Origin: Oscillospiraceae bacterium
GTDB lineage: Bacteria > Bacillota > Clostridia > Oscillospirales > Oscillospiraceae
Direction of reading: 5' to 3'
DNA length: 64,000 nucleotides
Assembly (NCBI GenBank): GCA_015068455.1
Contig: SVKO01000004.1
Location: 1-64,000, forward strand
In this document: positions 1 through 64,000 of the stretch, piece by piece
How the letters are laid out: every line of letters starts with the position of its first letter
Numbering within the stretch: position 1 is the stretch's first letter
Translations under genes and position numbers: made by a program
The notes under the pieces: generated by a model
What the model was told of the DNA's origin: nothing
The model's input: the letters and a program-made list of their open reading frames with translations, nothing else
The model's database searches: none

Positions 1-77
1 GTGGTTATAACGGCCCTGACTCGAAATCAGGTGTACCCGCAAGGGTACCGTGGGTTCGAATCCCACCCTGTCCGCCA
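1..77 (+). tRNA. tRNA-Ser(CGA), 3' part (5' end outside window)
   Basis: Only the part from the D-arm onward is in the window. The anticodon loop reads CTCGAAA, giving anticodon CGA (serine, UCG codons). A long variable arm (GTACCC-GCAA-GGGTAC) is typical of tRNA-Ser. The T-arm (GTGGGTTCGAATCCCAC) and the acceptor 3' strand CCTGTCC are followed by GCCA, so CCA is encoded. The acceptor 5' strand (expected GGACAGG) lies upstream of base 1. Copies of the T-arm/acceptor 3' end recur in the adjacent repeat at 129-537. Confidence 0.95.
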
Positions 78-116
78 AAAGGAAAAGGACGCCCAAAGGG
101 CGTCCTTTTCCTTTTG
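77..116 (+). terminator. Rho-independent terminator of tRNA-Ser
   Basis: An 18-bp near-perfect stem (77-94 with 98-115) with an AAA loop lies directly after the CCA end. The 3' arm is rich in T, so it works as an intrinsic terminator for the tRNA transcript. Confidence 0.8.
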
Positions 117-128
117 GCATGGCATTCA

Positions 129-537
129 CAGGGTGGGATTCGAACAGGGCGGCGGCGAAGCCGCAGCCAACAGTCCGGTGGACTGTTGGCTAGCCCGCGG
201 GAGAATCCTTTTTTCCGGTTTGGGAAGGCTCCCGAGGACCGAAATTCGAACAGGGCGGCGGCGAAGCCGCAGCCAACAGTCCGGTGGACTGTTGGCTAGC
301 CCGCGGGAGAATCCTTTTTCCGGTTTGGGAAGGCTCCCGAGGGCCGAAATTCGAACAGGCCGGCGGCGAAGCCGCAGCCAACAGTCCGGTGGACTGTTGG
401 CTAGCCCGCGGGAGAATCCTTTTTTCCGGTTTGGGAAGGCTCCCGAGGGCCGGAATTCGAACAGGGCGGCGGCGAAGCCGCAGCCAACAGTCCGGTGGAC
501 TGTTGGCTAGCCCGCGGGAGAATCCCACCCTGTCCAT
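129..537. repeat. Four tandem ~106-bp palindromic units bounded by tRNA-Ser 3'-end copies
   Basis: Four units start at about 139, 245, 350 and 456 (period 105-106 bp). Each holds GCGGC-GAA-GCCGC, a 12-bp stem AGCCAACAGTCC/GGACTGTTGGCT with a GGT loop, and CCCGCGGG. The left edge (129-145) is the exact reverse complement of 17 bases of the tRNA-Ser T-arm/acceptor. The right edge (522-537, GAATCCCACCCTGTCC) is a direct 16-base copy of tRNA positions 58-73. The whole array is therefore bounded by inverted copies of a tRNA end. Apparent ORFs here read R/S/P-rich frames through the repeat and have no other support, so I do not call a gene. Confidence 0.85.
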
Positions 538-556
538 CAAAAAAGAGAAGTCCTGA

Positions 557-585
557 TTGACCGTGCCGCCGCGATCTGTTACAAT
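557..585 (+). promoter_or_regulatory. Sigma-A type promoter for the 613-1086 gene
   Basis: TTGACC (557-562), a 17-base spacer and TACAAT (580-585), about 20 bases before the ribosome site of the next gene. Confidence 0.7.
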
Positions 586-612
586 TAAAACATGAGCAGG
601 GGAGGGATGAAC

Positions 613-1086
613 ATGAATATCTGGGACAAAGCGCAATCTGTTCAGCTCCGGGTTTCAGAGACGATTGAATCCGGTTTCGATATTGGATTTGATCCCAAAA
701 TCCCGCCGGAAACACAGCGGGAAATGCGCTCTTTTGTTCAGTGGGTCGAGGAAAGGTATCATTTGCCGATCACCCTGTGGGTGGACTTTGAATACAGGCA
801 CTATCTTGTCAGCCGGGAAGGGAAACGGGTAGGTTACCTTTTTTACTGGGCAGATTTTTCGGATTATCCTGTTTTCGATAATCCGGAGGATATTCCCGTC
901 ATTCGCCTGCCGGTGCGGACAGAGCACAGCACGATCGAGGAGATCCTGGCTTCTTTTATAGAAGCCATTTCGGATTATTTCATGTGGATTTGCAACGAAA
1001 TGCACGAGGGATACACTGCGGATGAAAACGACGTCGAAGAAATATTACAGGCATATCTGCGTTCACGTGCTGCAGAATTGAAATGA
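613..1086 (+). CDS. Hypothetical protein, 157 aa, family not recognised
   Basis: The start is set at ATG 613 because GGGGAGGG ends at about 606; the upstream in-frame ATGs at 592 and 607 precede or touch that ribosome site. The product is soluble and acidic, with no signal peptide or membrane segment. Visible features are FDPKIP near residue 25, a tyrosine/aromatic-rich centre (FEYRHYLV, YLFYWADF) and an acidic C-terminus ending in RSRAAELK. Its own promoter (557-585) and position between two tRNA genes make it a single-gene unit. I do not recognise the family and assign no function. That it is a real gene is supported by promoter, ribosome site and non-repetitive protein-like composition. 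Confidence 0.6.
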   Translation: MNIWDKAQSVQLRVSETIESGFDIGFDPKIPPETQREMRSFVQWVEERYHLPITLWVDFEYRHYLVSREGKRVGYLFYWADFSDYPVFDNPEDIPVIRLPVRTEHSTIEEILASFIEAISDYFMWICNEMHEGYTADENDVEEILQAYLRSRAAELK

Positions 1087-1138
1087 AATACATTCGCTCG
1101 CACAAAAAAGAGAAATACAAATACCCGCGTTCCGGGGA

Positions 1139-1167
1139 TTGACGAAACGCCGCAAATATGATACACT
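1139..1167 (+). promoter_or_regulatory. Promoter of tRNA-Thr
   Basis: TTGACG (1139-1144), a 17-base spacer and TACACT (1162-1167). The expected start is about 1174, 16 bases before the mature tRNA. Confidence 0.75.
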
Positions 1168-1189
1168 AATTTGCGCAAAAATGAAATAT

Positions 1190-1265
1190 GCTGATGTGGC
1201 TCAGTCGGTAGAGCAGCTGATTCGTAATCAGCAGGTCGCCGGTTCAAGTCCGGCCATCAGCTCCA
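1190..1265 (+). tRNA. tRNA-Thr(CGU)
   Basis: A full 76-base cloverleaf. The acceptor GCTGATG pairs with CATCAGC and is followed by TCCA (discriminator T plus CCA). The anticodon stem CTGAT/ATCAG encloses TCGTA, giving anticodon CGT, which reads ACG threonine codons. The T-arm is GCCGG-TTCAAGT-CCGGC. Confidence 0.97.
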
Positions 1266-1326
1266 TGTCGAGTGTTCAAAAAGGCTTTTATATAAGGCTT
1301 TTGCATCATGAACACTCGACATTTTT
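1266..1326 (+). terminator. Terminator of tRNA-Thr
   Basis: A 13-bp stem TGTCGAGTGTTCA (1266-1278) pairs with TGAACACTCGACA (1309-1321), followed by TTTTT. The loop itself contains a smaller AAAAGGC/GCTTTT hairpin. Confidence 0.75.
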
Positions 1327-1446
1327 ATGATAATTATCTGCGCGCTCTGCGCGCAGGCGCTTGCGGTCATTTCCGCCGTATCGAAGAGGGAGGATACAGG
1401 CCCTGCCCCTTTGACGGGGATGATCGATACAGAAAGAGGTGTCAAA

Positions 1447-3195
1447 ATGGGAATCACGGAAATCATAGCCCTGTTCAGCGGAATTGCGCTGTTCCTGTTC
1501 GGTATGTCGCTGATGGGCGACGGACTCAAAAAAGTTGCCGGAAGCCGGCTGGAGCTGATCCTGTACCGCCTGTCCAATACGCCCCTGAAGGGCGTGCTGC
1601 TCGGTACCGGCGTCACCGCCGTGATCCAGTCCTCCAGCGCGACCTCGATCATGGTGGTCGGCTTTGTGAACGCGGGCATGATGAAGCTGCGGCAGGCCAT
1701 CGGCATCATCCTCGGCGCCATCCTGGGCACCAGCGTCACCGGCTGGGTCATCAGCCTGAGCTATCTCGGCACAGGCTCCGGCATCGGCAAGCTGCTCTCC
1801 ACCGCGACCCTGACCGGCATTGCCGCTGTGGCCGGCATCCTTCTGCGGATGTTCTCCAAAAAGACGGCCAGAAAGCGCGTCGGAGATATTCTGCTGGGCT
1901 TTGCGGTGCTGATGTTCGGCATGAGCACCATGAGCGGCGCGGTTTCCGGCCTGGGAAAGCAGGAATGGTTCGTCGGCACATTGCAGAAGCTCTCCAATCC
2001 GCTGCTCGGCATCCTGGTGGGCGCGGCCTTCACGGCGCTGCTGCAGTCGGCGTCCGCGGCGGTCGGCATCGTGCAGGCGCTGTCCGTCACCGGAGCGATG
2101 CGCTTCGAGGCGGCGCTGCCGCTGCTGATGGGCATCGCCATCGGCGCTGCCTTCCCGGTGCTGCTTTCGGCGCTCGGCGCCAAGACCGACGGCAAGCGCA
2201 CGGCGCTGGTCTATCTGGTTTCGGAGGTCGTGGGCGTCGTGATCTGCGCCGTGCTGTTCTATCTCGTCAACGCGATCATCCGTTTCCCCTTTATGCAGAG
2301 GATCATGAATCCCTTCTCCCTGGCGTTCGTGAATACCGTCCTGCGACTGGCGATGGTGCTGCTGCTCCTGCCGTTCACCAAGCTGCTGGAGACGATGGTC
2401 AAGGCGCTCGTGCGCGGCAAAGCGGACGAGGTGCAGCCGGCGCTGCGGCTGGAGGAGCGTTTCATCGCCCATCCGGCGATCGCCATCGAGCAGAGCCGAC
2501 TGACCATCAACGATATGGCGCAATGCGCCAAGGATGCGCTGGGCGAAGCCTTTGCTCTGCTCGTCCGCTATTCAGAAGCGAATTTTGCCAAGGTGGAGCA
2601 GCTGGAAGCCGACGGCGACCGCTACGAGGATGCGCTGGGCACCTACCTTGTAAAACTGACCGGACGGGAGCTCACCAAGCAGCAGAACGAGGATGTGTCG
2701 AAATATCTGCACACCATCACGGATTTTGAGCGCATCTCCGATCACGCGATGAACATTGCCGAGAGCGCGAAGGAGCTGAACGAAAAGCAGATCTCCTTCT
2801 CTGAGGAAGCGCAGAAGGAGTTGTCCGTTGTCTGCATGGCGGTCCGGGAGATCATGCGTCTGACGATGCAGGCGTTCGTCGAAAACGATCTGACCCTTGC
2901 CGTGCAGATCGAGCCCCTGGAGGAGCTGATCGACCAGCTCTGCGACAAGGTGAAGAGCCGCCACGTCGAACGGCTCCAGAAGGGCCAGTGCACGATCCAG
3001 CAGGGCTTCGTGCTCAACGATCTGCTCACATCCCTCGAGCGCGTGGGTGATCACTGCTCCAATGTGGCGGTGGCGATGATCGAGCTGGCGGACGACAGCT
3101 TTGCGACCCATGAATATCTGGATCAGCTCCTGGACAAGCAGTCGCCCGCATTCCTGGAAACGTTCGACGAATACCGCGAACGGTTTTCCCTGTAA
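1447..3195 (+). CDS. Na/Pi cotransporter family protein with C-terminal PhoU-like domain
   Basis: This 582-residue product has two parts. Residues ~1-340 are hydrophobic and contain two internally related Na/Pi-cotransporter halves. The QSSSA signature is clear in the first (VIQSSSATS, near residue 60) and appears as LLQSASAA in the second. Residues ~380-580 form helical PhoU-like repeats with conserved FERISDHAMN and LERVGDHCSN motifs. The family imports phosphate with sodium across the cytoplasmic membrane, and the PhoU part is thought to regulate it. ATG 1447 is chosen because AGAGGTG precedes it and the protein then begins with a membrane helix. It is monocistronic, and no phosphate-regulon box is visible. 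Confidence 0.9.
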   Translation: MGITEIIALFSGIALFLFGMSLMGDGLKKVAGSRLELILYRLSNTPLKGVLLGTGVTAVIQSSSATSIMVVGFVNAGMMKLRQAIGIILGAILGTSVTGWVISLSYLGTGSGIGKLLSTATLTGIAAVAGILLRMFSKKTARKRVGDILLGFAVLMFGMSTMSGAVSGLGKQEWFVGTLQKLSNPLLGILVGAAFTALLQSASAAVGIVQALSVTGAMRFEAALPLLMGIAIGAAFPVLLSALGAKTDGKRTALVYLVSEVVGVVICAVLFYLVNAIIRFPFMQRIMNPFSLAFVNTVLRLAMVLLLLPFTKLLETMVKALVRGKADEVQPALRLEERFIAHPAIAIEQSRLTINDMAQCAKDALGEAFALLVRYSEANFAKVEQLEADGDRYEDALGTYLVKLTGRELTKQQNEDVSKYLHTITDFERISDHAMNIAESAKELNEKQISFSEEAQKELSVVCMAVREIMRLTMQAFVENDLTLAVQIEPLEELIDQLCDKVKSRHVERLQKGQCTIQQGFVLNDLLTSLERVGDHCSNVAVAMIELADDSFATHEYLDQLLDKQSPAFLETFDEYRERFSL

Positions 3196-3300
3196 ATCGG
3201 TTTGCGCCGGATTTTGAACGGTTTCCATAATAGCGGTCTGGTATTATTTCGGGCATTTTGGTTATTCACATTGTCCACAAGGTTTTCCACAGATCAGGCG

Positions 3301-3330
3301 AAAAGCCCCCGGATAAACGGGGGCTTTTTC
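3301..3330 (+). terminator. Terminator after the Na/Pi cotransporter
   Basis: AAAAGCCCCCG/CGGGGGCTTTT with a GATAAA loop, followed by T residues. It lies about 105 bases past the stop codon. Confidence 0.8.
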
Positions 3331-3425
3331 CACGCCATGGGGGAGTAATCCACAGAAATGTGTGAAAAAAACGCGCGGAAAACAGTTTACATAACAATTA
3401 TTTTCGGGGAAATTGACAAAAGAAA

Positions 3426-3459
3426 TCGAAGGCCGGGGCGGGATGCCCTGGGCCTTCGA
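3426..3459 (-). terminator. Terminator of ribU
   Basis: A stem TCGAAGGCC/GGCCTTCGA with an inner GGGC/GCCC pairing lies 20 bases past the ribU stop. On the minus strand it is followed by ATTTCTTTT. Confidence 0.65.
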
Positions 3460-3479
3460 ATGTGCGGAAAAAATGGGAT

Positions 3480-4178
3480 TTAACGGAAAATTGCCCTGGA
3501 AACACGCTTGTAAAGGGCGAAGGTCAGCAGACTCACGACGGCGCCTTTGAGCAGATTCAGGGGGACCACGGCGAACAGCACCAGCGTACCGACGCTCCTG
3601 ATCGAGGAGTTGACGGCGCTGCCCATGCCGATGATGGCCTCCATGGGCATTCCGAAGAGCTGGGAGAACTTGGGCAGCAGATAAAAGGCGTTGAAGGCGG
3701 AGCCGAAGACGGTCATGCACAGCGTGCCGGCGATCAGGGCGATCACGGCGCCTTTCTTGGTCTTCTTCACATGATAAATGATGGAGGCGGGCAGGACCAG
3801 AGCGCAGCCCACGGCAAAGTTGGCGAAGTCGCCCACGAAGGCGGTGCTGGTGCCCTTGAGCAGGAGCTTGATCACGACCTTGATGAATTCGCTGATCACG
3901 CCCGCCACGGGGCCGAGGCAGAAGCCGCAGAACAGCACCGGCAGCTCGCTCAGGTCGATCTTATAGAAGCTGGGAGCGAAGAAAACGGGGATCTCCAGCA
4001 GCATGAGGATGCCCGCCAGGGCGGAGCACATGGCGCACACGGCGATGTACTTGGCGTTTCTGGGGCGCATGAAGTTTTTGCAGATGGTTTTCTCCGCCAG
4101 CCTGGCCAGGATGGCAAGTCCGGCAAAAATGGCGGCGACGGTCAGTACGAAGGACAGGTTTTCTTTCAGGATTTGCAT
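3480..4178 (-). CDS. ribU: Riboflavin ECF transporter substrate-binding (S) component RibU
   Basis: A 232-residue membrane protein with about six hydrophobic segments. It contains the features of vitamin ECF S-components: a basic patch before the second helix (RNAKYIAVCAMC), followed by LEIPVFFAPSFYKIDLSELPVL and GDFANF. It captures riboflavin and works with the shared energising module (EcfA/A'/T), which is not encoded nearby. Substrate assignment rests on the complete FMN riboswitch with a terminator in its leader (4190-4350) as well as on the RibU-like motif LYKxDxSE(L/I)P seen here as FYKIDLSELP. It is a monocistronic minus-strand gene; GAGGTGAAACC before the ATG is the ribosome site. Confidence 0.9.
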   Translation of the reverse strand: MQILKENLSFVLTVAAIFAGLAILARLAEKTICKNFMRPRNAKYIAVCAMCSALAGILMLLEIPVFFAPSFYKIDLSELPVLFCGFCLGPVAGVISEFIKVVIKLLLKGTSTAFVGDFANFAVGCALVLPASIIYHVKKTKKGAVIALIAGTLCMTVFGSAFNAFYLLPKFSQLFGMPMEAIIGMGSAVNSSIRSVGTLVLFAVVPLNLLKGAVVSLLTFALYKRVSRAIFR

Positions 4179-4189
4179 GGTTTCACCTC

Positions 4190-4222
4190 AAAAAAAGTGC
4201 GCCTGAGGGCATTCAGGCGCAC
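4190..4222 (-). terminator. Riboswitch expression-platform terminator
   Basis: On the minus strand a 10-bp stem GTGCGCCTGA/TCAGGCGCAC (4197-4222) is followed by a run of seven T residues, directly before the ribU ribosome site. FMN binding would favour this terminator and switch ribU off. Confidence 0.85.
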
Positions 4223-4238
4223 GTGCAGAAAAAAGTCA

Positions 4239-4350
4239 TATCTTCTTCCATCCAGACTGTACTGTCGGTACCGGAATCACACCGGTTCATGCGCCGAAGC
4301 GCTCGCGGACTTTACCGCCGGTCGGGAATTTCACCCTGCCCTGAAGATCA
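4239..4350 (-). promoter_or_regulatory. FMN riboswitch (RFN element) controlling ribU
   Basis: On the minus strand the closing stem ATCTTC/GAAGAT (4343-4348 with 4240-4245) encloses the conserved RFN blocks: AGGGCAGGGTGAAATTCCC, GACCGGCGGT, AGTCCGCGAGC, GGTGTGATTCCGGTACCGAC and AGTCTGGATG. These are the near-invariant parts of the FMN aptamer. Together with the downstream terminator it forms a transcription-attenuating switch. Confidence 0.95.
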
Positions 4351-4366
4351 ATATGCGATTACCGAT

Positions 4367-4395
4367 AGTATAGTACCTGGCGCGGGCCGTGTCAA
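4367..4395 (-). promoter_or_regulatory. Promoter of the ribU riboswitch transcript
   Basis: Minus strand TTGACA (4395-4390), a 17-base spacer and TATACT (4372-4367). The start is expected at about 4360, just upstream of the aptamer. Confidence 0.8.
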
Positions 4396-4438
4396 CTCTT
4401 TTCTTTTGCGCGGTTTTACGCTATAATCATTTTAGGCG

Positions 4439-4876
4439 TTAGGCGCTTTGCGCAAAGCCGTGCATCCGGCCGCCGGGGGCGCTGTCGGCCACGTCGCCGC
4501 CCACGATCTCGCCCCGGTATTCCAGCACCGTGGCGTACCATTCGCCCTCGCCGGCCCCGGAGAGCTTATAGACATAGCGGGTGACGCTGCGTCCGGCGAG
4601 TGCGCTCAGATCGTAGCCCTGGCTTTTCTGCAGCGCATTGTAGCGGTCAAAGACCTCCGACGGCTCCGTCGGGATCTGCACCTGCCCCACCTGCACGGGC
4701 GCGTCCTCGATGCTGTAGCCGAAGGAGGACAGGAACGCCGCATGCGAGTTCGCCGGGACGTCATCCGGCGCCGGCCTTGCGTTTTTCAGACAGAACACCA
4801 GCACAACTGCCAGCACAACGGCAGCGGCGGCAATCAGAAGTTTCTTTTTTGACAGTTTTGCGGTCATCACAACCAT
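4439..4876 (-). CDS. Membrane-anchored DUF4830-like protein
   Basis: This 145-residue product starts at ATG 4876, preceded by GGGGGGAATCCTTT. Longer in-frame starts would run through the divergent promoter region and into the pseudouridine synthase gene. A lysine-rich N-terminus (KLSKKK) and one hydrophobic helix (residues ~11-30) anchor it; the rest is extracytoplasmic. The segment FLSSFGYSIEDAPVQVGQV followed by FDRYNALQKSQGYDLS resembles the Clostridia DUF4830 family, which has no known function; this assignment is from memory of the family pattern. It is transcribed divergently from the pseudouridine synthase. Confidence 0.65.
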   Translation of the reverse strand: MVVMTAKLSKKKLLIAAAAVVLAVVLVFCLKNARPAPDDVPANSHAAFLSSFGYSIEDAPVQVGQVQIPTEPSEVFDRYNALQKSQGYDLSALAGRSVTRYVYKLSGAGEGEWYATVLEYRGEIVGGDVADSAPGGRMHGFAQSA

Positions 4877-4952
4877 AAAGGATTCCCCCCACGGAATGTT
4901 TTTCAGGTGGTACAGCCTATGAGCGGGGAAGGGAAGATAGAACGGAGGCCCT

Positions 4953-5681
4953 ATGATCCGGCTTGACAAGTTTTTATCCCAGGCTGGCGTCGCCAGCCGC
5001 CGCCAGCTGCGGGAGATCATCCGCGCCGGCGCGGTGCGCATCGACGGCGTGTGCGTCACAGACTATGCTTATAAATTCGATGAGACCGCCTGTACTGTCA
5101 CCGTGAACGGGGAGACGGTGCGCGAGGCCGGAACCCTTGTGGTGATGATGAACAAGCCCGCGGGCTACATCACCGCCACGGAGGATGCGCGCAAGGCCAC
5201 GGTCATGGAGCTGCTTCCGCCGGAGCTGCAGGGGCGCCAGCTCAAGCCCATCGGACGGCTCGACAAGGAGACGGAGGGCCTTCTGCTGTTTACCAACGAC
5301 GGCGACCTGCTGCACCGGATCGTCTCGCCCCGCCATGCGGTGGAGAAGGAATATTATGCCGAGCACGAGGGCGTCGTGACGGCGGAGGATATCGCCCAGT
5401 TTGCCGGGGGCATGCTTTTGCGCGACGGCACGCGCTGCCGCCCGGCGAAGCTCGAGAGCATCGGCCTCGGGAAGAGCCTTATCACCGTCAGCGAGGGGCG
5501 CTATCATCAGGTGCGCCGCATGATGTCGGCCCGCGGCATGTTCGTGACCTATCTGCGCCGGGTGCGGGAGGGGCCGCTCCGGCTGGGAGAGCTCGGACTC
5601 GGCCAGGTGCGCGTTTTGAGCCCGGAAGAGGTGTGTTTATTGGCTGACCGTCAAAATAACGAAAAAAACTGCATGGAATAA
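4953..5681 (+). CDS. 16S/23S rRNA pseudouridine synthase, RsuA/RluB family
   Basis: The 242-residue product has an N-terminal S4 RNA-binding domain (residues 1-60, beginning MIRLDKFLSQAGVASRR) and an RsuA/RluB/E/F catalytic domain. The catalytic motif is GRLDKETEGLLLFTNDG near residues 106-122, with the aspartate of RLD as the nucleophile that converts uridine to pseudouridine in rRNA. A second family motif is EGRYHQVRRMM near residue 180. Whether the target is 16S or 23S RNA cannot be told from sequence alone. GGAGGCCCT before ATG 4953 is the ribosome site. Length is normal for the family. Confidence 0.92.
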   Translation: MIRLDKFLSQAGVASRRQLREIIRAGAVRIDGVCVTDYAYKFDETACTVTVNGETVREAGTLVVMMNKPAGYITATEDARKATVMELLPPELQGRQLKPIGRLDKETEGLLLFTNDGDLLHRIVSPRHAVEKEYYAEHEGVVTAEDIAQFAGGMLLRDGTRCRPAKLESIGLGKSLITVSEGRYHQVRRMMSARGMFVTYLRRVREGPLRLGELGLGQVRVLSPEEVCLLADRQNNEKNCME

Positions 5682-5791
5682 TTTCGCAATTTGCCCTCTC
5701 GCATGTGGCGCGTTTCATTCATTATGACGAGATTGTGGGAGTTTTCCACAAATTCAACATTCACTTTTGAAAGAAAATGTCAAAAAAGGAC

Positions 5792-5820
5792 TTGCAAAAA
5801 CGGACAAAAGATAGTATGAT
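5792..5820 (+). promoter_or_regulatory. Promoter for the regulator-ftsEX block
   Basis: TTGCAA (5792-5797), a 17-base spacer and TATGAT (5815-5820), about 55 bases before the start codon at 5876. Confidence 0.7.
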
Positions 5821-5875
5821 AAGAATAACCTTTTGTTAAAAATGCAAAAAAGCGATCACAGAGGAGGCAACGTCC

Positions 5876-6970
5876 ATGTCCAGCCGCATGTTCCAGAATG
5901 TCATTCTTCAGATGAAAGAAGCAACCGATCGCAGGATCGGTGTGATCGATGCCGACGGCAGCGTCGTGTCCTGTACCGACTCCAGCGTCGTTGGTGAAAA
6001 ATGGGCAGAGTGCATCATCCGCCTGAGCGGCGCCGACGAGGCCGTCGTCCATTTCGGCGGCATGACGCTGCGTCCGCTCACCGGAGACGGCGCCCATTTT
6101 GAATTTGCCGTATTCGTCGACGGCGAGGACGCCCAGGCCCGCACCCTGTGCACCATGGCCGCCGTCGCCCTCAACAGCGCCCGCACCTATTATGAAGAAA
6201 AGCACGATAAGGGTACGTTCGTCAAGAACATCATTATGGACAACATCCTTCCCGGCGATATCTATATCCGCGCCAAGGAGCTGCATTTCCCCTCGGAGCT
6301 GCAGCGTGCGGTATTCCTCGTGCGCCAGATCGGCCGTGCCGATGTGGCGGCGGTGGATGTTCTGCAGAGCCTGTTCCCGGATCGCCAGCAGGATTTCGTC
6401 CTGTCCATCAATGAGACCGATATCGCCGTGGTCAAGCAGATCACCCCGGAGACCGACAGCGCCGAGCTTCTGCGCATCGCCCAGTCCATGGAGGACGCCA
6501 TGCGCAGCGAGCTGTTCACCAAGACCACCATCGGCATCGGCACCGTTTCGGGCCATCTGCGCGAGCTGGCCGACTCCTATAAGGAGGCCCAGGTCGCCAT
6601 CGAGGTCGGCAAGGTCTTCGACACCGAGAAGAACATCATCAACTATGAAAATCTCGGCATCGGCCGCCTGATCTATCAGCTGCCCACGACCCTGTGCGAG
6701 ATCTTCCTGTCCGAGGTCTTCAAGAAGAATTCCATCGATACCCTCGACCAGGAGACCCTGTTCACCATCAACAAGTTCTTTGAAAACAACCTCAACGTTT
6801 CCGAGACCTCCAGAAAGCTGTTCGTACATAGAAACACGCTGGTCTACCGTCTCGAGAAAATCAAAAAGCTGACCGGCCTGGATCTGCGGGAATTCGACCA
6901 TGCCATCATCTTCAAGGTGGCGCTGATGGTCAAGAAGTACCTCAATTCCCGGGAAAACAGGATGCTGTGA
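5876..6970 (+). CDS. CdaR/PucR-type transcriptional regulator
   Basis: This 364-residue protein begins with a sugar-diacid-recognition-like sensor (residues ~1-110, including DADGSVVSC). A central GGDEF-derived CdaR-like region follows (ending KTTIGIGTVSG). The PucR C-terminal helix-turn-helix lies at about residues 305-345 (NLNVSETSRKLFVHRNTLVYR). Members of this family activate carbon- or purine-use genes, but the ligand here is unknown and no diacid pathway gene is nearby. The ribosome site AGGAGG precedes ATG 5876. The gene ends 16 bases before ftsE, so the two are probably cotranscribed; a regulator in front of ftsEX is an unusual neighbour. Confidence 0.85.
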   Translation: MSSRMFQNVILQMKEATDRRIGVIDADGSVVSCTDSSVVGEKWAECIIRLSGADEAVVHFGGMTLRPLTGDGAHFEFAVFVDGEDAQARTLCTMAAVALNSARTYYEEKHDKGTFVKNIIMDNILPGDIYIRAKELHFPSELQRAVFLVRQIGRADVAAVDVLQSLFPDRQQDFVLSINETDIAVVKQITPETDSAELLRIAQSMEDAMRSELFTKTTIGIGTVSGHLRELADSYKEAQVAIEVGKVFDTEKNIINYENLGIGRLIYQLPTTLCEIFLSEVFKKNSIDTLDQETLFTINKFFENNLNVSETSRKLFVHRNTLVYRLEKIKKLTGLDLREFDHAIIFKVALMVKKYLNSRENRML

Positions 6971-6986
6971 TCAGCAGGAGCAAACT

Positions 6987-7676
6987 ATGATCGAATTTAA
7001 AAATGTCACGATGGTCTACGAGATCGGCACCAAAGCCCTCCAGGACGTCAGCCTGAAGATCAACGATGGAGAGTTCGTCTTTCTCGTAGGCCCGTCGGGC
7101 AGCGGCAAATCCACCATCGTCAAGCTTTTGACGGCGGAGCTGCATCCCACCAAGGGATCGGTCCACGTCAACGGCTTCGATTTAGAGCGCATCAAGAAAA
7201 AGCAGATCCCTTATATGCGCCGGACCGTGGGCGTCATCTTCCAGGATTTCCGCCTGGTCCGCCAGAAAACAGTCTATGAAAACGTCGCTTTTGCCATGCG
7301 CGTGATCGGCGCATCAGAGCGCGAGATCCGCAGCCGCGTGCCTTACGTGCTGCAGCTTGTCGGCCTGGAGGAAAAGGGCAAGCATCTGCCCGATGAGCTC
7401 TCCGGCGGCGAGCAGCAGCGCGTTGCCATTGCACGCGCTTTGGTCAACAATCCCTCGATGATCATCGCCGACGAGCCCACCGGCAACCTCGACCCGGTGA
7501 AATCCCTGGAGATCATGCTCCTGCTGGAGCAGATCAACGCCCTGGGCACCACGGTGATGATCGTGACCCACGAGGCCGAGATGGTCAACCGCTTCCACCG
7601 CAGGGTGATTGCGATCGACGCAGGTCATGTGGTCAGCGACGGAATGGATGGGTACTATATCAATGAAGAAGAATAA
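6987..7676 (+). CDS. ftsE: Cell division ATP-binding protein FtsE
   Basis: A 229-residue ABC ATPase with all expected motifs: Walker A GPSGSGKST (residues ~34-42), Q-loop FQDFRL, signature LSGGEQQRVAIARA and Walker B MIIADEPTGNLDP, followed by the switch histidine in VTHEAE. FtsE drives the membrane partner FtsX, which in Firmicutes controls cell-wall hydrolases during elongation or division. The gene overlaps ftsX by 14 bases, implying translational coupling, and the next two genes encode wall hydrolase-type proteins. Confidence 0.97.
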   Translation: MIEFKNVTMVYEIGTKALQDVSLKINDGEFVFLVGPSGSGKSTIVKLLTAELHPTKGSVHVNGFDLERIKKKQIPYMRRTVGVIFQDFRLVRQKTVYENVAFAMRVIGASEREIRSRVPYVLQLVGLEEKGKHLPDELSGGEQQRVAIARALVNNPSMIIADEPTGNLDPVKSLEIMLLLEQINALGTTVMIVTHEAEMVNRFHRRVIAIDAGHVVSDGMDGYYINEEE

Positions 7677-8553
7677 AAGCATCGGTTACTTGCTTCGTGA
7701 GGGTATCCGCAGCATTTTCCGCCACGGGTTTATGTCCTTCGCAGCCATTTGCGTGACAGTGGCCTGCCTGATCATCATGGGCAGCTTCTCCCTGATCCTC
7801 TACAACCTCAACATGATGGTGCGCGAGCTGGAGCAGGAGAATGAGATCCTGGTCTATGTGGATGAGAACCTCACCGAGGCCGAGGCCAAGAGCGTCGGCT
7901 CCAAGATCAATCTGATCGACAACGTCAACAAATCCGAATTTGTCTCCCGGGAGCAGGCCCTGGAGAATTTCATCGAAAATCAGGACGACGATTCCGTCTT
8001 TGCCGGCATCGATTCCACCACCCTGCGCCACCGCTTCGTGGTCACCCTGGTGGACAACGCCCAGATGGAGACCACGGTCGAGGCCATCCGGCCCATCGAG
8101 GGCGTGGCGGACATCAGCGCACCCTATGAGCTGGAGGAGGGCTTCCGTTCCCTCGAGCATGTGCTGCAGATCGTCACCATCGCCATCATCGCCATCCTGC
8201 TGGTGGTGAGCCTGTTCATCATTTCCAATACCATCAAGCTCGCCATGCTCGACCGCCGCGACGAGATCGCCATCATGAAGATCGTCGGCGCCACGGACTC
8301 GTTTATCCGGCTGCCCTTCGTGGTGGAGGGCTTCGTGATCGGCATCGTGAGCGCGGCCATCGCATTCGGCCTGCAGTGGGGCCTGTATGATCTGCTGGTG
8401 CGCAATGTCCAGGCGGCGGATTCGCTGAAGATGATCCACTTCGTGCCGTTCCGGGATGCGCTGTGGGTCATGATCCCCGCCTTTGCCATCGCCGGCCTGT
8501 TTGTCGGCGTGTTCGGCAGCCTGATGTCCATTCGTAAATTCCTCGATGTATAA
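7663..8553 (+). CDS. ftsX: Permease-like cell division protein FtsX
   Basis: A 296-residue membrane protein. The start is ATG 7663, inside the 3' end of ftsE; the earlier in-frame ATG lies deeper in ftsE and would add non-family sequence. TM1 is at residues ~20-45, followed by the extracellular loop that contacts hydrolases (residues ~50-165), then three TM helices with the FtsX motif SLFIISNTIKLAMLDRRDEI and IMKIVGAT. It transmits FtsE ATPase activity across the membrane to a peptidoglycan hydrolase. The M23 protein encoded next is the obvious candidate partner. Confidence 0.96.
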   Translation: MKKNKSIGYLLREGIRSIFRHGFMSFAAICVTVACLIIMGSFSLILYNLNMMVRELEQENEILVYVDENLTEAEAKSVGSKINLIDNVNKSEFVSREQALENFIENQDDDSVFAGIDSTTLRHRFVVTLVDNAQMETTVEAIRPIEGVADISAPYELEEGFRSLEHVLQIVTIAIIAILLVVSLFIISNTIKLAMLDRRDEIAIMKIVGATDSFIRLPFVVEGFVIGIVSAAIAFGLQWGLYDLLVRNVQAADSLKMIHFVPFRDALWVMIPAFAIAGLFVGVFGSLMSIRKFLDV

Positions 8554-8572
8554 CCCCGGGAGGTGTATCCCA

Positions 8573-9859
8573 TTGTATAAAAACAGACGCCTGATCGTTG
8601 TGATCATTGCGAGCGTTCTGGTGCTGGCGCTGCTGCTTGGCCTGCTGGCGTCGCTGTCCACGATCGCCCACGGCGCGTCTTCCTCGGAGATCCGTCAGCA
8701 GATCAATAATCTGAAGGACGAGGCAGACGAGATTTCCGCCAAGCGCTCGGAGCTGGAGGCGAAAATCGCCGAAAACAAGCAGGAGACCATGGGCGTGGTC
8801 GATAAGAAGCTGGCTCTCGATCAGCAGATCGAGCTGACCCAGGAGGAAATCGACAACAAGACCGCCCAGATCCAGGAGTACAACAGCCTGATCTCCGCCA
8901 AGCAGTCCGAGCTCGACGAGGCGCTGGAGCATGAGAGCGAACTCTACGATCAGTACAAGCTCCGCATCCGCTCCATGGAGGAGAAGGGGAGCGTGTCCTA
9001 TTGGGCCATCCTGTTCAAATCCCGCAGCTTTGCCGATCTTCTGGACAACATCAATATGATCTCCGAGATCGCCGTTTCCGACCAGCTCATGATGAAGAAG
9101 CTGGAGGCCATCGCCGAGGAGATTTCCCAGGCCCGCATCGAGCTGGAGGACGAAAAGCAGACGCTGGTGCAGACCCAGCAGGAGCTGGAGGAGAAGGAAC
9201 AGACGCTGAGCGATCAGCGCGCCGAGTCCGACGAGCTCATCCAGGAGCTGCTGTCCGACAAGGCGGAAATGGACGCCAGCCAGGCCTATTACGAACAGCT
9301 CGAGGAGGAGCTGGTGGCCAAGATCGCCCAGCAGGAGAATGAGTACGACAGGGCCGTAGCAGCCGAAAAGGCGGCGGCAGCCGCGGCAGCGGCCAAGGCG
9401 GCCGCAGCGGAAAGCAGCGGCGGCGGCAGCTACGACTACGACGATGACGGCGGCTACGCCGGCAGCGCCGGCGGCGGCTGGTACAACCCCCTGAGTTCCA
9501 TTTATGTGACGTGCGCCTACGGCTATCGCATCCATCCCACCCAGGGCTACTACAGCTTCCATACCGGCGTCGATCTCGGCGCGGACTACGGCACTCCGAT
9601 CTATGCCGCCCGCGGCGGCGTCGTGACGGAGGCGGCCTATTCGTCCGTCTACGGCTATTACGTGGTCATCAACCACGGCGACGGCTACTCTACCCTCTAC
9701 GGTCACATGACCAACTACTGCGTCAGCGAAGGGCAGGGCGTGGCAGGCGGGCAGACCATCGGCTATGTCGGTTCCACCGGCTGGTCCACGGGTCCGCACC
9801 TGCACTACACCGTCTACTACAACGGCAGCACCGTCAACCCGATGTCATTCATCGGCTGA
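8573..9859 (+). CDS. Coiled-coil M23 (LytM) peptidase or hydrolase activator
   Basis: I place the start at TTG 8573, because GGGAGGTG sits 6-8 bases upstream; an in-frame ATG at 8546 lies within ftsX and lacks such a site. The 428-residue product has an N-terminal signal-anchor (IVVIIASVLVLALLLGLLASL). A long coiled coil (residues ~35-265) includes an alanine run, then a Gly/Ser/Tyr/Asp linker and a C-terminal LytM domain. Zinc ligands are visible in FHTGVDLGADYGTP and GPHLHYTVYY. Fusion of a CC domain to M23 directly after ftsEX matches the EnvC/CwlO-type logic of FtsX-gated wall cleavage. Both metal motifs are intact, so it is probably an active endopeptidase. Confidence 0.9.
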   Translation: MYKNRRLIVVIIASVLVLALLLGLLASLSTIAHGASSSEIRQQINNLKDEADEISAKRSELEAKIAENKQETMGVVDKKLALDQQIELTQEEIDNKTAQIQEYNSLISAKQSELDEALEHESELYDQYKLRIRSMEEKGSVSYWAILFKSRSFADLLDNINMISEIAVSDQLMMKKLEAIAEEISQARIELEDEKQTLVQTQQELEEKEQTLSDQRAESDELIQELLSDKAEMDASQAYYEQLEEELVAKIAQQENEYDRAVAAEKAAAAAAAAKAAAAESSGGGSYDYDDDGGYAGSAGGGWYNPLSSIYVTCAYGYRIHPTQGYYSFHTGVDLGADYGTPIYAARGGVVTEAAYSSVYGYYVVINHGDGYSTLYGHMTNYCVSEGQGVAGGQTIGYVGSTGWSTGPHLHYTVYYNGSTVNPMSFIG

Positions 9860-9875
9860 TTATTTACAATTCTAT

Positions 9876-9910
9876 CGCTTCCCGCAGCCGGCTTGGCTGC
9901 GGGAAGCGTT
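9876..9910 (+). terminator. Hairpin between the M23 gene and ctpA
   Basis: A 14-bp stem CGCTTCCCGCAGCC/GGCTGCGGGAAGCG with a five-base loop. The T-tract (TTCTGTC) is weak, so it may only partly terminate or may protect the 3' end of the upstream message. Confidence 0.5.
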
Positions 9911-9941
9911 CTGTCATCCCGCGTGCGAAGGAGGAGTTCTT

Positions 9942-11102
9942 TTGAAAAAATCGATCATCGCCGCGGCGCTCCTTGCCGCCTTTCTCGGCGGCATCCTGAC
10001 CACCCTGGGCGCCCAGAGCCTGCTGCGCCGTCCGGCGCCGGAGAGCCCGGCGCTGGAAAAGGCGAAGGAGGTCTATGAGGTGCTCGACAAATGCTATATC
10101 GGCGAGGTGGATGAGGACGTCATGTGTGACACCGTGGCCGAGGCAATGGTCTATGCCACCGGCGATCGCTGGAGCTACTATATTCCCGCCGAGGAAATGG
10201 AGCTGCACATGGAGCAGATCAACAATGCCTATGTGGGGATCGGGGTCACTGTGCAGGTCGAGGAGGAGAACGTCGTCCGCGTGATGGAGGTCGTCCCCGG
10301 AGGGCCCGCGTTCCAGGCGGGCGTCAAGGTGGACGATGTGTTCGTCTCCGTGGACGGCACGGACTGCGCCGGGCTCAGCCTGCCGGAGATCCGGAACCTC
10401 GTTCGCGGCGAGGAAGGCTCCGAGGTGCAGATCAAGATGCTGCGCGACGGCAAGGAGCTGGAATTCAATATTGTCCGCGCCAGCCTGCAGACCGAGGTCG
10501 TCAGCGAACGGATGATCGGCGACACGGGCTATATCGCCATTTATAATTTCGACGCCACGTCCGCGGAAAAGGCCATCGCCAGCGTGAAGCGCCTGCAGTC
10601 CCAGGGGGCAAAGGCCCTGCTGTTCGACGTGCGCTTCAACCCCGGCGGACTGAAATCGGAGCTTTTGCGTCTGCTCGACTTTTTGCTGCCGGAGGGTACC
10701 CTGTTCCGCGCACAGGACTATCTGGGCCGCGAGAGCGTGGACAAATCCGACCCCGACTGTGTGGATCTTCCCATGGCGGTGCTCATCAACCAGGACTCCT
10801 ACAGCGCTGCGGAATTCTTTGCCGCTGCCCTGTCGGAGTACGGCGTGGCGGAGACCTTCGGCACCCAGACCTGCGGCAAGGGCTATTTCCAGGTGACGAA
10901 GCCCCTGTCCGACGGTTCTGCCATCAATCTGTCCATCGGCAAGTATTTCACGCCCAACGGCGTCAGCCTGGCCGACGTCGGCGGACTGGTTCCGGACCAG
11001 ACCGTGGAGCTCAGCGAGGACGACCAGATGCAGCTGGCGATGCACAAGCTCGATCCCGAGGAGGACGAGCAGCTCCAGGCAGCGCTGGCGTCTTTGAAAT
11101 GA
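9942..11102 (+). CDS. S41-family C-terminal processing peptidase
   Basis: The start is TTG 9942, with AAGGAGGAG 8 bases upstream; the longer ORF would overlap the M23 gene and the hairpin. The 386-residue product has an N-terminal signal-anchor (IIAAALLAAFLGGILTTLGA), a PDZ domain (residues ~95-185, VGIGVTVQVEEENVVRVMEVVPGGPA) and an S41 protease domain. The catalytic serine lies in DSYSAAEFFAAAL and the lysine in TCGKGYFQV. Such CtpA/CtpB-type proteases trim or degrade exported proteins. Location after ftsEX-M23 is a recurrent Firmicute arrangement and suggests a role in regulating wall hydrolases. Confidence 0.93.
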   Translation: MKKSIIAAALLAAFLGGILTTLGAQSLLRRPAPESPALEKAKEVYEVLDKCYIGEVDEDVMCDTVAEAMVYATGDRWSYYIPAEEMELHMEQINNAYVGIGVTVQVEEENVVRVMEVVPGGPAFQAGVKVDDVFVSVDGTDCAGLSLPEIRNLVRGEEGSEVQIKMLRDGKELEFNIVRASLQTEVVSERMIGDTGYIAIYNFDATSAEKAIASVKRLQSQGAKALLFDVRFNPGGLKSELLRLLDFLLPEGTLFRAQDYLGRESVDKSDPDCVDLPMAVLINQDSYSAAEFFAAALSEYGVAETFGTQTCGKGYFQVTKPLSDGSAINLSIGKYFTPNGVSLADVGGLVPDQTVELSEDDQMQLAMHKLDPEEDEQLQAALASLK

Positions 11103-11127
11103 TTCTGCTTTCTTCAAACAAAAGGCC

Positions 11128-11157
11128 TTGACACAGCGACGTGCAAGCGTCTATAAT
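11128..11157 (+). promoter_or_regulatory. Promoter of greA-lysS
   Basis: A consensus TTGACA (11128-11133), an 18-base spacer and TATAAT (11152-11157), 34 bases before the greA start. Confidence 0.85.
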
Positions 11158-11190
11158 CACTACACAATTCAAGGAAGGAAAGGAACTGCT

Positions 11191-11664
11191 ATGGCGAAGG
11201 AATTCAAGATCAGCAAACAGACCCGGGAGGAGCTTCTGCAGGAGCGCCTGTATCTCTCGACCGTCCGCGACAAGGAAGTCACCGAAATGATCAAGGAGGC
11301 ACGCTCCTTCGGCGATCTGTCTGAGAACAGCGAATACGATGAGGCGAGAAACGAGCAGGCCAAGCTTTACGGCCGCATCGCCGAGATCGATAACATTCTG
11401 AACCATGCGATCATCATTGAAGAGAGCGACGATTTCTCCGGCTTCATCGGTTTGGGCTGCCGGGTGGTGGTGCGCGATCTGGAAACGGGTGAAGAGGAAG
11501 CCTATCAGGTGGTGGGCTCCCAGGAGGCCGATCCCATGAACGGCAAGATTTCCGACGATTCTCCCTTCGGCCGCGCCATGGTCGGCAAGACGAAGGGTGA
11601 TAAGGTAACCGTGGACGCCCCCGTCGGCACCCTCAGCTTTGAGGTCGTTTCCGTAGAGAAGTAA
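11191..11664 (+). CDS. greA: Transcription elongation factor GreA
   Basis: A 157-residue protein with the N-terminal coiled-coil hairpin (residues ~10-75) bearing the acidic tip motif DLSENSEYDEA. The C-terminal FKBP-like domain follows, with GRAMVGKTKGDKVTV near the end. It rescues backtracked RNA polymerase by stimulating transcript cleavage. ATG 11191 follows AAGGAAAGGAA; an upstream in-frame start at 11128 lies within the promoter. The 17-base gap to lysS makes a greA-lysS operon, a common Firmicute pair. Confidence 0.96.
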   Translation: MAKEFKISKQTREELLQERLYLSTVRDKEVTEMIKEARSFGDLSENSEYDEARNEQAKLYGRIAEIDNILNHAIIIEESDDFSGFIGLGCRVVVRDLETGEEEAYQVVGSQEADPMNGKISDDSPFGRAMVGKTKGDKVTVDAPVGTLSFEVVSVEK

Positions 11665-11681
11665 GGCAGGAGGAACCGAAA

Positions 11682-13178
11682 TTGGCTAAATTCGTACCAC
11701 AGAGCGAACTTTCGCTGACAGATCAGGTCAAGGTGCGCCGTCAGAAGCTCGCGGAGCTCCAGGCGGAGGGACACGATCCCTTTGTGCAGACCAAATTTGA
11801 CGTGACCTGCCATACCGACGCCATCCGCGACAACTTCGAGGCCATGGAGGGCAGCACCGTGCGCATCGCCGGCCGCCTCATGAGCAAGCGCGGCATGGGC
11901 AAGGTGGTGTTCTGCGACCTGCAGGACCTGCGCGGCCGCATCCAGCTCTACGTCAAGATCGACGAGATGGACGAGGAGAGCTTCTATGCCTTCCGCAAGA
12001 ACGACATCGGCGACATCGTGGGCGTCAGCGGCGACGTGTTCCGCACCCAGCGCGGCGAAATTTCCGTGCGCGTGCATGAGGCCACGCTGCTGGCCAAAGG
12101 CCTGCTGCCCCTGCCCGAAAAATTCCACGGCCTGACCGACCTGGAGACCCGCTATCGCCAGCGCTATGTGGATCTCATCGTCAATCCCGAGGTGCGCCGC
12201 ATTTTTGAGATCCGCTCGAAGTTTGTCAGCTTCGTGCGCCGTTATCTCGACTCCCACGGCTATATGGAAGTCGAGACCCCCGTGCTCAACACCATCTCCG
12301 GCGGCGCCTCCGCCCGCCCCTTCATTACCCACCACAATACCCTCGATATCGACATGTACATGCGCATCGCCACCGAGCTGCACCTGAAGCGGCTGATCGT
12401 GGGCGGCCTGGAGCGGGTGTACGAGATCGGCCGCATCTTCCGCAACGAGGGCATGGACCCCAAACACAATCCCGAATTCACCACCGTCGAGCTGTATCAG
12501 GCCTATACGGATTTCCACGGCATGATGGATCTGTTCGAGGAGCTGCTGTCCTCGGCGGCCATGGAGCTGCTGGGCACTTACAAGGTCAATTGGCAGGGCT
12601 ATGACGTGGATCTGACCCCCGGCTGGCGCCGCATGACCATGGCCGAGGCCGTCAAGGAGTACCTGGGCGTCGACTTCATGGCAATTTCCACCGACGCCGA
12701 GGCCGAGGCTCTGGCCGCCTCCGTGGGCGTGGAGCTGGGCGAGGAGAAGGACCACACCTGGGGCAACTTCCTCTATGAGTGCTTCGATCAGAAGGTGGAG
12801 GAGCAGCTGATCCAGCCCACCTTCATCACCATGCATCCCGTGGACGTGTCCCCCCTGGCCAAGCGTTCTCCCGCCGATCCCCGGCTCACTGAGCGCTTTG
12901 AGCTGTTCATCTGCCACAGTGAGATGGGCAACGCCTTCTCCGAGCTGAACGACCCCATCGACCAGCGCGAGCGCTTCGTCAAGCAGATGGAGCTGCGCGA
13001 GCGCGGCGACGAGGAGGCCAACATGATGGACGAGGACTTCCTCAACGCCCTGGAGTACGGCATGCCCCCCACGGGCGGCCTGGGTATCGGCATCGACCGC
13101 TGCGTCATGCTTCTGACCGGCGCCGACTCCATCCGCGAGGTCATCCTGTTCCCGACAATGAAACCTGTCGACTTTTAA
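11682..13178 (+). CDS. lysS: Lysine--tRNA ligase (class II)
   Basis: A 498-residue class II LysRS that charges tRNA-Lys. It starts at TTG 11682 after GCAGGAGGAACC. An N-terminal OB-fold anticodon-binding domain (residues ~55-155) precedes the catalytic core. Motif 2 is seen as GRIFRNEGMDPKHNPEF and motif 3 as GGLGIGIDR. The end ILFPTMKPVDF is typical of the family. Length is normal. It shares the greA promoter; no T-box leader is visible, and the following 500 bases contain no gene. Confidence 0.97.
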   Translation: MAKFVPQSELSLTDQVKVRRQKLAELQAEGHDPFVQTKFDVTCHTDAIRDNFEAMEGSTVRIAGRLMSKRGMGKVVFCDLQDLRGRIQLYVKIDEMDEESFYAFRKNDIGDIVGVSGDVFRTQRGEISVRVHEATLLAKGLLPLPEKFHGLTDLETRYRQRYVDLIVNPEVRRIFEIRSKFVSFVRRYLDSHGYMEVETPVLNTISGGASARPFITHHNTLDIDMYMRIATELHLKRLIVGGLERVYEIGRIFRNEGMDPKHNPEFTTVELYQAYTDFHGMMDLFEELLSSAAMELLGTYKVNWQGYDVDLTPGWRRMTMAEAVKEYLGVDFMAISTDAEAEALAASVGVELGEEKDHTWGNFLYECFDQKVEEQLIQPTFITMHPVDVSPLAKRSPADPRLTERFELFICHSEMGNAFSELNDPIDQRERFVKQMELRERGDEEANMMDEDFLNALEYGMPPTGGLGIGIDRCVMLLTGADSIREVILFPTMKPVDF

Positions 13179-13444
13179 AGCCTTTTAACGGCATATGACG
13201 ACTTATGTATCTGTATGTGTTTCATTGTTGGACAAGATGGTACATGGTCAGTTGGGCATAAAGATATAACAACTTATAAAGACTTATGAACCATGAGGGA
13301 CTTTATCATTAATGTGGTTCTTGTAAACGGGGAGAAGAAATAGCTAATTGATTTCAAATCCGAAAACAGATTAAAATCATCAGAAAAAAGAATTTGAAAC
13401 GCTGGATTCCTATTTGAACAGCAGCATAAAGTTGGATATTTCCT

Positions 13445-13488
13445 AAAAAAGCACTCTGCCTGTCAATTATGCGGGCAGAGTGCTTTTT
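13445..13488 (+). terminator. Terminator-like hairpin
   Basis: AAAGCACTCTGCC pairs with GGCAGAGTGCTTT around a 12-base loop, with A and T runs on the two sides, so it could act in both directions. Confidence 0.7.
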
Positions 13489-13503
13489 CAGAATCGCACT
13501 TCT

Positions 13504-13583
13504 GGACTGGTATAGATTGATATTCGTGGGCAATGTGATATAATGTGCATGGAATCATGGAGATAGTACAGCAGCAGAAGGTA
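13504..13583 (+). repeat. 80-bp promoter-bearing repeat, copy 1
   Basis: About 95% identical (four differences seen by eye) to 19024-19103. It contains TTGATA (13517-13522), a 16-base spacer and TATAAT (13539-13544), and ends in ACAGCAGCAGAAGGTA. It lies 120 bases upstream of the patatin-like gene and may drive it. Confidence 0.8.
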
Positions 13584-13703
13584 TGCATATGGCCGCATTG
13601 ACCACTAACTTTTACCATACCATTCCACTGAGGTATAGAGGTAAGAATTCCATACGAAGAATCGGATCGACGGCATGCGTTCACCAGGCGTCTGCACGTT
13701 TGA

Positions 13704-14585
13704 ATGATGGAGGTGTTCCGGCTGAAAACAGGACTGATCATGGAAGGCGGCGCGATGCGCGGAATGTTTACCTGCGGCGTGATCGACGTTCTGATGGAAA
13801 ACGGCGCCCGCTTTGACGGCGCCGCAGGCATTTCCGCCGGCGCGGTTTTCGGCTGCAATTTCAAATCCCGGCAAATCGGCAGGGCGATCCGGTACAACAA
13901 AAAATACTGCGCAGATCCGAGATTCTGCAGCTTCCGATCCCTGATAAAAACCGGGGATATGTATGGTGCGGATTTCTGTTACCGGGAACTGCCGGACCTG
14001 CTCGATCCGTTTGACCGGGAGACGTTCCGCACTGATCCGATGGAATTTTACGTGGGGGCGACCGATGTTTCCACCGGCAAATGCGTCTATCACAAATGCG
14101 TCGACGGCGGACACACCGATATTCAATGGATGCGGGCTTCGGCCTCCATGCCGCTGGTTTCCAGGCCGGTTTCTGTTGACGGATATCTGCTGCTGGACGG
14201 AGGGATCTCGGATGCGGTTCCCTTCGGGTTTATGGAGCAGCTGGGTTTCAATCGCAACCTGATCGTACTGACACAACCAGACGGATACCGGAAGCACAAA
14301 AGCAAAGCGTTTGCGCTGATGAAGCGGATGCTCAAAAAATATCCCGCCGTGGCGGAGGCCATGGCCGTGCGGCATGAGATGTATAACCGGCAGATGGAGC
14401 AGATCCGGGAGCGGGAACGGCAGGGGATCTCTTTTGTGATCAAGCCCCCGGAGCCCCTGGGCATCGGCCGGGCGGAGAAGAATCCGGAACAGCTGGAGAG
14501 AGTTTACAGGATCGGCCGCAGGGAAGCGGAAAAGACGCTTGCGGACCTGCGACGCTTTCTGAGCATATCCAAAAACGACGCCTGA
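13704..14585 (+). CDS. Patatin-like phospholipase family protein
   Basis: A 293-residue protein with the patatin catalytic layout: oxyanion loop GGAMRG (residues ~14-19), nucleophile elbow GISAGA (serine near residue 46) and the catalytic aspartate in LLDGGISDAVP near residue 170. The family hydrolyses acyl esters; the substrate here is unknown, and the bacterial YjjU-like branch fits best. The start is uncertain. ATG 13704 has no ribosome site, whereas GGAGGTG (13709-13715) points to an in-frame CTG at 13722, which would give the usual short N-terminus (KTGLIMEGG). It runs 10 bases ahead of the M28 peptidase gene, so the two form an operon. Confidence 0.85.
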   Translation: MMEVFRLKTGLIMEGGAMRGMFTCGVIDVLMENGARFDGAAGISAGAVFGCNFKSRQIGRAIRYNKKYCADPRFCSFRSLIKTGDMYGADFCYRELPDLLDPFDRETFRTDPMEFYVGATDVSTGKCVYHKCVDGGHTDIQWMRASASMPLVSRPVSVDGYLLLDGGISDAVPFGFMEQLGFNRNLIVLTQPDGYRKHKSKAFALMKRMLKKYPAVAEAMAVRHEMYNRQMEQIRERERQGISFVIKPPEPLGIGRAEKNPEQLERVYRIGRREAEKTLADLRRFLSISKNDA

Positions 14586-14595
14586 GGAGCACGCC

Positions 14596-15846
14596 ATGGC
14601 AGGAACACGGAACGATCTTTTGAAGAACAGCCGCGAAGCGGTGGCCTACATGCAGCGGGAGATCACCCATATCTGCCGCGATATGAAAAAGCGTGCGCCG
14701 GGAAGCGAAGGGGAACGGGAGGCGGCGGACTATCTGGCCGGTGTGCTGGAAAAAGACTGCGGTTGCAGCGAGGTCCGGGAGGAGTCTTTCCGGGAGCATC
14801 CGAGCTCCTTTTATGGGTATTTTTACTTCTCTGCCGTACTGGACACGCTGTGCGCGATCTGCTTTTTCGTAAGGCCGCGGCTGAGTATTCTTTTTGGCTG
14901 CCTGTCCTTCGCGCTGTTCCTTTTCCATTTTGTCCTATATCGAAGGGTGATCGACCCGCTGTTCCCCGAACGAGAGAGCACAAATATCACAGCAGTACGC
15001 CCATGCACCGGAGAGGTAAAGCAGCGGGTCTTTCTGAACGGCCACATAGATGCGGCGTGGGAATTTCCGCTGAATTACTATTTCGGAGGCATCGTGTTCG
15101 AGGTTCCCGGCGTCATGGCGACGGCAGGCGTGTTTTTCTATATCGGGCTGTCTGCCTGTGTTCTTCTCGGCGCCGGCGCATGGGCGCATACGGCCGGGAA
15201 ATGGGGCTTGCTGTTTGTCCCGTTCTTCGCGCTGCTTGCCATGACCTATCAGCCAAGGCGCATCGTTGACGGCGCAAATGACAACCTTTCCGGATGTTAC
15301 ATGGGAATTGCGGTGCTCAGAGAAATGGAGCGACTTGGTGTCCGCCTGGAACATACGGAGGTCGGCGTCATCCTGACGGGTTCCGAGGAGGCCGGACTGC
15401 GCGGCGCTAAGGCGTGGGTCCAGGCGCATCGGGAGGAATACCGCGATGTGCCGACATACGTCGTATGCTTCGACACGATTCACGATCCGCGCCATCTGAT
15501 GGTCAACAAACGGGATCTGAACGGCACCGTCAGGTCAGATCCGGAGCTTTGCGGCAGGTTCCTTGCCGCTGCGAAGGAGGCCGGCGTTCCGTGCAGGACC
15601 GGGAAGGTCCCGCTGTTCGGCGGGTCAACAGACAGCGCCGCATTCACACAGGGCGGTTTTCGGTCCGTCGGCGTCACGGGACTGAACCACGTGCTTGAGG
15701 ACTATTATCATACGCGCAGAGACTCCTGCGACAATATGAATCCCGAGGGGCTGGAGAACTGCTACAGGGCGGCCGTCACGCTGATCGGCACAATGGATCT
15801 GATCGGGAGCGAGGGCGCTGCGCAAAGCGTGCCTGATGCAGAATAA
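14596..15846 (+). CDS. Membrane-embedded M28 family metallopeptidase
   Basis: This 416-residue product starts at ATG 14596 after GAGGAGCACGCC. Zinc-peptidase elements of family M28 are spread along it: HIDAAWE (first metal histidine), GANDNLSG (bridging aspartate), TGSEEAGLRG (catalytic and metal glutamates) and a late histidine in DYYHTRRDS. Two hydrophobic segments near residues 75-115 and two near 170-215 interrupt the fold, so it is probably an integral membrane aminopeptidase-like enzyme with the active site at the membrane. It is probably cotranscribed with the patatin-like lipase. Substrate unknown. Confidence 0.85.
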   Translation: MAGTRNDLLKNSREAVAYMQREITHICRDMKKRAPGSEGEREAADYLAGVLEKDCGCSEVREESFREHPSSFYGYFYFSAVLDTLCAICFFVRPRLSILFGCLSFALFLFHFVLYRRVIDPLFPERESTNITAVRPCTGEVKQRVFLNGHIDAAWEFPLNYYFGGIVFEVPGVMATAGVFFYIGLSACVLLGAGAWAHTAGKWGLLFVPFFALLAMTYQPRRIVDGANDNLSGCYMGIAVLREMERLGVRLEHTEVGVILTGSEEAGLRGAKAWVQAHREEYRDVPTYVVCFDTIHDPRHLMVNKRDLNGTVRSDPELCGRFLAAAKEAGVPCRTGKVPLFGGSTDSAAFTQGGFRSVGVTGLNHVLEDYYHTRRDSCDNMNPEGLENCYRAAVTLIGTMDLIGSEGAAQSVPDAE

Positions 15847-15984
15847 GCCCGGGAAACCGGATTTGCAGCCGTTGTTTTACGCCATATTTCGGGCTTTACA
15901 CAATATTTGGCATCGCTCTCTTTCCTGTTGGCGTCCTGCGGCAAGCTCCCCTTGCCGCTTTATGCCGGCACTGACTTTGATATA

Positions 15985-16030
15985 AAAACCCGGAAGAAAT
16001 TGGGCTGTTCCCCCAATTCTTCCGGGTTTT
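15985..16030 (-). terminator. Terminator of the fructose PTS operon
   Basis: A stem AAAACCCGGAAGAA.TTGGG with its complement, followed on the minus strand by TTTTTATATC, lies 15 bases past the fruA stop. It is nearly symmetric and could also stop plus-strand transcripts. Confidence 0.85.
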
Positions 16031-16044
16031 CTTGCTATTTCTGT

Positions 16045-17955
16045 TTATTTTTCTTTATTCTTTTTCAGCGCTGTGAGCACCAGCGCGCCGACGACGGAGC
16101 CCACCAGCAGCGCCACAATGTACATGAGGGGCTTTCCGACGGTGGGGAAGACGAAGATGCCGCCGTGGGGGGCCATCAGTGTGCAGCCGAAGATCATGGA
16201 CAGGGCGCCGGCGATGGCCGAGCCGATGATACAGGAGGGGAGCACACGTCCGGGATCGGCGGCGGCGTAGGGGATCGCGCCCTCGGAGATGAAGCACAGG
16301 CCCATGATGTAGTTCACGAAACCGTTGTTCCGCTCTTCCTTCGTCCACTTCTTCGGGAAGAAGGTGGTGGACAGAGCAATGACCAGGGGAGGCACCATGC
16401 CGCCGACCATGACCGCGGCCATGATGTCATAATTGCCGTTGGACAGGGCCGCGGTGCCGAAGACGTAGGCCGCCTTGTTGACCGGACCGCCCATGTCGAT
16501 GCTCATCATGCCGCCGAGCACCAGGCCCAGCAGGACCTTCGAGGTGCTGCCCATGGCGTTGAGCATGTTGCTCAGGCCGGTGTTGATGGCGCCCATGAGC
16601 GGGTTGATGGCGCACATCACGACGCCGATGATCAGGATGCCGCCCAGGGGATAGATGAGGATCGGACGGATGCCGTCCAGAGAACGCGGGAATTTCTCTG
16701 TGATCTTTTTCAGGAATTTGACGATATAGCCCGCGGCGAAGCCGGCGAGCAGTGCGGCCAGGAAGCCGCCGGATACGGGGGGCGCGCCGTTCCAGATGCT
16801 CGCGAAGGACACGCCGGATACTGCCAGTGCGCCGCCGGTGAAGCCGACTGCCAGGCCCGGACGGTCCGCGATGGACATGGCGATGAAGCCCGCCAGCACC
16901 GGGAGCATGAAGCCGAAGGCCGCGCCGCCCACGGTGTTGAAGAAGGCCGCCAGGGGCGTATTGGAGCCGAAGCCCGCGGGGTTGATGCTGTAGTCGTCGA
17001 GCAGGAAGGCCAGGGCGATCATGATGCCGCCGCCCACAACGAAGGGCAGCATATGGGAGACGCCGTTCATCAGGTGCTTGTAGAAGGCGCTGCCGGCGGA
17101 CTGTGAGGCGCCGGCCTCCTTCGCGCCGCCGCCGGTGTCGCGGTAGACGGGGGCCTGCCCGTCCAGCACACGCCGGATGAGCTCCTCAGGCTTGTGGATG
17201 CCGTCGGCCACGCGGGTGATCACCACGGGCTTGCCGTCGAAGCGGGCCATCTCCACGTTCTTATCCGCCGCGATGACGATGCCGTCGCAGTTCGCGATCT
17301 CCTCGGCGGTGAGCACATTCTTGGCGCCGCCGGAGCCGTTGGTCTCGACCTTGATGGGAACGCCCAAGGCTGTGCCTGCCTTGGCCAGATTCTCCGCCGC
17401 CATGTAGGTGTGGGCGATGCCCGTCGGGCAGGCGGTGACGGCCAGGATGCGGAAGCCGCCCTTGGCGACGGGCTCCTCGGTAAAGCTCTCGCTGCCAAAA
17501 TTTTCCTGCTCCGCCTTGTCCAGCAGACCGAGGAATTCCTCCTCCGTCTTGGCCGCGCGGAGCTTGTCCACGAGGGTATCCTCCGCCAGCAGGGTCATCA
17601 AACGGGCCAGCACGTCCACGTGCAGGCTGCCGTTCATGGGCGCGGCGATCATGAAGAAAAGATCGCTCTTCTCGTCGTCCTCCTCGTTGTACTGGATGGG
17701 CTCGGCGAGGCGGGCCACCGCCAGACTCGGCGCTGTGACGACGCCGGTGCGGGCATGGGGTACGACGATGCCGTTGCCCACGCAGGTGGAGAACTCCGCC
17801 TCGCGGTCAAAAATAGCCTGCATATAGGCGGCCTTGTCGGTGATGTTGCCGTGGGTTGCCTGCAGATCCACCAGCTTGTCGATGATTTCCTCTTTTACTT
17901 TTGCCTTGACGTTCAGCTCGGTTGCCTCCCGGCTGAACAATTCAATGAGTCTCAT
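16045..17955 (-). CDS. fruA: Fructose-specific PTS transporter, fused EIIABC
   Basis: A 636-residue fusion. The N-terminal EIIA domain has the phospho-accepting histidine in VVPHARTG (H67). The EIIB domain has its cysteine in the loop TACPTGIAHTY (C176). The C-terminal EIIC membrane domain (residues ~290-630) has about nine hydrophobic segments and the family motif PVSGGFLAALLAGFAAGY. It imports fructose as fructose 1-phosphate, which FruK (next upstream gene) phosphorylates. The ribosome site is AAAGGAGGTAAGAG before ATG 17955; the gap to fruK is 24 bases. No FruR gene is next to it. Confidence 0.95.
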   Translation of the reverse strand: MRLIELFSREATELNVKAKVKEEIIDKLVDLQATHGNITDKAAYMQAIFDREAEFSTCVGNGIVVPHARTGVVTAPSLAVARLAEPIQYNEEDDEKSDLFFMIAAPMNGSLHVDVLARLMTLLAEDTLVDKLRAAKTEEEFLGLLDKAEQENFGSESFTEEPVAKGGFRILAVTACPTGIAHTYMAAENLAKAGTALGVPIKVETNGSGGAKNVLTAEEIANCDGIVIAADKNVEMARFDGKPVVITRVADGIHKPEELIRRVLDGQAPVYRDTGGGAKEAGASQSAGSAFYKHLMNGVSHMLPFVVGGGIMIALAFLLDDYSINPAGFGSNTPLAAFFNTVGGAAFGFMLPVLAGFIAMSIADRPGLAVGFTGGALAVSGVSFASIWNGAPPVSGGFLAALLAGFAAGYIVKFLKKITEKFPRSLDGIRPILIYPLGGILIIGVVMCAINPLMGAINTGLSNMLNAMGSTSKVLLGLVLGGMMSIDMGGPVNKAAYVFGTAALSNGNYDIMAAVMVGGMVPPLVIALSTTFFPKKWTKEERNNGFVNYIMGLCFISEGAIPYAAADPGRVLPSCIIGSAIAGALSMIFGCTLMAPHGGIFVFPTVGKPLMYIVALLVGSVVGALVLTALKKNKEK

Positions 17956-17979
17956 CTCTTACCTCCTTTTGCGTTGGTA

Positions 17980-18888
17980 TTATGGAATGGATGCCATCAA
18001 TGCGTCGATTTTTTCCCGGGAGCCGAGACCGATGGAGAAGGCGGTGGCGCTTCCGGCGGCGGTGCCGAGCCTGAGAGCGTAGTCATAGTCGCCGGTTTCC
18101 AGATATCCGGCCAGGAAGCCGGCCACCATGGAATCCCCCGCGCCGACGGAGTTGAGCACCTTGCCCTTCGGGCAGCCGATGCGGTGGCACACGCCCGCCT
18201 CGTCCATCAGCAGGGCGCCGTCACCCGCCATGGAGACGAGCACGTTTCTTGCGCCCATCTCCTGCAGCTTTGCCGCGCATTCGGCGATCTCTTCGTCGGT
18301 TTTCAGGACCCGCCCGAAGATTTCACCCAACTCATGATTGTTGGGCTTGATCAGGAAGGGGCGATACTTGAGCACGTTGACCAGCAGGTCGCGGGTGGCG
18401 TCCACCGCGATGCGGATGCCGCGGCCGTCCAGCCGGGCCATGATTCGCTCATAGCTGTCGCCGGAAAGACACTTGGGGATGGAGCCGGACAGCACCAGCG
18501 TATCGCCGGGGCTGATGGCGTCGAGCTTGGCATAGAGCTTTTGCATGTCGGCCTCGGTGATGGTGGGGCCGATGCCGTTGATCTCGGTTTCCTCGCCGGC
18601 CTTGACCTTGACGTTGATGCGGGTCATGCCCTCCACCACGTGGATAAAGTCTGTGTCCAGGCCCATCTCTGCCAGACCCCGTTCCAGGCCCTCCCCGATG
18701 AAGCCGGCCACGAAGCCAAGCGCCACCGTGGGCAGCCCCAACGTGCGCAGCATGTTGGACACGTTGATGCCCTTGCCGCCGAACTGGAACTCTTCAGACG
18801 CGTTTCGATTGATATCGTTCAGCTTCAGCCCGCCGGAGATGTACACGACATAGTCGATCGCCGGGTTGAAGGTCACTGTATAAACCAT
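17980..18888 (-). CDS. fruK: 1-phosphofructokinase
   Basis: A 302-residue PfkB-family kinase that converts fructose 1-phosphate to fructose 1,6-bisphosphate. It starts VYTVTFNPAIDYVVY, the standard FruK N-terminus. The ATP-site signature is NSVGAGDSMVAGFLAG near residue 250, containing the catalytic aspartate. FQFGGKGINVSNML is the first PfkB signature. First gene of the fruK-fruA operon; GGAGGGTGATC precedes ATG 18888. The usual fruR repressor gene upstream is absent, so regulation must come from elsewhere. Confidence 0.95.
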   Translation of the reverse strand: MVYTVTFNPAIDYVVYISGGLKLNDINRNASEEFQFGGKGINVSNMLRTLGLPTVALGFVAGFIGEGLERGLAEMGLDTDFIHVVEGMTRINVKVKAGEETEINGIGPTITEADMQKLYAKLDAISPGDTLVLSGSIPKCLSGDSYERIMARLDGRGIRIAVDATRDLLVNVLKYRPFLIKPNNHELGEIFGRVLKTDEEIAECAAKLQEMGARNVLVSMAGDGALLMDEAGVCHRIGCPKGKVLNSVGAGDSMVAGFLAGYLETGDYDYALRLGTAAGSATAFSIGLGSREKIDALMASIP

Positions 18889-19023
18889 GATTGATCACCC
18901 TCCTTCTAAATAATTTGATACATTTACTATAGCATGAATTCTGGCAAGGTGCAATAATATTTTGATAAAATAGCGGTCACAATTGTAAATAATAACAATT
19001 ATGAAAATGATAGGATGTGTTTT

Positions 19024-19103
19024 GGACTGGTATGGATTGATATTAGTGGACAATGTGATATAATGTGCATGGAATCAAGGAGATAGTACAGCAGCAGAAG
19101 GTA
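19024..19103 (+). repeat. 80-bp promoter-bearing repeat, copy 2
   Basis: Matches 13504-13583 with about four differences. TTGATA, 16 bases and TATAAT are conserved, as is the end ACAGCAGCAGAAGGTA. Here it leads into a short broken frame rather than into an intact gene. Confidence 0.8.
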
Positions 19104-19298
19104 ACACTTCTTCTCTGTATACCAAATATGCCAAAGCGTATGCCAGCGCTAAAACAAATCTTGACAAACAAATATAGAGTATTGACGGGGAGTTTTCTGC
19201 AAATGGATTTGATTACATCGGTTTAGATGTTTTTATAGAGAATCATTGGTTTAATCATTAAGTCCCGACAATGAAACCCCTGGATTGATTGCATCAAA

Positions 19299-19340
19299 CG
19301 AGCCTGCTGAGAAGGTTATGAATCAGCAGGCTCGTGGTTT
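19299..19340 (+). terminator. Terminator-like hairpin
   Basis: ACGAGCCTGCTGA pairs with TCAGCAGGCTCGT around a 11-base loop and is followed by GGTTT. It would end transcripts started in the 19024-19103 repeat. Confidence 0.65.
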
Positions 19341-19445
19341 CATGAAAAACCCGCCCGCATCGGAGAAAACGGAACGCAGGGATACCCCCGGGGAAGCGCT
19401 TTGCCGACGGATCGAGGCTGCGGATGAAAGAGATGAGGTTCGCCC

Positions 19446-20423
19446 ATGAAGAATGTACTGGAAAAAAACAGATGGTTTTATGATCACTATGTTGCGGAGC
19501 TGATCCACAATCAATTTCCGGAATATGAGGACCGTATTGCGGTCGGAATCGCCGGCGAGGGCTCGGACTGCTTCGGATACGATGATGAGATTTCCCGGGA
19601 TCACGATTTCGGGACGGGCGTGTGCCTTTGGGTCACCGAGGAAGACATGGATCGCTTCGGCTATTCTCTTTCCGTCGCCTACAACGAGCTTGTGGACAGC
19701 GTGGAACGCGCGTATTATACAGACCGGCTTCGGGAACGAAGAGGGGTCATGACCATCCGCGAGTTCTATTCCAATATCCTGAATATCGAGTGCGACCCGG
19801 AAAGCGGCACGATGACGCAGGAGCAGTGGTACCGGCTGGATCATTCGTGCCTGAAAACGGCCACGAACGGAGAGGTGTTCCGGGATGATCCGGGCGTGTT
19901 TACCGCATTCCGCAAGTATCTCCTGGATTATTATCCGGACCGGGTCTGGCGGGTCCGGCTCGCAGAACAGCTGCACGAATACGCATCGTCCTTTCAGGTG
20001 AATTATGCGCGCTGCATGACCCGGGGCGATACCGTGGCTGCCGAGCTGTGCAGGGCAAGAGGCATCAGCTCGGCTATGGAACTGTTTTTTCTGCTGAAAA
20101 GAGAGTATCCGCCGTATTACAAATGGACGTTTCGCGCCCTCGGCGCGCTGGATCGGGAAGGGACTCTTTCGGAAAAGCTCCGGGAGCTTTCGGAGGAGCG
20201 TATCCGGCCGGAAGCCTGGGAAGGGACCGGGTACCACCCGAACCGGTTGAATTATAAGGACCGGATCGTATCCCTTTCCGAGGAGATCGCGTCTGAAATC
20301 GAACAGATGCTGGCTGAAAAAGGTCTGATCCGGGGCAGAAGCAGGTATCTGGAAACCCATGTGGATGCGGTTCTTGCGGGCATTTCGCAATCATCCGAAA
20401 TCGGCACGATCGCGGCAAAATGA
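19446..20423 (+). CDS. DUF4037 nucleotidyltransferase-like protein
   Basis: A 325-residue soluble protein. The N-terminal region carries a nucleotidyltransferase-like pattern, GEGSDCFGYDDEISRDHDFG (residues ~36-55), with closely spaced acidic residues that could bind metal. The following sequence matches the DUF4037 architecture as I recall it (TIREFYSNILN, QEQWYRLDHSCLKTATNGEVF). The family is uncharacterised, and related folds modify antibiotics, tRNA or toxins. It is followed 42 bases later by a small zincin gene, so the two may be cotranscribed. Confidence 0.8.
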   Translation: MKNVLEKNRWFYDHYVAELIHNQFPEYEDRIAVGIAGEGSDCFGYDDEISRDHDFGTGVCLWVTEEDMDRFGYSLSVAYNELVDSVERAYYTDRLRERRGVMTIREFYSNILNIECDPESGTMTQEQWYRLDHSCLKTATNGEVFRDDPGVFTAFRKYLLDYYPDRVWRVRLAEQLHEYASSFQVNYARCMTRGDTVAAELCRARGISSAMELFFLLKREYPPYYKWTFRALGALDREGTLSEKLRELSEERIRPEAWEGTGYHPNRLNYKDRIVSLSEEIASEIEQMLAEKGLIRGRSRYLETHVDAVLAGISQSSEIGTIAAK

Positions 20424-20465
20424 GAAAACGTATCACGTGTTATGATCGCCGGCAAGGAGGAGCGT

Positions 20466-20840
20466 ATGATCAGCATTGAAGAATACAGAAATATCATTTC
20501 CGAGCTGATGGATGAGCTGCCGAAGGAGTTCTTTCGGGACCTCTCCGGCGGCGTGATCGTGTCGGAGGCGCTGGTGATCCCGGACTATGCACGGGCGGAT
20601 GATCTCTATACCCTGGGACAGTATCAGGTCGCCTCCGGCATCCGGCAGATCATCATGTTCAAGGGCTCCTTTGACCGGGCTTATCCCCGGGCGGACGCAG
20701 CGCGGGCAAAGGAGCTTCTGCGCGGTATCCTGCGCCATGAGTTCCGCCACCATCTGGAATTCCTGGGCGGCATCCATAATTCCGACTCTCTGGAGGCGGA
20801 GGACCGGAGAAGGAAGCAGGCATATCTCTCCGGGCAATGA
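20466..20840 (+). CDS. Small zincin-like metallopeptidase
   Basis: A 124-residue protein. AAGGAGGAGCGT before ATG 20466 fixes the start. The zinc motif HEFRHHLEFLGGIHNSD (residues ~96-112) has the HExxH core and a possible third ligand. The length and C-terminal position of HExxH resemble the Zincin_1/minimal metallopeptidase group found across Clostridia, with no known substrate. The N-terminal part (EEYRNIISELMDELPKEFF) also fits that group. It follows the DUF4037 gene at close range. Confidence 0.8.
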   Translation: MISIEEYRNIISELMDELPKEFFRDLSGGVIVSEALVIPDYARADDLYTLGQYQVASGIRQIIMFKGSFDRAYPRADAARAKELLRGILRHEFRHHLEFLGGIHNSDSLEAEDRRRKQAYLSGQ

Positions 20841-20910
20841 AGCCGCCGGGCGAAGGCGCGGGGAAGGGACCTTCGGCCCCGGATCTGCGCAGCGGTGAAG
20901 CGCTGTTTTA

Positions 20911-20949
20911 TCCCTGTCAACCCGAACACGGGTTGGCAGGGATTTTTTT
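20911..20949 (+). terminator. Terminator after the zincin gene
   Basis: TCCCTGTCAACCCG/CGGGTTGGCAGGGA with an AACA loop and seven T residues. Confidence 0.9.
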
Positions 20950-20967
20950 CTGATTTTTGCAAATATC

Positions 20968-20996
20968 TTGCGTATTGACGAAAACGATGCTATACT
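20968..20996 (+). promoter_or_regulatory. Promoter of the SDR gene
   Basis: TTGCGT (20968-20973), a 17-base spacer and TATACT (20991-20996). The leader to the start codon is about 110 bases. Confidence 0.65.
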
Positions 20997-21111
20997 AAAA
21001 ATGGAAATTTGTAGAATTTGCATTGAAGTCCGTGCCGCAGATATACTTTTTCCGGGATTGACCGGCGCGATGTGCGGCAGGACGACCGGCATGGGAAAGA
21101 GGAAAACACGC

Positions 21112-21873
21112 ATGAAAACGGTTTTGATTACGGGAGCGACCTCCGGGATCGGCATGGAGTTTGCCAGAGCCCTGGCATCGGAGGGCTATGGCCTGATCCT
21201 GACAGGGAGAAGGACAGAACGTCTGCTTGCACTGAAAGATGAGCTGGACACGGATTGCAGGATCATTACGGCAGATCTTGCCGATGAAGCACAGTGCAGA
21301 AAGCTCCTGGAGGATGTGGCGGATACTGAGATCGACGTATTCATCAACAATGCGGGCTTCGGCGCCGTGGGCAGCTTCCTGGAGACGGATCTGGACAAAG
21401 AGATCACGATGATCAGGGTCAACGACGTCGCCATGCATATCCTGTTCAAGGGCATTTTGCAAAGGATGCACGCCCGGGGCGGCGGCGCGATCCTGAACGT
21501 CGCCTCCTCCGCCGGACTGCTGCCGGGCGGGCCGTATATGGCCGCCTACTATGCTTCCAAATCCTATGTGGTATCGCTGACGAAGGCCGTGGCCACGGAG
21601 CTGAGGGAGCAGGGGAGCAAGGTGTATGTCGGCTGCCTTTGTCCCGGCCCCGTGGATACGGAGTTCAACCGTGTGGCTGACGTGGTCTTCTCGTTGAAGG
21701 GGATCTCGGCCCGGCAATGCGTTGCGGAATGTCTTGCAGGCATGAAACGAAGAAAGACCGTGATCGTCCCGACGGCAAAAATGAAACTGGCTGTGTTTTT
21801 CGGGCGATTTGTCCCGGATAAGCTCATGCTGAAAATCACCGCGGGACAGCAAAAGAAGAAGTATTCAAATTGA
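21112..21873 (+). CDS. Short-chain dehydrogenase/reductase
   Basis: A 253-residue classical SDR. The NAD(P)-binding motif is TGATSGIG (residues ~8-15), with NNAG near residue 83 and the catalytic serine in VASSAG. The catalytic YxxxK is seen as YYASKSY. An arginine pair after the second strand (TGRRTERL) suggests NADP preference. Start ATG 21112 places the first beta strand directly at the N-terminus as in the family; the upstream in-frame ATG lies in the leader. Substrate unknown; DltE/YdfG-like. It ends 22 bases before the SLH phosphoesterase gene. Confidence 0.88.
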   Translation: MKTVLITGATSGIGMEFARALASEGYGLILTGRRTERLLALKDELDTDCRIITADLADEAQCRKLLEDVADTEIDVFINNAGFGAVGSFLETDLDKEITMIRVNDVAMHILFKGILQRMHARGGGAILNVASSAGLLPGGPYMAAYYASKSYVVSLTKAVATELREQGSKVYVGCLCPGPVDTEFNRVADVVFSLKGISARQCVAECLAGMKRRKTVIVPTAKMKLAVFFGRFVPDKLMLKITAGQQKKKYSN

Positions 21874-21895
21874 AATACCGGAAAGGACGAGGACC

Positions 21896-24631
21896 ATGAA
21901 GAAAAGGATCGTATGTACTGCGCTTGTCCTGGTCATGCTGCTGGGTCTGCTGCCCATCGGCGCCATGGCCGCCGCCCCCTATTATGAGAAAGTCGGCGCG
22001 CTGGAGGCCGGCGGCGAGTATGTCCTGGGCGTCCGGGACGAGTCCACTGTCCGCGGGGGAACGCTGTTTACCTTCACCCGGGACGGCACCGTGGAGGACA
22101 GCTGGAGCGTCAAGGGCGGCCCCGGCTACCTGGTTGCGACACGCTCTGCCATGAACTGCAACTCCGCCTCTGTGACGGCGCAGGCCTCCTGGACCATCAC
22201 CATGAGCGACGGCGCTGTCCAGATGCAGAACAACACCAGCAGCAAATACTACATTCTCTTCGACGGGAGCGCTTTCGCCGTCAACAGAACGGCGGGTGAT
22301 CCCATTGCGCTGTATGACGCCGAAGGGAACAAGCTGACGGCCCTGCCGGAGAGCCCCTTCCAGGCCTACATCTGCAATGCCGACGGCACCAGGTTCCTCA
22401 GCGACGCCATCACTGCCGACGAAGCGGAGAAATCGATCATCACCGATTATGTGATCGCCGATCAGCTTGCCCTGGAGGAGTTCGGACTCTACGGCATCCA
22501 TACCCGCGACGTGGGCAATGCGGGCGCGTGGCAGTTCCGCGACGGGAAACTGTACTCCGGCGAGACCGGCGGCCTGAATGCTGCCCTGGATCCGGCAAAT
22601 GCGCCCGACGCGGCGAATTACGGCGGCGGCAAGCTGCAGATCGGCAGCGGCTACCTGACCGTCAAGGACGGCGCCCTCGCCATCGGCACGGAGGATGACG
22701 CCGCCGCGGTGCAGCTGTGGAAGAAGCTGGACGCGCCGGCGTCGAAGGGCACCTACCTGGCCATCACCTGCGACATCCACCACAAGTTCCGTTCAGACTT
22801 TGCCGTGGATTCTGAATCCGGCGAGGTCATCGGGACCACGGAATCTGCCGAGCGCCTGGACGGCTGGCTCACCAAGGCGTCGGCGGACTTCGGCGGCGTT
22901 TCCTTCGATCAGCTGATCTCCTGCGGCGACATGGGCGACGCCAACACGGCAATCACCGGCGCCAACTACTGGGATCGCGTGGTCGTCGGCATGGATACCG
23001 TGGCCAACCACGAAAAGGTCCTCGGCGGCGGCTTCTTCATCAACGGCAACCACGAGTGGGCAAACGGTCAGTATGCCAACTTGAAGGATACCAACCCGGT
23101 GGCGAAGCGCGTCCGCGAGGCGGGATATATTGAGGAGTCCGACGACTACGTCATCTACAGCCTCAGCGCGGCCCAGACCAACAACAGCTTCAATGCCGCC
23201 GATATCACCGCCCTGGACAACTATCTCCAGACCGCGCCCAACAAGCCGATCTTCATCGTGTCCCACTATCCTCTGCACAACTTCAACCGCACCGAGCAGA
23301 GAAGAGACGATCTCATCAATGTTCTGAATAAATACGCCGACAAGCTGCAGATCATCTTCCTCTGGGGCCACAACCACACCGAGGAGGACCCGAACTACGG
23401 CATCGTGTTCGACGGGAGAAACATCGACGATTCCGGCATGGATATCCCGCACATCGAATTCACCTACTGCTCCGCCGGCTGCATGACCGACGACGAATAC
23501 GACGTCCACGCGGTGTTCACCAAGCCCAAGGGCATGATCGCCTACATCGCGCCGGACAAGACCGTGAGCCTGACCTATTACGACGTGAACTATGACGTCA
23601 TGTCCACCACCGTCCTGCCCAAGCCCGGCGCAGCCGAGCCTGAGGTCGACAAGACCTACCTGTCAGAGTTGATTGAGCGCGCAGACAGCGAGGCTGTGAA
23701 AGCTGCACAAGATGGGTTCCCCAGTTATAAAGAGGAGGATTATAACGCGCTTATAAAGGCGCTAACCGCTGCCCAAGCTGTACAGGCTGACGAGGACGCG
23801 GATCAGGCCTCCGTCGACGAAGCTGCCGCAGCTTTGGAGAACGCGTACAGCGATTACATGGAGATTCCTTTCATGTATCCGACATATTTCCTGGAAGAGG
23901 CCGTCGCCGCTGCCGGAAAAATCGACAAGAGCAAGTATTCGGAGGATTCTGTCAAAGCGCTGGAAATGGCTGTTGCTTCTGCAGAGGCTGTCATTGCCAA
24001 AGCCAAAGATGAAGATGTCGTATGGAGTGAAATCGAAAGCGCTGAGAAGGCAATTTATGACGCCATCGACGCCCTGGAGAAGAAGCCGACCTTCCTGTTT
24101 GAGGACGTGAAGGATCCCGGCAAGTTCTACTTCGATCCCGTCTACTGGGCTTTCTATGCAGAGCCTCAGATCACCAAGGGCACCGACGATACCCACTTCG
24201 GCCCGGATAACCCCTGTACCCGCGGCCATGTGGTCACGTTCCTGTGGCGCGCCGCCGGCGAACCCGCGCCCAAGAGCACGCAGACCCCGTTCACGGATCT
24301 GAAACCCGGCGCTTTCTATGAGAAGGCCGTGGCCTGGGCCGTGGAGGAAGGCATCACCAAGGGCCTGAGCGACACCACCTTCGGCCCGGACGCCACCTGC
24401 ACGAGAGGCCAGATCGTGACCTTCCTGTGGCGCTTCAAGGGCGAACCCGCGGCCAAGAGCACGCAGACGCCGTTCACGGACGTGAACCCCAACGGCTTCT
24501 ACTTGAAGGCTGTTGCCTGGGCCGTGGAGAACGGGATCACCAAGGGCCTGAGCGACACGACCTTCGGTCCGGACGCCACCTGCACCCGCGGTCAGGTCGT
24601 GACCTTCCTGTACCGCGCGACAAATCCGTAA
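21896..24631 (+). CDS. Secreted calcineurin-like phosphoesterase with three SLH domains
   Basis: A 911-residue exported protein. It has a signal peptide (residues 1-25, cleaved near AMAAA) and a beta-rich N-terminal region. The metallophosphoesterase domain (residues ~285-580) shows CDIHHKF, SCGDMGD, INGNHEW, VSHYPLH and WGHNHTEED, the usual two-metal ligand blocks. A helical linker with two FIVAR-like units (ALEMAVASAEAVI) follows. Three SLH repeats at residues ~735-911 end in CTRGQVVTFLYRAT and anchor the enzyme to wall polymers. Paralogous to the 47705-51559 gene. The 22-base gap to the SDR gene suggests cotranscription. Substrate unknown. Confidence 0.9.
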   Translation: MKKRIVCTALVLVMLLGLLPIGAMAAAPYYEKVGALEAGGEYVLGVRDESTVRGGTLFTFTRDGTVEDSWSVKGGPGYLVATRSAMNCNSASVTAQASWTITMSDGAVQMQNNTSSKYYILFDGSAFAVNRTAGDPIALYDAEGNKLTALPESPFQAYICNADGTRFLSDAITADEAEKSIITDYVIADQLALEEFGLYGIHTRDVGNAGAWQFRDGKLYSGETGGLNAALDPANAPDAANYGGGKLQIGSGYLTVKDGALAIGTEDDAAAVQLWKKLDAPASKGTYLAITCDIHHKFRSDFAVDSESGEVIGTTESAERLDGWLTKASADFGGVSFDQLISCGDMGDANTAITGANYWDRVVVGMDTVANHEKVLGGGFFINGNHEWANGQYANLKDTNPVAKRVREAGYIEESDDYVIYSLSAAQTNNSFNAADITALDNYLQTAPNKPIFIVSHYPLHNFNRTEQRRDDLINVLNKYADKLQIIFLWGHNHTEEDPNYGIVFDGRNIDDSGMDIPHIEFTYCSAGCMTDDEYDVHAVFTKPKGMIAYIAPDKTVSLTYYDVNYDVMSTTVLPKPGAAEPEVDKTYLSELIERADSEAVKAAQDGFPSYKEEDYNALIKALTAAQAVQADEDADQASVDEAAAALENAYSDYMEIPFMYPTYFLEEAVAAAGKIDKSKYSEDSVKALEMAVASAEAVIAKAKDEDVVWSEIESAEKAIYDAIDALEKKPTFLFEDVKDPGKFYFDPVYWAFYAEPQITKGTDDTHFGPDNPCTRGHVVTFLWRAAGEPAPKSTQTPFTDLKPGAFYEKAVAWAVEEGITKGLSDTTFGPDATCTRGQIVTFLWRFKGEPAAKSTQTPFTDVNPNGFYLKAVAWAVENGITKGLSDTTFGPDATCTRGQVVTFLYRATNP
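24095..24631 (+). repeat. SLH cassette, copy 1
   Basis: The 3' ~540 bp of the 21896 gene, encoding three SLH motifs. It is closely similar at DNA level to 29875-30416 and 51024-51559, with long identical blocks such as the one encoding ITKGTDDTHFGPDNPCTRGH. Confidence 0.85.
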
Positions 24632-24638
24632 ACAAGAA

Positions 24639-24688
24639 AGACCGCTTCTCCCGGCGTGGGAACGCCGGGAGAAACGGTCTGCGTTTTT
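24639..24688 (+). terminator. Terminator between the two SLH genes
   Basis: AGACCG.TTCTCCCGGCGT pairs with ACGCCGGGAGAA.CGGTCT around a GGGA loop, followed by a run of six T residues after TGCG. Confidence 0.85.
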
Positions 24689-24725
24689 TGGAGAAGAATT
24701 GAGAAATGAAAGAAAGGAGAAACAC

Positions 24726-27700
24726 ATGAAACGACGGATCCTTGCCTTTTTGGCGGCGCTGTGCCTGGTTCTGGGTCTGCTGCCCGCCGGCGCGCTAACG
24801 GCCCTTGCCGCCGACGGTCTGCCGGATCTGACGAACCTCCGGATCTCTGCTGAGGGCGTCATCACCTGGGATTCCTATCCCGGCGCCGCCAGATATTATT
24901 TATCCGGCGGGGAATACTGGTCCGGCGGCTGGGCGAGCGACACCGAATGCAGGTTTGACTTTGCACAGCGCCTGCGGGACGGCTACGCCCCTTCCGGCAC
25001 TTTCACGGCCCGCATCTACGCCGAAAACGACGACTACGAGGAAGTCGCCTGCAGCGAGATCACCTATACCCACACCGGCCTGGAGCGGCATCCGGCGCCG
25101 GCAAATCTGCACTGGGACGGCTATACCTGCCGCTGGGACCCGGTGGAGGAGGCCGACAATGGGTATTACGTCTACGTCTACCGGTCGGATACGGACGACT
25201 ACATCACCTCCGCCAACACGGACAAGCCGTATTATGACGCCTCCGGCAGCCTGCAGCATAAGGACTGGAACTACAGCTTCCGGGTCCAGGTCAACGGCTC
25301 GGAGACGGGCGCGCAGAGCGAATATGCCGAGTGCGGCGCCTCCATCCCGGGCCGCTTCATCTTGGGCGATCTGACGATCTCCCTGTCCGGCGATACGCTG
25401 AGCTGGACCCCCTACGTGGACACGGAGGGAAACGAGGCATACAGATATTATGTCTACCAGAGCGACAATCCCGAATATCTTGGAAGCAGCTATCTGTTCG
25501 GCGGCTCAACGGATCTGAGAAAGCTGCTGCAGATGAGCGACGCCCCCAGCGGGACCTATAAATACTGCCTCGAGGCCGAATGCCGCGAAGGCCTGGAGGT
25601 CTCCGATGTGAGCAACGAGGTGACCTACGAGTACACCGCCGAGGAGCGTCCCTGCGTGAAGATGACCGGCTATCAGACGCGCGGCGGTTACCTGAGCTAC
25701 CTGTGCCTGTACAATTCGGCCGTTTACAGCAGCGATTCGCGCACCTGCATCGTCGGCGATTCGATCCCCGTCCGTATCATCCCCTCGGAGCATTACCTGG
25801 CCAAGGGACTGCTCGTGTGTTACGGCGGCGAGGAGCACGAGGCAGGGGAGCTCCGGAAGCAGACCGACGGCAGCTTCACCGGCACCTTCCAGGTCCCGAA
25901 CGAGGATTTCTCGCTGAAGGTGCAGATGGATTATGACTACGAGGATCTCCATTCCGCCTCCGCTTCCTTCTCCATTTCTCCCGGCCAGCGGGTGAACTGG
26001 ATGAAGATCGCCTCGGGCGAGAACTGCAAAGCGAGCACGGGAATGACCTATAACGCCAATGAGCAGGCATGCTACGGGGAATTCCTGCTCCCCGGCGACA
26101 GCGTCCGGCAGATCCTGCAGTTCAAACCTGAGTACAGCTATCAGCGCTTCGCCGAGGACACGAAGGTCCAGGTCAACGGAGAAGACGCGGAGATCATCCG
26201 CCGTGACGCCGACGGCAGAGCCCTGTACGTCGCCGTTGATTTCACCGTGCCGAACGAGCCCTTCGGCCTTGAGCACAGTCCGACCTGGGATCGGATCCCC
26301 AATCTGACCGTTTCCGGCAGCGGCATGATCACATGGGACGCCTACCCCGGCGCGGCCATGTACACCGTCAGCGGCTCTTCGTTCTTCTCTTCGGATACCG
26401 TCACGGAACGCAGCTTCGACCTGGCCGCCGCCCTGCAGAAAGGGCGCGCCCCCTCCGGCTGGTATGCCGTCGAGGTCGAAGCGGAGACGGAGGATTGGGG
26501 CGTGCTCGCCTACAGCTGGATCCCGTGGTATTACGACGGCGCCGAGCGCATCGCGACGCCGCAGAATCTGCGCTGGGACGGCCATACCGCCGTGTGGGAT
26601 CCGGTGGAGGGCGCCGACGCCTACCTCGTGCGCGTCAGCAGCTATCCCGACGGATATAACGAGACCGAATACTATGCGGAAACCAATACCTTCAACCTCG
26701 GCACATTTGTGCAGGAAAAGGAGCGGAACTACGTGTTCCGCGTTCTGACCGTCCCGGAGGACGACAGGGCCTACAGCTTCTGGTCGCCGGTTTCCGAGCC
26801 GAAGCAGGGCAGGTTTATCCGCGAGCCGCTGAACGTCACCCTGGACGGCGACGTGCTGAGCTGGCCGGAGATCGTGGATACCGAGGGCAATCCCGCCGCG
26901 CACTACAATCTGTATCAGTTCGACGGGCCGACGTACCTTTACAATACGGATTACACGGACACGAGCGTGAATCTGCGCGACATGCTGGAGCTCGTCGACG
27001 CCCAGAACGGCGAGTATCGGTTCAGCGTCACCGCCTATTCCAAGGACGGATGCGAGGTTTCCCATGAAAGCGAGACCGTGACCTACGAATATACGGCCAA
27101 TTCTCGCACCACGGTCGCCCTGCAAGGTTACAGCTGCAGCAGGGGCTATACGGATTCTGTGCGGATCAACGGCACGAACATCTCGAGCTACACCAGCTAT
27201 TCCCTGACGGCGAACAAGCTCTATAATCTCTCGATCCGCCTCAGGGACCACTACGTCCTGGAGGACGTGGCCCTGCGCTATGACGGCGAGGATCACTACG
27301 ACGCCATCGCCCTGGAACGCGGGTCCGACGGCGTCTATACCTGCCGCTTCCGGGCGCCGGATAAGGATTTCAATCTCTACTTCCGGACCGAATGGGACTG
27401 GGAGGAGGTGGGCCCGGTGGACATCAGCTTCCCGGAAACTCCCGGCGCCCGCATGAGCTTCAACGAGCTGACGCCGGACGGGGAGTGCTGGACCTACGTA
27501 CAGGACCGGTGCTGCTCGGACGCGCTCAGCATCTACGGCGCGGACTATCTGCTGCCGGGGCAGAAGTGGCAGGTCACGTTCCGGCTCCAGCCCAGGGACG
27601 GCTGGAAGCGCTTCGGCGAGGAGCCCACGGTCACCGTCAACGGCAAAAAGGCCGAGGTCGTCAAGCGCAATGACGACGACCGGTATCTGTTCGTCCGCTA

Positions 27701-30416
27701 CGATTTCGAGGTTCCCCAGGCCAATGCGGTGACGCCGGAGCCCTATGACAGGGACTATCCCGCCCTGGAAAACGTGAAGGTCTCCGCACAGGGCGTCGTC
27801 ACCTGGGACGCCTACCCCGGCGCGGATCACTACTACGTCTATCACGGCGACAAGTTCAACGGCGGCGAGCAGGACGAATGCAGCTTCGATTTCCGCGCGG
27901 CGCTGGATGACGGTAAGGCACAGACCGGCTGGTACAGCTGCATCGTTACCGCCAGTGACGATGCCGACTCCACGATCGCCTGCGGCGCGGTGGCCTGGTA
28001 TTACACCGGCAGGGAGGCCCTGGCTGCGCCGACGAACCTGCGCTGGGAAGGGAACAGCGCCGTCTGGGATCCGGTGGAGGGCGCAGCCGGCTACCGCATC
28101 CAGGTGCTTTCCCTGGGCGAGCGGTACGTCGTTTACGATTCGAACCGGTCGGAAACCAGCGTCGATCTGTCCGGCACGCTGTACCATCTGGAGGACGCCT
28201 ACGCCTTCCGCGTCAATGCCTACGGGCCCTACGGCGGCGAGCTTGCGTCCAGCGCCTGGTCTCCGCTGTCGGAAAGCAGGACCGGCCGCTTCCGCATGGA
28301 GCCCATCACCATCACGCTGACCGGCGATGTATTGAGCTGGCCGGAGTACATCGATACCGAGGGCAATCCCGCCGAGTACTACTATATCGACCAGTACGGA
28401 AATCCCGAAGAATTCAACGACAGCTATTACGGCGGCACGACTTTGGATCTGCGCACGGCCCTGGAGATGGTCGATGCGCCCGACGGAGACTATACGTTCC
28501 AGATCTGCGCCTATGAGAAAAACGGCTACAAGGTCTCCGATTACAGCAACACGGTCACCTATCACTATGTGGATCAGCCCCGGTCCACGGTCCGGCTGAC
28601 CACCGATTTCGATGATCGCGGCATCCTGCTGATCAACGGGATCAAGGCCTGGAACAACGACGAATACACCATGACCGTTGGCGCGGAGGCCAGCCTGGAG
28701 CTCCAGCCGAGCGAGCGCTACCGCTTCAAGGAAGCGTACCTGGTGTTTGGCGAGGACGACAAACAGGAGATCTCCCTCACCGAGGGCGCGGACCGGATCT
28801 GCACCGGCAGCTTTACCGTTCCGAACCGAAAGTTCACACTGTTCGTCCGGGCCGAGCGCATCTATGAGAAGCTCCACTCGGTCTCCGTCGGCTTCTCAGA
28901 GGAGCCGGGCTATCTGCTGGCCATGATCGACCTCACCCCCGAAGGCACCAGGGACTGGTCGGCCCGCATCAGCGGCCTGACCGGGCCCCACGGCGCGGGC
29001 AACGCCAATCTGCGGCCCGGCGGAGAGTACGAGGCGACCGTGGACTTCTATATCTACGGCGACGACTGCCGCTTTGCCGACGACGTGGTTGCAAAGATCA
29101 ACGGGAGCACCTGCACCGCGGAGAATTGGAGCGACACCTATTTCCGCGCGACCTACAAGTTCACCGTCTCCAGTCAGGTGAGCTCCGTCGTGGTGCGGGG
29201 CGTAAAGGCCCCGGCCCTGGAGGCCCTGCCCGAGGCAAGCCTGGGCGTGCCCGGCAGCGTGTTCTATTCGATCCTCGGCGAGAACGAGGTGTCCAGCCGC
29301 TGGCGCTATAACGACGGCGCCTGGAAATGGATGACCGCCGACGAGCCCTTCCGCGCAGATATCGCCTACGTGCTGCAGATGGAGATCGCGCCGGATGAGG
29401 GATGCACCTTCGCCGAGGACGTCAGCGTTCTGGCGGAGGACGTGGACCCGGAGCGCATCGAGAGAATCAGCGTGCTCAAGAGCGGCGAGCCCGAGGGCAG
29501 CACCCGAACCGTGGAGATCACGTTCAAGCCGCTGGTCGCGCCGAAGCCCGTGAAGACGGCCGGATGCACGGTCGCCGTTCCCGTGGCGGGCGGGCATCCC
29601 GATATGTCGCCCGCGGCCCTGGATACGGAGCAGTATACCGTATCGTTGTATGGCTGGTATTGGGATATGCAGCCCGGTGTAAAGCTGACAGGCTCCAGTA
29701 CCTTTGAGACCGGCTGCACCTATGTCCTGCGGGTGGAGTTCAATCCGAAGGAAGGATATTTCTTCGATGAGGACACGGTCTTCACCATCAACGGCAAACA
29801 GACGGACAGCCGCTACGGCACGGATTACGGACAGGTGCAGATCGATCTGCCCGCCCGGGAGGAGACGCCCGACACATTCCGTTTTGAGGATGTGAAGGAT
29901 CCCGCCAAGTTCTACTTCGATCCCGTCTACTGGGCCTATGAGCATACGCCGCAGATCACCAAGGGCACCGACGACACCCACTTCGGCCCCGACAACCCCT
30001 GCACCAGAGGCCACGTGGTGACCTTCCTGTGGCGCGCCGCCGGCGAGCCGGAGCCCGCAAGCACCACAACGCCGTTCTCGGATCTGAAGCCCGGCGCCTT
30101 CTATGAGAGGGCCGTGGCCTGGGCCGTGGAGAAGGGGATCACGAAGGGCCTGACGGACACCACCTTCGGCCCGGACGCCACCTGCACCCGTGGCCAGATC
30201 GTCACCTTCCTGTGGCGCTTCAAGGACGAACCCGCCCCCGCGAGCACCACGACGCCGTTCACGGATGTGAATCCCGGCGGCTTCTACATGAAGGCCGTGG
30301 CCTGGGCCGTGGAGAACGAAGTCACGAAGGGCCTGAGCGACACCACCTTCGGCCCGGACGCCACCTGCACCAGAGGCCAGGTCGTGACCTTCCTGTACCG
30401 CGCGACGAAGGACTGA
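24726..30416 (+). CDS. Very large SLH-anchored repeat protein
   Basis: A 1,896-residue exported protein. The start is ATG 24726, after GAAAGGAGAAACAC; the signal peptide ends near LTALAAD. Three tandem repeats of about 490 residues begin near residues 33, 523 and 1011. Each opens with a fibronectin-like VITWDSYPGA / MITWDAYPGA / VVTWDAYPGA motif, then WDPVEGA, LSWPEYIDTEGNPA and a conserved VTYEYT block. After a further two beta-rich domains (residues ~1492-1715), three SLH motifs close the protein. No catalytic motif is seen, so it is probably a surface adhesin or structural protein. It is monocistronic, with terminators on both sides. Confidence 0.88.
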   Translation: MKRRILAFLAALCLVLGLLPAGALTALAADGLPDLTNLRISAEGVITWDSYPGAARYYLSGGEYWSGGWASDTECRFDFAQRLRDGYAPSGTFTARIYAENDDYEEVACSEITYTHTGLERHPAPANLHWDGYTCRWDPVEEADNGYYVYVYRSDTDDYITSANTDKPYYDASGSLQHKDWNYSFRVQVNGSETGAQSEYAECGASIPGRFILGDLTISLSGDTLSWTPYVDTEGNEAYRYYVYQSDNPEYLGSSYLFGGSTDLRKLLQMSDAPSGTYKYCLEAECREGLEVSDVSNEVTYEYTAEERPCVKMTGYQTRGGYLSYLCLYNSAVYSSDSRTCIVGDSIPVRIIPSEHYLAKGLLVCYGGEEHEAGELRKQTDGSFTGTFQVPNEDFSLKVQMDYDYEDLHSASASFSISPGQRVNWMKIASGENCKASTGMTYNANEQACYGEFLLPGDSVRQILQFKPEYSYQRFAEDTKVQVNGEDAEIIRRDADGRALYVAVDFTVPNEPFGLEHSPTWDRIPNLTVSGSGMITWDAYPGAAMYTVSGSSFFSSDTVTERSFDLAAALQKGRAPSGWYAVEVEAETEDWGVLAYSWIPWYYDGAERIATPQNLRWDGHTAVWDPVEGADAYLVRVSSYPDGYNETEYYAETNTFNLGTFVQEKERNYVFRVLTVPEDDRAYSFWSPVSEPKQGRFIREPLNVTLDGDVLSWPEIVDTEGNPAAHYNLYQFDGPTYLYNTDYTDTSVNLRDMLELVDAQNGEYRFSVTAYSKDGCEVSHESETVTYEYTANSRTTVALQGYSCSRGYTDSVRINGTNISSYTSYSLTANKLYNLSIRLRDHYVLEDVALRYDGEDHYDAIALERGSDGVYTCRFRAPDKDFNLYFRTEWDWEEVGPVDISFPETPGARMSFNELTPDGECWTYVQDRCCSDALSIYGADYLLPGQKWQVTFRLQPRDGWKRFGEEPTVTVNGKKAEVVKRNDDDRYLFVRYDFEVPQANAVTPEPYDRDYPALENVKVSAQGVVTWDAYPGADHYYVYHGDKFNGGEQDECSFDFRAALDDGKAQTGWYSCIVTASDDADSTIACGAVAWYYTGREALAAPTNLRWEGNSAVWDPVEGAAGYRIQVLSLGERYVVYDSNRSETSVDLSGTLYHLEDAYAFRVNAYGPYGGELASSAWSPLSESRTGRFRMEPITITLTGDVLSWPEYIDTEGNPAEYYYIDQYGNPEEFNDSYYGGTTLDLRTALEMVDAPDGDYTFQICAYEKNGYKVSDYSNTVTYHYVDQPRSTVRLTTDFDDRGILLINGIKAWNNDEYTMTVGAEASLELQPSERYRFKEAYLVFGEDDKQEISLTEGADRICTGSFTVPNRKFTLFVRAERIYEKLHSVSVGFSEEPGYLLAMIDLTPEGTRDWSARISGLTGPHGAGNANLRPGGEYEATVDFYIYGDDCRFADDVVAKINGSTCTAENWSDTYFRATYKFTVSSQVSSVVVRGVKAPALEALPEASLGVPGSVFYSILGENEVSSRWRYNDGAWKWMTADEPFRADIAYVLQMEIAPDEGCTFAEDVSVLAEDVDPERIERISVLKSGEPEGSTRTVEITFKPLVAPKPVKTAGCTVAVPVAGGHPDMSPAALDTEQYTVSLYGWYWDMQPGVKLTGSSTFETGCTYVLRVEFNPKEGYFFDEDTVFTINGKQTDSRYGTDYGQVQIDLPAREETPDTFRFEDVKDPAKFYFDPVYWAYEHTPQITKGTDDTHFGPDNPCTRGHVVTFLWRAAGEPEPASTTTPFSDLKPGAFYERAVAWAVEKGITKGLTDTTFGPDATCTRGQIVTFLWRFKDEPAPASTTTPFTDVNPGGFYMKAVAWAVENEVTKGLSDTTFGPDATCTRGQVVTFLYRATKD
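29875..30416 (+). repeat. SLH cassette, copy 2
   Basis: The 3' end of the 24726 gene. It encodes FRFEDVKDPAKFYFDPVYW and three SLH motifs, nearly identical to the other two cassettes, mostly differing in the Ala/Pro/Lys spacer residues between motifs. Confidence 0.85.
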
Positions 30417-30445
30417 TTCCCCGGTTCAAACCGGAATGATAAACT

Positions 30446-30482
30446 CCGGCGGGACTGCTTTTGCGGTCCTGCCGGTTTTTTA
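30446..30482 (+). terminator. Terminator of the large SLH gene
   Basis: A 13-bp stem CCGGCGGGACTGC/GCGGTCCTGCCGG with a TTTT loop and a run of T residues. Confidence 0.9.
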
Positions 30483-30527
30483 TCGGCTGTTCCGGCAGAA
30501 AAAATGAAAAAAGGGCTGCGGCGGCCC

Positions 30528-30556
30528 TTGTAGACTGCCGAAATTTGCGCTATAAT
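30528..30556 (+). promoter_or_regulatory. Promoter of metF
   Basis: TTGTAG (30528-30533), a 17-base spacer and TATAAT (30551-30556). No SAM riboswitch or S-box fits in the short leader. Confidence 0.75.
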
Positions 30557-30611
30557 CATGGTCAAATGGCGGACTGCCGCCCGGAACAACAAAAAAGACC
30601 GGAGGCGCGAA

Positions 30612-31484
30612 ATGAAACTGACAGACGTACTGAAAAAGGATAAGCTCACCCTCTCCTTTGAGGTGTTCCCCCCGAAAACCGAAACCACGCTGGAAGACGT
30701 GCTGGCCACGACGCAAAAAATCGCGGCGCTGCGTCCGGCCTTTGTCAGCGTCACCTACGGCGCCGGCGGCGGCACCAGCCGCTATACCCTGGCCATCGCG
30801 GAGAATATGTACAAGACCACCGGCGTGCCCACCCTGGCGCATCTGACCTGCATCTCTTCCACCCGGCAGACGGTGGCGGAGCGCATTGCCGACATGAAGG
30901 CCCATGGCATTGAGAACGTCATGGCCCTGCGGGGCGATCTGACCCCGGAGCAGAAGGGGAGCGACCGTTCGGACTGGGACTATCACCATGCCTGCGAGCT
31001 GGTGCGCGAGCTCAAAGCCGCGGGGGACTTCTGCATCGGCGGCGCATGCTACCCCGAGGTGCACCCCGAGAGCGTCGACAGCCGGGAGGACATTTCCCAT
31101 CTGAAGGAAAAGGTGGACGCCGGCTGCGATTTCCTGACCAGCCAGATGTTCTTCGACAACAGCCTGTACTACAGCTTCCTTTACCGCGTGCGCGAGGCGG
31201 GGATCACCGTGCCCATTTTCCCGGGCATCATGCCCATCACCTCCGCCACCCAGATCAAGCGGGCCATCGAGCTGTCCGGCTCGTTCATGCCCCACCGGTT
31301 CCTGGCTCTGGTGGATCGTTTCGGCCAGGATCCGGAGGCCATGAAGCAGGCCGGCATCGCCTACGCCACGGATCAGATCATCGATCTCTATGCCAACGGC
31401 GTCCGGAACGTCCACGTCTATACCATGAACAAGCCGGACGTGGCCGCGAAGATCATGGATAATCTTTCGGCGATCCTGAATTGA
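30612..31484 (+). CDS. metF: Methylenetetrahydrofolate reductase
   Basis: A 290-residue protein that reduces 5,10-methylene-THF to 5-methyl-THF, supplying methyl groups for methionine synthesis. Family motifs are SFEVFPPKTE at the N-terminus (catalytic glutamate), VTYGAGGGTS, ALRGD (folate/FAD site) and DFLTSQMFFD. ATG 30612 follows CCGGAGGCGCGAA. It is a single-gene unit between its own promoter and terminator. The length is that of short bacterial MetF without a regulatory domain. Confidence 0.95.
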   Translation: MKLTDVLKKDKLTLSFEVFPPKTETTLEDVLATTQKIAALRPAFVSVTYGAGGGTSRYTLAIAENMYKTTGVPTLAHLTCISSTRQTVAERIADMKAHGIENVMALRGDLTPEQKGSDRSDWDYHHACELVRELKAAGDFCIGGACYPEVHPESVDSREDISHLKEKVDAGCDFLTSQMFFDNSLYYSFLYRVREAGITVPIFPGIMPITSATQIKRAIELSGSFMPHRFLALVDRFGQDPEAMKQAGIAYATDQIIDLYANGVRNVHVYTMNKPDVAAKIMDNLSAILN

Positions 31485-31486
31485 CC

Positions 31487-31520
31487 AACTGCCTCCGGGA
31501 TGATCCCGGAGGCAGTTTTT
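31487..31520 (+). terminator. Terminator of metF
   Basis: AACTGCCTCCGGGA/TCCCGGAGGCAGTT with a TGA loop followed by TTT. Confidence 0.9.
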
Positions 31521-31566
31521 GTGATCAGTATTTTTTGACAACATCTACAAAAAAGAACATTTGTTC

Positions 31567-31595
31567 TTGACAATGTTATATAAGATGTATATAAT
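31567..31595 (+). promoter_or_regulatory. Consensus promoter of tracrRNA (and cas9)
   Basis: A perfect TTGACA (31567-31572), a 17-base spacer and a perfect TATAAT (31590-31595). The expected +1 is at about 31602, which is where the anti-repeat begins. No second promoter is obvious between the tracrRNA and cas9. Confidence 0.9.
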
Positions 31596-31601
31596 TGTAG
31601 T

Positions 31602-31694
31602 ATCTCTTATACCACAACGAGAGATAACATGTGTTACCACAATAAGGTATCACACCTCAAAGCTCTGCCCCGGCCTTTTGGCTGGGGCATCTTT
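31602..31694 (+). ncRNA. tracrRNA of the type II-C CRISPR system
   Basis: Bases 31607-31645 match the plus-strand CRISPR repeat: TTATACCACAACGAG, one change, then ATAACA, then a 2-base bulge and ACCACAA. This is the anti-repeat that pairs with the crRNA repeat. It is followed by ATAAGG, a small AGGT/ACCT hairpin, and GCTCTGCCCC with a ten-pair terminal stem (31666-31675 with 31680-31689) ending in GGGGCATCTTT. The order anti-repeat, AATAAGG, GCTCTGCCCC...GGGGCATC is the tail pattern known for Neisseria meningitidis tracrRNA (recalled, not searched). The 3' end is uncertain by a few bases, and the weak T-tract could allow read-through into cas9. Confidence 0.9.
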
Positions 31695-31722
31695 GCATCA
31701 CCTGAGCAAGGAGGCGAATGGA

Positions 31723-34700
31723 ATGGAAGGTATCCGCTATTCTCTGGGATTAGACATTGGCATTGCTTCTGTCGGCTTTGCGGTCATTCAGAACGATCTG
31801 AACGGAGAACCCATCAAGATTGAGCGGTTGGGTGTTCGTGTGTTTGACAGAGCCGAACAACCAAAGACCGGAGCGTCCCTGGCGTTGCCAAGGCGGCAGG
31901 CAAGAGGTGCCCGTCGTGTAATCCGCAGGCGCCGCCACCGTAAGGAAAGAATCAAATGGCTGATTGAAGATTCCGGATTGATGTCAAGGCCGGAACAGGA
32001 TGCGCTGTTAGGCTCAGGCGCGTTTGATAAGTCTGTTTATGAGCTTCGCGTGGAGGCGCTGGATCGCCGCCTGAGCGACGATGAAGCGGTCCGCCTGCTG
32101 ATCCATTTCGCTCAGCGCAGAGGATATAAATCAAACAGCAAAGCCGAGGAGGCTAAAGACGCGGCAGAGAGCGGAAAGGTCAAGTCTGCCATTTCCGCGA
32201 ACCGGCAGCGCATGGAGGAAAACGGTTACCGCACGGTCGGCGAAATGTTCTGGCGCGATCCGCTGTTCAAACGGACAGAGCCGGACGGCAGGCAGATTCT
32301 TGTCGTACATAATCAGCCTGGAGAATACAAGGTGACCGTAGAGCGCAGCATGCTTCTGGAAGAACTGGGTCTGATTTTTGCCAAGCAGCGGGAGCTTGGA
32401 GCAGCCTGGGCGTCAGAGCAATTTGAAGCGGCTTATACAGATATCTGGAGCAGTCAGCGCAACTTTGATGAAGGGCCCGGCGGCGACAGCCCGTACGGCG
32501 GCAGCCAGATCGGCAGGATGCTCGGAAAGTGCACCTTTGAAAAAGAGCTTGACCGCGCGCCGAAGGCCAGCTATACTGCGGAGTATTTTCGCCTCCTGCA
32601 GACTGCCAACAATCTGAAAATCGTCGGACGCGGCCAGCCTGCGGAATTTCTGGATGAAGAGCAGCGCAAGATATTTATCGACATGGCCTTTGCTTCCGCT
32701 TCGGCGACATATACGCAGCTGCGCAAAAAGCTCGATCTGCCGGATGATCTCTATTTCAACCATCTCTATTACGGAGAAAAATCCAAAGAGGAAATTGAAA
32801 AGAAAAAAATCGGCATGATGCCGTTCTATCACAAGCTGCGATCTGCCCTGAACAAGGTGGAGAAGGGCGCCGTCGAAAAACTGAGCGTCGAGCAGCGTGA
32901 TCAGATCGCAATGGTATTACTGCTCTATAAGAGCGATGATAACCGCACGGTGCATCTGCGTGAAGCGGCGATCCCGGAGAAATATATTCCCGCCATTCTT
33001 GAACTGTCTACCTCAAAAGCCGGTCATTTATCCGCGCTTGCGATGCAGAAGCTGCTGCCCTACCTGGAGCAGGGGTATACCTATGACAAGGCCTGCAAGG
33101 AGGTCTACGGCAGCCATGACGGGAAACAGGATACGGAACGCGCGCGAAAGCTGCGCATCGACATGGCCGGTGAAATCACCAATCCGGTGGTCCGGCGGGC
33201 GATCTCGCAGTCGATCAAGGTAATCAACGCCATCGTTCGGGAATACGGCCCTCCTGAAACAGTCCGGATCGAGCTGGCCAGGGAACTGGGCAAGTCCTTC
33301 GACGAACGAAACAAGCAGGAAAAGCGGATCAATGAAAACGCGGCAAAAAATGAGCAGGCACGCGCGTTGATCCGCGAGTACAAAACCGGCGGCGATCCGA
33401 CGGGTTTGGACATTGTGAAGTTCAAGCTGTTTCAGGAGCAGAACGGCGTTTGCCTTTATTCTGGAAAAAATCTGGATATTTCCCGGCTGTTTGAGGCGGG
33501 CTATGTCGACGTGGATCATATCATCCCGTACAGTATTTCCTTCGATGACAGCTATGCCAACAAAGTGCTTGTGCTCTCAAGCGAAAACCGCCAGAAAGGA
33601 AACCGAATTCCCTTTGCCTATCTCGGCGGCGATGCGGAACGCTGGAACCGGTTTGAAACTTTGGTGGGCACCCAGATCCGCAGCTTCAAGAAGAGAAAGA
33701 ATCTTCTGATGCGCTCTGTCAGCGAAGAGCAGAGCGAGGGCTTCCGGCAGCGCAATCTGGTGGATACCCAGTACCTTTCCCGCGCAATCTTCCGCCTGAT
33801 CGACGGTAATCTGGAATTTGCGCAGACGGGGAATTACAAACGGAAGACCCAGACCGTTTCCGGTGCGATCACGGCGCAGGTACGAAAGCGCCTGGGGATC
33901 GACAAGATCCGCGAGAACGGCGATCTGCACCACGCAGCGGACGCTGCTGTGATCGCCTGTATCTCTCCGGGAATGGTGCATAAGGTCACCAATTATGCTA
34001 AACGCTGTGAGCTCTACCGGGACGGACAGGGCTATATTGATTACGAGACCGGGGAGGTCATGACAAAGGAAGCCTTCGACGAAAAGTATGCGCCCCGGTT
34101 CCCGGAGCCCTGGCCCATGTTCCGCAAGGAGCTGGATGCCCGCCTCAGCGACGATCCCCGGGCGGAGATCGAGCATCTGAATCTTCCGGGGTACGACAGT
34201 GACGAGGAACTGCGCCCTGTGTTCGTATCCCGGATGCCGCGGCATAAGGTCACCGGCGCCGCCCATATGGAGACGATCCGCAGCGGAAAGGTTCCCGGCT
34301 CCACCGTGACAAAAACAGACCTGACGAATCTGAAGCTGGATAAAAACGGAGAGATCGCGGGCTACTACCGCCCGGAGGACGATCCCCTGCTTTATGAAGC
34401 GCTGAAAGCAAGACTGCGCGAATTCGGCAACGACCCAAAGAAGGCCTTTGCCGAACCTTTCCACAAGCCGAAGCATGACGGCACGCCCGGGCCTCTGGTG
34501 AAGAAGGTCAAGATTGTTAGTGTTAGCCCACTGAATGTGCAGGTCAATGGCGGTCTTGCCGCAAACGCCGGCATGATCCGTGTGGATGTATTCCACGTTG
34601 AGGATGACGGCTATTATTTTGTCCCAATATATATCTCGGATACGGTCAAGGATCAACTCCCAAACCGAGCGCCAGTGGCACATAAACCCTATTCTGAGTG

Positions 34701-35016
34701 GAAGGTCATGCGCGATGAGGATTTTTTGTTCTCCATGTATTCAGGAGATATGATTCGAGTCTCAAGGGAAAAAGAAATCATTATTAAAGCTCCAAGGGGT
34801 TCTACGGGTGAACCAGTTAGAAGTGTTAAAGACTCCCTCTTTTACTTTTGCGAATTTGATAGGGCTTCTGCTGCGTTTTCGGTTCAACTGCATGACCGCA
34901 GTTACGAAGGACGTGGTTTGGGAAAAACACTGTCGCTAATCGAAAAGTATCAGGTGGATGTGCTGGGTAATTACTCTCCTGTACGTCTGCCGGAGAAGCG
35001 TATGGGATTCCGTTGA
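31723..35016 (+). CDS. cas9: CRISPR-associated endonuclease Cas9, type II-C
   Basis: The start is ATG 31723 with AAGGAGG at 31708-31714; the longer frame would run through the tracrRNA. The 1,097-residue protein has the RuvC-I motif LGLDIGIASVGFAV (D11), an arginine-rich bridge helix (RRRRHRKERIKWL), RuvC-II RIELARELGKS (E517), an HNH domain with DVDHIIPYS (D598, H599) and RuvC-III HHAADAAVIA (H736, D740). All nuclease residues are present, so it should cut both strands. The C-terminus keeps the compact II-C wedge/PAM-interacting region with RMPRHKVTGAAH and EKYQVDVLGN, close in layout to Geobacillus and Neisseria Cas9 (recalled). From about 34500 onward the gene becomes markedly AT-rich (about 38-50% G+C against about 60% earlier). 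Confidence 0.97.
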   Translation: MEGIRYSLGLDIGIASVGFAVIQNDLNGEPIKIERLGVRVFDRAEQPKTGASLALPRRQARGARRVIRRRRHRKERIKWLIEDSGLMSRPEQDALLGSGAFDKSVYELRVEALDRRLSDDEAVRLLIHFAQRRGYKSNSKAEEAKDAAESGKVKSAISANRQRMEENGYRTVGEMFWRDPLFKRTEPDGRQILVVHNQPGEYKVTVERSMLLEELGLIFAKQRELGAAWASEQFEAAYTDIWSSQRNFDEGPGGDSPYGGSQIGRMLGKCTFEKELDRAPKASYTAEYFRLLQTANNLKIVGRGQPAEFLDEEQRKIFIDMAFASASATYTQLRKKLDLPDDLYFNHLYYGEKSKEEIEKKKIGMMPFYHKLRSALNKVEKGAVEKLSVEQRDQIAMVLLLYKSDDNRTVHLREAAIPEKYIPAILELSTSKAGHLSALAMQKLLPYLEQGYTYDKACKEVYGSHDGKQDTERARKLRIDMAGEITNPVVRRAISQSIKVINAIVREYGPPETVRIELARELGKSFDERNKQEKRINENAAKNEQARALIREYKTGGDPTGLDIVKFKLFQEQNGVCLYSGKNLDISRLFEAGYVDVDHIIPYSISFDDSYANKVLVLSSENRQKGNRIPFAYLGGDAERWNRFETLVGTQIRSFKKRKNLLMRSVSEEQSEGFRQRNLVDTQYLSRAIFRLIDGNLEFAQTGNYKRKTQTVSGAITAQVRKRLGIDKIRENGDLHHAADAAVIACISPGMVHKVTNYAKRCELYRDGQGYIDYETGEVMTKEAFDEKYAPRFPEPWPMFRKELDARLSDDPRAEIEHLNLPGYDSDEELRPVFVSRMPRHKVTGAAHMETIRSGKVPGSTVTKTDLTNLKLDKNGEIAGYYRPEDDPLLYEALKARLREFGNDPKKAFAEPFHKPKHDGTPGPLVKKVKIVSVSPLNVQVNGGLAANAGMIRVDVFHVEDDGYYFVPIYISDTVKDQLPNRAPVAHKPYSEWKVMRDEDFLFSMYSGDMIRVSREKEIIIKAPRGSTGEPVRSVKDSLFYFCEFDRASAAFSVQLHDRSYEGRGLGKTLSLIEKYQVDVLGNYSPVRLPEKRMGFR

Positions 35017-35017
35017 A

Positions 35018-35443
35018 ATGGAATTCCGGAATATCATCGTATCCAGGCCTGCCCGGCTAAGCATCCGGCACAATCAGCTCTGTATCAAGCAGGAGCAGGA
35101 GATCCTGATCCCGCTGGAAGATATTTGCACATTGATGCTGGAGTCCCGTCAGATCCAGATTTCTGCTGCTGCCATGGAGGAGCTCGCCGTGCAGGGCGTC
35201 ACGGTGTTCCTCTGTGACGCCCAGCATATGCCCTCAGCGCAGCTTCTGGCATTCAATCAGTTCAGCAGGAAGAAAAAACTGCTCCGCGCCCAGATCGAGT
35301 TGGGAAAACCTCTGCAAAAACAGCTCTGGAAGACGATCGTCCAGCAGAAGATACGAAATCAGGCGGCATGCCTGCGCTATCTGGGAAAGAGCGGCGCGGA
35401 TGAACTGGACGATCTGGCGGAGAGCGTGCGTTCCGGCGACGCG
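35018..35443 (+). pseudogene. cas1: cas1, truncated by internal deletion
   Basis: The start ATG 35018 lies one base after the cas9 stop. About 142 residues of a type II Cas1 are readable: the N-terminal beta domain (LSIRHNQLCIKQEQEILIPLEDI, ISAAAMEELAVQGVTVFLCD) and the start of the helical domain up to LAESVRSGDA. The conserved continuation (NREA... with the catalytic E, H and D/E residues of the helical domain) is absent. At about 35440-35446 the sequence jumps to cas2 in another frame, so translation runs on nonsense to a stop at 35539. Usual Cas1 length is about 290-300 residues, so roughly half including all metal ligands is missing. Spacer integration cannot work from this copy. Confidence 0.9.
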
Positions 35444-35687
35444 GTTTCGCAATTTCCTGCTGAAGGACGGGTATCACATGGTGCAGTATTCCGTTTATGC
35501 CCGCATCTGCGCCGGGGCGGACTCGGTTCAGACGCATAAGGATCGATTATACCGTGCGCTGCCCCGTAAAGGCGCCGTGCGGATGCTGGTGGTGACGGAG
35601 AAGCAGTTCAATGCCATTGAGATCCTGGTGGGGCCGTCAACGGTCTATGATACACCACAGACCCAGGCGCAATTGATGGAATTTTAA
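35442..35687 (+). pseudogene. cas2: cas2, 5'-truncated remnant
   Basis: In the frame +1 relative to cas1, about 81 residues of Cas2 are intact: RFRNFLLKDGYHMVQYSVYA, KDRLYRALPRKGAVRMLVVT and KQFNAIEILVG, ending QAQLMEF. The first ~20 residues of a normal ~100-residue Cas2, including the FDLP strand with the conserved aspartate, are missing, and there is no ribosome site or start codon at the junction. It is joined directly to the cas1 fragment, so a single deletion of roughly 500-550 bp (inferred from usual family lengths) removed the cas1 3' half and the cas2 5' end. Confidence 0.9.
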
Positions 35688-35740
35688 AATTCTTTCCCGG
35701 TGCGAATGGATTTACCGGGAAAAGAACGAAATAACAAAAA

Positions 35741-35778
35741 AACGGAACAGCTCCCAGTCTTGGGAGCTGTTCCGTTTT
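35741..35778. terminator. Bidirectional terminator between cas2 remnant and array
   Basis: A 16-bp perfect stem AACGGAACAGCTCCCA/TGGGAGCTGTTCCGTT with a GTCT loop, A-run on the left and TTTT on the right. It would stop cas transcripts coming from the left and minus-strand array transcripts coming from the right. Confidence 0.9.
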
Positions 35779-35850
35779 GGGCGGATTCAGCAAAGAAACG
35801 GCGGAAAAGCCGTGCTGAATGTTTGTGATTTTGCGCGCCCTGTTAAGCCT

Positions 35851-36545
35851 ATTATACCACAACGAAAAATAACAGGGAACCACAACACCCGGACTACAAC
35901 AAGGTCAACTACGGCGATTATACCACAACGAGAAATAACAGGGAACCACAACAGACGGGACAATTCCTGCAAGAGGCCTGTGATTATACCACAACGAGAA
36001 ATAACAGGGAACCACAACCTACGGTGATCAGCAGGCCAGTCTGTTCGGATTATACCACAACGAGAAATAACAGGGAACCACAACAGGACTCTTGCTGACA
36101 AACAAGCGAATGAGATTATACCACAACGAGAAATAACAGGGAACCACAACGTACTCCAGCTGATCGTCGGAGCTGACTCGATTATACCACAACGAGAAAT
36201 AACAGGGAACCACAACCAAGTGGAACGATCCCACGAACTTCAGCGTATTATACCACAACGAGAAATAACAGGGAACCACAACCCATGTAGCAGATGTACT
36301 TGCACCCTACAGATTATACCACAACGAGAAATAACAGGGAACCACAACATACATATAGCCAAACAATTCTTCGGAATTATTATACCACAACGAGAAATAA
36401 CAGGGAACCACAACCTTGCTTTTGGGCTTGTTTTTTTTTCTGAATTATACCACAACGAGAAATAACAGGGAACCACAACTCCCCTCAACGCTGCCTCCGC
36501 TTCCTCGCGATTATACCACAACGAGAAATAACAGGGAACCACAGC
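35851..36545 (-). CRISPR. Type II-C CRISPR array, 11 repeats and 10 spacers
   Basis: The 36-bp repeats begin at 35851, 35917, 35983, 36049, 36115, 36181, 36247, 36313, 36379, 36444 and 36510. Spacers are 30 bp except 36415-36443 (29 bp). On the minus strand the repeat starts GTTGTGGTTCCC and ends GTTGTGGTATAAT, as in Neisseria-type II-C repeats. The repeat at 35851 has one internal change (G to A at the CGAGAAA block), the one at 36510 has one change near its outer end; the nine inner ones are identical. I call the strand minus because the anti-repeat in the tracrRNA (plus strand) is complementary to minus-strand repeat RNA. Each repeat ends in TGGTATAAT, an extended -10 promoter pointing into the adjacent spacer. 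Confidence 0.97.
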
Positions 36546-36573
36546 CGGAAAAGAAGCGACCGGCGGCGTCCCA

Positions 36574-37017
36574 TTATTTCCAGTGCTTCAGGCCGGAGAG
36601 ATAGCCGTCATAGCTGCTCCGGCGCGCCTCGTCGGACAGGTTTTCCGGATTCGGCATGTGTCCCATGAGGAAATCGAGCAGGGCGTCCTTGGACTTATAA
36701 GTAAACGCGCCGTCTGTATAGCACCATTTGCAGTAGTCCTCGTTGAAGCTGCCGTCGGGCTCCCGGCTGATCTGCCCGTCCTCGCCCAGGGGCATGCCGC
36801 AGCACTGGCAGACCAGGGCGCGGGGCGAGCCCAGCAGGGTGTTGATGGATACGTCAAATTCCCGGGAAAGCAGTTTCAGCGTCTCTGTGTTGGGCTGGGT
36901 CTCCCCGGTCTCCCAGCGGCTGACCGCCTGCCGGGTGACCAGCACGCGCTGGGCAAGCTCCGTCTGCGTCAGATTGCGCGCCTCGCGCAGCTGCTTCAAA
37001 AGCTGTTTCATTTCCAT
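36574..37017 (-). CDS. XRE-family regulator with zinc-ribbon domain
   Basis: A 147-residue protein. Minus-strand GGAGGGAACGAA before ATG 37017 fixes the start. The N-terminal XRE helix-turn-helix (residues ~5-60) contains TQTELAQRVLVTRQAVSRWE. A zinc-binding region follows with CQCCGMPL and CKWCYTDG (four cysteines in two CxxC pairs), of the putative zinc-ribbon type often fused to XRE domains in Firmicutes. Its target is unknown. The stop codon is only 28 bases from the CRISPR array, on the strand from which the array is transcribed, with no terminator between them. Confidence 0.88.
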   Translation of the reverse strand: MEMKQLLKQLREARNLTQTELAQRVLVTRQAVSRWETGETQPNTETLKLLSREFDVSINTLLGSPRALVCQCCGMPLGEDGQISREPDGSFNEDYCKWCYTDGAFTYKSKDALLDFLMGHMPNPENLSDEARRSSYDGYLSGLKHWK

Positions 37018-37396
37018 TTCGTTCCCTCCGTTTTTTGTTTTCTCCATGGTAGCACAGGATGCCGGAGCGCGCAAGCAACCCGCAGTTGCCCGGCGCTGCA
37101 TGCAAAACGGCGGGGGAACGGCCGGATCATCCCGGCGCGTCCGATCCTCCGGATGATATGTAGGGGCCGGCGCATTTGTCGGTAAAACTGCGTTCATGAT
37201 GCCGTGATACCCGCGCAAAGCCCCCTGGCTGCTTCACGCGCAGCCGGAGCTTTGCGGGATGCAGCCGTTCGCGCCGTCCGCTGTTTGCGCGGCGCCCTTG
37301 GCCGGTGTTCCGGCCCGACGGTAGCTTGCCCCGGATTTCGCAGGTTATCCCGGAAAAACCTTCCGCATATGCTTGGACGAAAGGGGAGGGATGCTC
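37018..37396. other. Gene-free interval with a compound hairpin
   Basis: A long imperfect palindrome at 37209-37259 (ACCCGC.CAAAGC ... GGCTGC/GCAGCC ... GCTTTGCGGG) could be a REP-like element or a structured leader. The rest holds the promoter sides of the XRE gene (left) and bofA (right) with no gene I can support. Confidence 0.5.
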
Positions 37397-37648
37397 ATGC
37401 TGCGTGCGGTCGTGCTTTTCGGAGTCATGGCGCTGCTGCTGCGCCTGTCCGGGCTGCCGGCCCGACCCGGATGGAGACTGGTTTTCGGTTTTTTCGGCGG
37501 TCTGGGCAGCCTGGTCGTTTTGAATCTGCTCAGCCCTCTGACAGGGATGCTGTTTGAGCTGAATATCCTCACCGTCGCCGTCTCCGGGGCGCTGGGCCTG
37601 CCGGGCATCGGCGGTCTGCTCATAGCGCATTTTATTCTGAGTCACTGA
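37397..37648 (+). CDS. BofA-family pro-sigmaK-processing inhibitor
   Basis: An 83-residue membrane protein with hydrophobic segments near residues 1-15, 22-40 and 52-75 and the family pattern GLLEL-like NLLSPLTGM plus GLPGIGGLLIAHFIL at the C-terminus. In Bacillus, BofA holds the SpoIVFB protease inactive until the engulfed forespore signals, so this suggests a spore-forming ancestry. GGGGAGGG places the start at ATG 37397; an in-frame ATG at 37391 is too close to that site. Its last 17 bases overlap the end of the convergent ttcA-like gene. Confidence 0.8.
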   Translation: MLRAVVLFGVMALLLRLSGLPARPGWRLVFGFFGGLGSLVVLNLLSPLTGMLFELNILTVAVSGALGLPGIGGLLIAHFILSH

Positions 37649-38351
37649 CGCCCCACGCGGGCAGGGGAAAGCGCTGCATGGCGCCGAAGATCCGATCCTT
37701 GATGTCGGGATAGTCGGCGCCCAGGCGATAGATCAGATCCTTGATCTCCTGGCGCTTGGTGTGCTTGTCGGCGGGGCAGGGGTTGTGCACCACGGGCAGA
37801 TTCTGCGCGTCGGCGAAGTGGATCACCTGCTGCTCGTTGAGATAGAGCATGGGCCGGATCTGGGTCACGCCGGTGCGGTCGAGATAGGTCACGGGCTGGA
37901 AGCAGCTGATCCTGCCCTCAAACAGCAGGCTCATAAGAAAGGTTTCCACGGCGTCGTCGTGATGGTGGCCCAGGGCCACCTTGGCGCAGCCCATCTTTTT
38001 CAGCTGTTCGTTCAGCGCCCCCCGGCGCATCTTGGCGCACATGGAGCAGGGGTTTTTCTCCTTGCGGTAGTCGAAAATGATGGGGCCGATCTCCGTGCGG
38101 ACGCATTCATAGGGGATGTCCAGCTCCCGGCAAAGCCCTGCCACCGGCGTGAAGTCCATGCCGAGCCCCATATCTATGGTCACGGCGCACAGCTCGAAGG
38201 GGGCGGGATAGAAGTCGCGCAGCTTTGCCAGCAGCACGAGAAGGGTCAGCGAATCCTTGCCCCCCGACACGCCGACGCAGATGCGGTCGCCGGGGGAGAT
38301 CATGCGGTAGTCCTCCGCGCAGCGGCGGACGAGCCCAAGCAGTTTATTCAT
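37632..38351 (-). CDS. TtcA-family tRNA 2-thiocytidine biosynthesis protein
   Basis: A 239-residue PP-loop ATPase. The ATP pyrophosphatase motif is GVSGGKDS (residues ~27-34). A CSMC pair (CSMCAKMRRG) and a later NPCPAD cysteine fit the TtcA group, which uses an iron-sulfur cluster to thiolate cytidine 32 of tRNA. HHHDDAVETFLMS is another family motif. ATG 38351 follows AGGAGAAAAACC; the longer frame would add unrelated residues. Other members of this superfamily (TilS-like) are less likely because they lack the CxxC. Confidence 0.88.
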   Translation of the reverse strand: MNKLLGLVRRCAEDYRMISPGDRICVGVSGGKDSLTLLVLLAKLRDFYPAPFELCAVTIDMGLGMDFTPVAGLCRELDIPYECVRTEIGPIIFDYRKEKNPCSMCAKMRRGALNEQLKKMGCAKVALGHHHDDAVETFLMSLLFEGRISCFQPVTYLDRTGVTQIRPMLYLNEQQVIHFADAQNLPVVHNPCPADKHTKRQEIKDLIYRLGADYPDIKDRIFGAMQRFPLPAWGVSDSE

Positions 38352-38476
38352 GGTTTTTCTCCTGATTCTGCAGAAAATAGTGGAAAAATCGAAAGTGAGC
38401 ATCCGAGAGAAAACGGGAGAAAACAAGCGGATTCGTGAGTTCTTTCGGATGAAAATAAAATTTTAAAAAATAGGCG

Positions 38477-38505
38477 TTGACATTCGGAATTGGATGTGAT
38501 ATAAA
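38477..38505 (+). promoter_or_regulatory. Promoter of rplM-rpsI
   Basis: TTGACA (38477-38482), a 17-base spacer and TATAAA (38500-38505). The ~80-base leader contains GGCGCGCC and GGGG/CCCC pairing that could be an L13 autoregulatory leader, but I cannot confirm that. Confidence 0.75.
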
Positions 38506-38588
38506 AAACAGGCGCGCCTGGGGATATTGTAGCCCCCGCGCATGGATTTGTCAAAACATTTTAGATAGATGAATACGGAGGAAACACT

Positions 38589-39020
38589 ATGTCCACGACT
38601 ATGGCGAAAAAAGAAACCGTAGAGCGCAAGTGGTACGTGATCGACGCCGCCGGCAAGCCCCTGGGCCGCACCGCCGTCATCGCCGCCAACCTGCTCCGCG
38701 GCAAGCACAAGCCCACCTTTACCCCCAACGTTGACTGCGGCGACTTTGTCATCATCGTCAACACCGATCAGGCTGTCCTGACCGGCAAGAAGCTCGACCA
38801 GAAGAAGTACTACCACTTCACCGGCTGGATCGGCAACCTCAAAGAGACCAAGTACCGCCACCTGATGGAGAAGCGTTCCGACTTCGCCATGGAGCTGGCC
38901 GTCAAGGGCATGCTCCCCAAGAACTCCATCGGCCGCGCCGCTATGACCCGCCTGAAGCTCTACACCGGCGCTGAGCACAAGCACGCTGCCCAGAAGCCCG
39001 AGCCCTGGACCATGGACTGA
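38589..39020 (+). CDS. rplM: 50S ribosomal protein L13
   Basis: A 143-residue protein with typical L13 sequence: KWYVIDAAGKPLGRTA at the start, GKHKPTFTPNVDCGDFV, YYHFTGWIGNLK and a VKGMLPKNSIGRAAM block near the end. It binds 23S rRNA early in 50S assembly. GGAGGAAACACT precedes ATG 38589. It is followed 16 bases later by rpsI, the universal L13-S9 pair. Confidence 0.98.
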   Translation: MSTTMAKKETVERKWYVIDAAGKPLGRTAVIAANLLRGKHKPTFTPNVDCGDFVIIVNTDQAVLTGKKLDQKKYYHFTGWIGNLKETKYRHLMEKRSDFAMELAVKGMLPKNSIGRAAMTRLKLYTGAEHKHAAQKPEPWTMD

Positions 39021-39036
39021 TTGGAGGTAAGAGAAC

Positions 39037-39441
39037 ATGTACGAAAGCAAGAGACAGTATCAGTACGGCACCGGCAGACGTAAGTCCTCCATCGCCAGAG
39101 TCCGCGTTTACGAGGGCGGCACCGGTTCCATCATCATCAACGGCCGCGATATCGACGAATACTTCGGCCTCGAAACCCTGAAGATGGTCGTCCGTCAGCC
39201 CCTGGTCACCACTGAGCTGGTGGGCAAGGTCGACATCATCTGCACCGTCAAGGGCGGCGGCGTCTCCGGCCAGGCCGGCGCCATCCGTCACGGCATTTCC
39301 CGCGCCCTGCTCGGCGTCAACCCCGAGCTCCGCGGCGCCCTCAAGGCCGCCGGTTTCCTGACCCGCGACCCGAGAATGAAGGAGAGAAAGAAGTACGGTC
39401 TCAAGGCCGCCCGTCGCGCTCCCCAGTTCTCCAAGCGCTGA
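39037..39441 (+). CDS. rpsI: 30S ribosomal protein S9
   Basis: A 134-residue S9 with [15 protein letters not shown] at the N-terminus, [20 protein letters not shown] in the centre and the conserved C-terminal tail [10 protein letters not shown] that reaches the ribosomal P-site tRNA. Cotranscribed with rplM; GGAGGTAAGAGAAC is the ribosome site. Confidence 0.98.
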
Positions 39442-39459
39442 TCGAATATCACGGTTTTC

Positions 39460-39496
39460 AAAACCCCGGAACCGTTGGTTCCGGGGTTTTTCTTTT
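39460..39496 (+). terminator. Terminator of rplM-rpsI
   Basis: AAAACCCCGGAACC/GGTTCCGGGGTTTT with a GTT loop followed by TCTTTTT. Confidence 0.92.
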
Positions 39497-39628
39497 TGCC
39501 CTGCGCTGTCCCGGCCTGCGTGAACCAAATCGATCCTGCCGGGGATCGCATTTGACTGCAGAGAAGCGAGCGCGATGCAGCGCCCATGTTATACTGCCGT
39601 GATGAAATCAAACCGGAGGATCCGCTTC

Positions 39629-39674
39629 TTGACACTGGCGGTTGTTTATGATAGAATGACATTACTAATAGTAA
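39629..39674 (+). promoter_or_regulatory. Promoter and palindromic operator of the padR operon
   Basis: TTGACA (39629-39634), a 17-base spacer and TAGAAT (39652-39657). Just after it, covering the expected transcription start, lies a perfect 13-bp palindrome TTACTA-A-TAGTAA (39662-39674), a likely binding site for the PadR protein encoded next. Confidence 0.75.
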
Positions 39675-39692
39675 CATAAGGGGGGCGGGGGC

Positions 39693-40313
39693 ATGGAGAA
39701 TATCATCTTAAGCCTGCTTATATTAAAAGAAATGACGATCTATCAAATACGCGCGTATATACAGCAGAAGCTTTCAACAGTCTGCAGCGACAGCCTTGGG
39801 AGCATCCAGGCGGCATTGAAGAAACTGCTGGATAGAGGGGATATCACGGTCAGCGAATACACGGAAAACAACATCCTCAAGAAAAGATATTGCATCACGG
39901 CCAAGGGCGTAGCCCACTATAAAGCGTGGCTTGGAACGCCGATCAACGTCGGCAAAATGAAAACCATGGAAGAGGGGAAGTTCTTTTTCCTGGGGATGGC
40001 GCCCGCGGAAAAGCGCATCGCTTTTTTGCGGCAGTATATCGACGACTTGAAGGCTGAATACCGAAAGCTGTGCGAAATCAAACGCTTAACCGATGAGAAT
40101 CAAACAGCTGTCATCCAAAAAAGCACGCAGATGATATGCGGCGATGGCGCCGCCGTCGATCATCTCAAGGAAGTTTCCGGCGAAAACGACCCGGAGAAGG
40201 TGATCGGGAATCTGTACGCATATCAGATGTATTTGCTTGCGCACGGTCTGAAGGGCGTTCAATCTGACATCGATTTTTACGAAGAAATCCTGGAAAAGGA
40301 ATTGGAAGGATAG
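39693..40313 (+). CDS. PadR-family transcriptional regulator
   Basis: A 206-residue protein. The N-terminal winged helix (residues 1-80) has the PadR hallmark ILSLLILKEMTIYQI and a wing ENNILKKRYCITAKG. The C-terminal half is helical and probably coiled-coil (residues ~105-200), as in the PadR group that dimerises. It would repress its own operon through the palindrome at 39662-39674. The effector is unknown. The following two genes (small membrane protein and acetyltransferase) are spaced 6 and 12 bases, so this is a three-gene operon, perhaps for a stress or drug response. Confidence 0.9.
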   Translation: MENIILSLLILKEMTIYQIRAYIQQKLSTVCSDSLGSIQAALKKLLDRGDITVSEYTENNILKKRYCITAKGVAHYKAWLGTPINVGKMKTMEEGKFFFLGMAPAEKRIAFLRQYIDDLKAEYRKLCEIKRLTDENQTAVIQKSTQMICGDGAAVDHLKEVSGENDPEKVIGNLYAYQMYLLAHGLKGVQSDIDFYEEILEKELEG

Positions 40314-40319
40314 AGTTTC

Positions 40320-40694
40320 ATGTATATTTACCTCGGAGCATTTTTATTGGCTGTCGTTATCGCGCTGAGCATTCTCCTTATATGCGGCCTGCCCTTGGGC
40401 GAGCTGACCATGGGAGGAAGGTTTCGGGTATGGCCGAAGAAGCTCAGACCCATCGCGGCCAGTCAGCTCGCCGTACAGATGTTTGCCCTGTATATATTGT
40501 TGGCGGCGGGGGGAATACTCCCGTTTTTTATGAGCGCAGGAACAACGAAGATCGTCTGCTTCGTGTTTGCCTGTTTTTTCCTCGGCAACACGGGGATGAA
40601 TCTCTTTTCCCCAAGCAAAAAAGAAAAGTTCATCATGACCCCCATGTCGGCAATATCCGCGGTTTGCTTTCTGCTTGCGGGTCTTCATATCTGA
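40320..40694 (+). CDS. Four-helix membrane protein, unknown family
   Basis: A 124-residue hydrophobic protein with helices near residues 3-23, 45-65, 68-90 and 102-122. The loop GGRFRVWPKKLRP between helices 1 and 2 is basic, so it probably faces the cytoplasm. No transport or enzyme motif is recognised. It sits between padR and an acetyltransferase gene in a tight operon. Confidence 0.75.
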   Translation: MYIYLGAFLLAVVIALSILLICGLPLGELTMGGRFRVWPKKLRPIAASQLAVQMFALYILLAAGGILPFFMSAGTTKIVCFVFACFFLGNTGMNLFSPSKKEKFIMTPMSAISAVCFLLAGLHI

Positions 40695-40706
40695 GGAGCA
40701 GGGGTT

Positions 40707-41291
40707 ATGGAAAAAACGATAAAGGAATACGGGAAGCTAACCGTGGAGCAAAAGAAGGAAGCGGTGGAGCTCTTCCTGATCGGCTTTGGACGCTTTATGA
40801 CTTTTTCCGGGGATGAAGCGCTGAAGAAAACACTGTTTATCGAGATCTTCGATCCGGAATGGTTTTTCTGTTATCTGGAAGGGGAACGCGTTCTGGGACT
40901 GATGGGGCTGGGGACTTCTAAACGACGTCCGATCGATTTTAGGCCGGAAGTTTGCCGGAAGATCTTCGGGGAGAAAAAAGGAAGGATCATCAGCAAGCAA
41001 ATGAACGCTGTCTTTCAGAGCAAGGCCGTAAACGGAGAGCGGGATTTATACATAGATACGCTCGTCACCGATCCGAACGCCAGAAACAAAGGGATCGGAT
41101 CCGCACTGATGGAAAAGGCGTGTTCATTCCAGGTTTATGACGCCGTGTATACTGAGGTTTTCTCGAAAAATGTGAATGCCATAGGCTTTTATGAAAAGCA
41201 CGGATTTGTTTCCGTGAAGAAAGAAAAGTTTTCCCTCCTCCGCTTACAGGGGGCGGGCTATCCGATCAAAATGAAGAAGGTCATTGCCTGA
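40707..41291 (+). CDS. GNAT-family N-acetyltransferase
   Basis: A 194-residue acetyltransferase. The acetyl-CoA site motif A is seen as NARNKGIGSALMEKA (residues ~121-135), preceded by the beta strand YIDTLVTDP. A C-terminal FYEKHGFVSVKKE matches the closing strand of the fold. The substrate is unknown. Third gene of the padR operon; GGAGCAGGGGTT before ATG 40707. Confidence 0.88.
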   Translation: MEKTIKEYGKLTVEQKKEAVELFLIGFGRFMTFSGDEALKKTLFIEIFDPEWFFCYLEGERVLGLMGLGTSKRRPIDFRPEVCRKIFGEKKGRIISKQMNAVFQSKAVNGERDLYIDTLVTDPNARNKGIGSALMEKACSFQVYDAVYTEVFSKNVNAIGFYEKHGFVSVKKEKFSLLRLQGAGYPIKMKKVIA

Positions 41292-41422
41292 GGGATATCC
41301 CCGGCGCGTGCGGGATTTCAGCCGCCTGTACCGGCAGGAAGACCACTTATCGAAAATCAGTGGAAATCCCGGTGTTTTTTTCTTATAATGCAGTCAGAAG
41401 CGACACGGAGAGGGGGACGACG

Positions 41423-41863
41423 ATGCAGTTTGAAGTGAAAATCGACGAGACCGTCACCGAGCCGAAGGTTCTTATCCTGACGGATAAGATCACGAATGAG
41501 GTCAACGACCTCGTGCGGAAGCTGGCGGAGAACGAGCGGCAGATCATCGCGGGATTCCGGGGAGACACCGTGACCCTCCTGGATGAGAAGGAGCTGCTCC
41601 GGGTCTATGCCTCCGGCGGCAGGGTGTACGCCGTCACAGCCGGGGGAGAGTACGTGCTTCGGCTGCGGCTGTATGAACTGGAGGAACGGCTGCGCCCGTT
41701 TTCCTTCGTGCGCATTTCCAATTCCGAAATCATCAACCTGAAGCGGGTTCGAAGCTTTGACCTGAGCCTGGTCGGAACGATCTGCGTCACCCTCAGCGAC
41801 GGGAGCAAGGCCTATGTCTCCCGGCGGTATGTTCCGAAAATCAAAGAGGTGCTGGGAATCTGA
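41423..41863 (+). CDS. LytTR DNA-binding domain protein
   Basis: A 146-residue regulator. The short N-terminal part (residues 1-45) is helical; the LytTR domain (residues ~50-146) has FVRISNSEIINLKRVRSF and SDGSKAYVSRRYVPKIKEVL. There is no receiver domain, so it belongs to the stand-alone LytTR type, which is normally paired with a DUF3021 membrane protein that controls it. That partner follows 15 bases later. ATG 41423 follows GAGAGGGGGACGACG. Confidence 0.92.
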   Translation: MQFEVKIDETVTEPKVLILTDKITNEVNDLVRKLAENERQIIAGFRGDTVTLLDEKELLRVYASGGRVYAVTAGGEYVLRLRLYELEERLRPFSFVRISNSEIINLKRVRSFDLSLVGTICVTLSDGSKAYVSRRYVPKIKEVLGI

Positions 41864-41878
41864 AAGGAGAGGCAAACC

Positions 41879-42331
41879 ATGAAAAAGAAAATCCTTCAGC
41901 GCTGTCTGATCGGCGCGCCCATCGGGCTGGCCATCAGCACGCTGATCACGATCGTAATTTCCCTGATCGTAGGGGACGGCCGGTATTATGCCGTTGTGCC
42001 GGAGGCGGTTTCCGATTTCGGTACGGAGATCAACGCCGTTCTGGCCCAGGCGGTTTTCTCCATGCTGTACGGCGCGGCCTTTGCCGGCGCGTCGGCGGTC
42101 TGGGAGACGGACTGGAGCCTGCTGCGCATGACGCTCACTCACCTGGTGATCTGCTCCGCCGCGACCTTCCCCATCGCCTACGGGATGCGCTGGATGGAGC
42201 ACAGTCCGGGCGGCGTCCTGAAATACATCGGGATCTTTGTTGCCGTTTACGCGCTCATCTGGATCGTCATGTACGGGGGGATCAAGCGGAAAATCAAGGC
42301 CATGAACGAGCGGGTCAGAGAGATCAAATAG
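41879..42331 (+). CDS. DUF3021 membrane protein, partner of the LytTR regulator
   Basis: A 150-residue protein with four hydrophobic helices (residues ~10-30, 48-70, 82-102, 108-130). DUF3021 proteins are cotranscribed with stand-alone LytTR regulators in Firmicutes and are thought to hold the regulator inactive at the membrane, as in LitR/BrsM-type systems. The C-terminus is basic (IKRKIKAMNERVREIK). GAAAGGAGAGGCAAACC is the ribosome site. Confidence 0.9.
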   Translation: MKKKILQRCLIGAPIGLAISTLITIVISLIVGDGRYYAVVPEAVSDFGTEINAVLAQAVFSMLYGAAFAGASAVWETDWSLLRMTLTHLVICSAATFPIAYGMRWMEHSPGGVLKYIGIFVAVYALIWIVMYGGIKRKIKAMNERVREIK

Positions 42332-42351
42332 AATCCGTTTTGCGGAAAACG

Positions 42352-42382
42352 CCCCGGGATCGGCATGGTCCCGGGGTTTTTC
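42352..42382 (+). terminator. Terminator of the LytTR operon
   Basis: CCCCGGGA/TCCCGGGG with a nine-base loop and five T residues. Confidence 0.85.
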
Positions 42383-42395
42383 GGGCAAAAACCCC

Positions 42396-42424
42396 TTGCA
42401 AATCCCTTTTCATTGCAATACAAT
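42396..42424 (+). promoter_or_regulatory. Promoter of the cyclase gene
   Basis: TTGCAA (42396-42401), a 17-base spacer and TACAAT (42419-42424). Confidence 0.7.
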
Positions 42425-42461
42425 GGATTTATCAGTAACAAATCGAGAAGGAGGGTTTTGC

Positions 42462-43214
42462 ATGTATCAGCTTTGGGATTCACTGGAAAAGATGAAGAAA
42501 CTGAAATGGGTGGAGCTGTCCCATTCCCTGAACAACGACAGCCCCTACTGGAGCGGCATCCCCGAGGGCTCGGTGGAGCTGGGCAAGGTGGTCTTCGACT
42601 GGGGCAACCCCATGCTCGAATGCCGGATCCAGACGTTTAAATTCCCCGGCCAGTTCGGCACGCACATCGACTTCCCGGGCCATTTCAGCAAGGGCGCCGC
42701 CCTGTCCGACGCCTTCGGCGTGAAGGACGCGGTCTTCCCCCTGTGCGTCATCGATATCACGCAGAAGGTGGCCGAGGATTGCCATTACGCCGTCACCGCC
42801 CAGGATATCCGGGACTATGAGGCCAAGTACGGCCCCATCCCCGACGGCGCGTTCGTCGCCCTGCGCACCGACTGGTATAAAAACTGGCCGGATATGGACG
42901 CCCTCTCCGGCATTGCCGAGGACGGCAGCGAGAATTTCCCCGGCTGGTCGCTGGAGGCGCTGAAGTACATCTACGAGGTGCGAAATGCCGCCGCCAACGG
43001 CCACGAGGCCCTGGATACCGACGCCTCCGCGGAGGCCGCCAAGGCGGAGGATCTGGCCTGCGAGCGCTATGTGCTGGAAAAGGGCAAGCTCCAGGTGGAG
43101 GTGCTGCGCAATCTGGACCAGGTGGCCCCCGCGGGCGCGGTGCTGTTTGTCGCCTGGCCGCGGATCGAAGGCGCGGTGGGCCTGCCCGTGCGCTGCTGGG
43201 CCGTCACGGAATAA
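42462..43214 (+). CDS. Cyclase/kynurenine formamidase-like metal hydrolase
   Basis: A 250-residue protein of the cyclase family (PF04199 type). The metal motif is FGTHIDFPGHF (residues ~62-72); H65 and D67 with H71 should bind metal. A second block DLSxxL-like LSHSLNNDSPYW lies near the N-terminus, and VALRTDWYKNW is also typical. Members hydrolyse amides or lactones such as N-formylkynurenine. No tryptophan-degradation gene is nearby, so the substrate is open. AAGGAGGGTTTTGC places the start at ATG 42462. Confidence 0.85.
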   Translation: MYQLWDSLEKMKKLKWVELSHSLNNDSPYWSGIPEGSVELGKVVFDWGNPMLECRIQTFKFPGQFGTHIDFPGHFSKGAALSDAFGVKDAVFPLCVIDITQKVAEDCHYAVTAQDIRDYEAKYGPIPDGAFVALRTDWYKNWPDMDALSGIAEDGSENFPGWSLEALKYIYEVRNAAANGHEALDTDASAEAAKAEDLACERYVLEKGKLQVEVLRNLDQVAPAGAVLFVAWPRIEGAVGLPVRCWAVTE

Positions 43215-43218
43215 GCAA

Positions 43219-43278
43219 AAAAAAAGAGACTGTGAAGAAAAGGAGTCGAGGGGCTCCCGGACTTCACAGCCTCTTTTT
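43219..43278 (+). terminator. Terminator of the cyclase gene
   Basis: AAAAAGAG.CTGTGAAG pairs with CTTCACAG.CTCTTTTT around a ~25-base loop. Confidence 0.75.
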
Positions 43279-43326
43279 GCTGTTCCAACGCCGCAGACGA
43301 TTGAAAACTCTTTTTCGCGTTACCAA

Positions 43327-43355
43327 TTGACAAAGAAATAATATGAACGTATAAT
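43327..43355 (+). promoter_or_regulatory. Consensus promoter of the 43434 gene
   Basis: TTGACA (43327-43332), a 17-base spacer and TATAAT (43350-43355). Confidence 0.85.
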
Positions 43356-43433
43356 CATATATAGCAGCGGTTCCTCTTTCAGAACGCGTCACTGCCAACG
43401 CTGCAGCTATCCAAGAAAGGATATGATGGAAGC

Positions 43434-44033
43434 ATGAAGCGATTAAAGAAAAAGCATCTTGTCATTATCCTGTGTGCTGTGGTTGCACTTTTGGGCCTGT
43501 TATTTGCTGCGAACAAAATCTACAGGGAATATCAAGCGCGGCATGAAAACGATGACAAAACGCTGTTTGACGGCGCCGTGGTTATAAAGCATTACCATAA
43601 TACGGACTATTATATTTCGGAAAAATCATACGATGGTGAGCATGACATTCAGACATTCTGGCAGGAGGATTTGACAGGCCTCGACTGCACCACGGTCATG
43701 AATTACACAGAGTATCACCAATACTGTAAGCGGTGGGAGCTTACAGAGAAATACCATGATCCGGATTTGAATTACATTGTGTTAAGCCGATCCAGATATT
43801 GCGGTAATTGCGCCCACGCCGTATTGTCCGGGGTGGAATATAATGGCTCTGACGCAACATTGTATCTCTGGTATGATCTTTATGGAAATACAGATGGCAA
43901 CCCGGGATTCGTTTGCATCGTACCCACCGACAGGCCCGTGACAAATGTCAATTTGTTTTCTCTTTATACGGAGGAGGAATTGGACTATATCAAACAGTAC
44001 GGCGAGCCTTTTGACGTAGAGGGGGAGCCTTAG
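43434..44033 (+). CDS. Membrane-anchored hypothetical protein
   Basis: A 199-residue product. The lysine-rich N-terminus (KRLKKKH) and one helix (residues ~8-26) form a signal-anchor; the remainder is outside the cell. That part is rich in tyrosine and aspartate and contains CGNC (residues ~122-125), a redox-like CxxC that might form a disulfide. No conserved family is recognised. It has its own strong promoter and is convergent with the SLH/DUF2334 gene. The gene is more AT-rich than its neighbours. Confidence 0.7.
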   Translation: MKRLKKKHLVIILCAVVALLGLLFAANKIYREYQARHENDDKTLFDGAVVIKHYHNTDYYISEKSYDGEHDIQTFWQEDLTGLDCTTVMNYTEYHQYCKRWELTEKYHDPDLNYIVLSRSRYCGNCAHAVLSGVEYNGSDATLYLWYDLYGNTDGNPGFVCIVPTDRPVTNVNLFSLYTEEELDYIKQYGEPFDVEGEP

Positions 44034-44140
44034 CAATCAGAATCATATTATGATGAGGAATAAGCGGACCTGTGGATTCTCTCGGGTCAGAACCCGGCTG
44101 CGGATCAGACCCGTTTGTCGCGCGAAGTTCAATAAACAGC

Positions 44141-44170
44141 AAGCCCCGGCCAAGGCCGGGGCTTTTCTTT
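44141..44170. terminator. Convergent terminator
   Basis: AAGCCCCGGCC/GGCCGGGGCTT with a two-base AA loop, followed by TTCTTT. It lies between two convergent genes, starts ~107 bases past the plus-strand stop and abuts the stop of the minus-strand gene. Confidence 0.8.
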
Positions 44171-44171
44171 G

Positions 44172-46076
44172 TTAATCGAATGTGCCAAAGCGGTATCCCC
44201 AGGAATCCGTCAGACCGAGGATCCTGGCCAGAATGCCGTTTTGCTCGTCGTAGGTGAAGCGCATAACGTCATCCTGGGTTTCCACCGTCATGCAGCGGTA
44301 GTCCATGGCGGGATGGAAGAAGAGACTGATTTCCTGCCCGGCGTCGTGGGAGGCAGTCAGGCGTTCTGCGATCCCGTCGGAATCATAGGGGTTGTGGACG
44401 CAGTCGGCGGGGGTCGGAACCCAGAGGCAGGTGCGTTCGCCGATGCTGCGGGCCACGATGCGGTCGTCATCGGCGTCGGAGTACTGCTGATATATGACGT
44501 CGAAGCACTCCTCGGCCACTTCCCTCTGTAAGCTTGAGGCGGCATAGTGCGGGAACTCAAAAAAGTGCCAGGTGTAGCCCAGCTTTTTGCAGATGCGCTC
44601 GGCCTGTGCGAAGCGATCGAGGACCTCCGCCGGAGAATAATCGAAGCTGCTGCCGAACTCAAAGCCGTCGGCGGAGAGCTCCTCGCCGTGCTGGTGGGTC
44701 AGACCGTGCAGTCCGATCCGGCCGCCGTCATCCACAAGGCAGTCGAGGGTGAATACAAAGTCCGCGTTGTAGAACGACAGATCCCGGGAGACGTCGTTTT
44801 GGACGTTCTCTTTCGGATTCACGTACAGCGGGATCCAGGCGATATAGAATCCGTCGGCGTGGCCGCGCAGATAGGCGCCGAAGAACCGAAGCTTGTTCAG
44901 ATTTTCGTGGGTAAACCGTCCGTTGTATCCGCCGTCGGCCATGATATCCTCCAGGCGGATATATGCCCTGGATGCCCCCTCGGGCGCGGCGGCGGGCGGC
45001 CATGCGAAGTCCTCCAGGCGGTAGAGATGGACAGAGTTGTCCGTATCCTGGAATGTCACACCGACGGGGCAAAGCCCTGCCGCGTCGGAAAGGGCGATAT
45101 ACGGCCCGTCGGAACCGTAGCGAATGGGCCAGCTGCATTGGGATGCGATGGCGTTGGGATCCGAGCCAAAGCGCTCATGCAGCAGACGCAGGCTGATATA
45201 GGGGCGGTTTCCATCGCATTCCAGACCGCTGTCCAGTGGCGTGTCCGCATAATAAAGGGAAAAATGCTGCGAGAACGAAGGCGCACGGGGAATGATCGGG
45301 ATGTCTTTTGCCCGGAAGAGGAATGTGGCGGTCTGCGCCCGGGTGCAGGGCAGGCCGGGCTCGAAACGCTCCGCGCTTGCGCCGGTTGTGATGCCGTTTT
45401 CCACCGCCCAGTTCACCGGGATAGAGTAATAGCTGTCCGCCGGGATGTCGGTGAAGCTTTCGCCGGGGACGTCGGGAGCGCCGGCGGCGCGATGCAGAAA
45501 GGTGAGGACCTGCGCCCGGGTGCAGGTGAGCGACGGGCTGAACCGGTGCGCGGAGGTGCCGGCGGTGATGCCGTTTTCCACCGCCCAGAGAACGGCGGTG
45601 GTATAAAACTGCCCGTCGGGCACATCTGCAAAGGGATTGATCGTGCATTGCGGCGCAGGCTGGCCCGCGGCGCGCCACAAAAAGGTGACCGCCTGGGCAC
45701 GGGTACAGACCTCGTCCGGGGAGAAGGTGTCAGCTGACGTGCCGGAGGTGATTTCCTGGGCGGCGGCCCAGGCGACGGGCTCGGCATAGTATTTTTCCGG
45801 GGCGACGTCGAGAAAACGGTCGGCGTTGTCCGGCGCCTCGGGCTCGTCCGCGGCCGTCTGGGGTTCGGGCTCATCCGGCGGGAGAACGGATGCTTCGGGC
45901 GCGGGCGGCGCCGGCGGTTCTGTCTCTTGCGGCAGGGGCGGATCGCGCCTTTGCCTGGGAACGCCAGCCGTTCGTTTGCCGTCGGGATTTGCGAACACAA
46001 ACAGGAGACACACGACGAGCAGGAACACAAGCGCCGGCGCGATGTGTTTTAAGAGCGGGCGAAAGCGGGACATCAT
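44172..46076 (-). CDS. SLH protein with DUF2334 polysaccharide-deacetylase-like domain
   Basis: A 634-residue protein with an N-terminal anchor helix (residues ~10-30) and a Pro/Glu-rich linker (residues ~35-85). Three SLH motifs (residues ~87-260: TCTRAQVLTFLHRAAG and similar) are followed by a beta-rich region. A C-terminal DUF2334-like domain (residues ~375-634) has RLEDIMADGGYN, IGLHGLTHQHGEE and FFHPAMDY. The histidine and aspartate blocks resemble the metal site of polysaccharide deacetylases, so it may act on a wall or capsule glycan. ATG 46076 overlaps the SIMPL stop codon (ATGATG), so the two are translationally coupled. Its SLH motifs differ from those of the other three proteins. 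Confidence 0.85.
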   Translation of the reverse strand: MMSRFRPLLKHIAPALVFLLVVCLLFVFANPDGKRTAGVPRQRRDPPLPQETEPPAPPAPEASVLPPDEPEPQTAADEPEAPDNADRFLDVAPEKYYAEPVAWAAAQEITSGTSADTFSPDEVCTRAQAVTFLWRAAGQPAPQCTINPFADVPDGQFYTTAVLWAVENGITAGTSAHRFSPSLTCTRAQVLTFLHRAAGAPDVPGESFTDIPADSYYSIPVNWAVENGITTGASAERFEPGLPCTRAQTATFLFRAKDIPIIPRAPSFSQHFSLYYADTPLDSGLECDGNRPYISLRLLHERFGSDPNAIASQCSWPIRYGSDGPYIALSDAAGLCPVGVTFQDTDNSVHLYRLEDFAWPPAAAPEGASRAYIRLEDIMADGGYNGRFTHENLNKLRFFGAYLRGHADGFYIAWIPLYVNPKENVQNDVSRDLSFYNADFVFTLDCLVDDGGRIGLHGLTHQHGEELSADGFEFGSSFDYSPAEVLDRFAQAERICKKLGYTWHFFEFPHYAASSLQREVAEECFDVIYQQYSDADDDRIVARSIGERTCLWVPTPADCVHNPYDSDGIAERLTASHDAGQEISLFFHPAMDYRCMTVETQDDVMRFTYDEQNGILARILGLTDSWGYRFGTFD

Positions 46077-46693
46077 GCAAACAGCCAGGTTACCCGAACG
46101 CGCTCGCTGCGCTCGATCTCCGCGGCCTGAAGGCTGTCGGTCAGCGGGGTGGGGGAAGAAACATTCTCAAAATCGGCGCCCTTTGCCCGGGCCAGCATCG
46201 GCGCGGGACGGTCGTCTGTATCCCCGCCGATGGAATCCACGCCGGTGATTTTGGCGCCGGAGGCGGCCACCAGCAGCTCCGCCCGCGCCTTCGCGTCGGC
46301 GAAGGCCTCCGTCAGAAGCTCCCGGCGGAGCTTTTCCGGCGCGGAGAGCTCAAAACGCACATTGCAGGTGGCGCTGAACTTCTCCCGGCGGATCAGCTCA
46401 TAGACCCAGGTGCAGAAGGAAAGGTCCGGCTTTGTCCGCAGCTCCACGGTGCGGTTGGCGACGAACTGAGGCGTCTCATCATAAGTCCTGCCGAGCTCGT
46501 CGCCGGAAAGACGGACCTGCTTCAGCGGGAAGCCGGCCCCGGCCAGCGCATCGAGAAAGCGTTCGCATTGCCCGTGGGCGTCGGTGACGGTACGGTCCAC
46601 CTCGGCGCTGCGCTGAAAGAAGCAAAGGGTGAGGATCATGCGGTCCGGGGCGACCCGGCGCGTGGCGATGCCTTCCGTGGTTATTTTTCCCAT
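46073..46693 (-). CDS. SIMPL (DUF541) domain protein
   Basis: A 206-residue protein of the SIMPL family: start GKITTEGIATRRVAPD, then FADAKARAELLVAASGAKI in the second half. The family is widespread and its function is largely unknown; oxidative-stress links have been suggested elsewhere. No signal peptide is visible here, unlike many members. AAAGGAGGCACACG precedes ATG 46693, and the stop overlaps the start of the SLH/DUF2334 gene, so the two form an operon. Confidence 0.88.
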   Translation of the reverse strand: MGKITTEGIATRRVAPDRMILTLCFFQRSAEVDRTVTDAHGQCERFLDALAGAGFPLKQVRLSGDELGRTYDETPQFVANRTVELRTKPDLSFCTWVYELIRREKFSATCNVRFELSAPEKLRRELLTEAFADAKARAELLVAASGAKITGVDSIGGDTDDRPAPMLARAKGADFENVSSPTPLTDSLQAAEIERSERVRVTWLFA

Positions 46694-46817
46694 CGTGTGC
46701 CTCCTTTGTCAGGTCATGCTGCATAAAACCGCCTGCAGGGCGGATCGAAGTACAAATTCATTATATCATCGGCGTGCGGGGATTGCAACCGCACCCATAT
46801 TTCGGGAAGGTATGACA

Positions 46818-46846
46818 AAAAGAGCGCCCCGCTTTTGCGGGGCGCT
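46818..46846 (-). terminator. Terminator of hsp20
   Basis: AGCGCCCCGC/GCGGGGCGCT with a four-base loop; on the minus strand it is followed by CTTTTTGTC. Confidence 0.85.
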
Positions 46847-46860
46847 GGGAGGTTGTCCTG

Positions 46861-47307
46861 TTATCCCTCAATGAGGATGGTTTTGCGCTCGGGCAGCTTC
46901 TTGGGTTCGGCCTTCGGGAAGTCGACGGTCAGTACGCCGTTTTCGAATTTGGCCTTGACGTTTTCCTCGGTGACCTGCTCGCCGAGATAGAAGCTCCTGG
47001 ACATGGAGCCGGTGAAGCGCTCCTGGTGGACGACCTTGCCTTTCTTGTTTTTCTCCTCTTCCTCGAGGCCCTTGGCAGCGGTGATCGTCAGATAGCCGTT
47101 CTCCAGCTTCAGCTCGATCTGCTCCTTCTTGAAGCCCGGCAGATCCACGCTCAGCTCATAGCCGTCGTCGTGCTCCCTGAGGTCGGTCTTCATCATGCGG
47201 GCGGCATGCTTTCCGTAGAGCTTGCGGTCCACCTCCGCCGGGAATCCCTTAAACGGGAAATCCATCCAGTCGTCAAACAAACTCTCTCCAAAAATACTCG
47301 GCAACAT
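46861..47307 (-). CDS. Hsp20/alpha-crystallin small heat-shock protein
   Basis: A 148-residue chaperone that holds unfolded proteins. It has an N-terminal arm (FGESLFDDWMDFPF) and an alpha-crystallin domain (residues ~40-140) with YELSVDLPGFKKEQIEL. The closing strand is FENGVLTVDFPKAE, and the C-terminal extension (KTILIEG) has the IxI-like motif used in oligomers. AAAGGAGGAATGACTT precedes ATG 47307. A CIRCE element lies over the promoter, so HrcA should repress it and heat should induce it. Confidence 0.95.
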   Translation of the reverse strand: MLPSIFGESLFDDWMDFPFKGFPAEVDRKLYGKHAARMMKTDLREHDDGYELSVDLPGFKKEQIELKLENGYLTITAAKGLEEEEKNKKGKVVHQERFTGSMSRSFYLGEQVTEENVKAKFENGVLTVDFPKAEPKKLPERKTILIEG

Positions 47308-47401
47308 AAGTCATTCCTCCTTTTGAATCATTCATAATCCTGTTACCGGAGCAAGGGGAAGGAGGTCGTTCATTCGATCTTCATTCCTTTGTTCTGATTT
47401 C

Positions 47402-47443
47402 ATTATAGCACTCTTTTTAGCACTGTCAATAGGAGAGTGCTAA
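47402..47443 (-). promoter_or_regulatory. hsp20 promoter overlapped by a CIRCE operator
   Basis: CIRCE at 47417-47443: TTAGCACTG-N9-GAGTGCTAA, one mismatch from the consensus TTAGCACTC-N9-GAGTGCTAA. On the minus strand TTGACA (47429-47424), a 16-base spacer and TATAAT (47407-47402) form the promoter; the -35 box sits inside the CIRCE spacer. A further half site TAGCACTCT overlaps the -10 region. Confidence 0.92.
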
Positions 47444-47620
47444 AATTCCTGTGAACTTTTCTTGAATTTTTTTCGCTGCTTTTATGAACGGTGCCCCAAA
47501 GAACCGCTTCGGCATTGGTAATTCTGCCAAAAAAAAGCTTATCATTCGTTAATTAAATGACATATTCCCAAGGCCTTGTTTTGGAATGATATTTTTTAGA
47601 TACTATATACAAGAAACGGG

Positions 47621-47649
47621 TGTACAAACGCCACCTAATATGTTATAAT
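47621..47649 (+). promoter_or_regulatory. Promoter of the second SLH phosphoesterase gene
   Basis: TGTACA (47621-47626), a 17-base spacer and TATAAT (47644-47649), with TGT before it (extended -10). The rest of 47444-47620 is AT-rich with no gene. Confidence 0.6.
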
Positions 47650-47704
47650 TGCTTTATTAATTCTGCAGACAAGGTCTGCTTTTACAGGAAAGGAGATAAA
47701 ATTG

Positions 47705-50700
47705 ATGAAAATGAACACCAAACGGATGCTCAGCGTGCTGCTGACGCTGGCGATGCTCATTGGCATCTTCCCGGCGGTCACTCTGACGGCCGGCGCGGAT
47801 GACGGGGTTTACGTCCTGGCCGAGACCATCGAGGCCGGCAAGACCTACGTCCTCGTCGCCGACGGGCAGTTCGCCCTGAACAATCAATCTGTGGATTGGG
47901 GCAGCTACGCAAACAGCACCACAAACACCCTGGGCTCTACGCCCGTCACCGTTGAGGACGGCGTGATCACCAGCCCCGTGACCGAGGACATGCTCTGGAC
48001 CCTCCAGCCGGCTGACGATGCCTTTGACGGCAAGCTCTATGACCTGCCCATGTTCTACCTCTACGATCAGGCCGGTCAGATGCTGAACCGCCGCTCCGGC
48101 TCCACGGCCACGGCCCCCCTGCAGGTCGGCGGCTCGCCCAGCAAGGTGCCCTATACCACCATTTCTTTCTATCCCCGTTCGGACGGGACCTATACGGTCT
48201 TCTTCAACACGAACCAAAGCAACGACTATCCCTTCTCCTTCAATGGCACGGAAAACGGCTTCAATGCGCCCGGCGTCTCCCAGAGCAGCTGGGACGGCGA
48301 GACCTATCAGAGCTCCATTCAGCTCTATGAGGTGGGCAGCGGAACCGTCACCGAGGTGATCGATTTCACCAACCCCGCCGACGCGGAGAAATTCACCGTC
48401 GACAACCAGACGGATTCGTCTATCATCGAGGGCGAAGGCTTCTACATGATCTCCACGAACGAAGCCATCGAGGACTGCAAGGGCCAGCTCAGCGGCGACG
48501 CCGCCAATACGCCCCGCGATACGATCCAGGTGCCGGTCTCCGGCGACTGGACGGCCACGCTGTACCTGAAGGTCGATACCTCCGGCTCCAATGGCCAGTA
48601 TGAGTTCCTCTGCCTGTACGGCATGGCGGACTACGACAACGGCTGCGGCATCCGTGCCGGCAACGGCTCCACCGTGAACTTCAAGGAAGTGGACGGCGTC
48701 AACGAGTCCTCCATCGACGGCATGAAGGTATCCACCGGCCTGACCAGCGGCGAATACCACTGGTACCGGCTGGAGAAGGCGGGCACCACCTACACCGGCT
48801 ACCTGTCCGAGGACGGAGAGGAATTCCAGAAGGTCTTCACCTATGAAGACACCGACATCGATGCAAGCATGATCGTCATCGACGCCTACTCCGGGCGTTC
48901 GGTCGGCTACCAGTACTGGCTGCAGTCGCTGACGATTGAGAAGGAATACAGCATTTGCAGCCACGAGTACGTGGATGAAGTCATCGACCCGACCTGCACC
49001 GAGCGCGGCTATACCGTGCATACCTGCACCAAGTGCGGCCGCAGCTACAATTCCGACTATGTGGACGCTCTGGGTCATGACTTCGGCGAGTACACCAAGA
49101 CCAAGGACTTCACCGAGACCGAGCGCGGCGAGCTGACCTCCTACTGCTCCCGCTGCGACGCCACCCGCACCCGTCCCATCGCCGCGGGCAACGAGAAGCC
49201 CCATAAGAACGAGATCCTGTTCATCTCCGACGTGCACTCCGCCAAAAGAGCGGAGAACGGCTTCCATAACCTGCGGGCGCTGTTCGGCCTGCTCAAGTCC
49301 GAGGACAACTTCATCCCCGAGGTTGTCGGCGGCGGCGGCGACTACATCGAATCCAGCACCAATGAGAACGCGGATTGGCCCCATTCCTACCAGGTGCTGC
49401 ATGACATCATCTACGAGGGCGCGCCCGATACCTTCCAGGCCCTGGGCTCCGGCAACCACGAGTGGGAATGGAGCCAGCAGAGCGAAGAAATGATCGAGAA
49501 GCTCCTGGGCCAGCCCCGCGTCTGCAACAGCTACAACAGCGACGACTTTGCCATCTTCCACATCGGCGCCCATATGAACGGCACCGGCCAGGAGGAATTC
49601 AAGACGGAGGACATCGAGAAGCTGCACACCTTCCTGGATACCCAGGTGGGCAACGGCAAGGTCATCTTCGTGCAGACCCACTGGCCCCTGCACTACGCCT
49701 ACAACTGGGCGTGGCGCACCACCAAGAATGCCGGTCAGATGATCGATCTGCTGAACGAGTACTCCGAGAAGATGGACATCTGCTTCGTCTGGGGTCACAA
49801 CCACCACCAGGACGCCATGCGCCACACCTTCCATGAGCGCAACGATGTGCTGCAGATCAGCGCCACCGAGTACAAGCGCATCAAGTTCAACTACCTCAAC
49901 GCCGGCTGCCTCAATGAGAACGCGGCCGAGCAGGACGCCGGTCCCAGCGGCTCCGACTACGGCCCCGGCTACTGCCTGGAGGCCCGTCTGCAGGGCGATA
50001 AGCTGATCCTGGACTACGCCCACATCACCGGCGCATATCCCGATCCGTCCCAGGCCAAGCTGGACCACAACGCCGACCTTCTCTATGTTGAGGAGATCCA
50101 GGAAGCCAGACCCTCCCACCATGAGATCCAGTTCATCCGCACCGGCGACTGCGAGCACGACTATACCAGCGTCCATGTGGATCCCACCTGCACCGAGTGG
50201 GGCAAGGACGTATACACCTGCTCCAAGTGCGGCGTGAGCTATGAAGACATCATCGACGGCAGAGACGACCCCCTGGGCCATGACTGGGATGAGGGCGAGG
50301 AAACCGTGAAGCCCACCACGCAGGCGCCCGGCCTCATGACCTTCCACTGCACCCGCTGCGACGCCACCAAGACCAAGAAGCTGCGCCGCATCGGCGCCGA
50401 CATCCCCGACGACGTTGACTTCACCACCGCCGATTCCTTCAGCGACGGGCAGTATGCGATCCTGGGCCCGACCGGTTACGAACAGACCGAGGACGGCCTG
50501 GTCATCAAGACCACCCGCAATGCCGTCGAGGACTGCAACGGACGCAACGAAGGCGACCAGGCCAACACGCCCGAGGATATGATCCGCGTGCCTGTCCACG
50601 GCGACTGGTCCGCCACCCTGAACTTCGGCTTCGATACCGCCGGCGCGTCCAACGGCTACTACCAGTTCTTCGGGTTCTATGCCGCCCAGGGCGAGGACTA

Positions 50701-51559
50701 TCAGAACATGGCGGGCATCCGCGGCGGCGACAAGGCCTTCCAGGACTTCATCCGCCAGGACGGCGCCATCACCGCTGACAGCGATCTGGCGTCTGCACCC
50801 GGCCTGGACACGGTCAAAGACTATTGGATCCGCATTGAAAAACAGGGAGACACCTACACCTGCCTGCGCTCCGACGACGGCGAGGAATTCACCGAGATGT
50901 TCTCCTATGAGGATACCGGCATCAATGCCGACGCCCTTCTCATCGACGCCTACACCGGCATGACCGAGGGTTATACCTTCACCCTCAAGAGCCTGACCTT
51001 CGACGAAACCGGCAGCGGCTTCCTCTTTGACGACGTGCAGGATGAGAACAAGTTCTACTTTGATCCTGTCTATTGGGCGTTCCTGGCAAGCCCGCAGATC
51101 ACCAAGGGCACCGACGACACCCACTTCGGCCCCGACAACCCCTGCACCAGAGGCCACGTGGTGACCTTCCTGTGGCGTGCCGCCGGTGAGCCGGAGCCCA
51201 AGAGCACGAAGACCCCGTTCACGGATCTGAAGCCCGGCGCCTTCTATGAGAAGGCCGTGGCCTGGGCCGTGGAGGAAGGCATCACCAAGGGCCAGACGGA
51301 CACCACCTTCGCGCCCGACGGCAAGTGCAACCGCGGCCAGATCGTGACCTTCCTGTGGCGCTTCAAGGGTGAGCCCGCACCCAAGAGCACGCAGACCCCG
51401 TTCACCGACCTCAAGGCCGGCGCCTTCTATGAGAAGGCCGTGGCCTGGGCGGTGGAGAACGAAGTCACCAAGGGCCTGAGCGACACCGCCTTCGGTCCGG
51501 ACGCCACCTGCACCAGAGGCCAGGTCGTGACCTTCCTGTACCGCGCTACCCGGGATTGA
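47705..51559 (+). CDS. Secreted calcineurin-like phosphoesterase with SLH domains (paralog 2)
   Basis: A 1,284-residue exported protein. GGAAAGGAGATAAA supports ATG 47705; a TTG one codon upstream is possible. A signal peptide ends near LTAGADD. Two copies of a beta-sandwich-like domain flank the enzyme (residues ~225-415 and ~905-1105, sharing NAVEDCNGR/NEAIEDCKG and DTPED-type blocks). Two Cys-rich C/HxxC modules (TCTKCGRSY, TCSKCGVSY) and SRCDATRT repeats are present. The phosphoesterase blocks are ISDVHSA, GGGGDYIES, GSGNHEWEW, THWPLHY and WGHNHHQD. Three SLH motifs close the protein. It resembles 21896-24631 in plan but is larger. Substrate unknown. Confidence 0.9.
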   Translation: MKMNTKRMLSVLLTLAMLIGIFPAVTLTAGADDGVYVLAETIEAGKTYVLVADGQFALNNQSVDWGSYANSTTNTLGSTPVTVEDGVITSPVTEDMLWTLQPADDAFDGKLYDLPMFYLYDQAGQMLNRRSGSTATAPLQVGGSPSKVPYTTISFYPRSDGTYTVFFNTNQSNDYPFSFNGTENGFNAPGVSQSSWDGETYQSSIQLYEVGSGTVTEVIDFTNPADAEKFTVDNQTDSSIIEGEGFYMISTNEAIEDCKGQLSGDAANTPRDTIQVPVSGDWTATLYLKVDTSGSNGQYEFLCLYGMADYDNGCGIRAGNGSTVNFKEVDGVNESSIDGMKVSTGLTSGEYHWYRLEKAGTTYTGYLSEDGEEFQKVFTYEDTDIDASMIVIDAYSGRSVGYQYWLQSLTIEKEYSICSHEYVDEVIDPTCTERGYTVHTCTKCGRSYNSDYVDALGHDFGEYTKTKDFTETERGELTSYCSRCDATRTRPIAAGNEKPHKNEILFISDVHSAKRAENGFHNLRALFGLLKSEDNFIPEVVGGGGDYIESSTNENADWPHSYQVLHDIIYEGAPDTFQALGSGNHEWEWSQQSEEMIEKLLGQPRVCNSYNSDDFAIFHIGAHMNGTGQEEFKTEDIEKLHTFLDTQVGNGKVIFVQTHWPLHYAYNWAWRTTKNAGQMIDLLNEYSEKMDICFVWGHNHHQDAMRHTFHERNDVLQISATEYKRIKFNYLNAGCLNENAAEQDAGPSGSDYGPGYCLEARLQGDKLILDYAHITGAYPDPSQAKLDHNADLLYVEEIQEARPSHHEIQFIRTGDCEHDYTSVHVDPTCTEWGKDVYTCSKCGVSYEDIIDGRDDPLGHDWDEGEETVKPTTQAPGLMTFHCTRCDATKTKKLRRIGADIPDDVDFTTADSFSDGQYAILGPTGYEQTEDGLVIKTTRNAVEDCNGRNEGDQANTPEDMIRVPVHGDWSATLNFGFDTAGASNGYYQFFGFYAAQGEDYQNMAGIRGGDKAFQDFIRQDGAITADSDLASAPGLDTVKDYWIRIEKQGDTYTCLRSDDGEEFTEMFSYEDTGINADALLIDAYTGMTEGYTFTLKSLTFDETGSGFLFDDVQDENKFYFDPVYWAFLASPQITKGTDDTHFGPDNPCTRGHVVTFLWRAAGEPEPKSTKTPFTDLKPGAFYEKAVAWAVEEGITKGQTDTTFAPDGKCNRGQIVTFLWRFKGEPAPKSTQTPFTDLKAGAFYEKAVAWAVENEVTKGLSDTAFGPDATCTRGQVVTFLYRATRD
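51024..51559 (+). repeat. SLH cassette, copy 3
   Basis: The 3' end of the 47705 gene; it encodes FLFDDVQDENKFYFDPVYWAF and the same three SLH motifs as copies 1 and 2 with very similar codons. The second motif differs (FAPDGKCNRGQ). Confidence 0.85.
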
Positions 51560-51600
51560 TCCCGCGGCGGAAGCAAAGAATCAGATCCACCGATAAACCC

Positions 51601-51634
51601 ATGCGGGGCTGCGCTTGCAGCCCCGCATTTTTAT
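51601..51634 (+). terminator. Terminator of the second SLH phosphoesterase
   Basis: ATGCGGGGCTGC/GCAGCCCCGCAT with a short loop followed by TTTTTA. Confidence 0.9.
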
Positions 51635-51707
51635 ATCGGGATGTGACAGAACGGTGGGGGAGAGGAAGCATTCCCGGATTTTGCCGAAGGAGGATTCATA
51701 TTTTGCA

Positions 51708-51742
51708 AAAAAACGCCCGCTGTGCCGTGGGGCACAGCGGGC
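51708..51742 (-). terminator. Terminator of the TVP38-family gene
   Basis: GCCCGCTGTGCC/GGCACAGCGGGC (51715-51742); on the minus strand it is followed by GTTTTTTTGC. Confidence 0.9.
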
Positions 51743-51759
51743 AGGATGAATGAATCCGG

Positions 51760-52578
51760 TTACGGCAGATCATCCTGAAGCGGGGGGATATCGTGGGTTT
51801 CATGGGGCGCATCCGCTTTGCGAAGCCAGCTCAATATCTGCTGGCCGACCTTGTGCATCAGCTGAACGACCTGGCGGCGCAGCAGCGTCAGAACAATGAC
51901 AACGAGAAGACAGAAAATGAGAAGACCCGCGGCGTAAAAGTATTCGCCGTGGAGGATGCGCTTGCCGATGGCGCACATGACGAGGATCGGGAAAAAGCTG
52001 CCCAGCACAACGGCAATCAAAAACTCGTGAAACCGCATCCGGGTCCGGGCTGCCGCATAGGGGATGATGCCGTTGGGCACCACCGGGATCAGACAGGCCA
52101 TGGCGGTCATGTAGGCCGGGTACTGGGCGTCCTGGAGAAAGTTGACCTTCTCCGAGAAGCGCGACACGTACCTGTCCATCTTCTGGCCCAGGACGCGGGC
52201 GAGATAGAACACCACAAGGTTCGAGATCACATAGGAGATGTGGCAGATCAGGAAGCCTTTGAGCGTTCCGTAGACGATGCCTGCGGCGATTTGAATGGGT
52301 GCACCGGGCAGGATGATGCTGATCGGCTGCAGAAATGCCAGCAGCGCCGTGCTGAGGATGCCGCTGATGCGGTTCTGACTGCCAAGGTAGGCGGCGATCT
52401 TTTCCTCGTCTCCGCTGCGCAGCAGCGGGATCAGCTCCGGGATCGCCTGGCCGAAGGCCAGATAGATCAGGCCGATCAGCACGGCGGCACAGAGGACGAT
52501 CATCCCGATCCGCAGAAGCAGGGCGCGCTTGTCCGTCTGCTTCAGCCGTTCGCGCAGCGCTTCAATCAGTTTTTTCAT
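51760..52578 (-). CDS. TVP38/TMEM64 (VTT/DedA-like) membrane protein
   Basis: A 272-residue membrane protein with about six helices. The VTT-domain signature is visible: LLAFLQPISIILPGAPIQIAAG and GxFLICHISYVISNLVVFYLAR, then PVVPNGIIPYAAA. The family moves or scrambles lipids and supports envelope homeostasis. ATG 52578 is chosen for the preceding GGGAGGCCGT; an upstream in-frame ATG has no site. The N-terminal ~20 residues are charged and may be cytoplasmic. Isolated gene on the minus strand, 57 bases downstream of the zinc-ribbon gene. Confidence 0.9.
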   Translation of the reverse strand: MKKLIEALRERLKQTDKRALLLRIGMIVLCAAVLIGLIYLAFGQAIPELIPLLRSGDEEKIAAYLGSQNRISGILSTALLAFLQPISIILPGAPIQIAAGIVYGTLKGFLICHISYVISNLVVFYLARVLGQKMDRYVSRFSEKVNFLQDAQYPAYMTAMACLIPVVPNGIIPYAAARTRMRFHEFLIAVVLGSFFPILVMCAIGKRILHGEYFYAAGLLIFCLLVVIVLTLLRRQVVQLMHKVGQQILSWLRKADAPHETHDIPPLQDDLP

Positions 52579-52635
52579 ACGGCCTCCCAACCGCACCTGT
52601 TTCCGCAGTGAGAATTGGGCGGATACAGGGGTTGA

Positions 52636-53139
52636 TCAATAAAGGATTCTTGTGCTGTAAGCCATGGCGCCGATGAGCACGAATGCGAGAAGGATGCCGA
52701 GCACCGTGGAGACAATGCCGATCACAAGGCCGATAATGCCCAGGGTGCGGCCGGTCTTGGCCTGCTGGGGCAGGAAGCCATAGTCGTTGAGGCAGCGCTT
52801 GGCCTTGCCCATGGCGATGGCGGAGAAGATGATGCCGAGGATCGAGATGAACAGCGAGCAGATCAGACCCGCGAGGCCCCAGTTGAAGACGGAATCGGAG
52901 ACATTTGACGGAACGAGGGCGTCCGCCGAGGCATACACAGGCGAGGCATACGCGGGCTCCTCGGGAGCCACGGGGGTGTACATCGGCGCGGTGGGCTCCG
53001 GCATATCCAGAATGGGCTCAGCCTTGGTCGGCGCGGGATCGGGGGTGAGTACGGGAGCTTCCGGGATCACCGGAGCACCGCAGGCAGTGCAGAATTTTGC
53101 GCCGTCGGGCAGACTTGCGCCACAGGTTTTACAGAACAT
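52636..53139 (-). CDS. Zinc-ribbon protein with DUF4190-like membrane domain
   Basis: A 167-residue protein. The N-terminal zinc ribbon has CKTCGASLPDGAKFCTACG (two CxxC pairs, residues 3-21). A Pro/Glu/Ala-rich linker (residues ~25-80) leads to two membrane helices in a DUF4190-like domain (GLAGLICSLFISILGIIFSAIAMGKAKR). Function unknown; similar proteins are common in Clostridia. Third or last gene of the secA operon line, 21 bases after the 53161 gene. Confidence 0.8.
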   Translation of the reverse strand: MFCKTCGASLPDGAKFCTACGAPVIPEAPVLTPDPAPTKAEPILDMPEPTAPMYTPVAPEEPAYASPVYASADALVPSNVSDSVFNWGLAGLICSLFISILGIIFSAIAMGKAKRCLNDYGFLPQQAKTGRTLGIIGLVIGIVSTVLGILLAFVLIGAMAYSTRILY

Positions 53140-53160
53140 ATGCTTCCTCCTTTTTCTGTG

Positions 53161-53442
53161 TTATGGGAAAAGTACTTTGAATGCATGGGGGATTCGCCGA
53201 ATGACGTCGACGAGTTGCCCCCTGGAAAACAGGATCAGCGCTGCAGCGCAGGCAAGGACAGCCAGGGCCGCGTAGGAAATCAAAAAGGCGCGGGTATAGC
53301 TGCGCAAATTGAAATTGCGCGCCTTGACGGCGAAACCGATCGCGCAGATCAGACCAAATACGGGGATCAAGTACAGAAGTCCATAGCCGATATAGGCGCG
53401 GGGGCTGAGCGGCCGGATACGTTCGGGGTCAGCGTTGTACAT
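53161..53442 (-). CDS. Small two-helix membrane protein, unknown
   Basis: A 93-residue protein with hydrophobic helices near residues 18-38 and 52-72 and basic ends. GGAGGTTTCT before ATG 53442 supports it as a real gene. The YIGYGLLYLIPVFGLICAIG helix motif recalls small membrane proteins that accompany zinc-ribbon/DUF4190 proteins. No function assigned. It stands between the substrate-binding lipoprotein gene (64-base gap) and the zinc-ribbon gene (21-base gap). Confidence 0.7.
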   Translation of the reverse strand: MYNADPERIRPLSPRAYIGYGLLYLIPVFGLICAIGFAVKARNFNLRSYTRAFLISYAALAVLACAAALILFSRGQLVDVIRRIPHAFKVLFP

Positions 53443-53506
53443 AGAAACCTCCAGTCAGCAATTATGGCGGATCCTGGTTCGATTGTACATAGTCAGCGCG
53501 GATTTG

Positions 53507-55246
53507 TCAACTGTCGTCAGATTCTTCCTCTTCGTAATCATACTCCTCGGAATCGTAATCCTCGGATTCGTCCTCATCGTAGTCGTAATCCGATTCTTCT
53601 TCCTCCGATTCGTCGTATTCGTCGGATTGTTCTTCCTCCGCTTCCCCGGAAGACGCATCCTCCGTTTCCGTCTCGTTCGCTGTCTGTGCATCCGGGGAGA
53701 CGGGCTGCTCCGGCGCGGCGTTGATGGCGTCGGAAAGGGTGCGGCCGTTGGAGCTGTGGAAAACATTGTCGATGGCCGGATACATATTGCTGATGACGCC
53801 GCGGGTGGCGTAGACGGCATAGCTCTTGAACAGCACCGGGCACAGCATACCGTTGGCCATGACGGAGGAATGCAGGGTGTAGTAGTTGCCGGAGTTCTCC
53901 ATGGCGTCGCGGCACATGCCGGTCAGATCGTTGGAGAAAATGGAGCCGTAGCAAAGACTTCCGCCATCGAAGAACGGGGAGAGGTCAAAGGTGGGGGAGA
54001 GCCGGGCCTCGCCCAGGTACAGGTCGAAATCGCCGGTATAAAGGCGATCGAGATAGGTGCGCTCGTTGACGGCGTCCACAATCAGATGAATGTCATACTT
54101 TTCTGCCTCTGCGGCGATGAATTCCGCGGCATCCACCCTGCGGGGATCGGCGTTGCAGACCAGGAAGACGGCTTCGGAGGTTTTTGCGTGGGTGGCACGC
54201 ACGGCGTTGATGAATTTCTCCGGGTTATAGTCGTACTGGGCGGCCAGGGTCTCATCGTAATAGCTGGAAAGGGGAGAGGCCGGCAGCACGCTCGCTTCGG
54301 CATAGCCATGATAGAGCTCTGTGGCGATGGCCTTGCGGTCGATGATGTAGGTCAGCGCCACGCGCAGCTCCGTCAGACTGAACAGCCCGTGGTAGACGTT
54401 GAAGCCGACGTAATCCATGATGGTGGTGGAGCAGTTCCACAGCTCATAGTCGCAGTGATAGTCCACATAGGCGGCGGAATTGGGGTCGGTGCAGACCACG
54501 CTGGTAACGCCGTACTCAAAGTCGTCGCGCACATCTGTGGGGGTGGCGGTGGGCACCAGGTCGATGCCCGGCACGGAGACCACCGCGTCATAGGTATCCT
54601 GCCACCAGTAGCCGTTTCGCACCAGGGTGTTGGTATAGCGCTCCTGGACCAGACGGTAGGGCCCGGTGCCGTGGGGCACGGCGGAATCCACCGTGTCTGC
54701 CTGGACGATGGGCACGTCCAGCAGCAGGGTCAGATTTTCGTAGGGGATCCAGGTGTTGAAGACCACGGTGCTGCTGTCGGGGGTCTCTATGCTGTCCAGG
54801 GCGTAGAATCGCTCCCCATAGACCGGGGAGTTCATGGCGGCCTTGTAGGAAGCTGCCACATCGGCGGAGGTGAGCCGGGTGCCGTCCCAGAACTGCGCCT
54901 CGGGCACCAGGTGCACGGTGCAGCGCTTCAGGTCGCTGGAGACGTCGTAATACTCACACAGCACAGGCTCCACCTGGAAGCCGGAGGTGACGGTGAACAG
55001 GCTTTCGTAGAGCAGGGACAAAATGGTGCGGTTGGTGAGGCTGGTGCATTGGTAGGGGTTCAGACCGAACTGGGCCTGGTAGGCCAGGCCGAAGTTGGTG
55101 GTGATGGGCTCTTTCTCCGGCGTCACGGCGTCGGAGATAATGTCATTGGGTTCGCTGGCTGGATCGTTTGTTTCCTGCTTTCCCGAGGCACAGCCCGAGA
55201 GGATCAGCGCCAGGCACAGCGCAAGCAGGATCAGGCGTTTGGCCAA
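53507..55246 (-). CDS. Peptide-type ABC transporter substrate-binding lipoprotein
   Basis: A 579-residue lipoprotein starting at TTG 55246 behind GAAAGGAGTGACG. The lipobox is LILSGC (C19). The SBP_bac_5 fold (residues ~45-510) shows LTSADVAASYKAA, YRLVQERYTNTLVRNGYWW and LRVALTYIIDRKAIATELYHG. It would deliver peptides or nickel-like ligands to an ABC importer, but no permease or ATPase gene is nearby. The C-terminal ~60 residues are almost pure Glu/Asp/Ser/Tyr, which is unusual for the family. It lies 6 bases after pgeF, so it belongs to the secA operon. Confidence 0.85.
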   Translation of the reverse strand: MAKRLILLALCLALILSGCASGKQETNDPASEPNDIISDAVTPEKEPITTNFGLAYQAQFGLNPYQCTSLTNRTILSLLYESLFTVTSGFQVEPVLCEYYDVSSDLKRCTVHLVPEAQFWDGTRLTSADVAASYKAAMNSPVYGERFYALDSIETPDSSTVVFNTWIPYENLTLLLDVPIVQADTVDSAVPHGTGPYRLVQERYTNTLVRNGYWWQDTYDAVVSVPGIDLVPTATPTDVRDDFEYGVTSVVCTDPNSAAYVDYHCDYELWNCSTTIMDYVGFNVYHGLFSLTELRVALTYIIDRKAIATELYHGYAEASVLPASPLSSYYDETLAAQYDYNPEKFINAVRATHAKTSEAVFLVCNADPRRVDAAEFIAAEAEKYDIHLIVDAVNERTYLDRLYTGDFDLYLGEARLSPTFDLSPFFDGGSLCYGSIFSNDLTGMCRDAMENSGNYYTLHSSVMANGMLCPVLFKSYAVYATRGVISNMYPAIDNVFHSSNGRTLSDAINAAPEQPVSPDAQTANETETEDASSGEAEEEQSDEYDESEEEESDYDYDEDESEDYDSEEYDYEEEESDDS

Positions 55247-55252
55247 GGCACG

Positions 55253-56059
55253 TCACTCCTTTCTGGCCGAAAGCTGGATGATAGCCGCCTGGGCGCCCCG
55301 TTCAAAGCCGGTGTGCCGGTGCGACCAAAAGCGGTCTGGCTGACAATGGGTGCAATCGGGACTGACGTCGATCCGCCCGACGCCGCACCGGCGCAGCCAG
55401 AGCCGGTTGAGCTCTTTTAGGTTGACATAATATTTCTCGCCCGCGGGGCGGATGGCGTCTTCCGCGGCCCCGCCCAGGGCTTTGCGCATGGCCTCGGGCA
55501 CCTCGGGCCCTGTTTCGAAGCAGCATTGGCCGATGCAGGGGCCGATGGCGGCGTGCAGATCCGCCGGATCGGAGCCGAATTCCCGGGTCATGGCCTCCAC
55601 GGCCTTCGCGGCGATGCCGGCAGCCGTACCGCGCCAGCCGGCGTGGACGGCGCCCACGGCGCCGCGCACGGGATCATGGAGGAGGATGGGGGTGCAGTCA
55701 GCGGAAAAGACCGCCAGGGCGACGTCCGGTTCGTCGGTGATCAGGCCGTCGCAGTCGAGCGGCACCGGGCGCGCAAGACCCTCGCCCCGATCGGCGGCGC
55801 CGACGCGGCGGACGATGTCCGAATGGATCTGATGGGTAAAGACGAGATTTTCCGGGCGGAAGCCCACGGCGGCGCCCAGGATCTCGTAGTTTTTTTCCAC
55901 GTTTTCCGGCGTATCGCCCCGGTGGACGCCCAGATTCAGGCTTTTGAGATACCCTGTGGACACGCCGCCGAAGCGGGTGGAAAAGCAGTGGATCGCCCCC
56001 GCCAGGGCGTCGGCGCGAAGGTATTCCAGCGCGCCGTCACGGTGAACGGTGAAGCTCAT
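55253..56059 (-). CDS. pgeF: Peptidoglycan editing factor PgeF (multicopper polyphenol oxidase family)
   Basis: A 268-residue protein. The YfiH/DUF152 motifs are all present: TRFGGVSTGYLKSLNLG, HQIHSD, FSADCTPILLHDP, GAVHAGWRGT and IGPCIGQCCFETG. The histidines and cysteines form the zinc active site. Family members act as muropeptide amidases or as purine nucleoside phosphorylase-like enzymes; PgeF removes wrong residues from peptidoglycan precursors. ATG 56059 lies one base after the secA stop, so the genes are cotranscribed. Confidence 0.92.
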   Translation of the reverse strand: MSFTVHRDGALEYLRADALAGAIHCFSTRFGGVSTGYLKSLNLGVHRGDTPENVEKNYEILGAAVGFRPENLVFTHQIHSDIVRRVGAADRGEGLARPVPLDCDGLITDEPDVALAVFSADCTPILLHDPVRGAVGAVHAGWRGTAAGIAAKAVEAMTREFGSDPADLHAAIGPCIGQCCFETGPEVPEAMRKALGGAAEDAIRPAGEKYYVNLKELNRLWLRRCGVGRIDVSPDCTHCQPDRFWSHRHTGFERGAQAAIIQLSARKE

Positions 56060-56060
56060 A

Positions 56061-58826
56061 TCACTGCTTGCCCAGATTGGCAAGATCCTTGTCGCGGCAG
56101 CACTTTTTGTATTTCTTGCCGCTGCCGCAGGGGCACGGATCGTTGGGGCCGATCTTGACCTGCTTGCGCACGGGCTGGCGCTTGACGGTCTTGTCGCCTG
56201 CGCCGCCCTCGGAGGTGATGGTGGCGACCTTCTGGCGCTTGACCTCCTCGTCGGTGCGCAGCTGGAACGTATAGAGCCTGCGGATGGTCTCCTCGCGGAT
56301 GGCATTGGTCATGCCCTCGAACATCTCGAAGCCCTCTTTTTTGTAGGTGTCCACGGGATTGTGCTGGCCGTAGGCGCGCAGACCGATGCCCTGACGCAGA
56401 TCCGTCATGGCGTCGATGTTGTCCATCCAGTATTCGTCCACCACCCGCAGCAGGATCACGCGTTCCACCTCGCGCATGGTGGCCTCGCCGTACTGGGCTT
56501 CCTTCTCGCGGTAGACCTTGTGCATGGCGTCCATCAGCTTTTCTTCCAGCTCATCGGCCTGGAGGCCGGCCAGCTCGGTGTCGGTGACGGTGACAGAGCC
56601 CTTGGGGATATAGACGCCCTCGAACTGATTCAGGATCTCGTCGAGCTGCGCCCGGTCGGCCAGATAGCTCATGTGACCGTAGGCTTCGGCCACCCGGGTG
56701 CTGACCACGTAGCGCAGCATGCCCTCGATGGTGCGGCCCAGGTCCTCGCCCTCGAGCACCTGACGGCGCTGGTCATAGATGACCTTGCGCTGGGTGTTCA
56801 TGACGTCGTCGTATTCCAGCACGTTCTTTCTGGTCTGGAAGTTGCGGCTTTCCACGTTTCGCTGAGCGTTTTCGATGGCATTGGAAAGGATCCTGGCGTC
56901 GATGGGGGTATCCTCGTCGATCTTGAGTGTGTCCATCATGGCGATCATGCGCTCGCTGCCGAACAGGCGCATGACGTCGTCCTCCATGGACAGGTAGAAG
57001 CGGGTCTCGCCGGGATCGCCCTGACGGCCGGAACGGCCGCGGAGCTGATTGTCGATGCGGCGGGATTCATGGCGCTCGGTGCCGATGATGAACAGACCGC
57101 CGGCAGCCCGGACGCGCTCGGATTCCTCGCTGGTCTCGGCTTTGAAGCGCTCGTAGGCCTCGTCAAAGTCCCGCCGCACCGCCAGAATGGCGGGATCGGT
57201 GGTTTCGGCGAAGGAATTGGCCTCTGCCAGCAGCTCCTCGGTCATGTCCTCGCGCTTTTTCAGCTCGTTCAGAGCCATTTGCTCCGGGTTGCCGCCGAGC
57301 ACGATATCCGTGCCTCGGCCGGCCATGTTGGTGGCGATGGTCACGGCGCCGAAACGGCCCGCCTGGGCCACGATCTCGGCTTCTTTTTCGTGGTATTTCG
57401 CGTTCAGAACGGTATGAACCACGCCCTGCCGCGACAGCAGCTTGGAAAGCAGCTCGGATTTTTCGATGGAAATGGTGCCCACCAGCACGGGCTGGCCCTT
57501 CTCATGGCATTCCAGGATCTGGCGGATCACCGCCCGATACTTGGCGGCCTGGGTCTTGTAGACCACGTCCGGATGATCCACGCGGACCACCGGGCGGTTG
57601 GTGGGGATCTCCACCACATCGATGGCGTAGATGCTGGCGAATTCCTCCTCCTCGGTCAGGGCGGTGCCGGTCATGCCGGAGAGCTTGGTATACAGGCGGA
57701 AGAAATTCTGGAAGGTGATGGTGGCGAGGGTCTTGCTCTCGTGGGCCACTTCCACGCCTTCCTTGGCCTCGATGGCCTGGTGCAGGCCTTCGTTGTATCG
57801 GCGGCCGTACATGAGGCGGCCGGTGAATTCGTCGACGATGATGACCTGACCGTCCTTCACCACGTAGTCGATGTCCCGCTTCATCAGGCCCCGGGCCTTC
57901 ATGGCCTGGTTGATGTGGTGGGAAATCGTGGTGTTTTCCATGTCGGCCAGGTTCTCCAGCTGGAAGAACTCCTCGGCCTTTTTGATGCCTTTGGCGGTCA
58001 GGGTGACGGACCGGGCTTTTTCGTCCACAATGTAGTCGCAGTCGTAGTCGTCCTGCTCCTCTTTTTCGTCGGTGGAGGTGAAGACCTGCTTGCTCATGCG
58101 GCTGACCAGGAAGTCCGCCATCTCGTAGAGCTTCGTGGAGGCCTCGCCGCGGCCGGAGATGATCAGCGGGGTCCTGGCCTCGTCGATGAGGATGGAGTCC
58201 ACCTCGTCCACGATGGCGAAGTTGTGGCCGCGCTGCACCCGCTCGCTGGCATAGATGGCCATATTGTCGCGCAGGTAGTCGAAGCCCAGTTCATTGTTGG
58301 TGCAGTAGGTGATATCGGCGTTGTAAGCCTCGCGGCGCTGATTGCCGTTCAGGCCGTGAACGATCAGGCCCACCTTCAGACCCATGAAGCGGTAGACCTT
58401 GCCCATCCACTCCGAGTCGCGCTTGGCCAGATAGTCGTTGACGGTGACGATGTGTACGCCGCGTCCGGCGATGGCGTTGAGGTAGGCCGGCAGGATGGCC
58501 ACCAGGGTTTTGCCTTCGCCGGTCTTCATCTCGGCGATGCGGCCCTGGTGCAGGATGATGCCGCCGATGAGCTGGACCCGGTAGGGCTTCATGCCCAGCA
58601 CGCGCCAGGCGGCCTCCCGCACCGCGGCAAAGGCCTCGGGCAGCAGATCGTCCAGGGTTTCGCCGGCGGCGAAGCGGGCGCGGAAGTCGTCGGTTTTTGC
58701 CTGCAGCTCAGCGTTCGACAGCGCCGAATAGGGCGCCTCCAGCGCTTCGATCTTTTTGACCGTCGCCTCCAGGCGCTTGACCTCGCGCTCTGAGCGCGTT
58801 CCGAACAGTTTATCCATCAGTCCCAT
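56061..58826 (-). CDS. secA: Preprotein translocase ATPase SecA
   Basis: A 921-residue motor that pushes preproteins through SecYEG. It has Walker [10 protein letters not shown] (residues ~100-109), the [19 protein letters not shown]-box block, [23 protein letters not shown] and the [11 protein letters not shown] motif. The C-terminal metal-binding tail [13 protein letters not shown] ends the protein, so it can bind zinc and phospholipid or SecB-like partners. Starting ATG 58826 gives the typical [10 protein letters not shown]-terminus; a longer in-frame start adds unrelated residues. First gene of a minus-strand operon with pgeF and the lipoprotein gene. Confidence 0.97.
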
Positions 58827-59012
58827 AGCATTGCTTCCTTTCAAAAGCGACGGGCAGTCGCCTGCAAGTGGATTCAGAGCCATATTACGGCATTTTGGCT
58901 ATTATATCACATCCGGCACAAAAAGGACAGAGCGAAACTTGAAGGAAATGTAAACTTTCCGTGTTCTGTCCCGGAAGGACGGGGCATAGCTTATCCACAA
59001 GGGAGGGATTCG

Positions 59013-60170
59013 ATGAAAAAAGGATGGATCTGCGCCGCTCTGGCGCTTGCGCTGTGTTTTCCGGCAAAGGCGGCCGAGGTGGAGATTCCCGCGCCCTCGG
59101 CGGTGTTGATGGATGCCGCCACGGGCACGGTGCTCTATGAGAAGGATGCCCATGAAGCGCTGCCGCCGGCCAGCGTGACCAAGGTGATGACCCTGCTGCT
59201 GGTGATGGAGGCCCTGGAGGACGGCACCATCGGCTGGGACGACACGGTGACCGCCTCGGAGCACGCGGCGGGGAAGGGCGGCAGCCAGGTGTACCTGGAG
59301 CCGGGGGAGGGCATGAGCATGGACGAGATGCTCAAATCCGTGGTGGTCTCCTCCGCCAACGACTGCGCCACCGCCCTGGCAGAGCATGTGGCGGGCAGCG
59401 AGGAAGCCTTTGTGGAGCGGATGAACGCGCGGGCCCGGGAGCTGGGCATGAACGATACCCATTTTGTCAACTGCACGGGTCTGGATGACGATCCCGCGGC
59501 GGCGGAGCACAGAAGCTCGGCCTGGGATATCGCCATCATGTCCCGGGAGCTTTTAAAGCACGATGCGATCCGGAAATACACCACCATCTGGATGGACACG
59601 GTGCGCGGCGGCAAATTCGGCCTTTCCAACACCAACAAGCTGGTGCGCTTTTACAAGGGGACGACAGGCCTGAAAACGGGCTACACCTCCGGCGCCGGCC
59701 ACTGCCTCAGCGCCTCGGCAGAGCGCGGCGGCATAGAGTTCATTGCGGCGGTGATGCACTGCGCATCCTCGGCAGAGCGGTTTTCCTCTGCCAAGGCGCT
59801 GCTGGACTACGGCTTCGCCAACTATGCCCTGGCCGCGCCGGCACCCGAGCCGACGCCGGTCAAGGTCCGGCTGGGGGCGGCCGATGCGCTGATCCCGGTG
59901 CCGGAGTCCGACGAGCCCCTGCTGGTGAGCAAGGCCCAGCGCGCCGTCATCCGCCAGGAGACGGAGGTGCTTCCGGAGGTCCAGGCCCCGGTGGAGGCGG
60001 GGCAGCGGCTGGGGGAGCTGCGCATCTATGCCGGAGACGAGCAGATCGCGGCCATTGCGCTGGTGGCGGCGGAGAACGTCCGGCGGCTCAGCATTTGGGA
60101 GATCGCCCTGCGGCTGCTGGACGGGGTCTGCTTCGGCGGCTGGGAGCGGGCCGGGGCGCGCGTTACTTGA
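59013..60170 (+). CDS. D-alanyl-D-alanine carboxypeptidase (DacF/PBP5 type)
   Basis: A 385-residue S11-family penicillin-binding protein with a signal peptide (residues 1-20). The active-site triad is complete: SVTK (S54, K57), SAND (SxN) and KTG in GLKTGYTSG. It trims the terminal D-alanine from peptidoglycan side chains. The C-terminal PBP5-C-like domain (residues ~270-365) is followed by an amphipathic tail for membrane attachment. GGAGGGATTCG precedes ATG 59013. It is divergent from secA. DacF and DacB-like paralogs cannot be told apart here. Confidence 0.92.
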   Translation: MKKGWICAALALALCFPAKAAEVEIPAPSAVLMDAATGTVLYEKDAHEALPPASVTKVMTLLLVMEALEDGTIGWDDTVTASEHAAGKGGSQVYLEPGEGMSMDEMLKSVVVSSANDCATALAEHVAGSEEAFVERMNARARELGMNDTHFVNCTGLDDDPAAAEHRSSAWDIAIMSRELLKHDAIRKYTTIWMDTVRGGKFGLSNTNKLVRFYKGTTGLKTGYTSGAGHCLSASAERGGIEFIAAVMHCASSAERFSSAKALLDYGFANYALAAPAPEPTPVKVRLGAADALIPVPESDEPLLVSKAQRAVIRQETEVLPEVQAPVEAGQRLGELRIYAGDEQIAAIALVAAENVRRLSIWEIALRLLDGVCFGGWERAGARVT

Positions 60171-60242
60171 CGAATGGCTTTTTTTCTGAAATAATAAAAA
60201 CGGGGCAGTTCCCATACCATGCCCCGGAAAAGAGACGATATC

Positions 60243-61766
60243 ATGAGAGCCAGCGGAATCATTCTGCATATTTCATCCCTGCCGTCGCCCTACGGCATCG
60301 GGACGTTCGGGAAGCAGGCCCGGCAGTTCGCGGAGTTTCTTGCGCGTGCCGGCCAAAGCTACTGGCAGGTGCTGCCCCTGCATCCCACGGGCTTCGGCGA
60401 TTCGCCTTATCAGTCCCTGTCCGCCTTTGCGGGCAACCATTATTTCATCGACCTTGATACCCTCGCGGAGGAGGGCCTGCTGAAGCCGGAGGAGCTTCCC
60501 GCGTCCGCGCCGGCCGATCCGTCCCGTGTGGACTTTGCCGACCTGTATGCAAAGCGGCTTTCCGTTCTGCGTCTGGCCTATGCCCGGTTCATTGAGTGGC
60601 CCAACCCCGATTTCATCCGGTTTGTCACCGACGAGAAGGATTGGCTCCGGGACTATGCCCTGTTCATGGCGCTCAAGGAGAGAAACGGAGACGAGGACTG
60701 GACCGGGTGGGAGCCGGAGCTCCGGTCGCGGAAGCTGTCCGCTCTGAAGAAGGCTTCTGCGGAGCTGCGCGATGAGATCACGTTCCACTATTTCCTGCAG
60801 TATGAATTCTTCCGTCAGTGGGATGACCTGCGGACCTTCTGTGCCGAAAAGGGGATCCGGCTGATCGGCGACGTGCCCATCTATGTGCCCCTGGATTCCG
60901 CCGACGTCTGGGCCAATCCTGCGCTGTTCCAGCTCGATGAAGATCTGACGCCCACTGCCGTGGCGGGCTGTCCGCCGGATCAGTTCAACGAGGACGGCCA
61001 GCTCTGGGGCAATCCTCTGTACGACTGGCAGGCCATGGCGGACACGGGCTACAGCTGGTGGCTGCGCCGGCTGCACGCGGCGGCGCGGATGTACGACGTG
61101 GTGCGCCTGGATCATTTCCGCGGCTTCGAGAGCTATTGGGCCGTGCCCTACGGCGCGCCTGACGCCCGGGAGGGCGAATGGCGCCCGGGCCCGGGCATGG
61201 AGTTCATCCAAACGGTGCGCGGGGCCATGCCGGAACTTTCTTTCATCGCCGAGGACCTGGGCTTTTTGACGCCGGAGGTACTGAAGCTGCGGGAGGATTC
61301 CGGTTTTCCCGGCATGAAGGTGCTGGAATTTGCCTTTGAGCCGCAGGAGCCGAGCCAATACCTGCCCCACAGGTATGACAGCCGCTGCGTCTGCTACACC
61401 GGCACCCACGACAACGCCCCGCTAAAGCAGTGGTACGACGAAATCCCCGAAGAAGAGCGCGATTTTGCAAAAAAATACCTGGCGCTGACGGAGCGCGAGG
61501 GGATCGCCTGGGGCGTGATCCGCGGCGGCATGGGCAGCGTCGCGGAGCTGTTCATGGCCCAGATGCAGGACTATCTGCCCGCAAGATACAGCGCCCGCAT
61601 GAATGAGCCGGGCGTCGTCAACGAGCTCAACTGGCGCTGGCGCCTGGTGCCGGAGGCGGTGAACGAGACGCTGATCCGCCGCATCCGGGAAATCACAGAG
61701 CGATACGGACGGCTTCCCGCCGCCGATGAGACTGAGGCGGGAGCGTCCGGAGAAACAGCGGAATAA
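60243..61766 (+). CDS. malQ: 4-alpha-glucanotransferase (amylomaltase)
   Basis: A 507-residue GH77 enzyme that transfers maltodextrin chains between alpha-1,4-glucans and releases glucose. The start MRASGIILHISSLPSPYGIG is the family N-terminus, so ATG 60243 is chosen although its ribosome site (AAGAGAC) is weak; an upstream in-frame ATG at 60219 is possible. Catalytic blocks are VRLDHFRGFESYW (nucleophile D), IAEDLG (acid/base E) and GTHDNAP. Length is normal for bacterial MalQ. Confidence 0.95.
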   Translation: MRASGIILHISSLPSPYGIGTFGKQARQFAEFLARAGQSYWQVLPLHPTGFGDSPYQSLSAFAGNHYFIDLDTLAEEGLLKPEELPASAPADPSRVDFADLYAKRLSVLRLAYARFIEWPNPDFIRFVTDEKDWLRDYALFMALKERNGDEDWTGWEPELRSRKLSALKKASAELRDEITFHYFLQYEFFRQWDDLRTFCAEKGIRLIGDVPIYVPLDSADVWANPALFQLDEDLTPTAVAGCPPDQFNEDGQLWGNPLYDWQAMADTGYSWWLRRLHAAARMYDVVRLDHFRGFESYWAVPYGAPDAREGEWRPGPGMEFIQTVRGAMPELSFIAEDLGFLTPEVLKLREDSGFPGMKVLEFAFEPQEPSQYLPHRYDSRCVCYTGTHDNAPLKQWYDEIPEEERDFAKKYLALTEREGIAWGVIRGGMGSVAELFMAQMQDYLPARYSARMNEPGVVNELNWRWRLVPEAVNETLIRRIREITERYGRLPAADETEAGASGETAE

Positions 61767-61782
61767 AACGAATGCCGCAAGG

Positions 61783-61820
61783 CGGCAAAGACGCGCTGCA
61801 TCTGCGGCGCGTCTTTGCCG
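61783..61820 (+). terminator. Hairpin after malQ
   Basis: CGGCAAAGACGCGC/GCGCGTCTTTGCCG with a ten-base loop. There is no T-tract, so termination is uncertain. Confidence 0.5.
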
Positions 61821-61931
61821 TATCTGCGGCGCCGACCAAATTCTGCTTTGGGCGTTGATTGTCGGGCCGGAGTGTATTATAATAATATCCCGCCGGGTTT
61901 TCCGGCGACTGATGGGAAAGGGGAGGATCAT

Positions 61932-63227
61932 ATGCCGAAACACAGCCGCACTCGGACGCGCCGATGGTTCCGCCTGGATAATGCCGCGCTGATCTTCCCG
62001 GCCATCATGCGCAGGCATTGGAACAACTGCTTCCGCCTGTCCGTCACCCTGCATGAGGACGTGGATCCTGCGGTCCTGGAACAGGCCGTGAAGGCGCTGG
62101 AGCCACGGTTTCCGACCATGTTTGTGCGGCTTCGCACGGGATTTTTCTGGTATTTTCTGGAGCAGATCCGGGAACCGGTGCGCGTCCAGCCGGAATATGC
62201 CTACCCACTGACCCATATGAGCCGGTCCGAGCTGCGGAAAAGCTGCCTGCGGGTTTTGTATTTCCGCAACCGCATCGCCGTGGAGTTTTTCCATTCCGTC
62301 ACCGACGGCACCGGCGGCCTGATATTTGTGAAAAATCTGGCGGCGCGGTATCTTTCGATCAAATACGGCCTTGAGATCCCGGCGGAGGACGGCGTCCTCG
62401 ATCCGGGCGAAGCGCCGCGGCCTGAGGAGCTGCGCGACTGCTTCCAGGAGTGCGCCGGCCCCCGCGCCGCCGGCGGCGCGGAGGAGAAGGTCCTGCGCCT
62501 GCGGGGCACCCCCGAGCCGGACCGCTTCCGCCACCTGATCACCGGCGTGGTGGATACCCGGGCCCTGCTGGACGCCGCCCATGCCCAGGGCGTCTCCGTC
62601 AGCGCGTTCCTGGCGGCGGTGATGGCCGAGGCAGTGCAGCGCCGTCAGGCGGCCGAATGCCCGCCGCGGAAATGGAAGCCCATAAAGATCACGGTCCCCG
62701 TCAATCTCCGGCAGCTTTACGGCAAGGACACCATGCGCAATTTTGCCCTGACGGTGAACATCGGCTTCGACCCCCGGGACGGCGAGTATTCCCTGGCTGA
62801 GATCTGCCGGCAAATGACCCATCAGCTTGCCGCCGAGGCCGTGCCGCAGAAGATGTCCGCCAAGATCGCCGCCAACGTCAATCCCCAGCGCAGTCTGGCG
62901 CTGCGGCTGGCGCCCCTGCCCCTCAAGACCCTGGTCATGCGCCTGGTCTACAGCGCGCGGGGAGAAAGCGGCGGCTGCCTGAACGTGTCGAATCTCGGCC
63001 GGGCGAGCGTCCCCGCGGTGATGGAGCCATACATTTCGCGCTTTGAATTCATCATCGGCGTGCAGTATACCTATCCCAACAACTGCTCCGTGCTCAGCTA
63101 CGGCGGCAGGACCTGCATCAATATGATCCGCAGCATCCGCGAATCGGAGCTGGAACGGCTGTTTTTCTCCCGCCTGGTGGAGCTGGGCGTACCCGTGGAG
63201 ATCGAGAGCAACGAAAGAAAGGATTGA
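61932..63227 (+). CDS. Condensation/acetyltransferase-like protein
   Basis: A 431-residue soluble protein. The BAHD/condensation-type motif HSVTDG (HxxxDG, residues ~119-124) sits in FFHSVTDGTGG, and a DFxxG-like element is replaced by NVSNLGR near residue 360. A second core block is ITVPVNLRQLYGKDTMRNF. It therefore resembles the alcohol-acetyltransferase-like group common in Clostridia, which probably transfers acyl groups to an alcohol or lipid; this is inference. AAAGGGGAGGATCAT supports ATG 61932. It is followed 3 bases later by the DUF6320 gene, so the two form an operon. Confidence 0.82.
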   Translation: MPKHSRTRTRRWFRLDNAALIFPAIMRRHWNNCFRLSVTLHEDVDPAVLEQAVKALEPRFPTMFVRLRTGFFWYFLEQIREPVRVQPEYAYPLTHMSRSELRKSCLRVLYFRNRIAVEFFHSVTDGTGGLIFVKNLAARYLSIKYGLEIPAEDGVLDPGEAPRPEELRDCFQECAGPRAAGGAEEKVLRLRGTPEPDRFRHLITGVVDTRALLDAAHAQGVSVSAFLAAVMAEAVQRRQAAECPPRKWKPIKITVPVNLRQLYGKDTMRNFALTVNIGFDPRDGEYSLAEICRQMTHQLAAEAVPQKMSAKIAANVNPQRSLALRLAPLPLKTLVMRLVYSARGESGGCLNVSNLGRASVPAVMEPYISRFEFIIGVQYTYPNNCSVLSYGGRTCINMIRSIRESELERLFFSRLVELGVPVEIESNERKD

Positions 63228-63230
63228 GCC

Positions 63231-63917
63231 ATGTACTGTGTCAAATGCGGCGTGAAGCTGCCGGACGGCGCGGGCGCCTGCCCGCTGTGCAATACGCCGG
63301 TACTATATGATGACGGCGCTGCCCGGGAGGCGCGGTATTCCGACCGCTATCCCGCCGAGCAGCGCCACGGGAAATTTGTGCTGCTGGCCCTGCTGACCGC
63401 AGTTATGGCGGCGACGGGGATGATCTGCCTGATCCTCTGCCTGAAGACCTACGGCAGGGCAAGCTGGTCGGGCTATGTGCTGCTGGGCCTTGCCCTGGCA
63501 TGGATCGTGGCGATCCTGCCGGCCTGGTTCCGGCGGTGGCATCCGTTCATCTTCCTGTCGGTGGATATCGCGGCGATCTGCGGCTTTTTGGTCTATGTCA
63601 ACGGCGTCACCGGCGGCCATTGGTTCCTGCCCTTCGCCTTTCCCGTCACGCTGCTGCTGGGGGCGATCCTCCTGGTGATCGTCGCGCTGATGCGCCGGGT
63701 CCGCCGTGGCCGGCTTCGTCTGACGGCGGTGCTGATCATCTGCGTCGGTCTGAGCTGCATGCTCATCGAGCTGTTCGAGCACATCACCTTCGGCACGCAG
63801 ATGTTCCTGTGGTCACTGTACTGCGTGAGCGCCTTCGGCGCCGTCGGCCTGTTCCTGCTGATCGCCTCCCTGATCCCGCCCCTGCGGGCGTTCCTGGAGC
63901 GGAAGTTCTTTATTTGA
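63231..63917 (+). CDS. Zinc-ribbon membrane protein (DUF6320-like)
   Basis: A 228-residue protein. An N-terminal zinc ribbon (CVKCGVKLPDGAGACPLC) precedes six hydrophobic helices spaced through residues ~48-220. Proteins of this plan (DUF6320, name recalled) commonly follow condensation-like genes such as the one at 61932. Function unknown; it may be the membrane partner of that acyltransferase. The start follows directly after GGATTGAGCC. Confidence 0.8.
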   Translation: MYCVKCGVKLPDGAGACPLCNTPVLYDDGAAREARYSDRYPAEQRHGKFVLLALLTAVMAATGMICLILCLKTYGRASWSGYVLLGLALAWIVAILPAWFRRWHPFIFLSVDIAAICGFLVYVNGVTGGHWFLPFAFPVTLLLGAILLVIVALMRRVRRGRLRLTAVLIICVGLSCMLIELFEHITFGTQMFLWSLYCVSAFGAVGLFLLIASLIPPLRAFLERKFFI

Positions 63918-63939
63918 TGCAAGCTGCGAGGAAACAGCC

Positions 63940-64000
63940 ATGAAATATGACGTGATCTGTATCGGCACGGCCCTGGTGGACTCCATCATCCTGGGCTTTG
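63940..64000 (+). CDS. PfkB-family carbohydrate kinase, 5' end only
   Basis: The first 20 codons (MKYDVICIGTALVDSIILGF) match the N-terminal strand of ribokinase-like sugar kinases (IGTALVD). The rest lies outside the window. It starts 22 bases after the DUF6320 gene; GAGGAAACAGCC precedes ATG 63940. Confidence 0.7.
   Translation, partial: MKYDVICIGTALVDSIILGF

What the first reader, a model, noticed from the sequence alone, without database searches (positions are those of the whole stretch)
35018..35687. cas1 and cas2 are fused out of frame by an internal deletion, so the CRISPR adaptation module is dead
Seen in sequence: Cas1 is readable for ~142 residues (to LAESVRSGDA, 35443) and then the frame changes; from 35442 the other frame reads Cas2 (RFRNFLLKDGYHM... 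to the end at 35687). The Cas1 catalytic helical half and the Cas2 start with its conserved FDLP-type strand are absent. Inference: a single deletion of about 500-550 bp joined the two genes. Cas9, tracrRNA and the array are intact, and nine of eleven repeats are identical, so the loss may be recent. The locus would be able to interfere but not to learn new spacers, unless Cas1/Cas2 come from another locus.
Basis: partly seen in the sequence, partly recalled or inferred. Interest (0 to 1): 0.8.

Follow-up and report, generated by a model that had tools for sequence, protein, structure and literature searches.

The report
CRISPR-Cas9 locus that stopped learning
A deletion of about 545 bases has joined the remains of the two genes that record new infections in this bacterium's CRISPR-Cas9 locus, so it can probably still cut remembered invaders but not memorise new ones; the same loss, through different deletions, is seen in several related bacteria.

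Summary
Cas1 reads from 35018 to about 35443 (142 of ~299 residues). Cas2 reads in another frame to 35687, without its first ~24 residues. Intact relatives place the same two points 543-546 bp further apart, so one deletion explains the junction, probably between short repeats (at least GCGAC). The three Cas1 catalytic residues are gone, and the 99.7%-complete genome has no other cas1 or cas2. Cas9, the tracrRNA region, the terminator and an 11-repeat array are intact, so interference without adaptation is the best reading. The remnants have not diverged faster than intact homologues, so the deletion is recent. The leader-side repeat (35851), which acquisition would copy, carries a private mutation, consistent with arrest.

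It is not a one-off. Among 30 assessable loci with a closely related Cas9, 8 lost cas1 and/or part of cas2 by deletions with different junctions (5 of 22 in draws not chosen for this). All eight keep full-length Cas9 and an array, none has another intact cas1, and their arrays tend to be shorter. CRISPR loci lacking adaptation genes are known; the graded series makes this moderately interesting. Assembly error is unlikely but was not excluded by reads.

The parts
31567..31595 (+). promoter in front of the tracrRNA region and cas9: TTGACA-17-TATAAT
   Evidence: 12 of 12 consensus match; not tested for function
31602..31695 (+). tracrRNA region: anti-repeat (31607-31629 matches the repeat at 96%) followed by a GC-rich hairpin; ends approximate
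   Evidence: own-genome match of the array to 31607-31629; sequence; no Rfam family at gathering threshold
31723..35016 (+). cas9, 1097 aa from the ATG, with RuvC and HNH motifs (LDIGIASVG, IELARE, DHIIP, HHAADA)
   Evidence: TIGR01865 774 bits over the full model; motifs
35018..35443 (+). cas1 5' fragment, residues 1-142; equivalents of catalytic E149/H206/E221 deleted; the frame continues out of register to 35539
35434..35443 (+). deletion junction CGGCGACGCG, of which at least GCGAC (35436-35440) can be read as belonging to both parents (microhomology, inferred)
   Evidence: codon comparison with relatives
35442..35687 (+). cas2 3' fragment, last 81 residues and stop; start codon and first about 24 residues deleted; out of frame with cas1
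35739..35778 (-). 18-bp hairpin terminator between cas2 and array, retained
   Evidence: sequence of the same interval in relatives
35851..35886 (-). leader-side (cas2-proximal) repeat with a private G-to-A change
35851..36545 (-). CRISPR array, 11 repeats of 36 nt and 10 spacers of 29-30 nt; crRNA strand is minus (inferred), repeat ends in TGGTATAAT (extended -10)
   Evidence: strand inferred from the anti-repeat

Best explanation
This is a type II-C CRISPR-Cas9 locus that recently lost adaptation through one 543- or 546-bp deletion, probably between short direct repeats in cas1 and cas2. The deletion removes the Cas1 catalytic half and the Cas2 start, so no Cas1-Cas2 integrase can form and no new spacers can be added. 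Cas9, tracrRNA region, terminator and array remain, so crRNA-guided cutting of the ten stored targets should continue as a fixed memory. The same outcome has arisen through other deletions in related loci, which keep Cas9 and the array while cas1-cas2 erodes. Shown: the deletion, the missing parts, absence of another cas1 or cas2, intact Cas9 and array, and the recurrence. Inferred: the microhomology mechanism, dead adaptation, working interference, and selection to keep interference.
For: Frames and domains; deletion size from six intact relatives; only one cas1 and one cas2 hit in the genome, both these fragments. E149, H206 and E221 are the active sites of a II-C Cas1, and deletion of cas1 or cas2 abolished acquisition in Riemerella (PMC6008519). 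Full-length Cas9 with catalytic motifs. Relative-rate check: the Cas1 fragment is 51.8, 53.2 and 53.2% identical to G349, G345 and G135, against 50.4, 53.2 and 53.2% for intact sister G255. Leader-side repeat mutated while the next nine are identical. Other deletions with retained Cas9 and array: G329 and G288, G542 and G725, G806, G784 and G1047. No other intact cas1 in any of them. Arrays shorter in the broken set (near clade, two-sided p = 0.025).
Against: Reads over the junction were not available. Interference was not tested, and the spacers tried matched no phage, plasmid or viral contig, so targets are unknown. The array comparisons are small: leader-side repeat mutated in 3 of 8 broken versus 1 of 18 intact arrays, p = 0.07; non-terminal repeats mutated 6 of 54 versus 9 of 237, p = 0.04, with repeats of one array not independent. 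Adaptation by Cas1-Cas2 from a mobile element in other strains is not excluded.
Confidence: 0.87

Rival explanations
1. The junction is an assembly or library artefact and the real genome has intact cas1-cas2.
For: No read data could be inspected; the assembly has 12 contigs.
Against: The deletion joins two sites sharing only about 5-10 bp, too little to collapse in ordinary assembly, so a read spanning the junction would normally be needed (inference). Similar losses with other junctions occur in independent genomes.
Confidence: 0.06
2. The whole locus is decaying neutrally; cas9 and array are merely not yet hit, and interference is not maintained.
For: The adaptation genes are dead, and G209 shows a locus in which cas9 also decayed: on its contig C77 only a cas9 3' piece and a cas1 5' piece remain. 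In the window itself the deletion is recent, so an intact Cas9 here says little.
Against: In eight loci the deletions fall in cas1-cas2 (about 1.2 kb) and never in cas9 (about 3.3 kb); by length alone the chance is 2.8e-5, although searching with Cas9 favours loci that keep it. In G725, G784 and G806 the adaptation genes are nearly gone while Cas9 keeps about 1085 open codons and its catalytic motifs.
Confidence: 0.25
3. Adaptation continues in trans, using Cas1-Cas2 from another locus or a mobile element.
For: Trans use of II-C Cas1 by another locus is documented in Flavobacterium columnare (PMC8092290).
Against: No other cas1 or cas2 profile hit in the genome, nor another intact cas1 in the other seven deleted-set genomes; mutated leader-side repeat and short arrays.
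Confidence: 0.04
4. The frameshifted fusion is a new functional protein, for example a Cas1-Cas2 chimera made by ribosomal frameshifting.
For: In-frame Cas1-Cas2 remnants exist in G329, G725 and G784.
Against: Out of frame here; catalytic residues and the Cas2 N-terminal strand are missing; junctions differ in every relative, and about half are in frame, close to what chance gives for so few.
Confidence: 0.02

Closest known systems
Type II-C CRISPR-Cas (Riemerella anatipestifer, Campylobacter jejuni, Neisseria type)
   Different: cas1 and cas2 are joined by a deletion and cannot form an integrase
CRISPR loci lacking adaptation genes (e.g. subtype I-E of Streptomycetaceae, PMC8730458; VI-B of F. 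columnare, PMC8092290)
   Same: array and effector kept, cas1-cas2 absent or dead
   Different: no second Cas1 in the genome and visible remnants at several stages of erosion among relatives
Incomplete CRISPR loci of Bifidobacterium longum (PMC5626976)
   Same: loci described as incomplete, II-C among the subtypes discussed
   Different: there incomplete assembly was one offered explanation; here the deletion is inside continuous sequence with both remnants readable

Membership tests
Type II-C CRISPR-Cas locus | Cas9 of the Csn1 family with RuvC and HNH motifs | tested here: met
   TIGR01865 774 bits, full model; motifs
Type II-C CRISPR-Cas locus | tracrRNA with an anti-repeat | tested here: met
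   31607-31629 matches the repeat at 96%, behind a consensus promoter; transcription not tested
Type II-C CRISPR-Cas locus | no csn2 or cas4 beside cas1-cas2 | tested here: met
   cas9, the cas1 and cas2 fragments and the array are contiguous with no further gene between them
Type II-C CRISPR-Cas locus | functional cas1 and cas2 | tested here: not met
   both truncated and out of frame; a II-C locus by effector, layout and relatives, but a defective one
Cas1 integrase (type II) | catalytic E149, H206, E221 | tested here: not met
   fragment ends at residue 142; residues named in PMC6008519
Cas2 | N-terminal strand with FDLP and start codon | tested here: not met
   match begins at profile position 16; relatives have FDLPVKT before it
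Interference-only CRISPR locus | target cutting with stored spacers | not testable with these tools
   needs a plasmid or phage assay; no protospacer found

The most novel reading that the evidence does not exclude
In this branch of type II-C, loss of adaptation with retention of interference is repeatedly favoured, so that fixed-memory Cas9 loci are a recurrent, selectively maintained state rather than loci on the way to disappearance.
Probability: 0.3. Interest if true: 0.62.

Novelty: new member of a known kind. Interest (0 to 1): 0.4.

Why it matters
A single broken cas1-cas2 pair is ordinary. A graded set of related loci, from a one-base frameshift (G155) through this deletion to near-complete erasure of cas1-cas2 (G725, G784, G806) with Cas9 kept, lets one test whether CRISPR memory is worth keeping after the ability to learn is lost. 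It is also a warning for annotation: each fragment here still passes its family cut-off, so such loci are easily counted as complete.

Tried and rejected
The only other genome held of the genus has no match to this stretch, so strain comparison was not possible. Spacers: the array against phages and plasmids gave no match, and 22-base halves of seven spacers against viral contigs gave none. Rfam gave no match over 31000-37000. Repeat-mutation statistics point towards arrest but are weak; the count for G969 used a wrong first base and is corrected. G155's one-base frameshift sits next to a run of A and may be a sequencing error, so it is not counted. G209 is a more generally decayed locus with another cas1 elsewhere and is not counted. 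G884 belongs to a distant Cas9 clade and is mentioned separately. G638's matches are distant Cas9 without cas1-cas2 or array and were left out. A functional fusion was considered and rejected because the frames and missing residues exclude an integrase.

Full report
WHAT IS THERE. The window holds a type II-C locus in the order tracrRNA region, cas9, cas1 fragment, cas2 fragment, terminator, array. cas9 runs from the ATG at 31723 to 35016 and matches the Cas9 model over its full length, with RuvC and HNH motifs present. Upstream lie a 12-of-12 consensus promoter at 31567-31595 and an anti-repeat at 31607-31629. cas1 starts at 35018, one base after the cas9 stop, and reads 142 residues. The other frame then reads the last 81 residues of Cas2 to 35687. 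An 18-bp hairpin terminator at 35739-35778 is kept. The array has 11 repeats, nine identical.

THE DELETION. In relatives with intact genes, Cas1 has about 299 residues, cas2 follows directly, and Cas2 reads M...RILVFFDLPVKTK...AATRFRNFLL. The distance from the end of the Cas1 'GD' motif (ND in two of them) to the residue before FRNF/FRKF is 544 bp in G255, G252, G040 and G349 and 547 bp in G345 and G135; in the window it is 1 bp. The deletion is therefore 543 or 546 bp. Because cas1 and cas2 lie in different frames in relatives, a deletion of a multiple of three still leaves them out of frame. At the junction, GGC GAC (Cas1 frame, G D) and GCG ACG CGG (Cas2 frame, A T R) overlap. Both readings agree with relatives, so at least GCGAC and perhaps up to CGGCGACGCG was shared by the two parent sites. 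This is inferred, since no intact sister strain is held.

WHAT IS LOST. In a II-C Cas1, residues E149, H206 and E221 are the active sites, and deletion of cas1 or of cas2 abolished spacer acquisition (Riemerella anatipestifer, PMC6008519). All three lie beyond residue 142 here. The Cas2 start and first strand are missing. Profile searches find no other cas1 or cas2 in the genome. Adaptation from this genome's own genes is therefore very unlikely.

AGE. Intact sister G255 and the window fragment are about equally far from the outgroup Cas1s (50.4, 53.2, 53.2 versus 51.8, 53.2, 53.2% identity to G349, G345, G135), and neither fragment has gained a stop or frameshift beyond the junction. The deletion is recent relative to the divergence of these lineages.

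WHICH END LEARNS. [quoted passage not shown] also PMC12638026, and PMC12080349). In the relatives here the degenerate oldest repeat lies at the cas-distal end, which agrees. In the window the cas2-side repeat carries a change that the next nine lack. Acquisition copies the leader-side repeat, so nothing is likely to have been acquired since that change arose. Across loci the leader-side repeat is mutated in 3 of 8 broken and 1 of 18 intact arrays (p = 0.07), and non-terminal repeats are mutated in 6 of 54 versus 9 of 237 (p = 0.04). Repeats of one array are not independent, so this is suggestive only.

RECURRENCE. Cas9 searches over family and order draws and further families gave 30 assessable loci of the same Cas9 clade (29 in the tree plus G701). 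Eight have lost adaptation by deletion. G000: Cas1 1-142 with Cas2 from about residue 24. G329: Cas1 1-22 joined in frame to Cas2 from about 32. G288: Cas1 1-107, then the array, no Cas2. G542: a mid-Cas1 piece (167-202) with Cas2 from 53. G725: Cas1 1-28 joined in frame to Cas2 from 73. G806: Cas2 from about 54 after a few Cas1 codons. G784: about 12 Cas1 codons joined in frame to Cas2 from about 68. G1047: cas1 gone, cas2 intact. In the two draws not chosen for this purpose the figure is 5 of 22; the later families were chosen because a member looked broken or intact, so 8 of 30 is not an unbiased rate. On a Cas9 tree of 34 rows, which includes G884 of a distant clade, the label needs at least 6 changes, and the junctions all differ. 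None of these genomes holds another intact cas1. Arrays that are complete in the assembly tend to be shorter in the broken set (4-13 repeats, against 4-37; p = 0.025 in the near clade, 0.004 with the distant clade).

MECHANISM AND STATUS. The best reading is interference without adaptation: stored spacers are still transcribed from the minus strand, perhaps from the extended -10 at the end of each repeat (seen in sequence; II-C repeat promoters are described in PMC12638026), pair with tracrRNA and guide Cas9. That Cas9 stays open and catalytically complete in loci where cas1-cas2 is almost erased argues that interference is kept by selection. The search was made with Cas9 and so favours loci that keep it, and neutral decay remains the main rival (confidence 0.25). 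Targets are unknown: no match in phage and plasmid records or, for seven spacers, in viral contigs, and no self-target in the genome.

VERDICT. As a single case it is an ordinary disabled adaptation module. The recurrence in one Cas9 clade raises it to moderate interest. No publication describing this recurrence was found in the searches made, but the library holds only open-licence papers.

Noticed in passing
L053 (G329), L067 (G288), L111 (G542), L112 (G725), L150 (G806), L151 (G784), L156 (G1047): Related II-C loci with full-length Cas9 and array but cas1 and/or cas2 reduced by deletions with different junctions; three keep in-frame Cas1-Cas2 remnants.
   Followed up: yes
L159 (G884): Distant Cas9 clade (repeat with TCTGATGGATATTGATAAACTT): cas1 not found and cas2 frameshifted, while four relatives of that clade keep cas1 and cas2.
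   Followed up: partly
L083, L084 and L068 (G209): One genome with a cas9 split over two contigs followed by a single degenerate repeat, a separate locus with only a cas9 3' piece and a cas1 5' piece, and another cas1 (in two hits) on a third contig.
   Followed up: partly
L155 (G969): Array with cas1-cas2 intact in which four of seven repeats carry different one- or two-base changes, including the leader-side one; unlike the other intact arrays seen.
   Followed up: no
window 24699-30416 (+): A 1905-aa predicted secreted repeat protein whose end looks like S-layer homology domains, upstream of a methylenetetrahydrofolate-reductase-like gene (30558-31484); judged by eye only.
   Followed up: no
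window 36574-37218 (-): Helix-turn-helix regulator-like gene with a zinc-ribbon-like C-terminal part ends beside the old end of the array, running towards it; judged by eye only.
   Followed up: no
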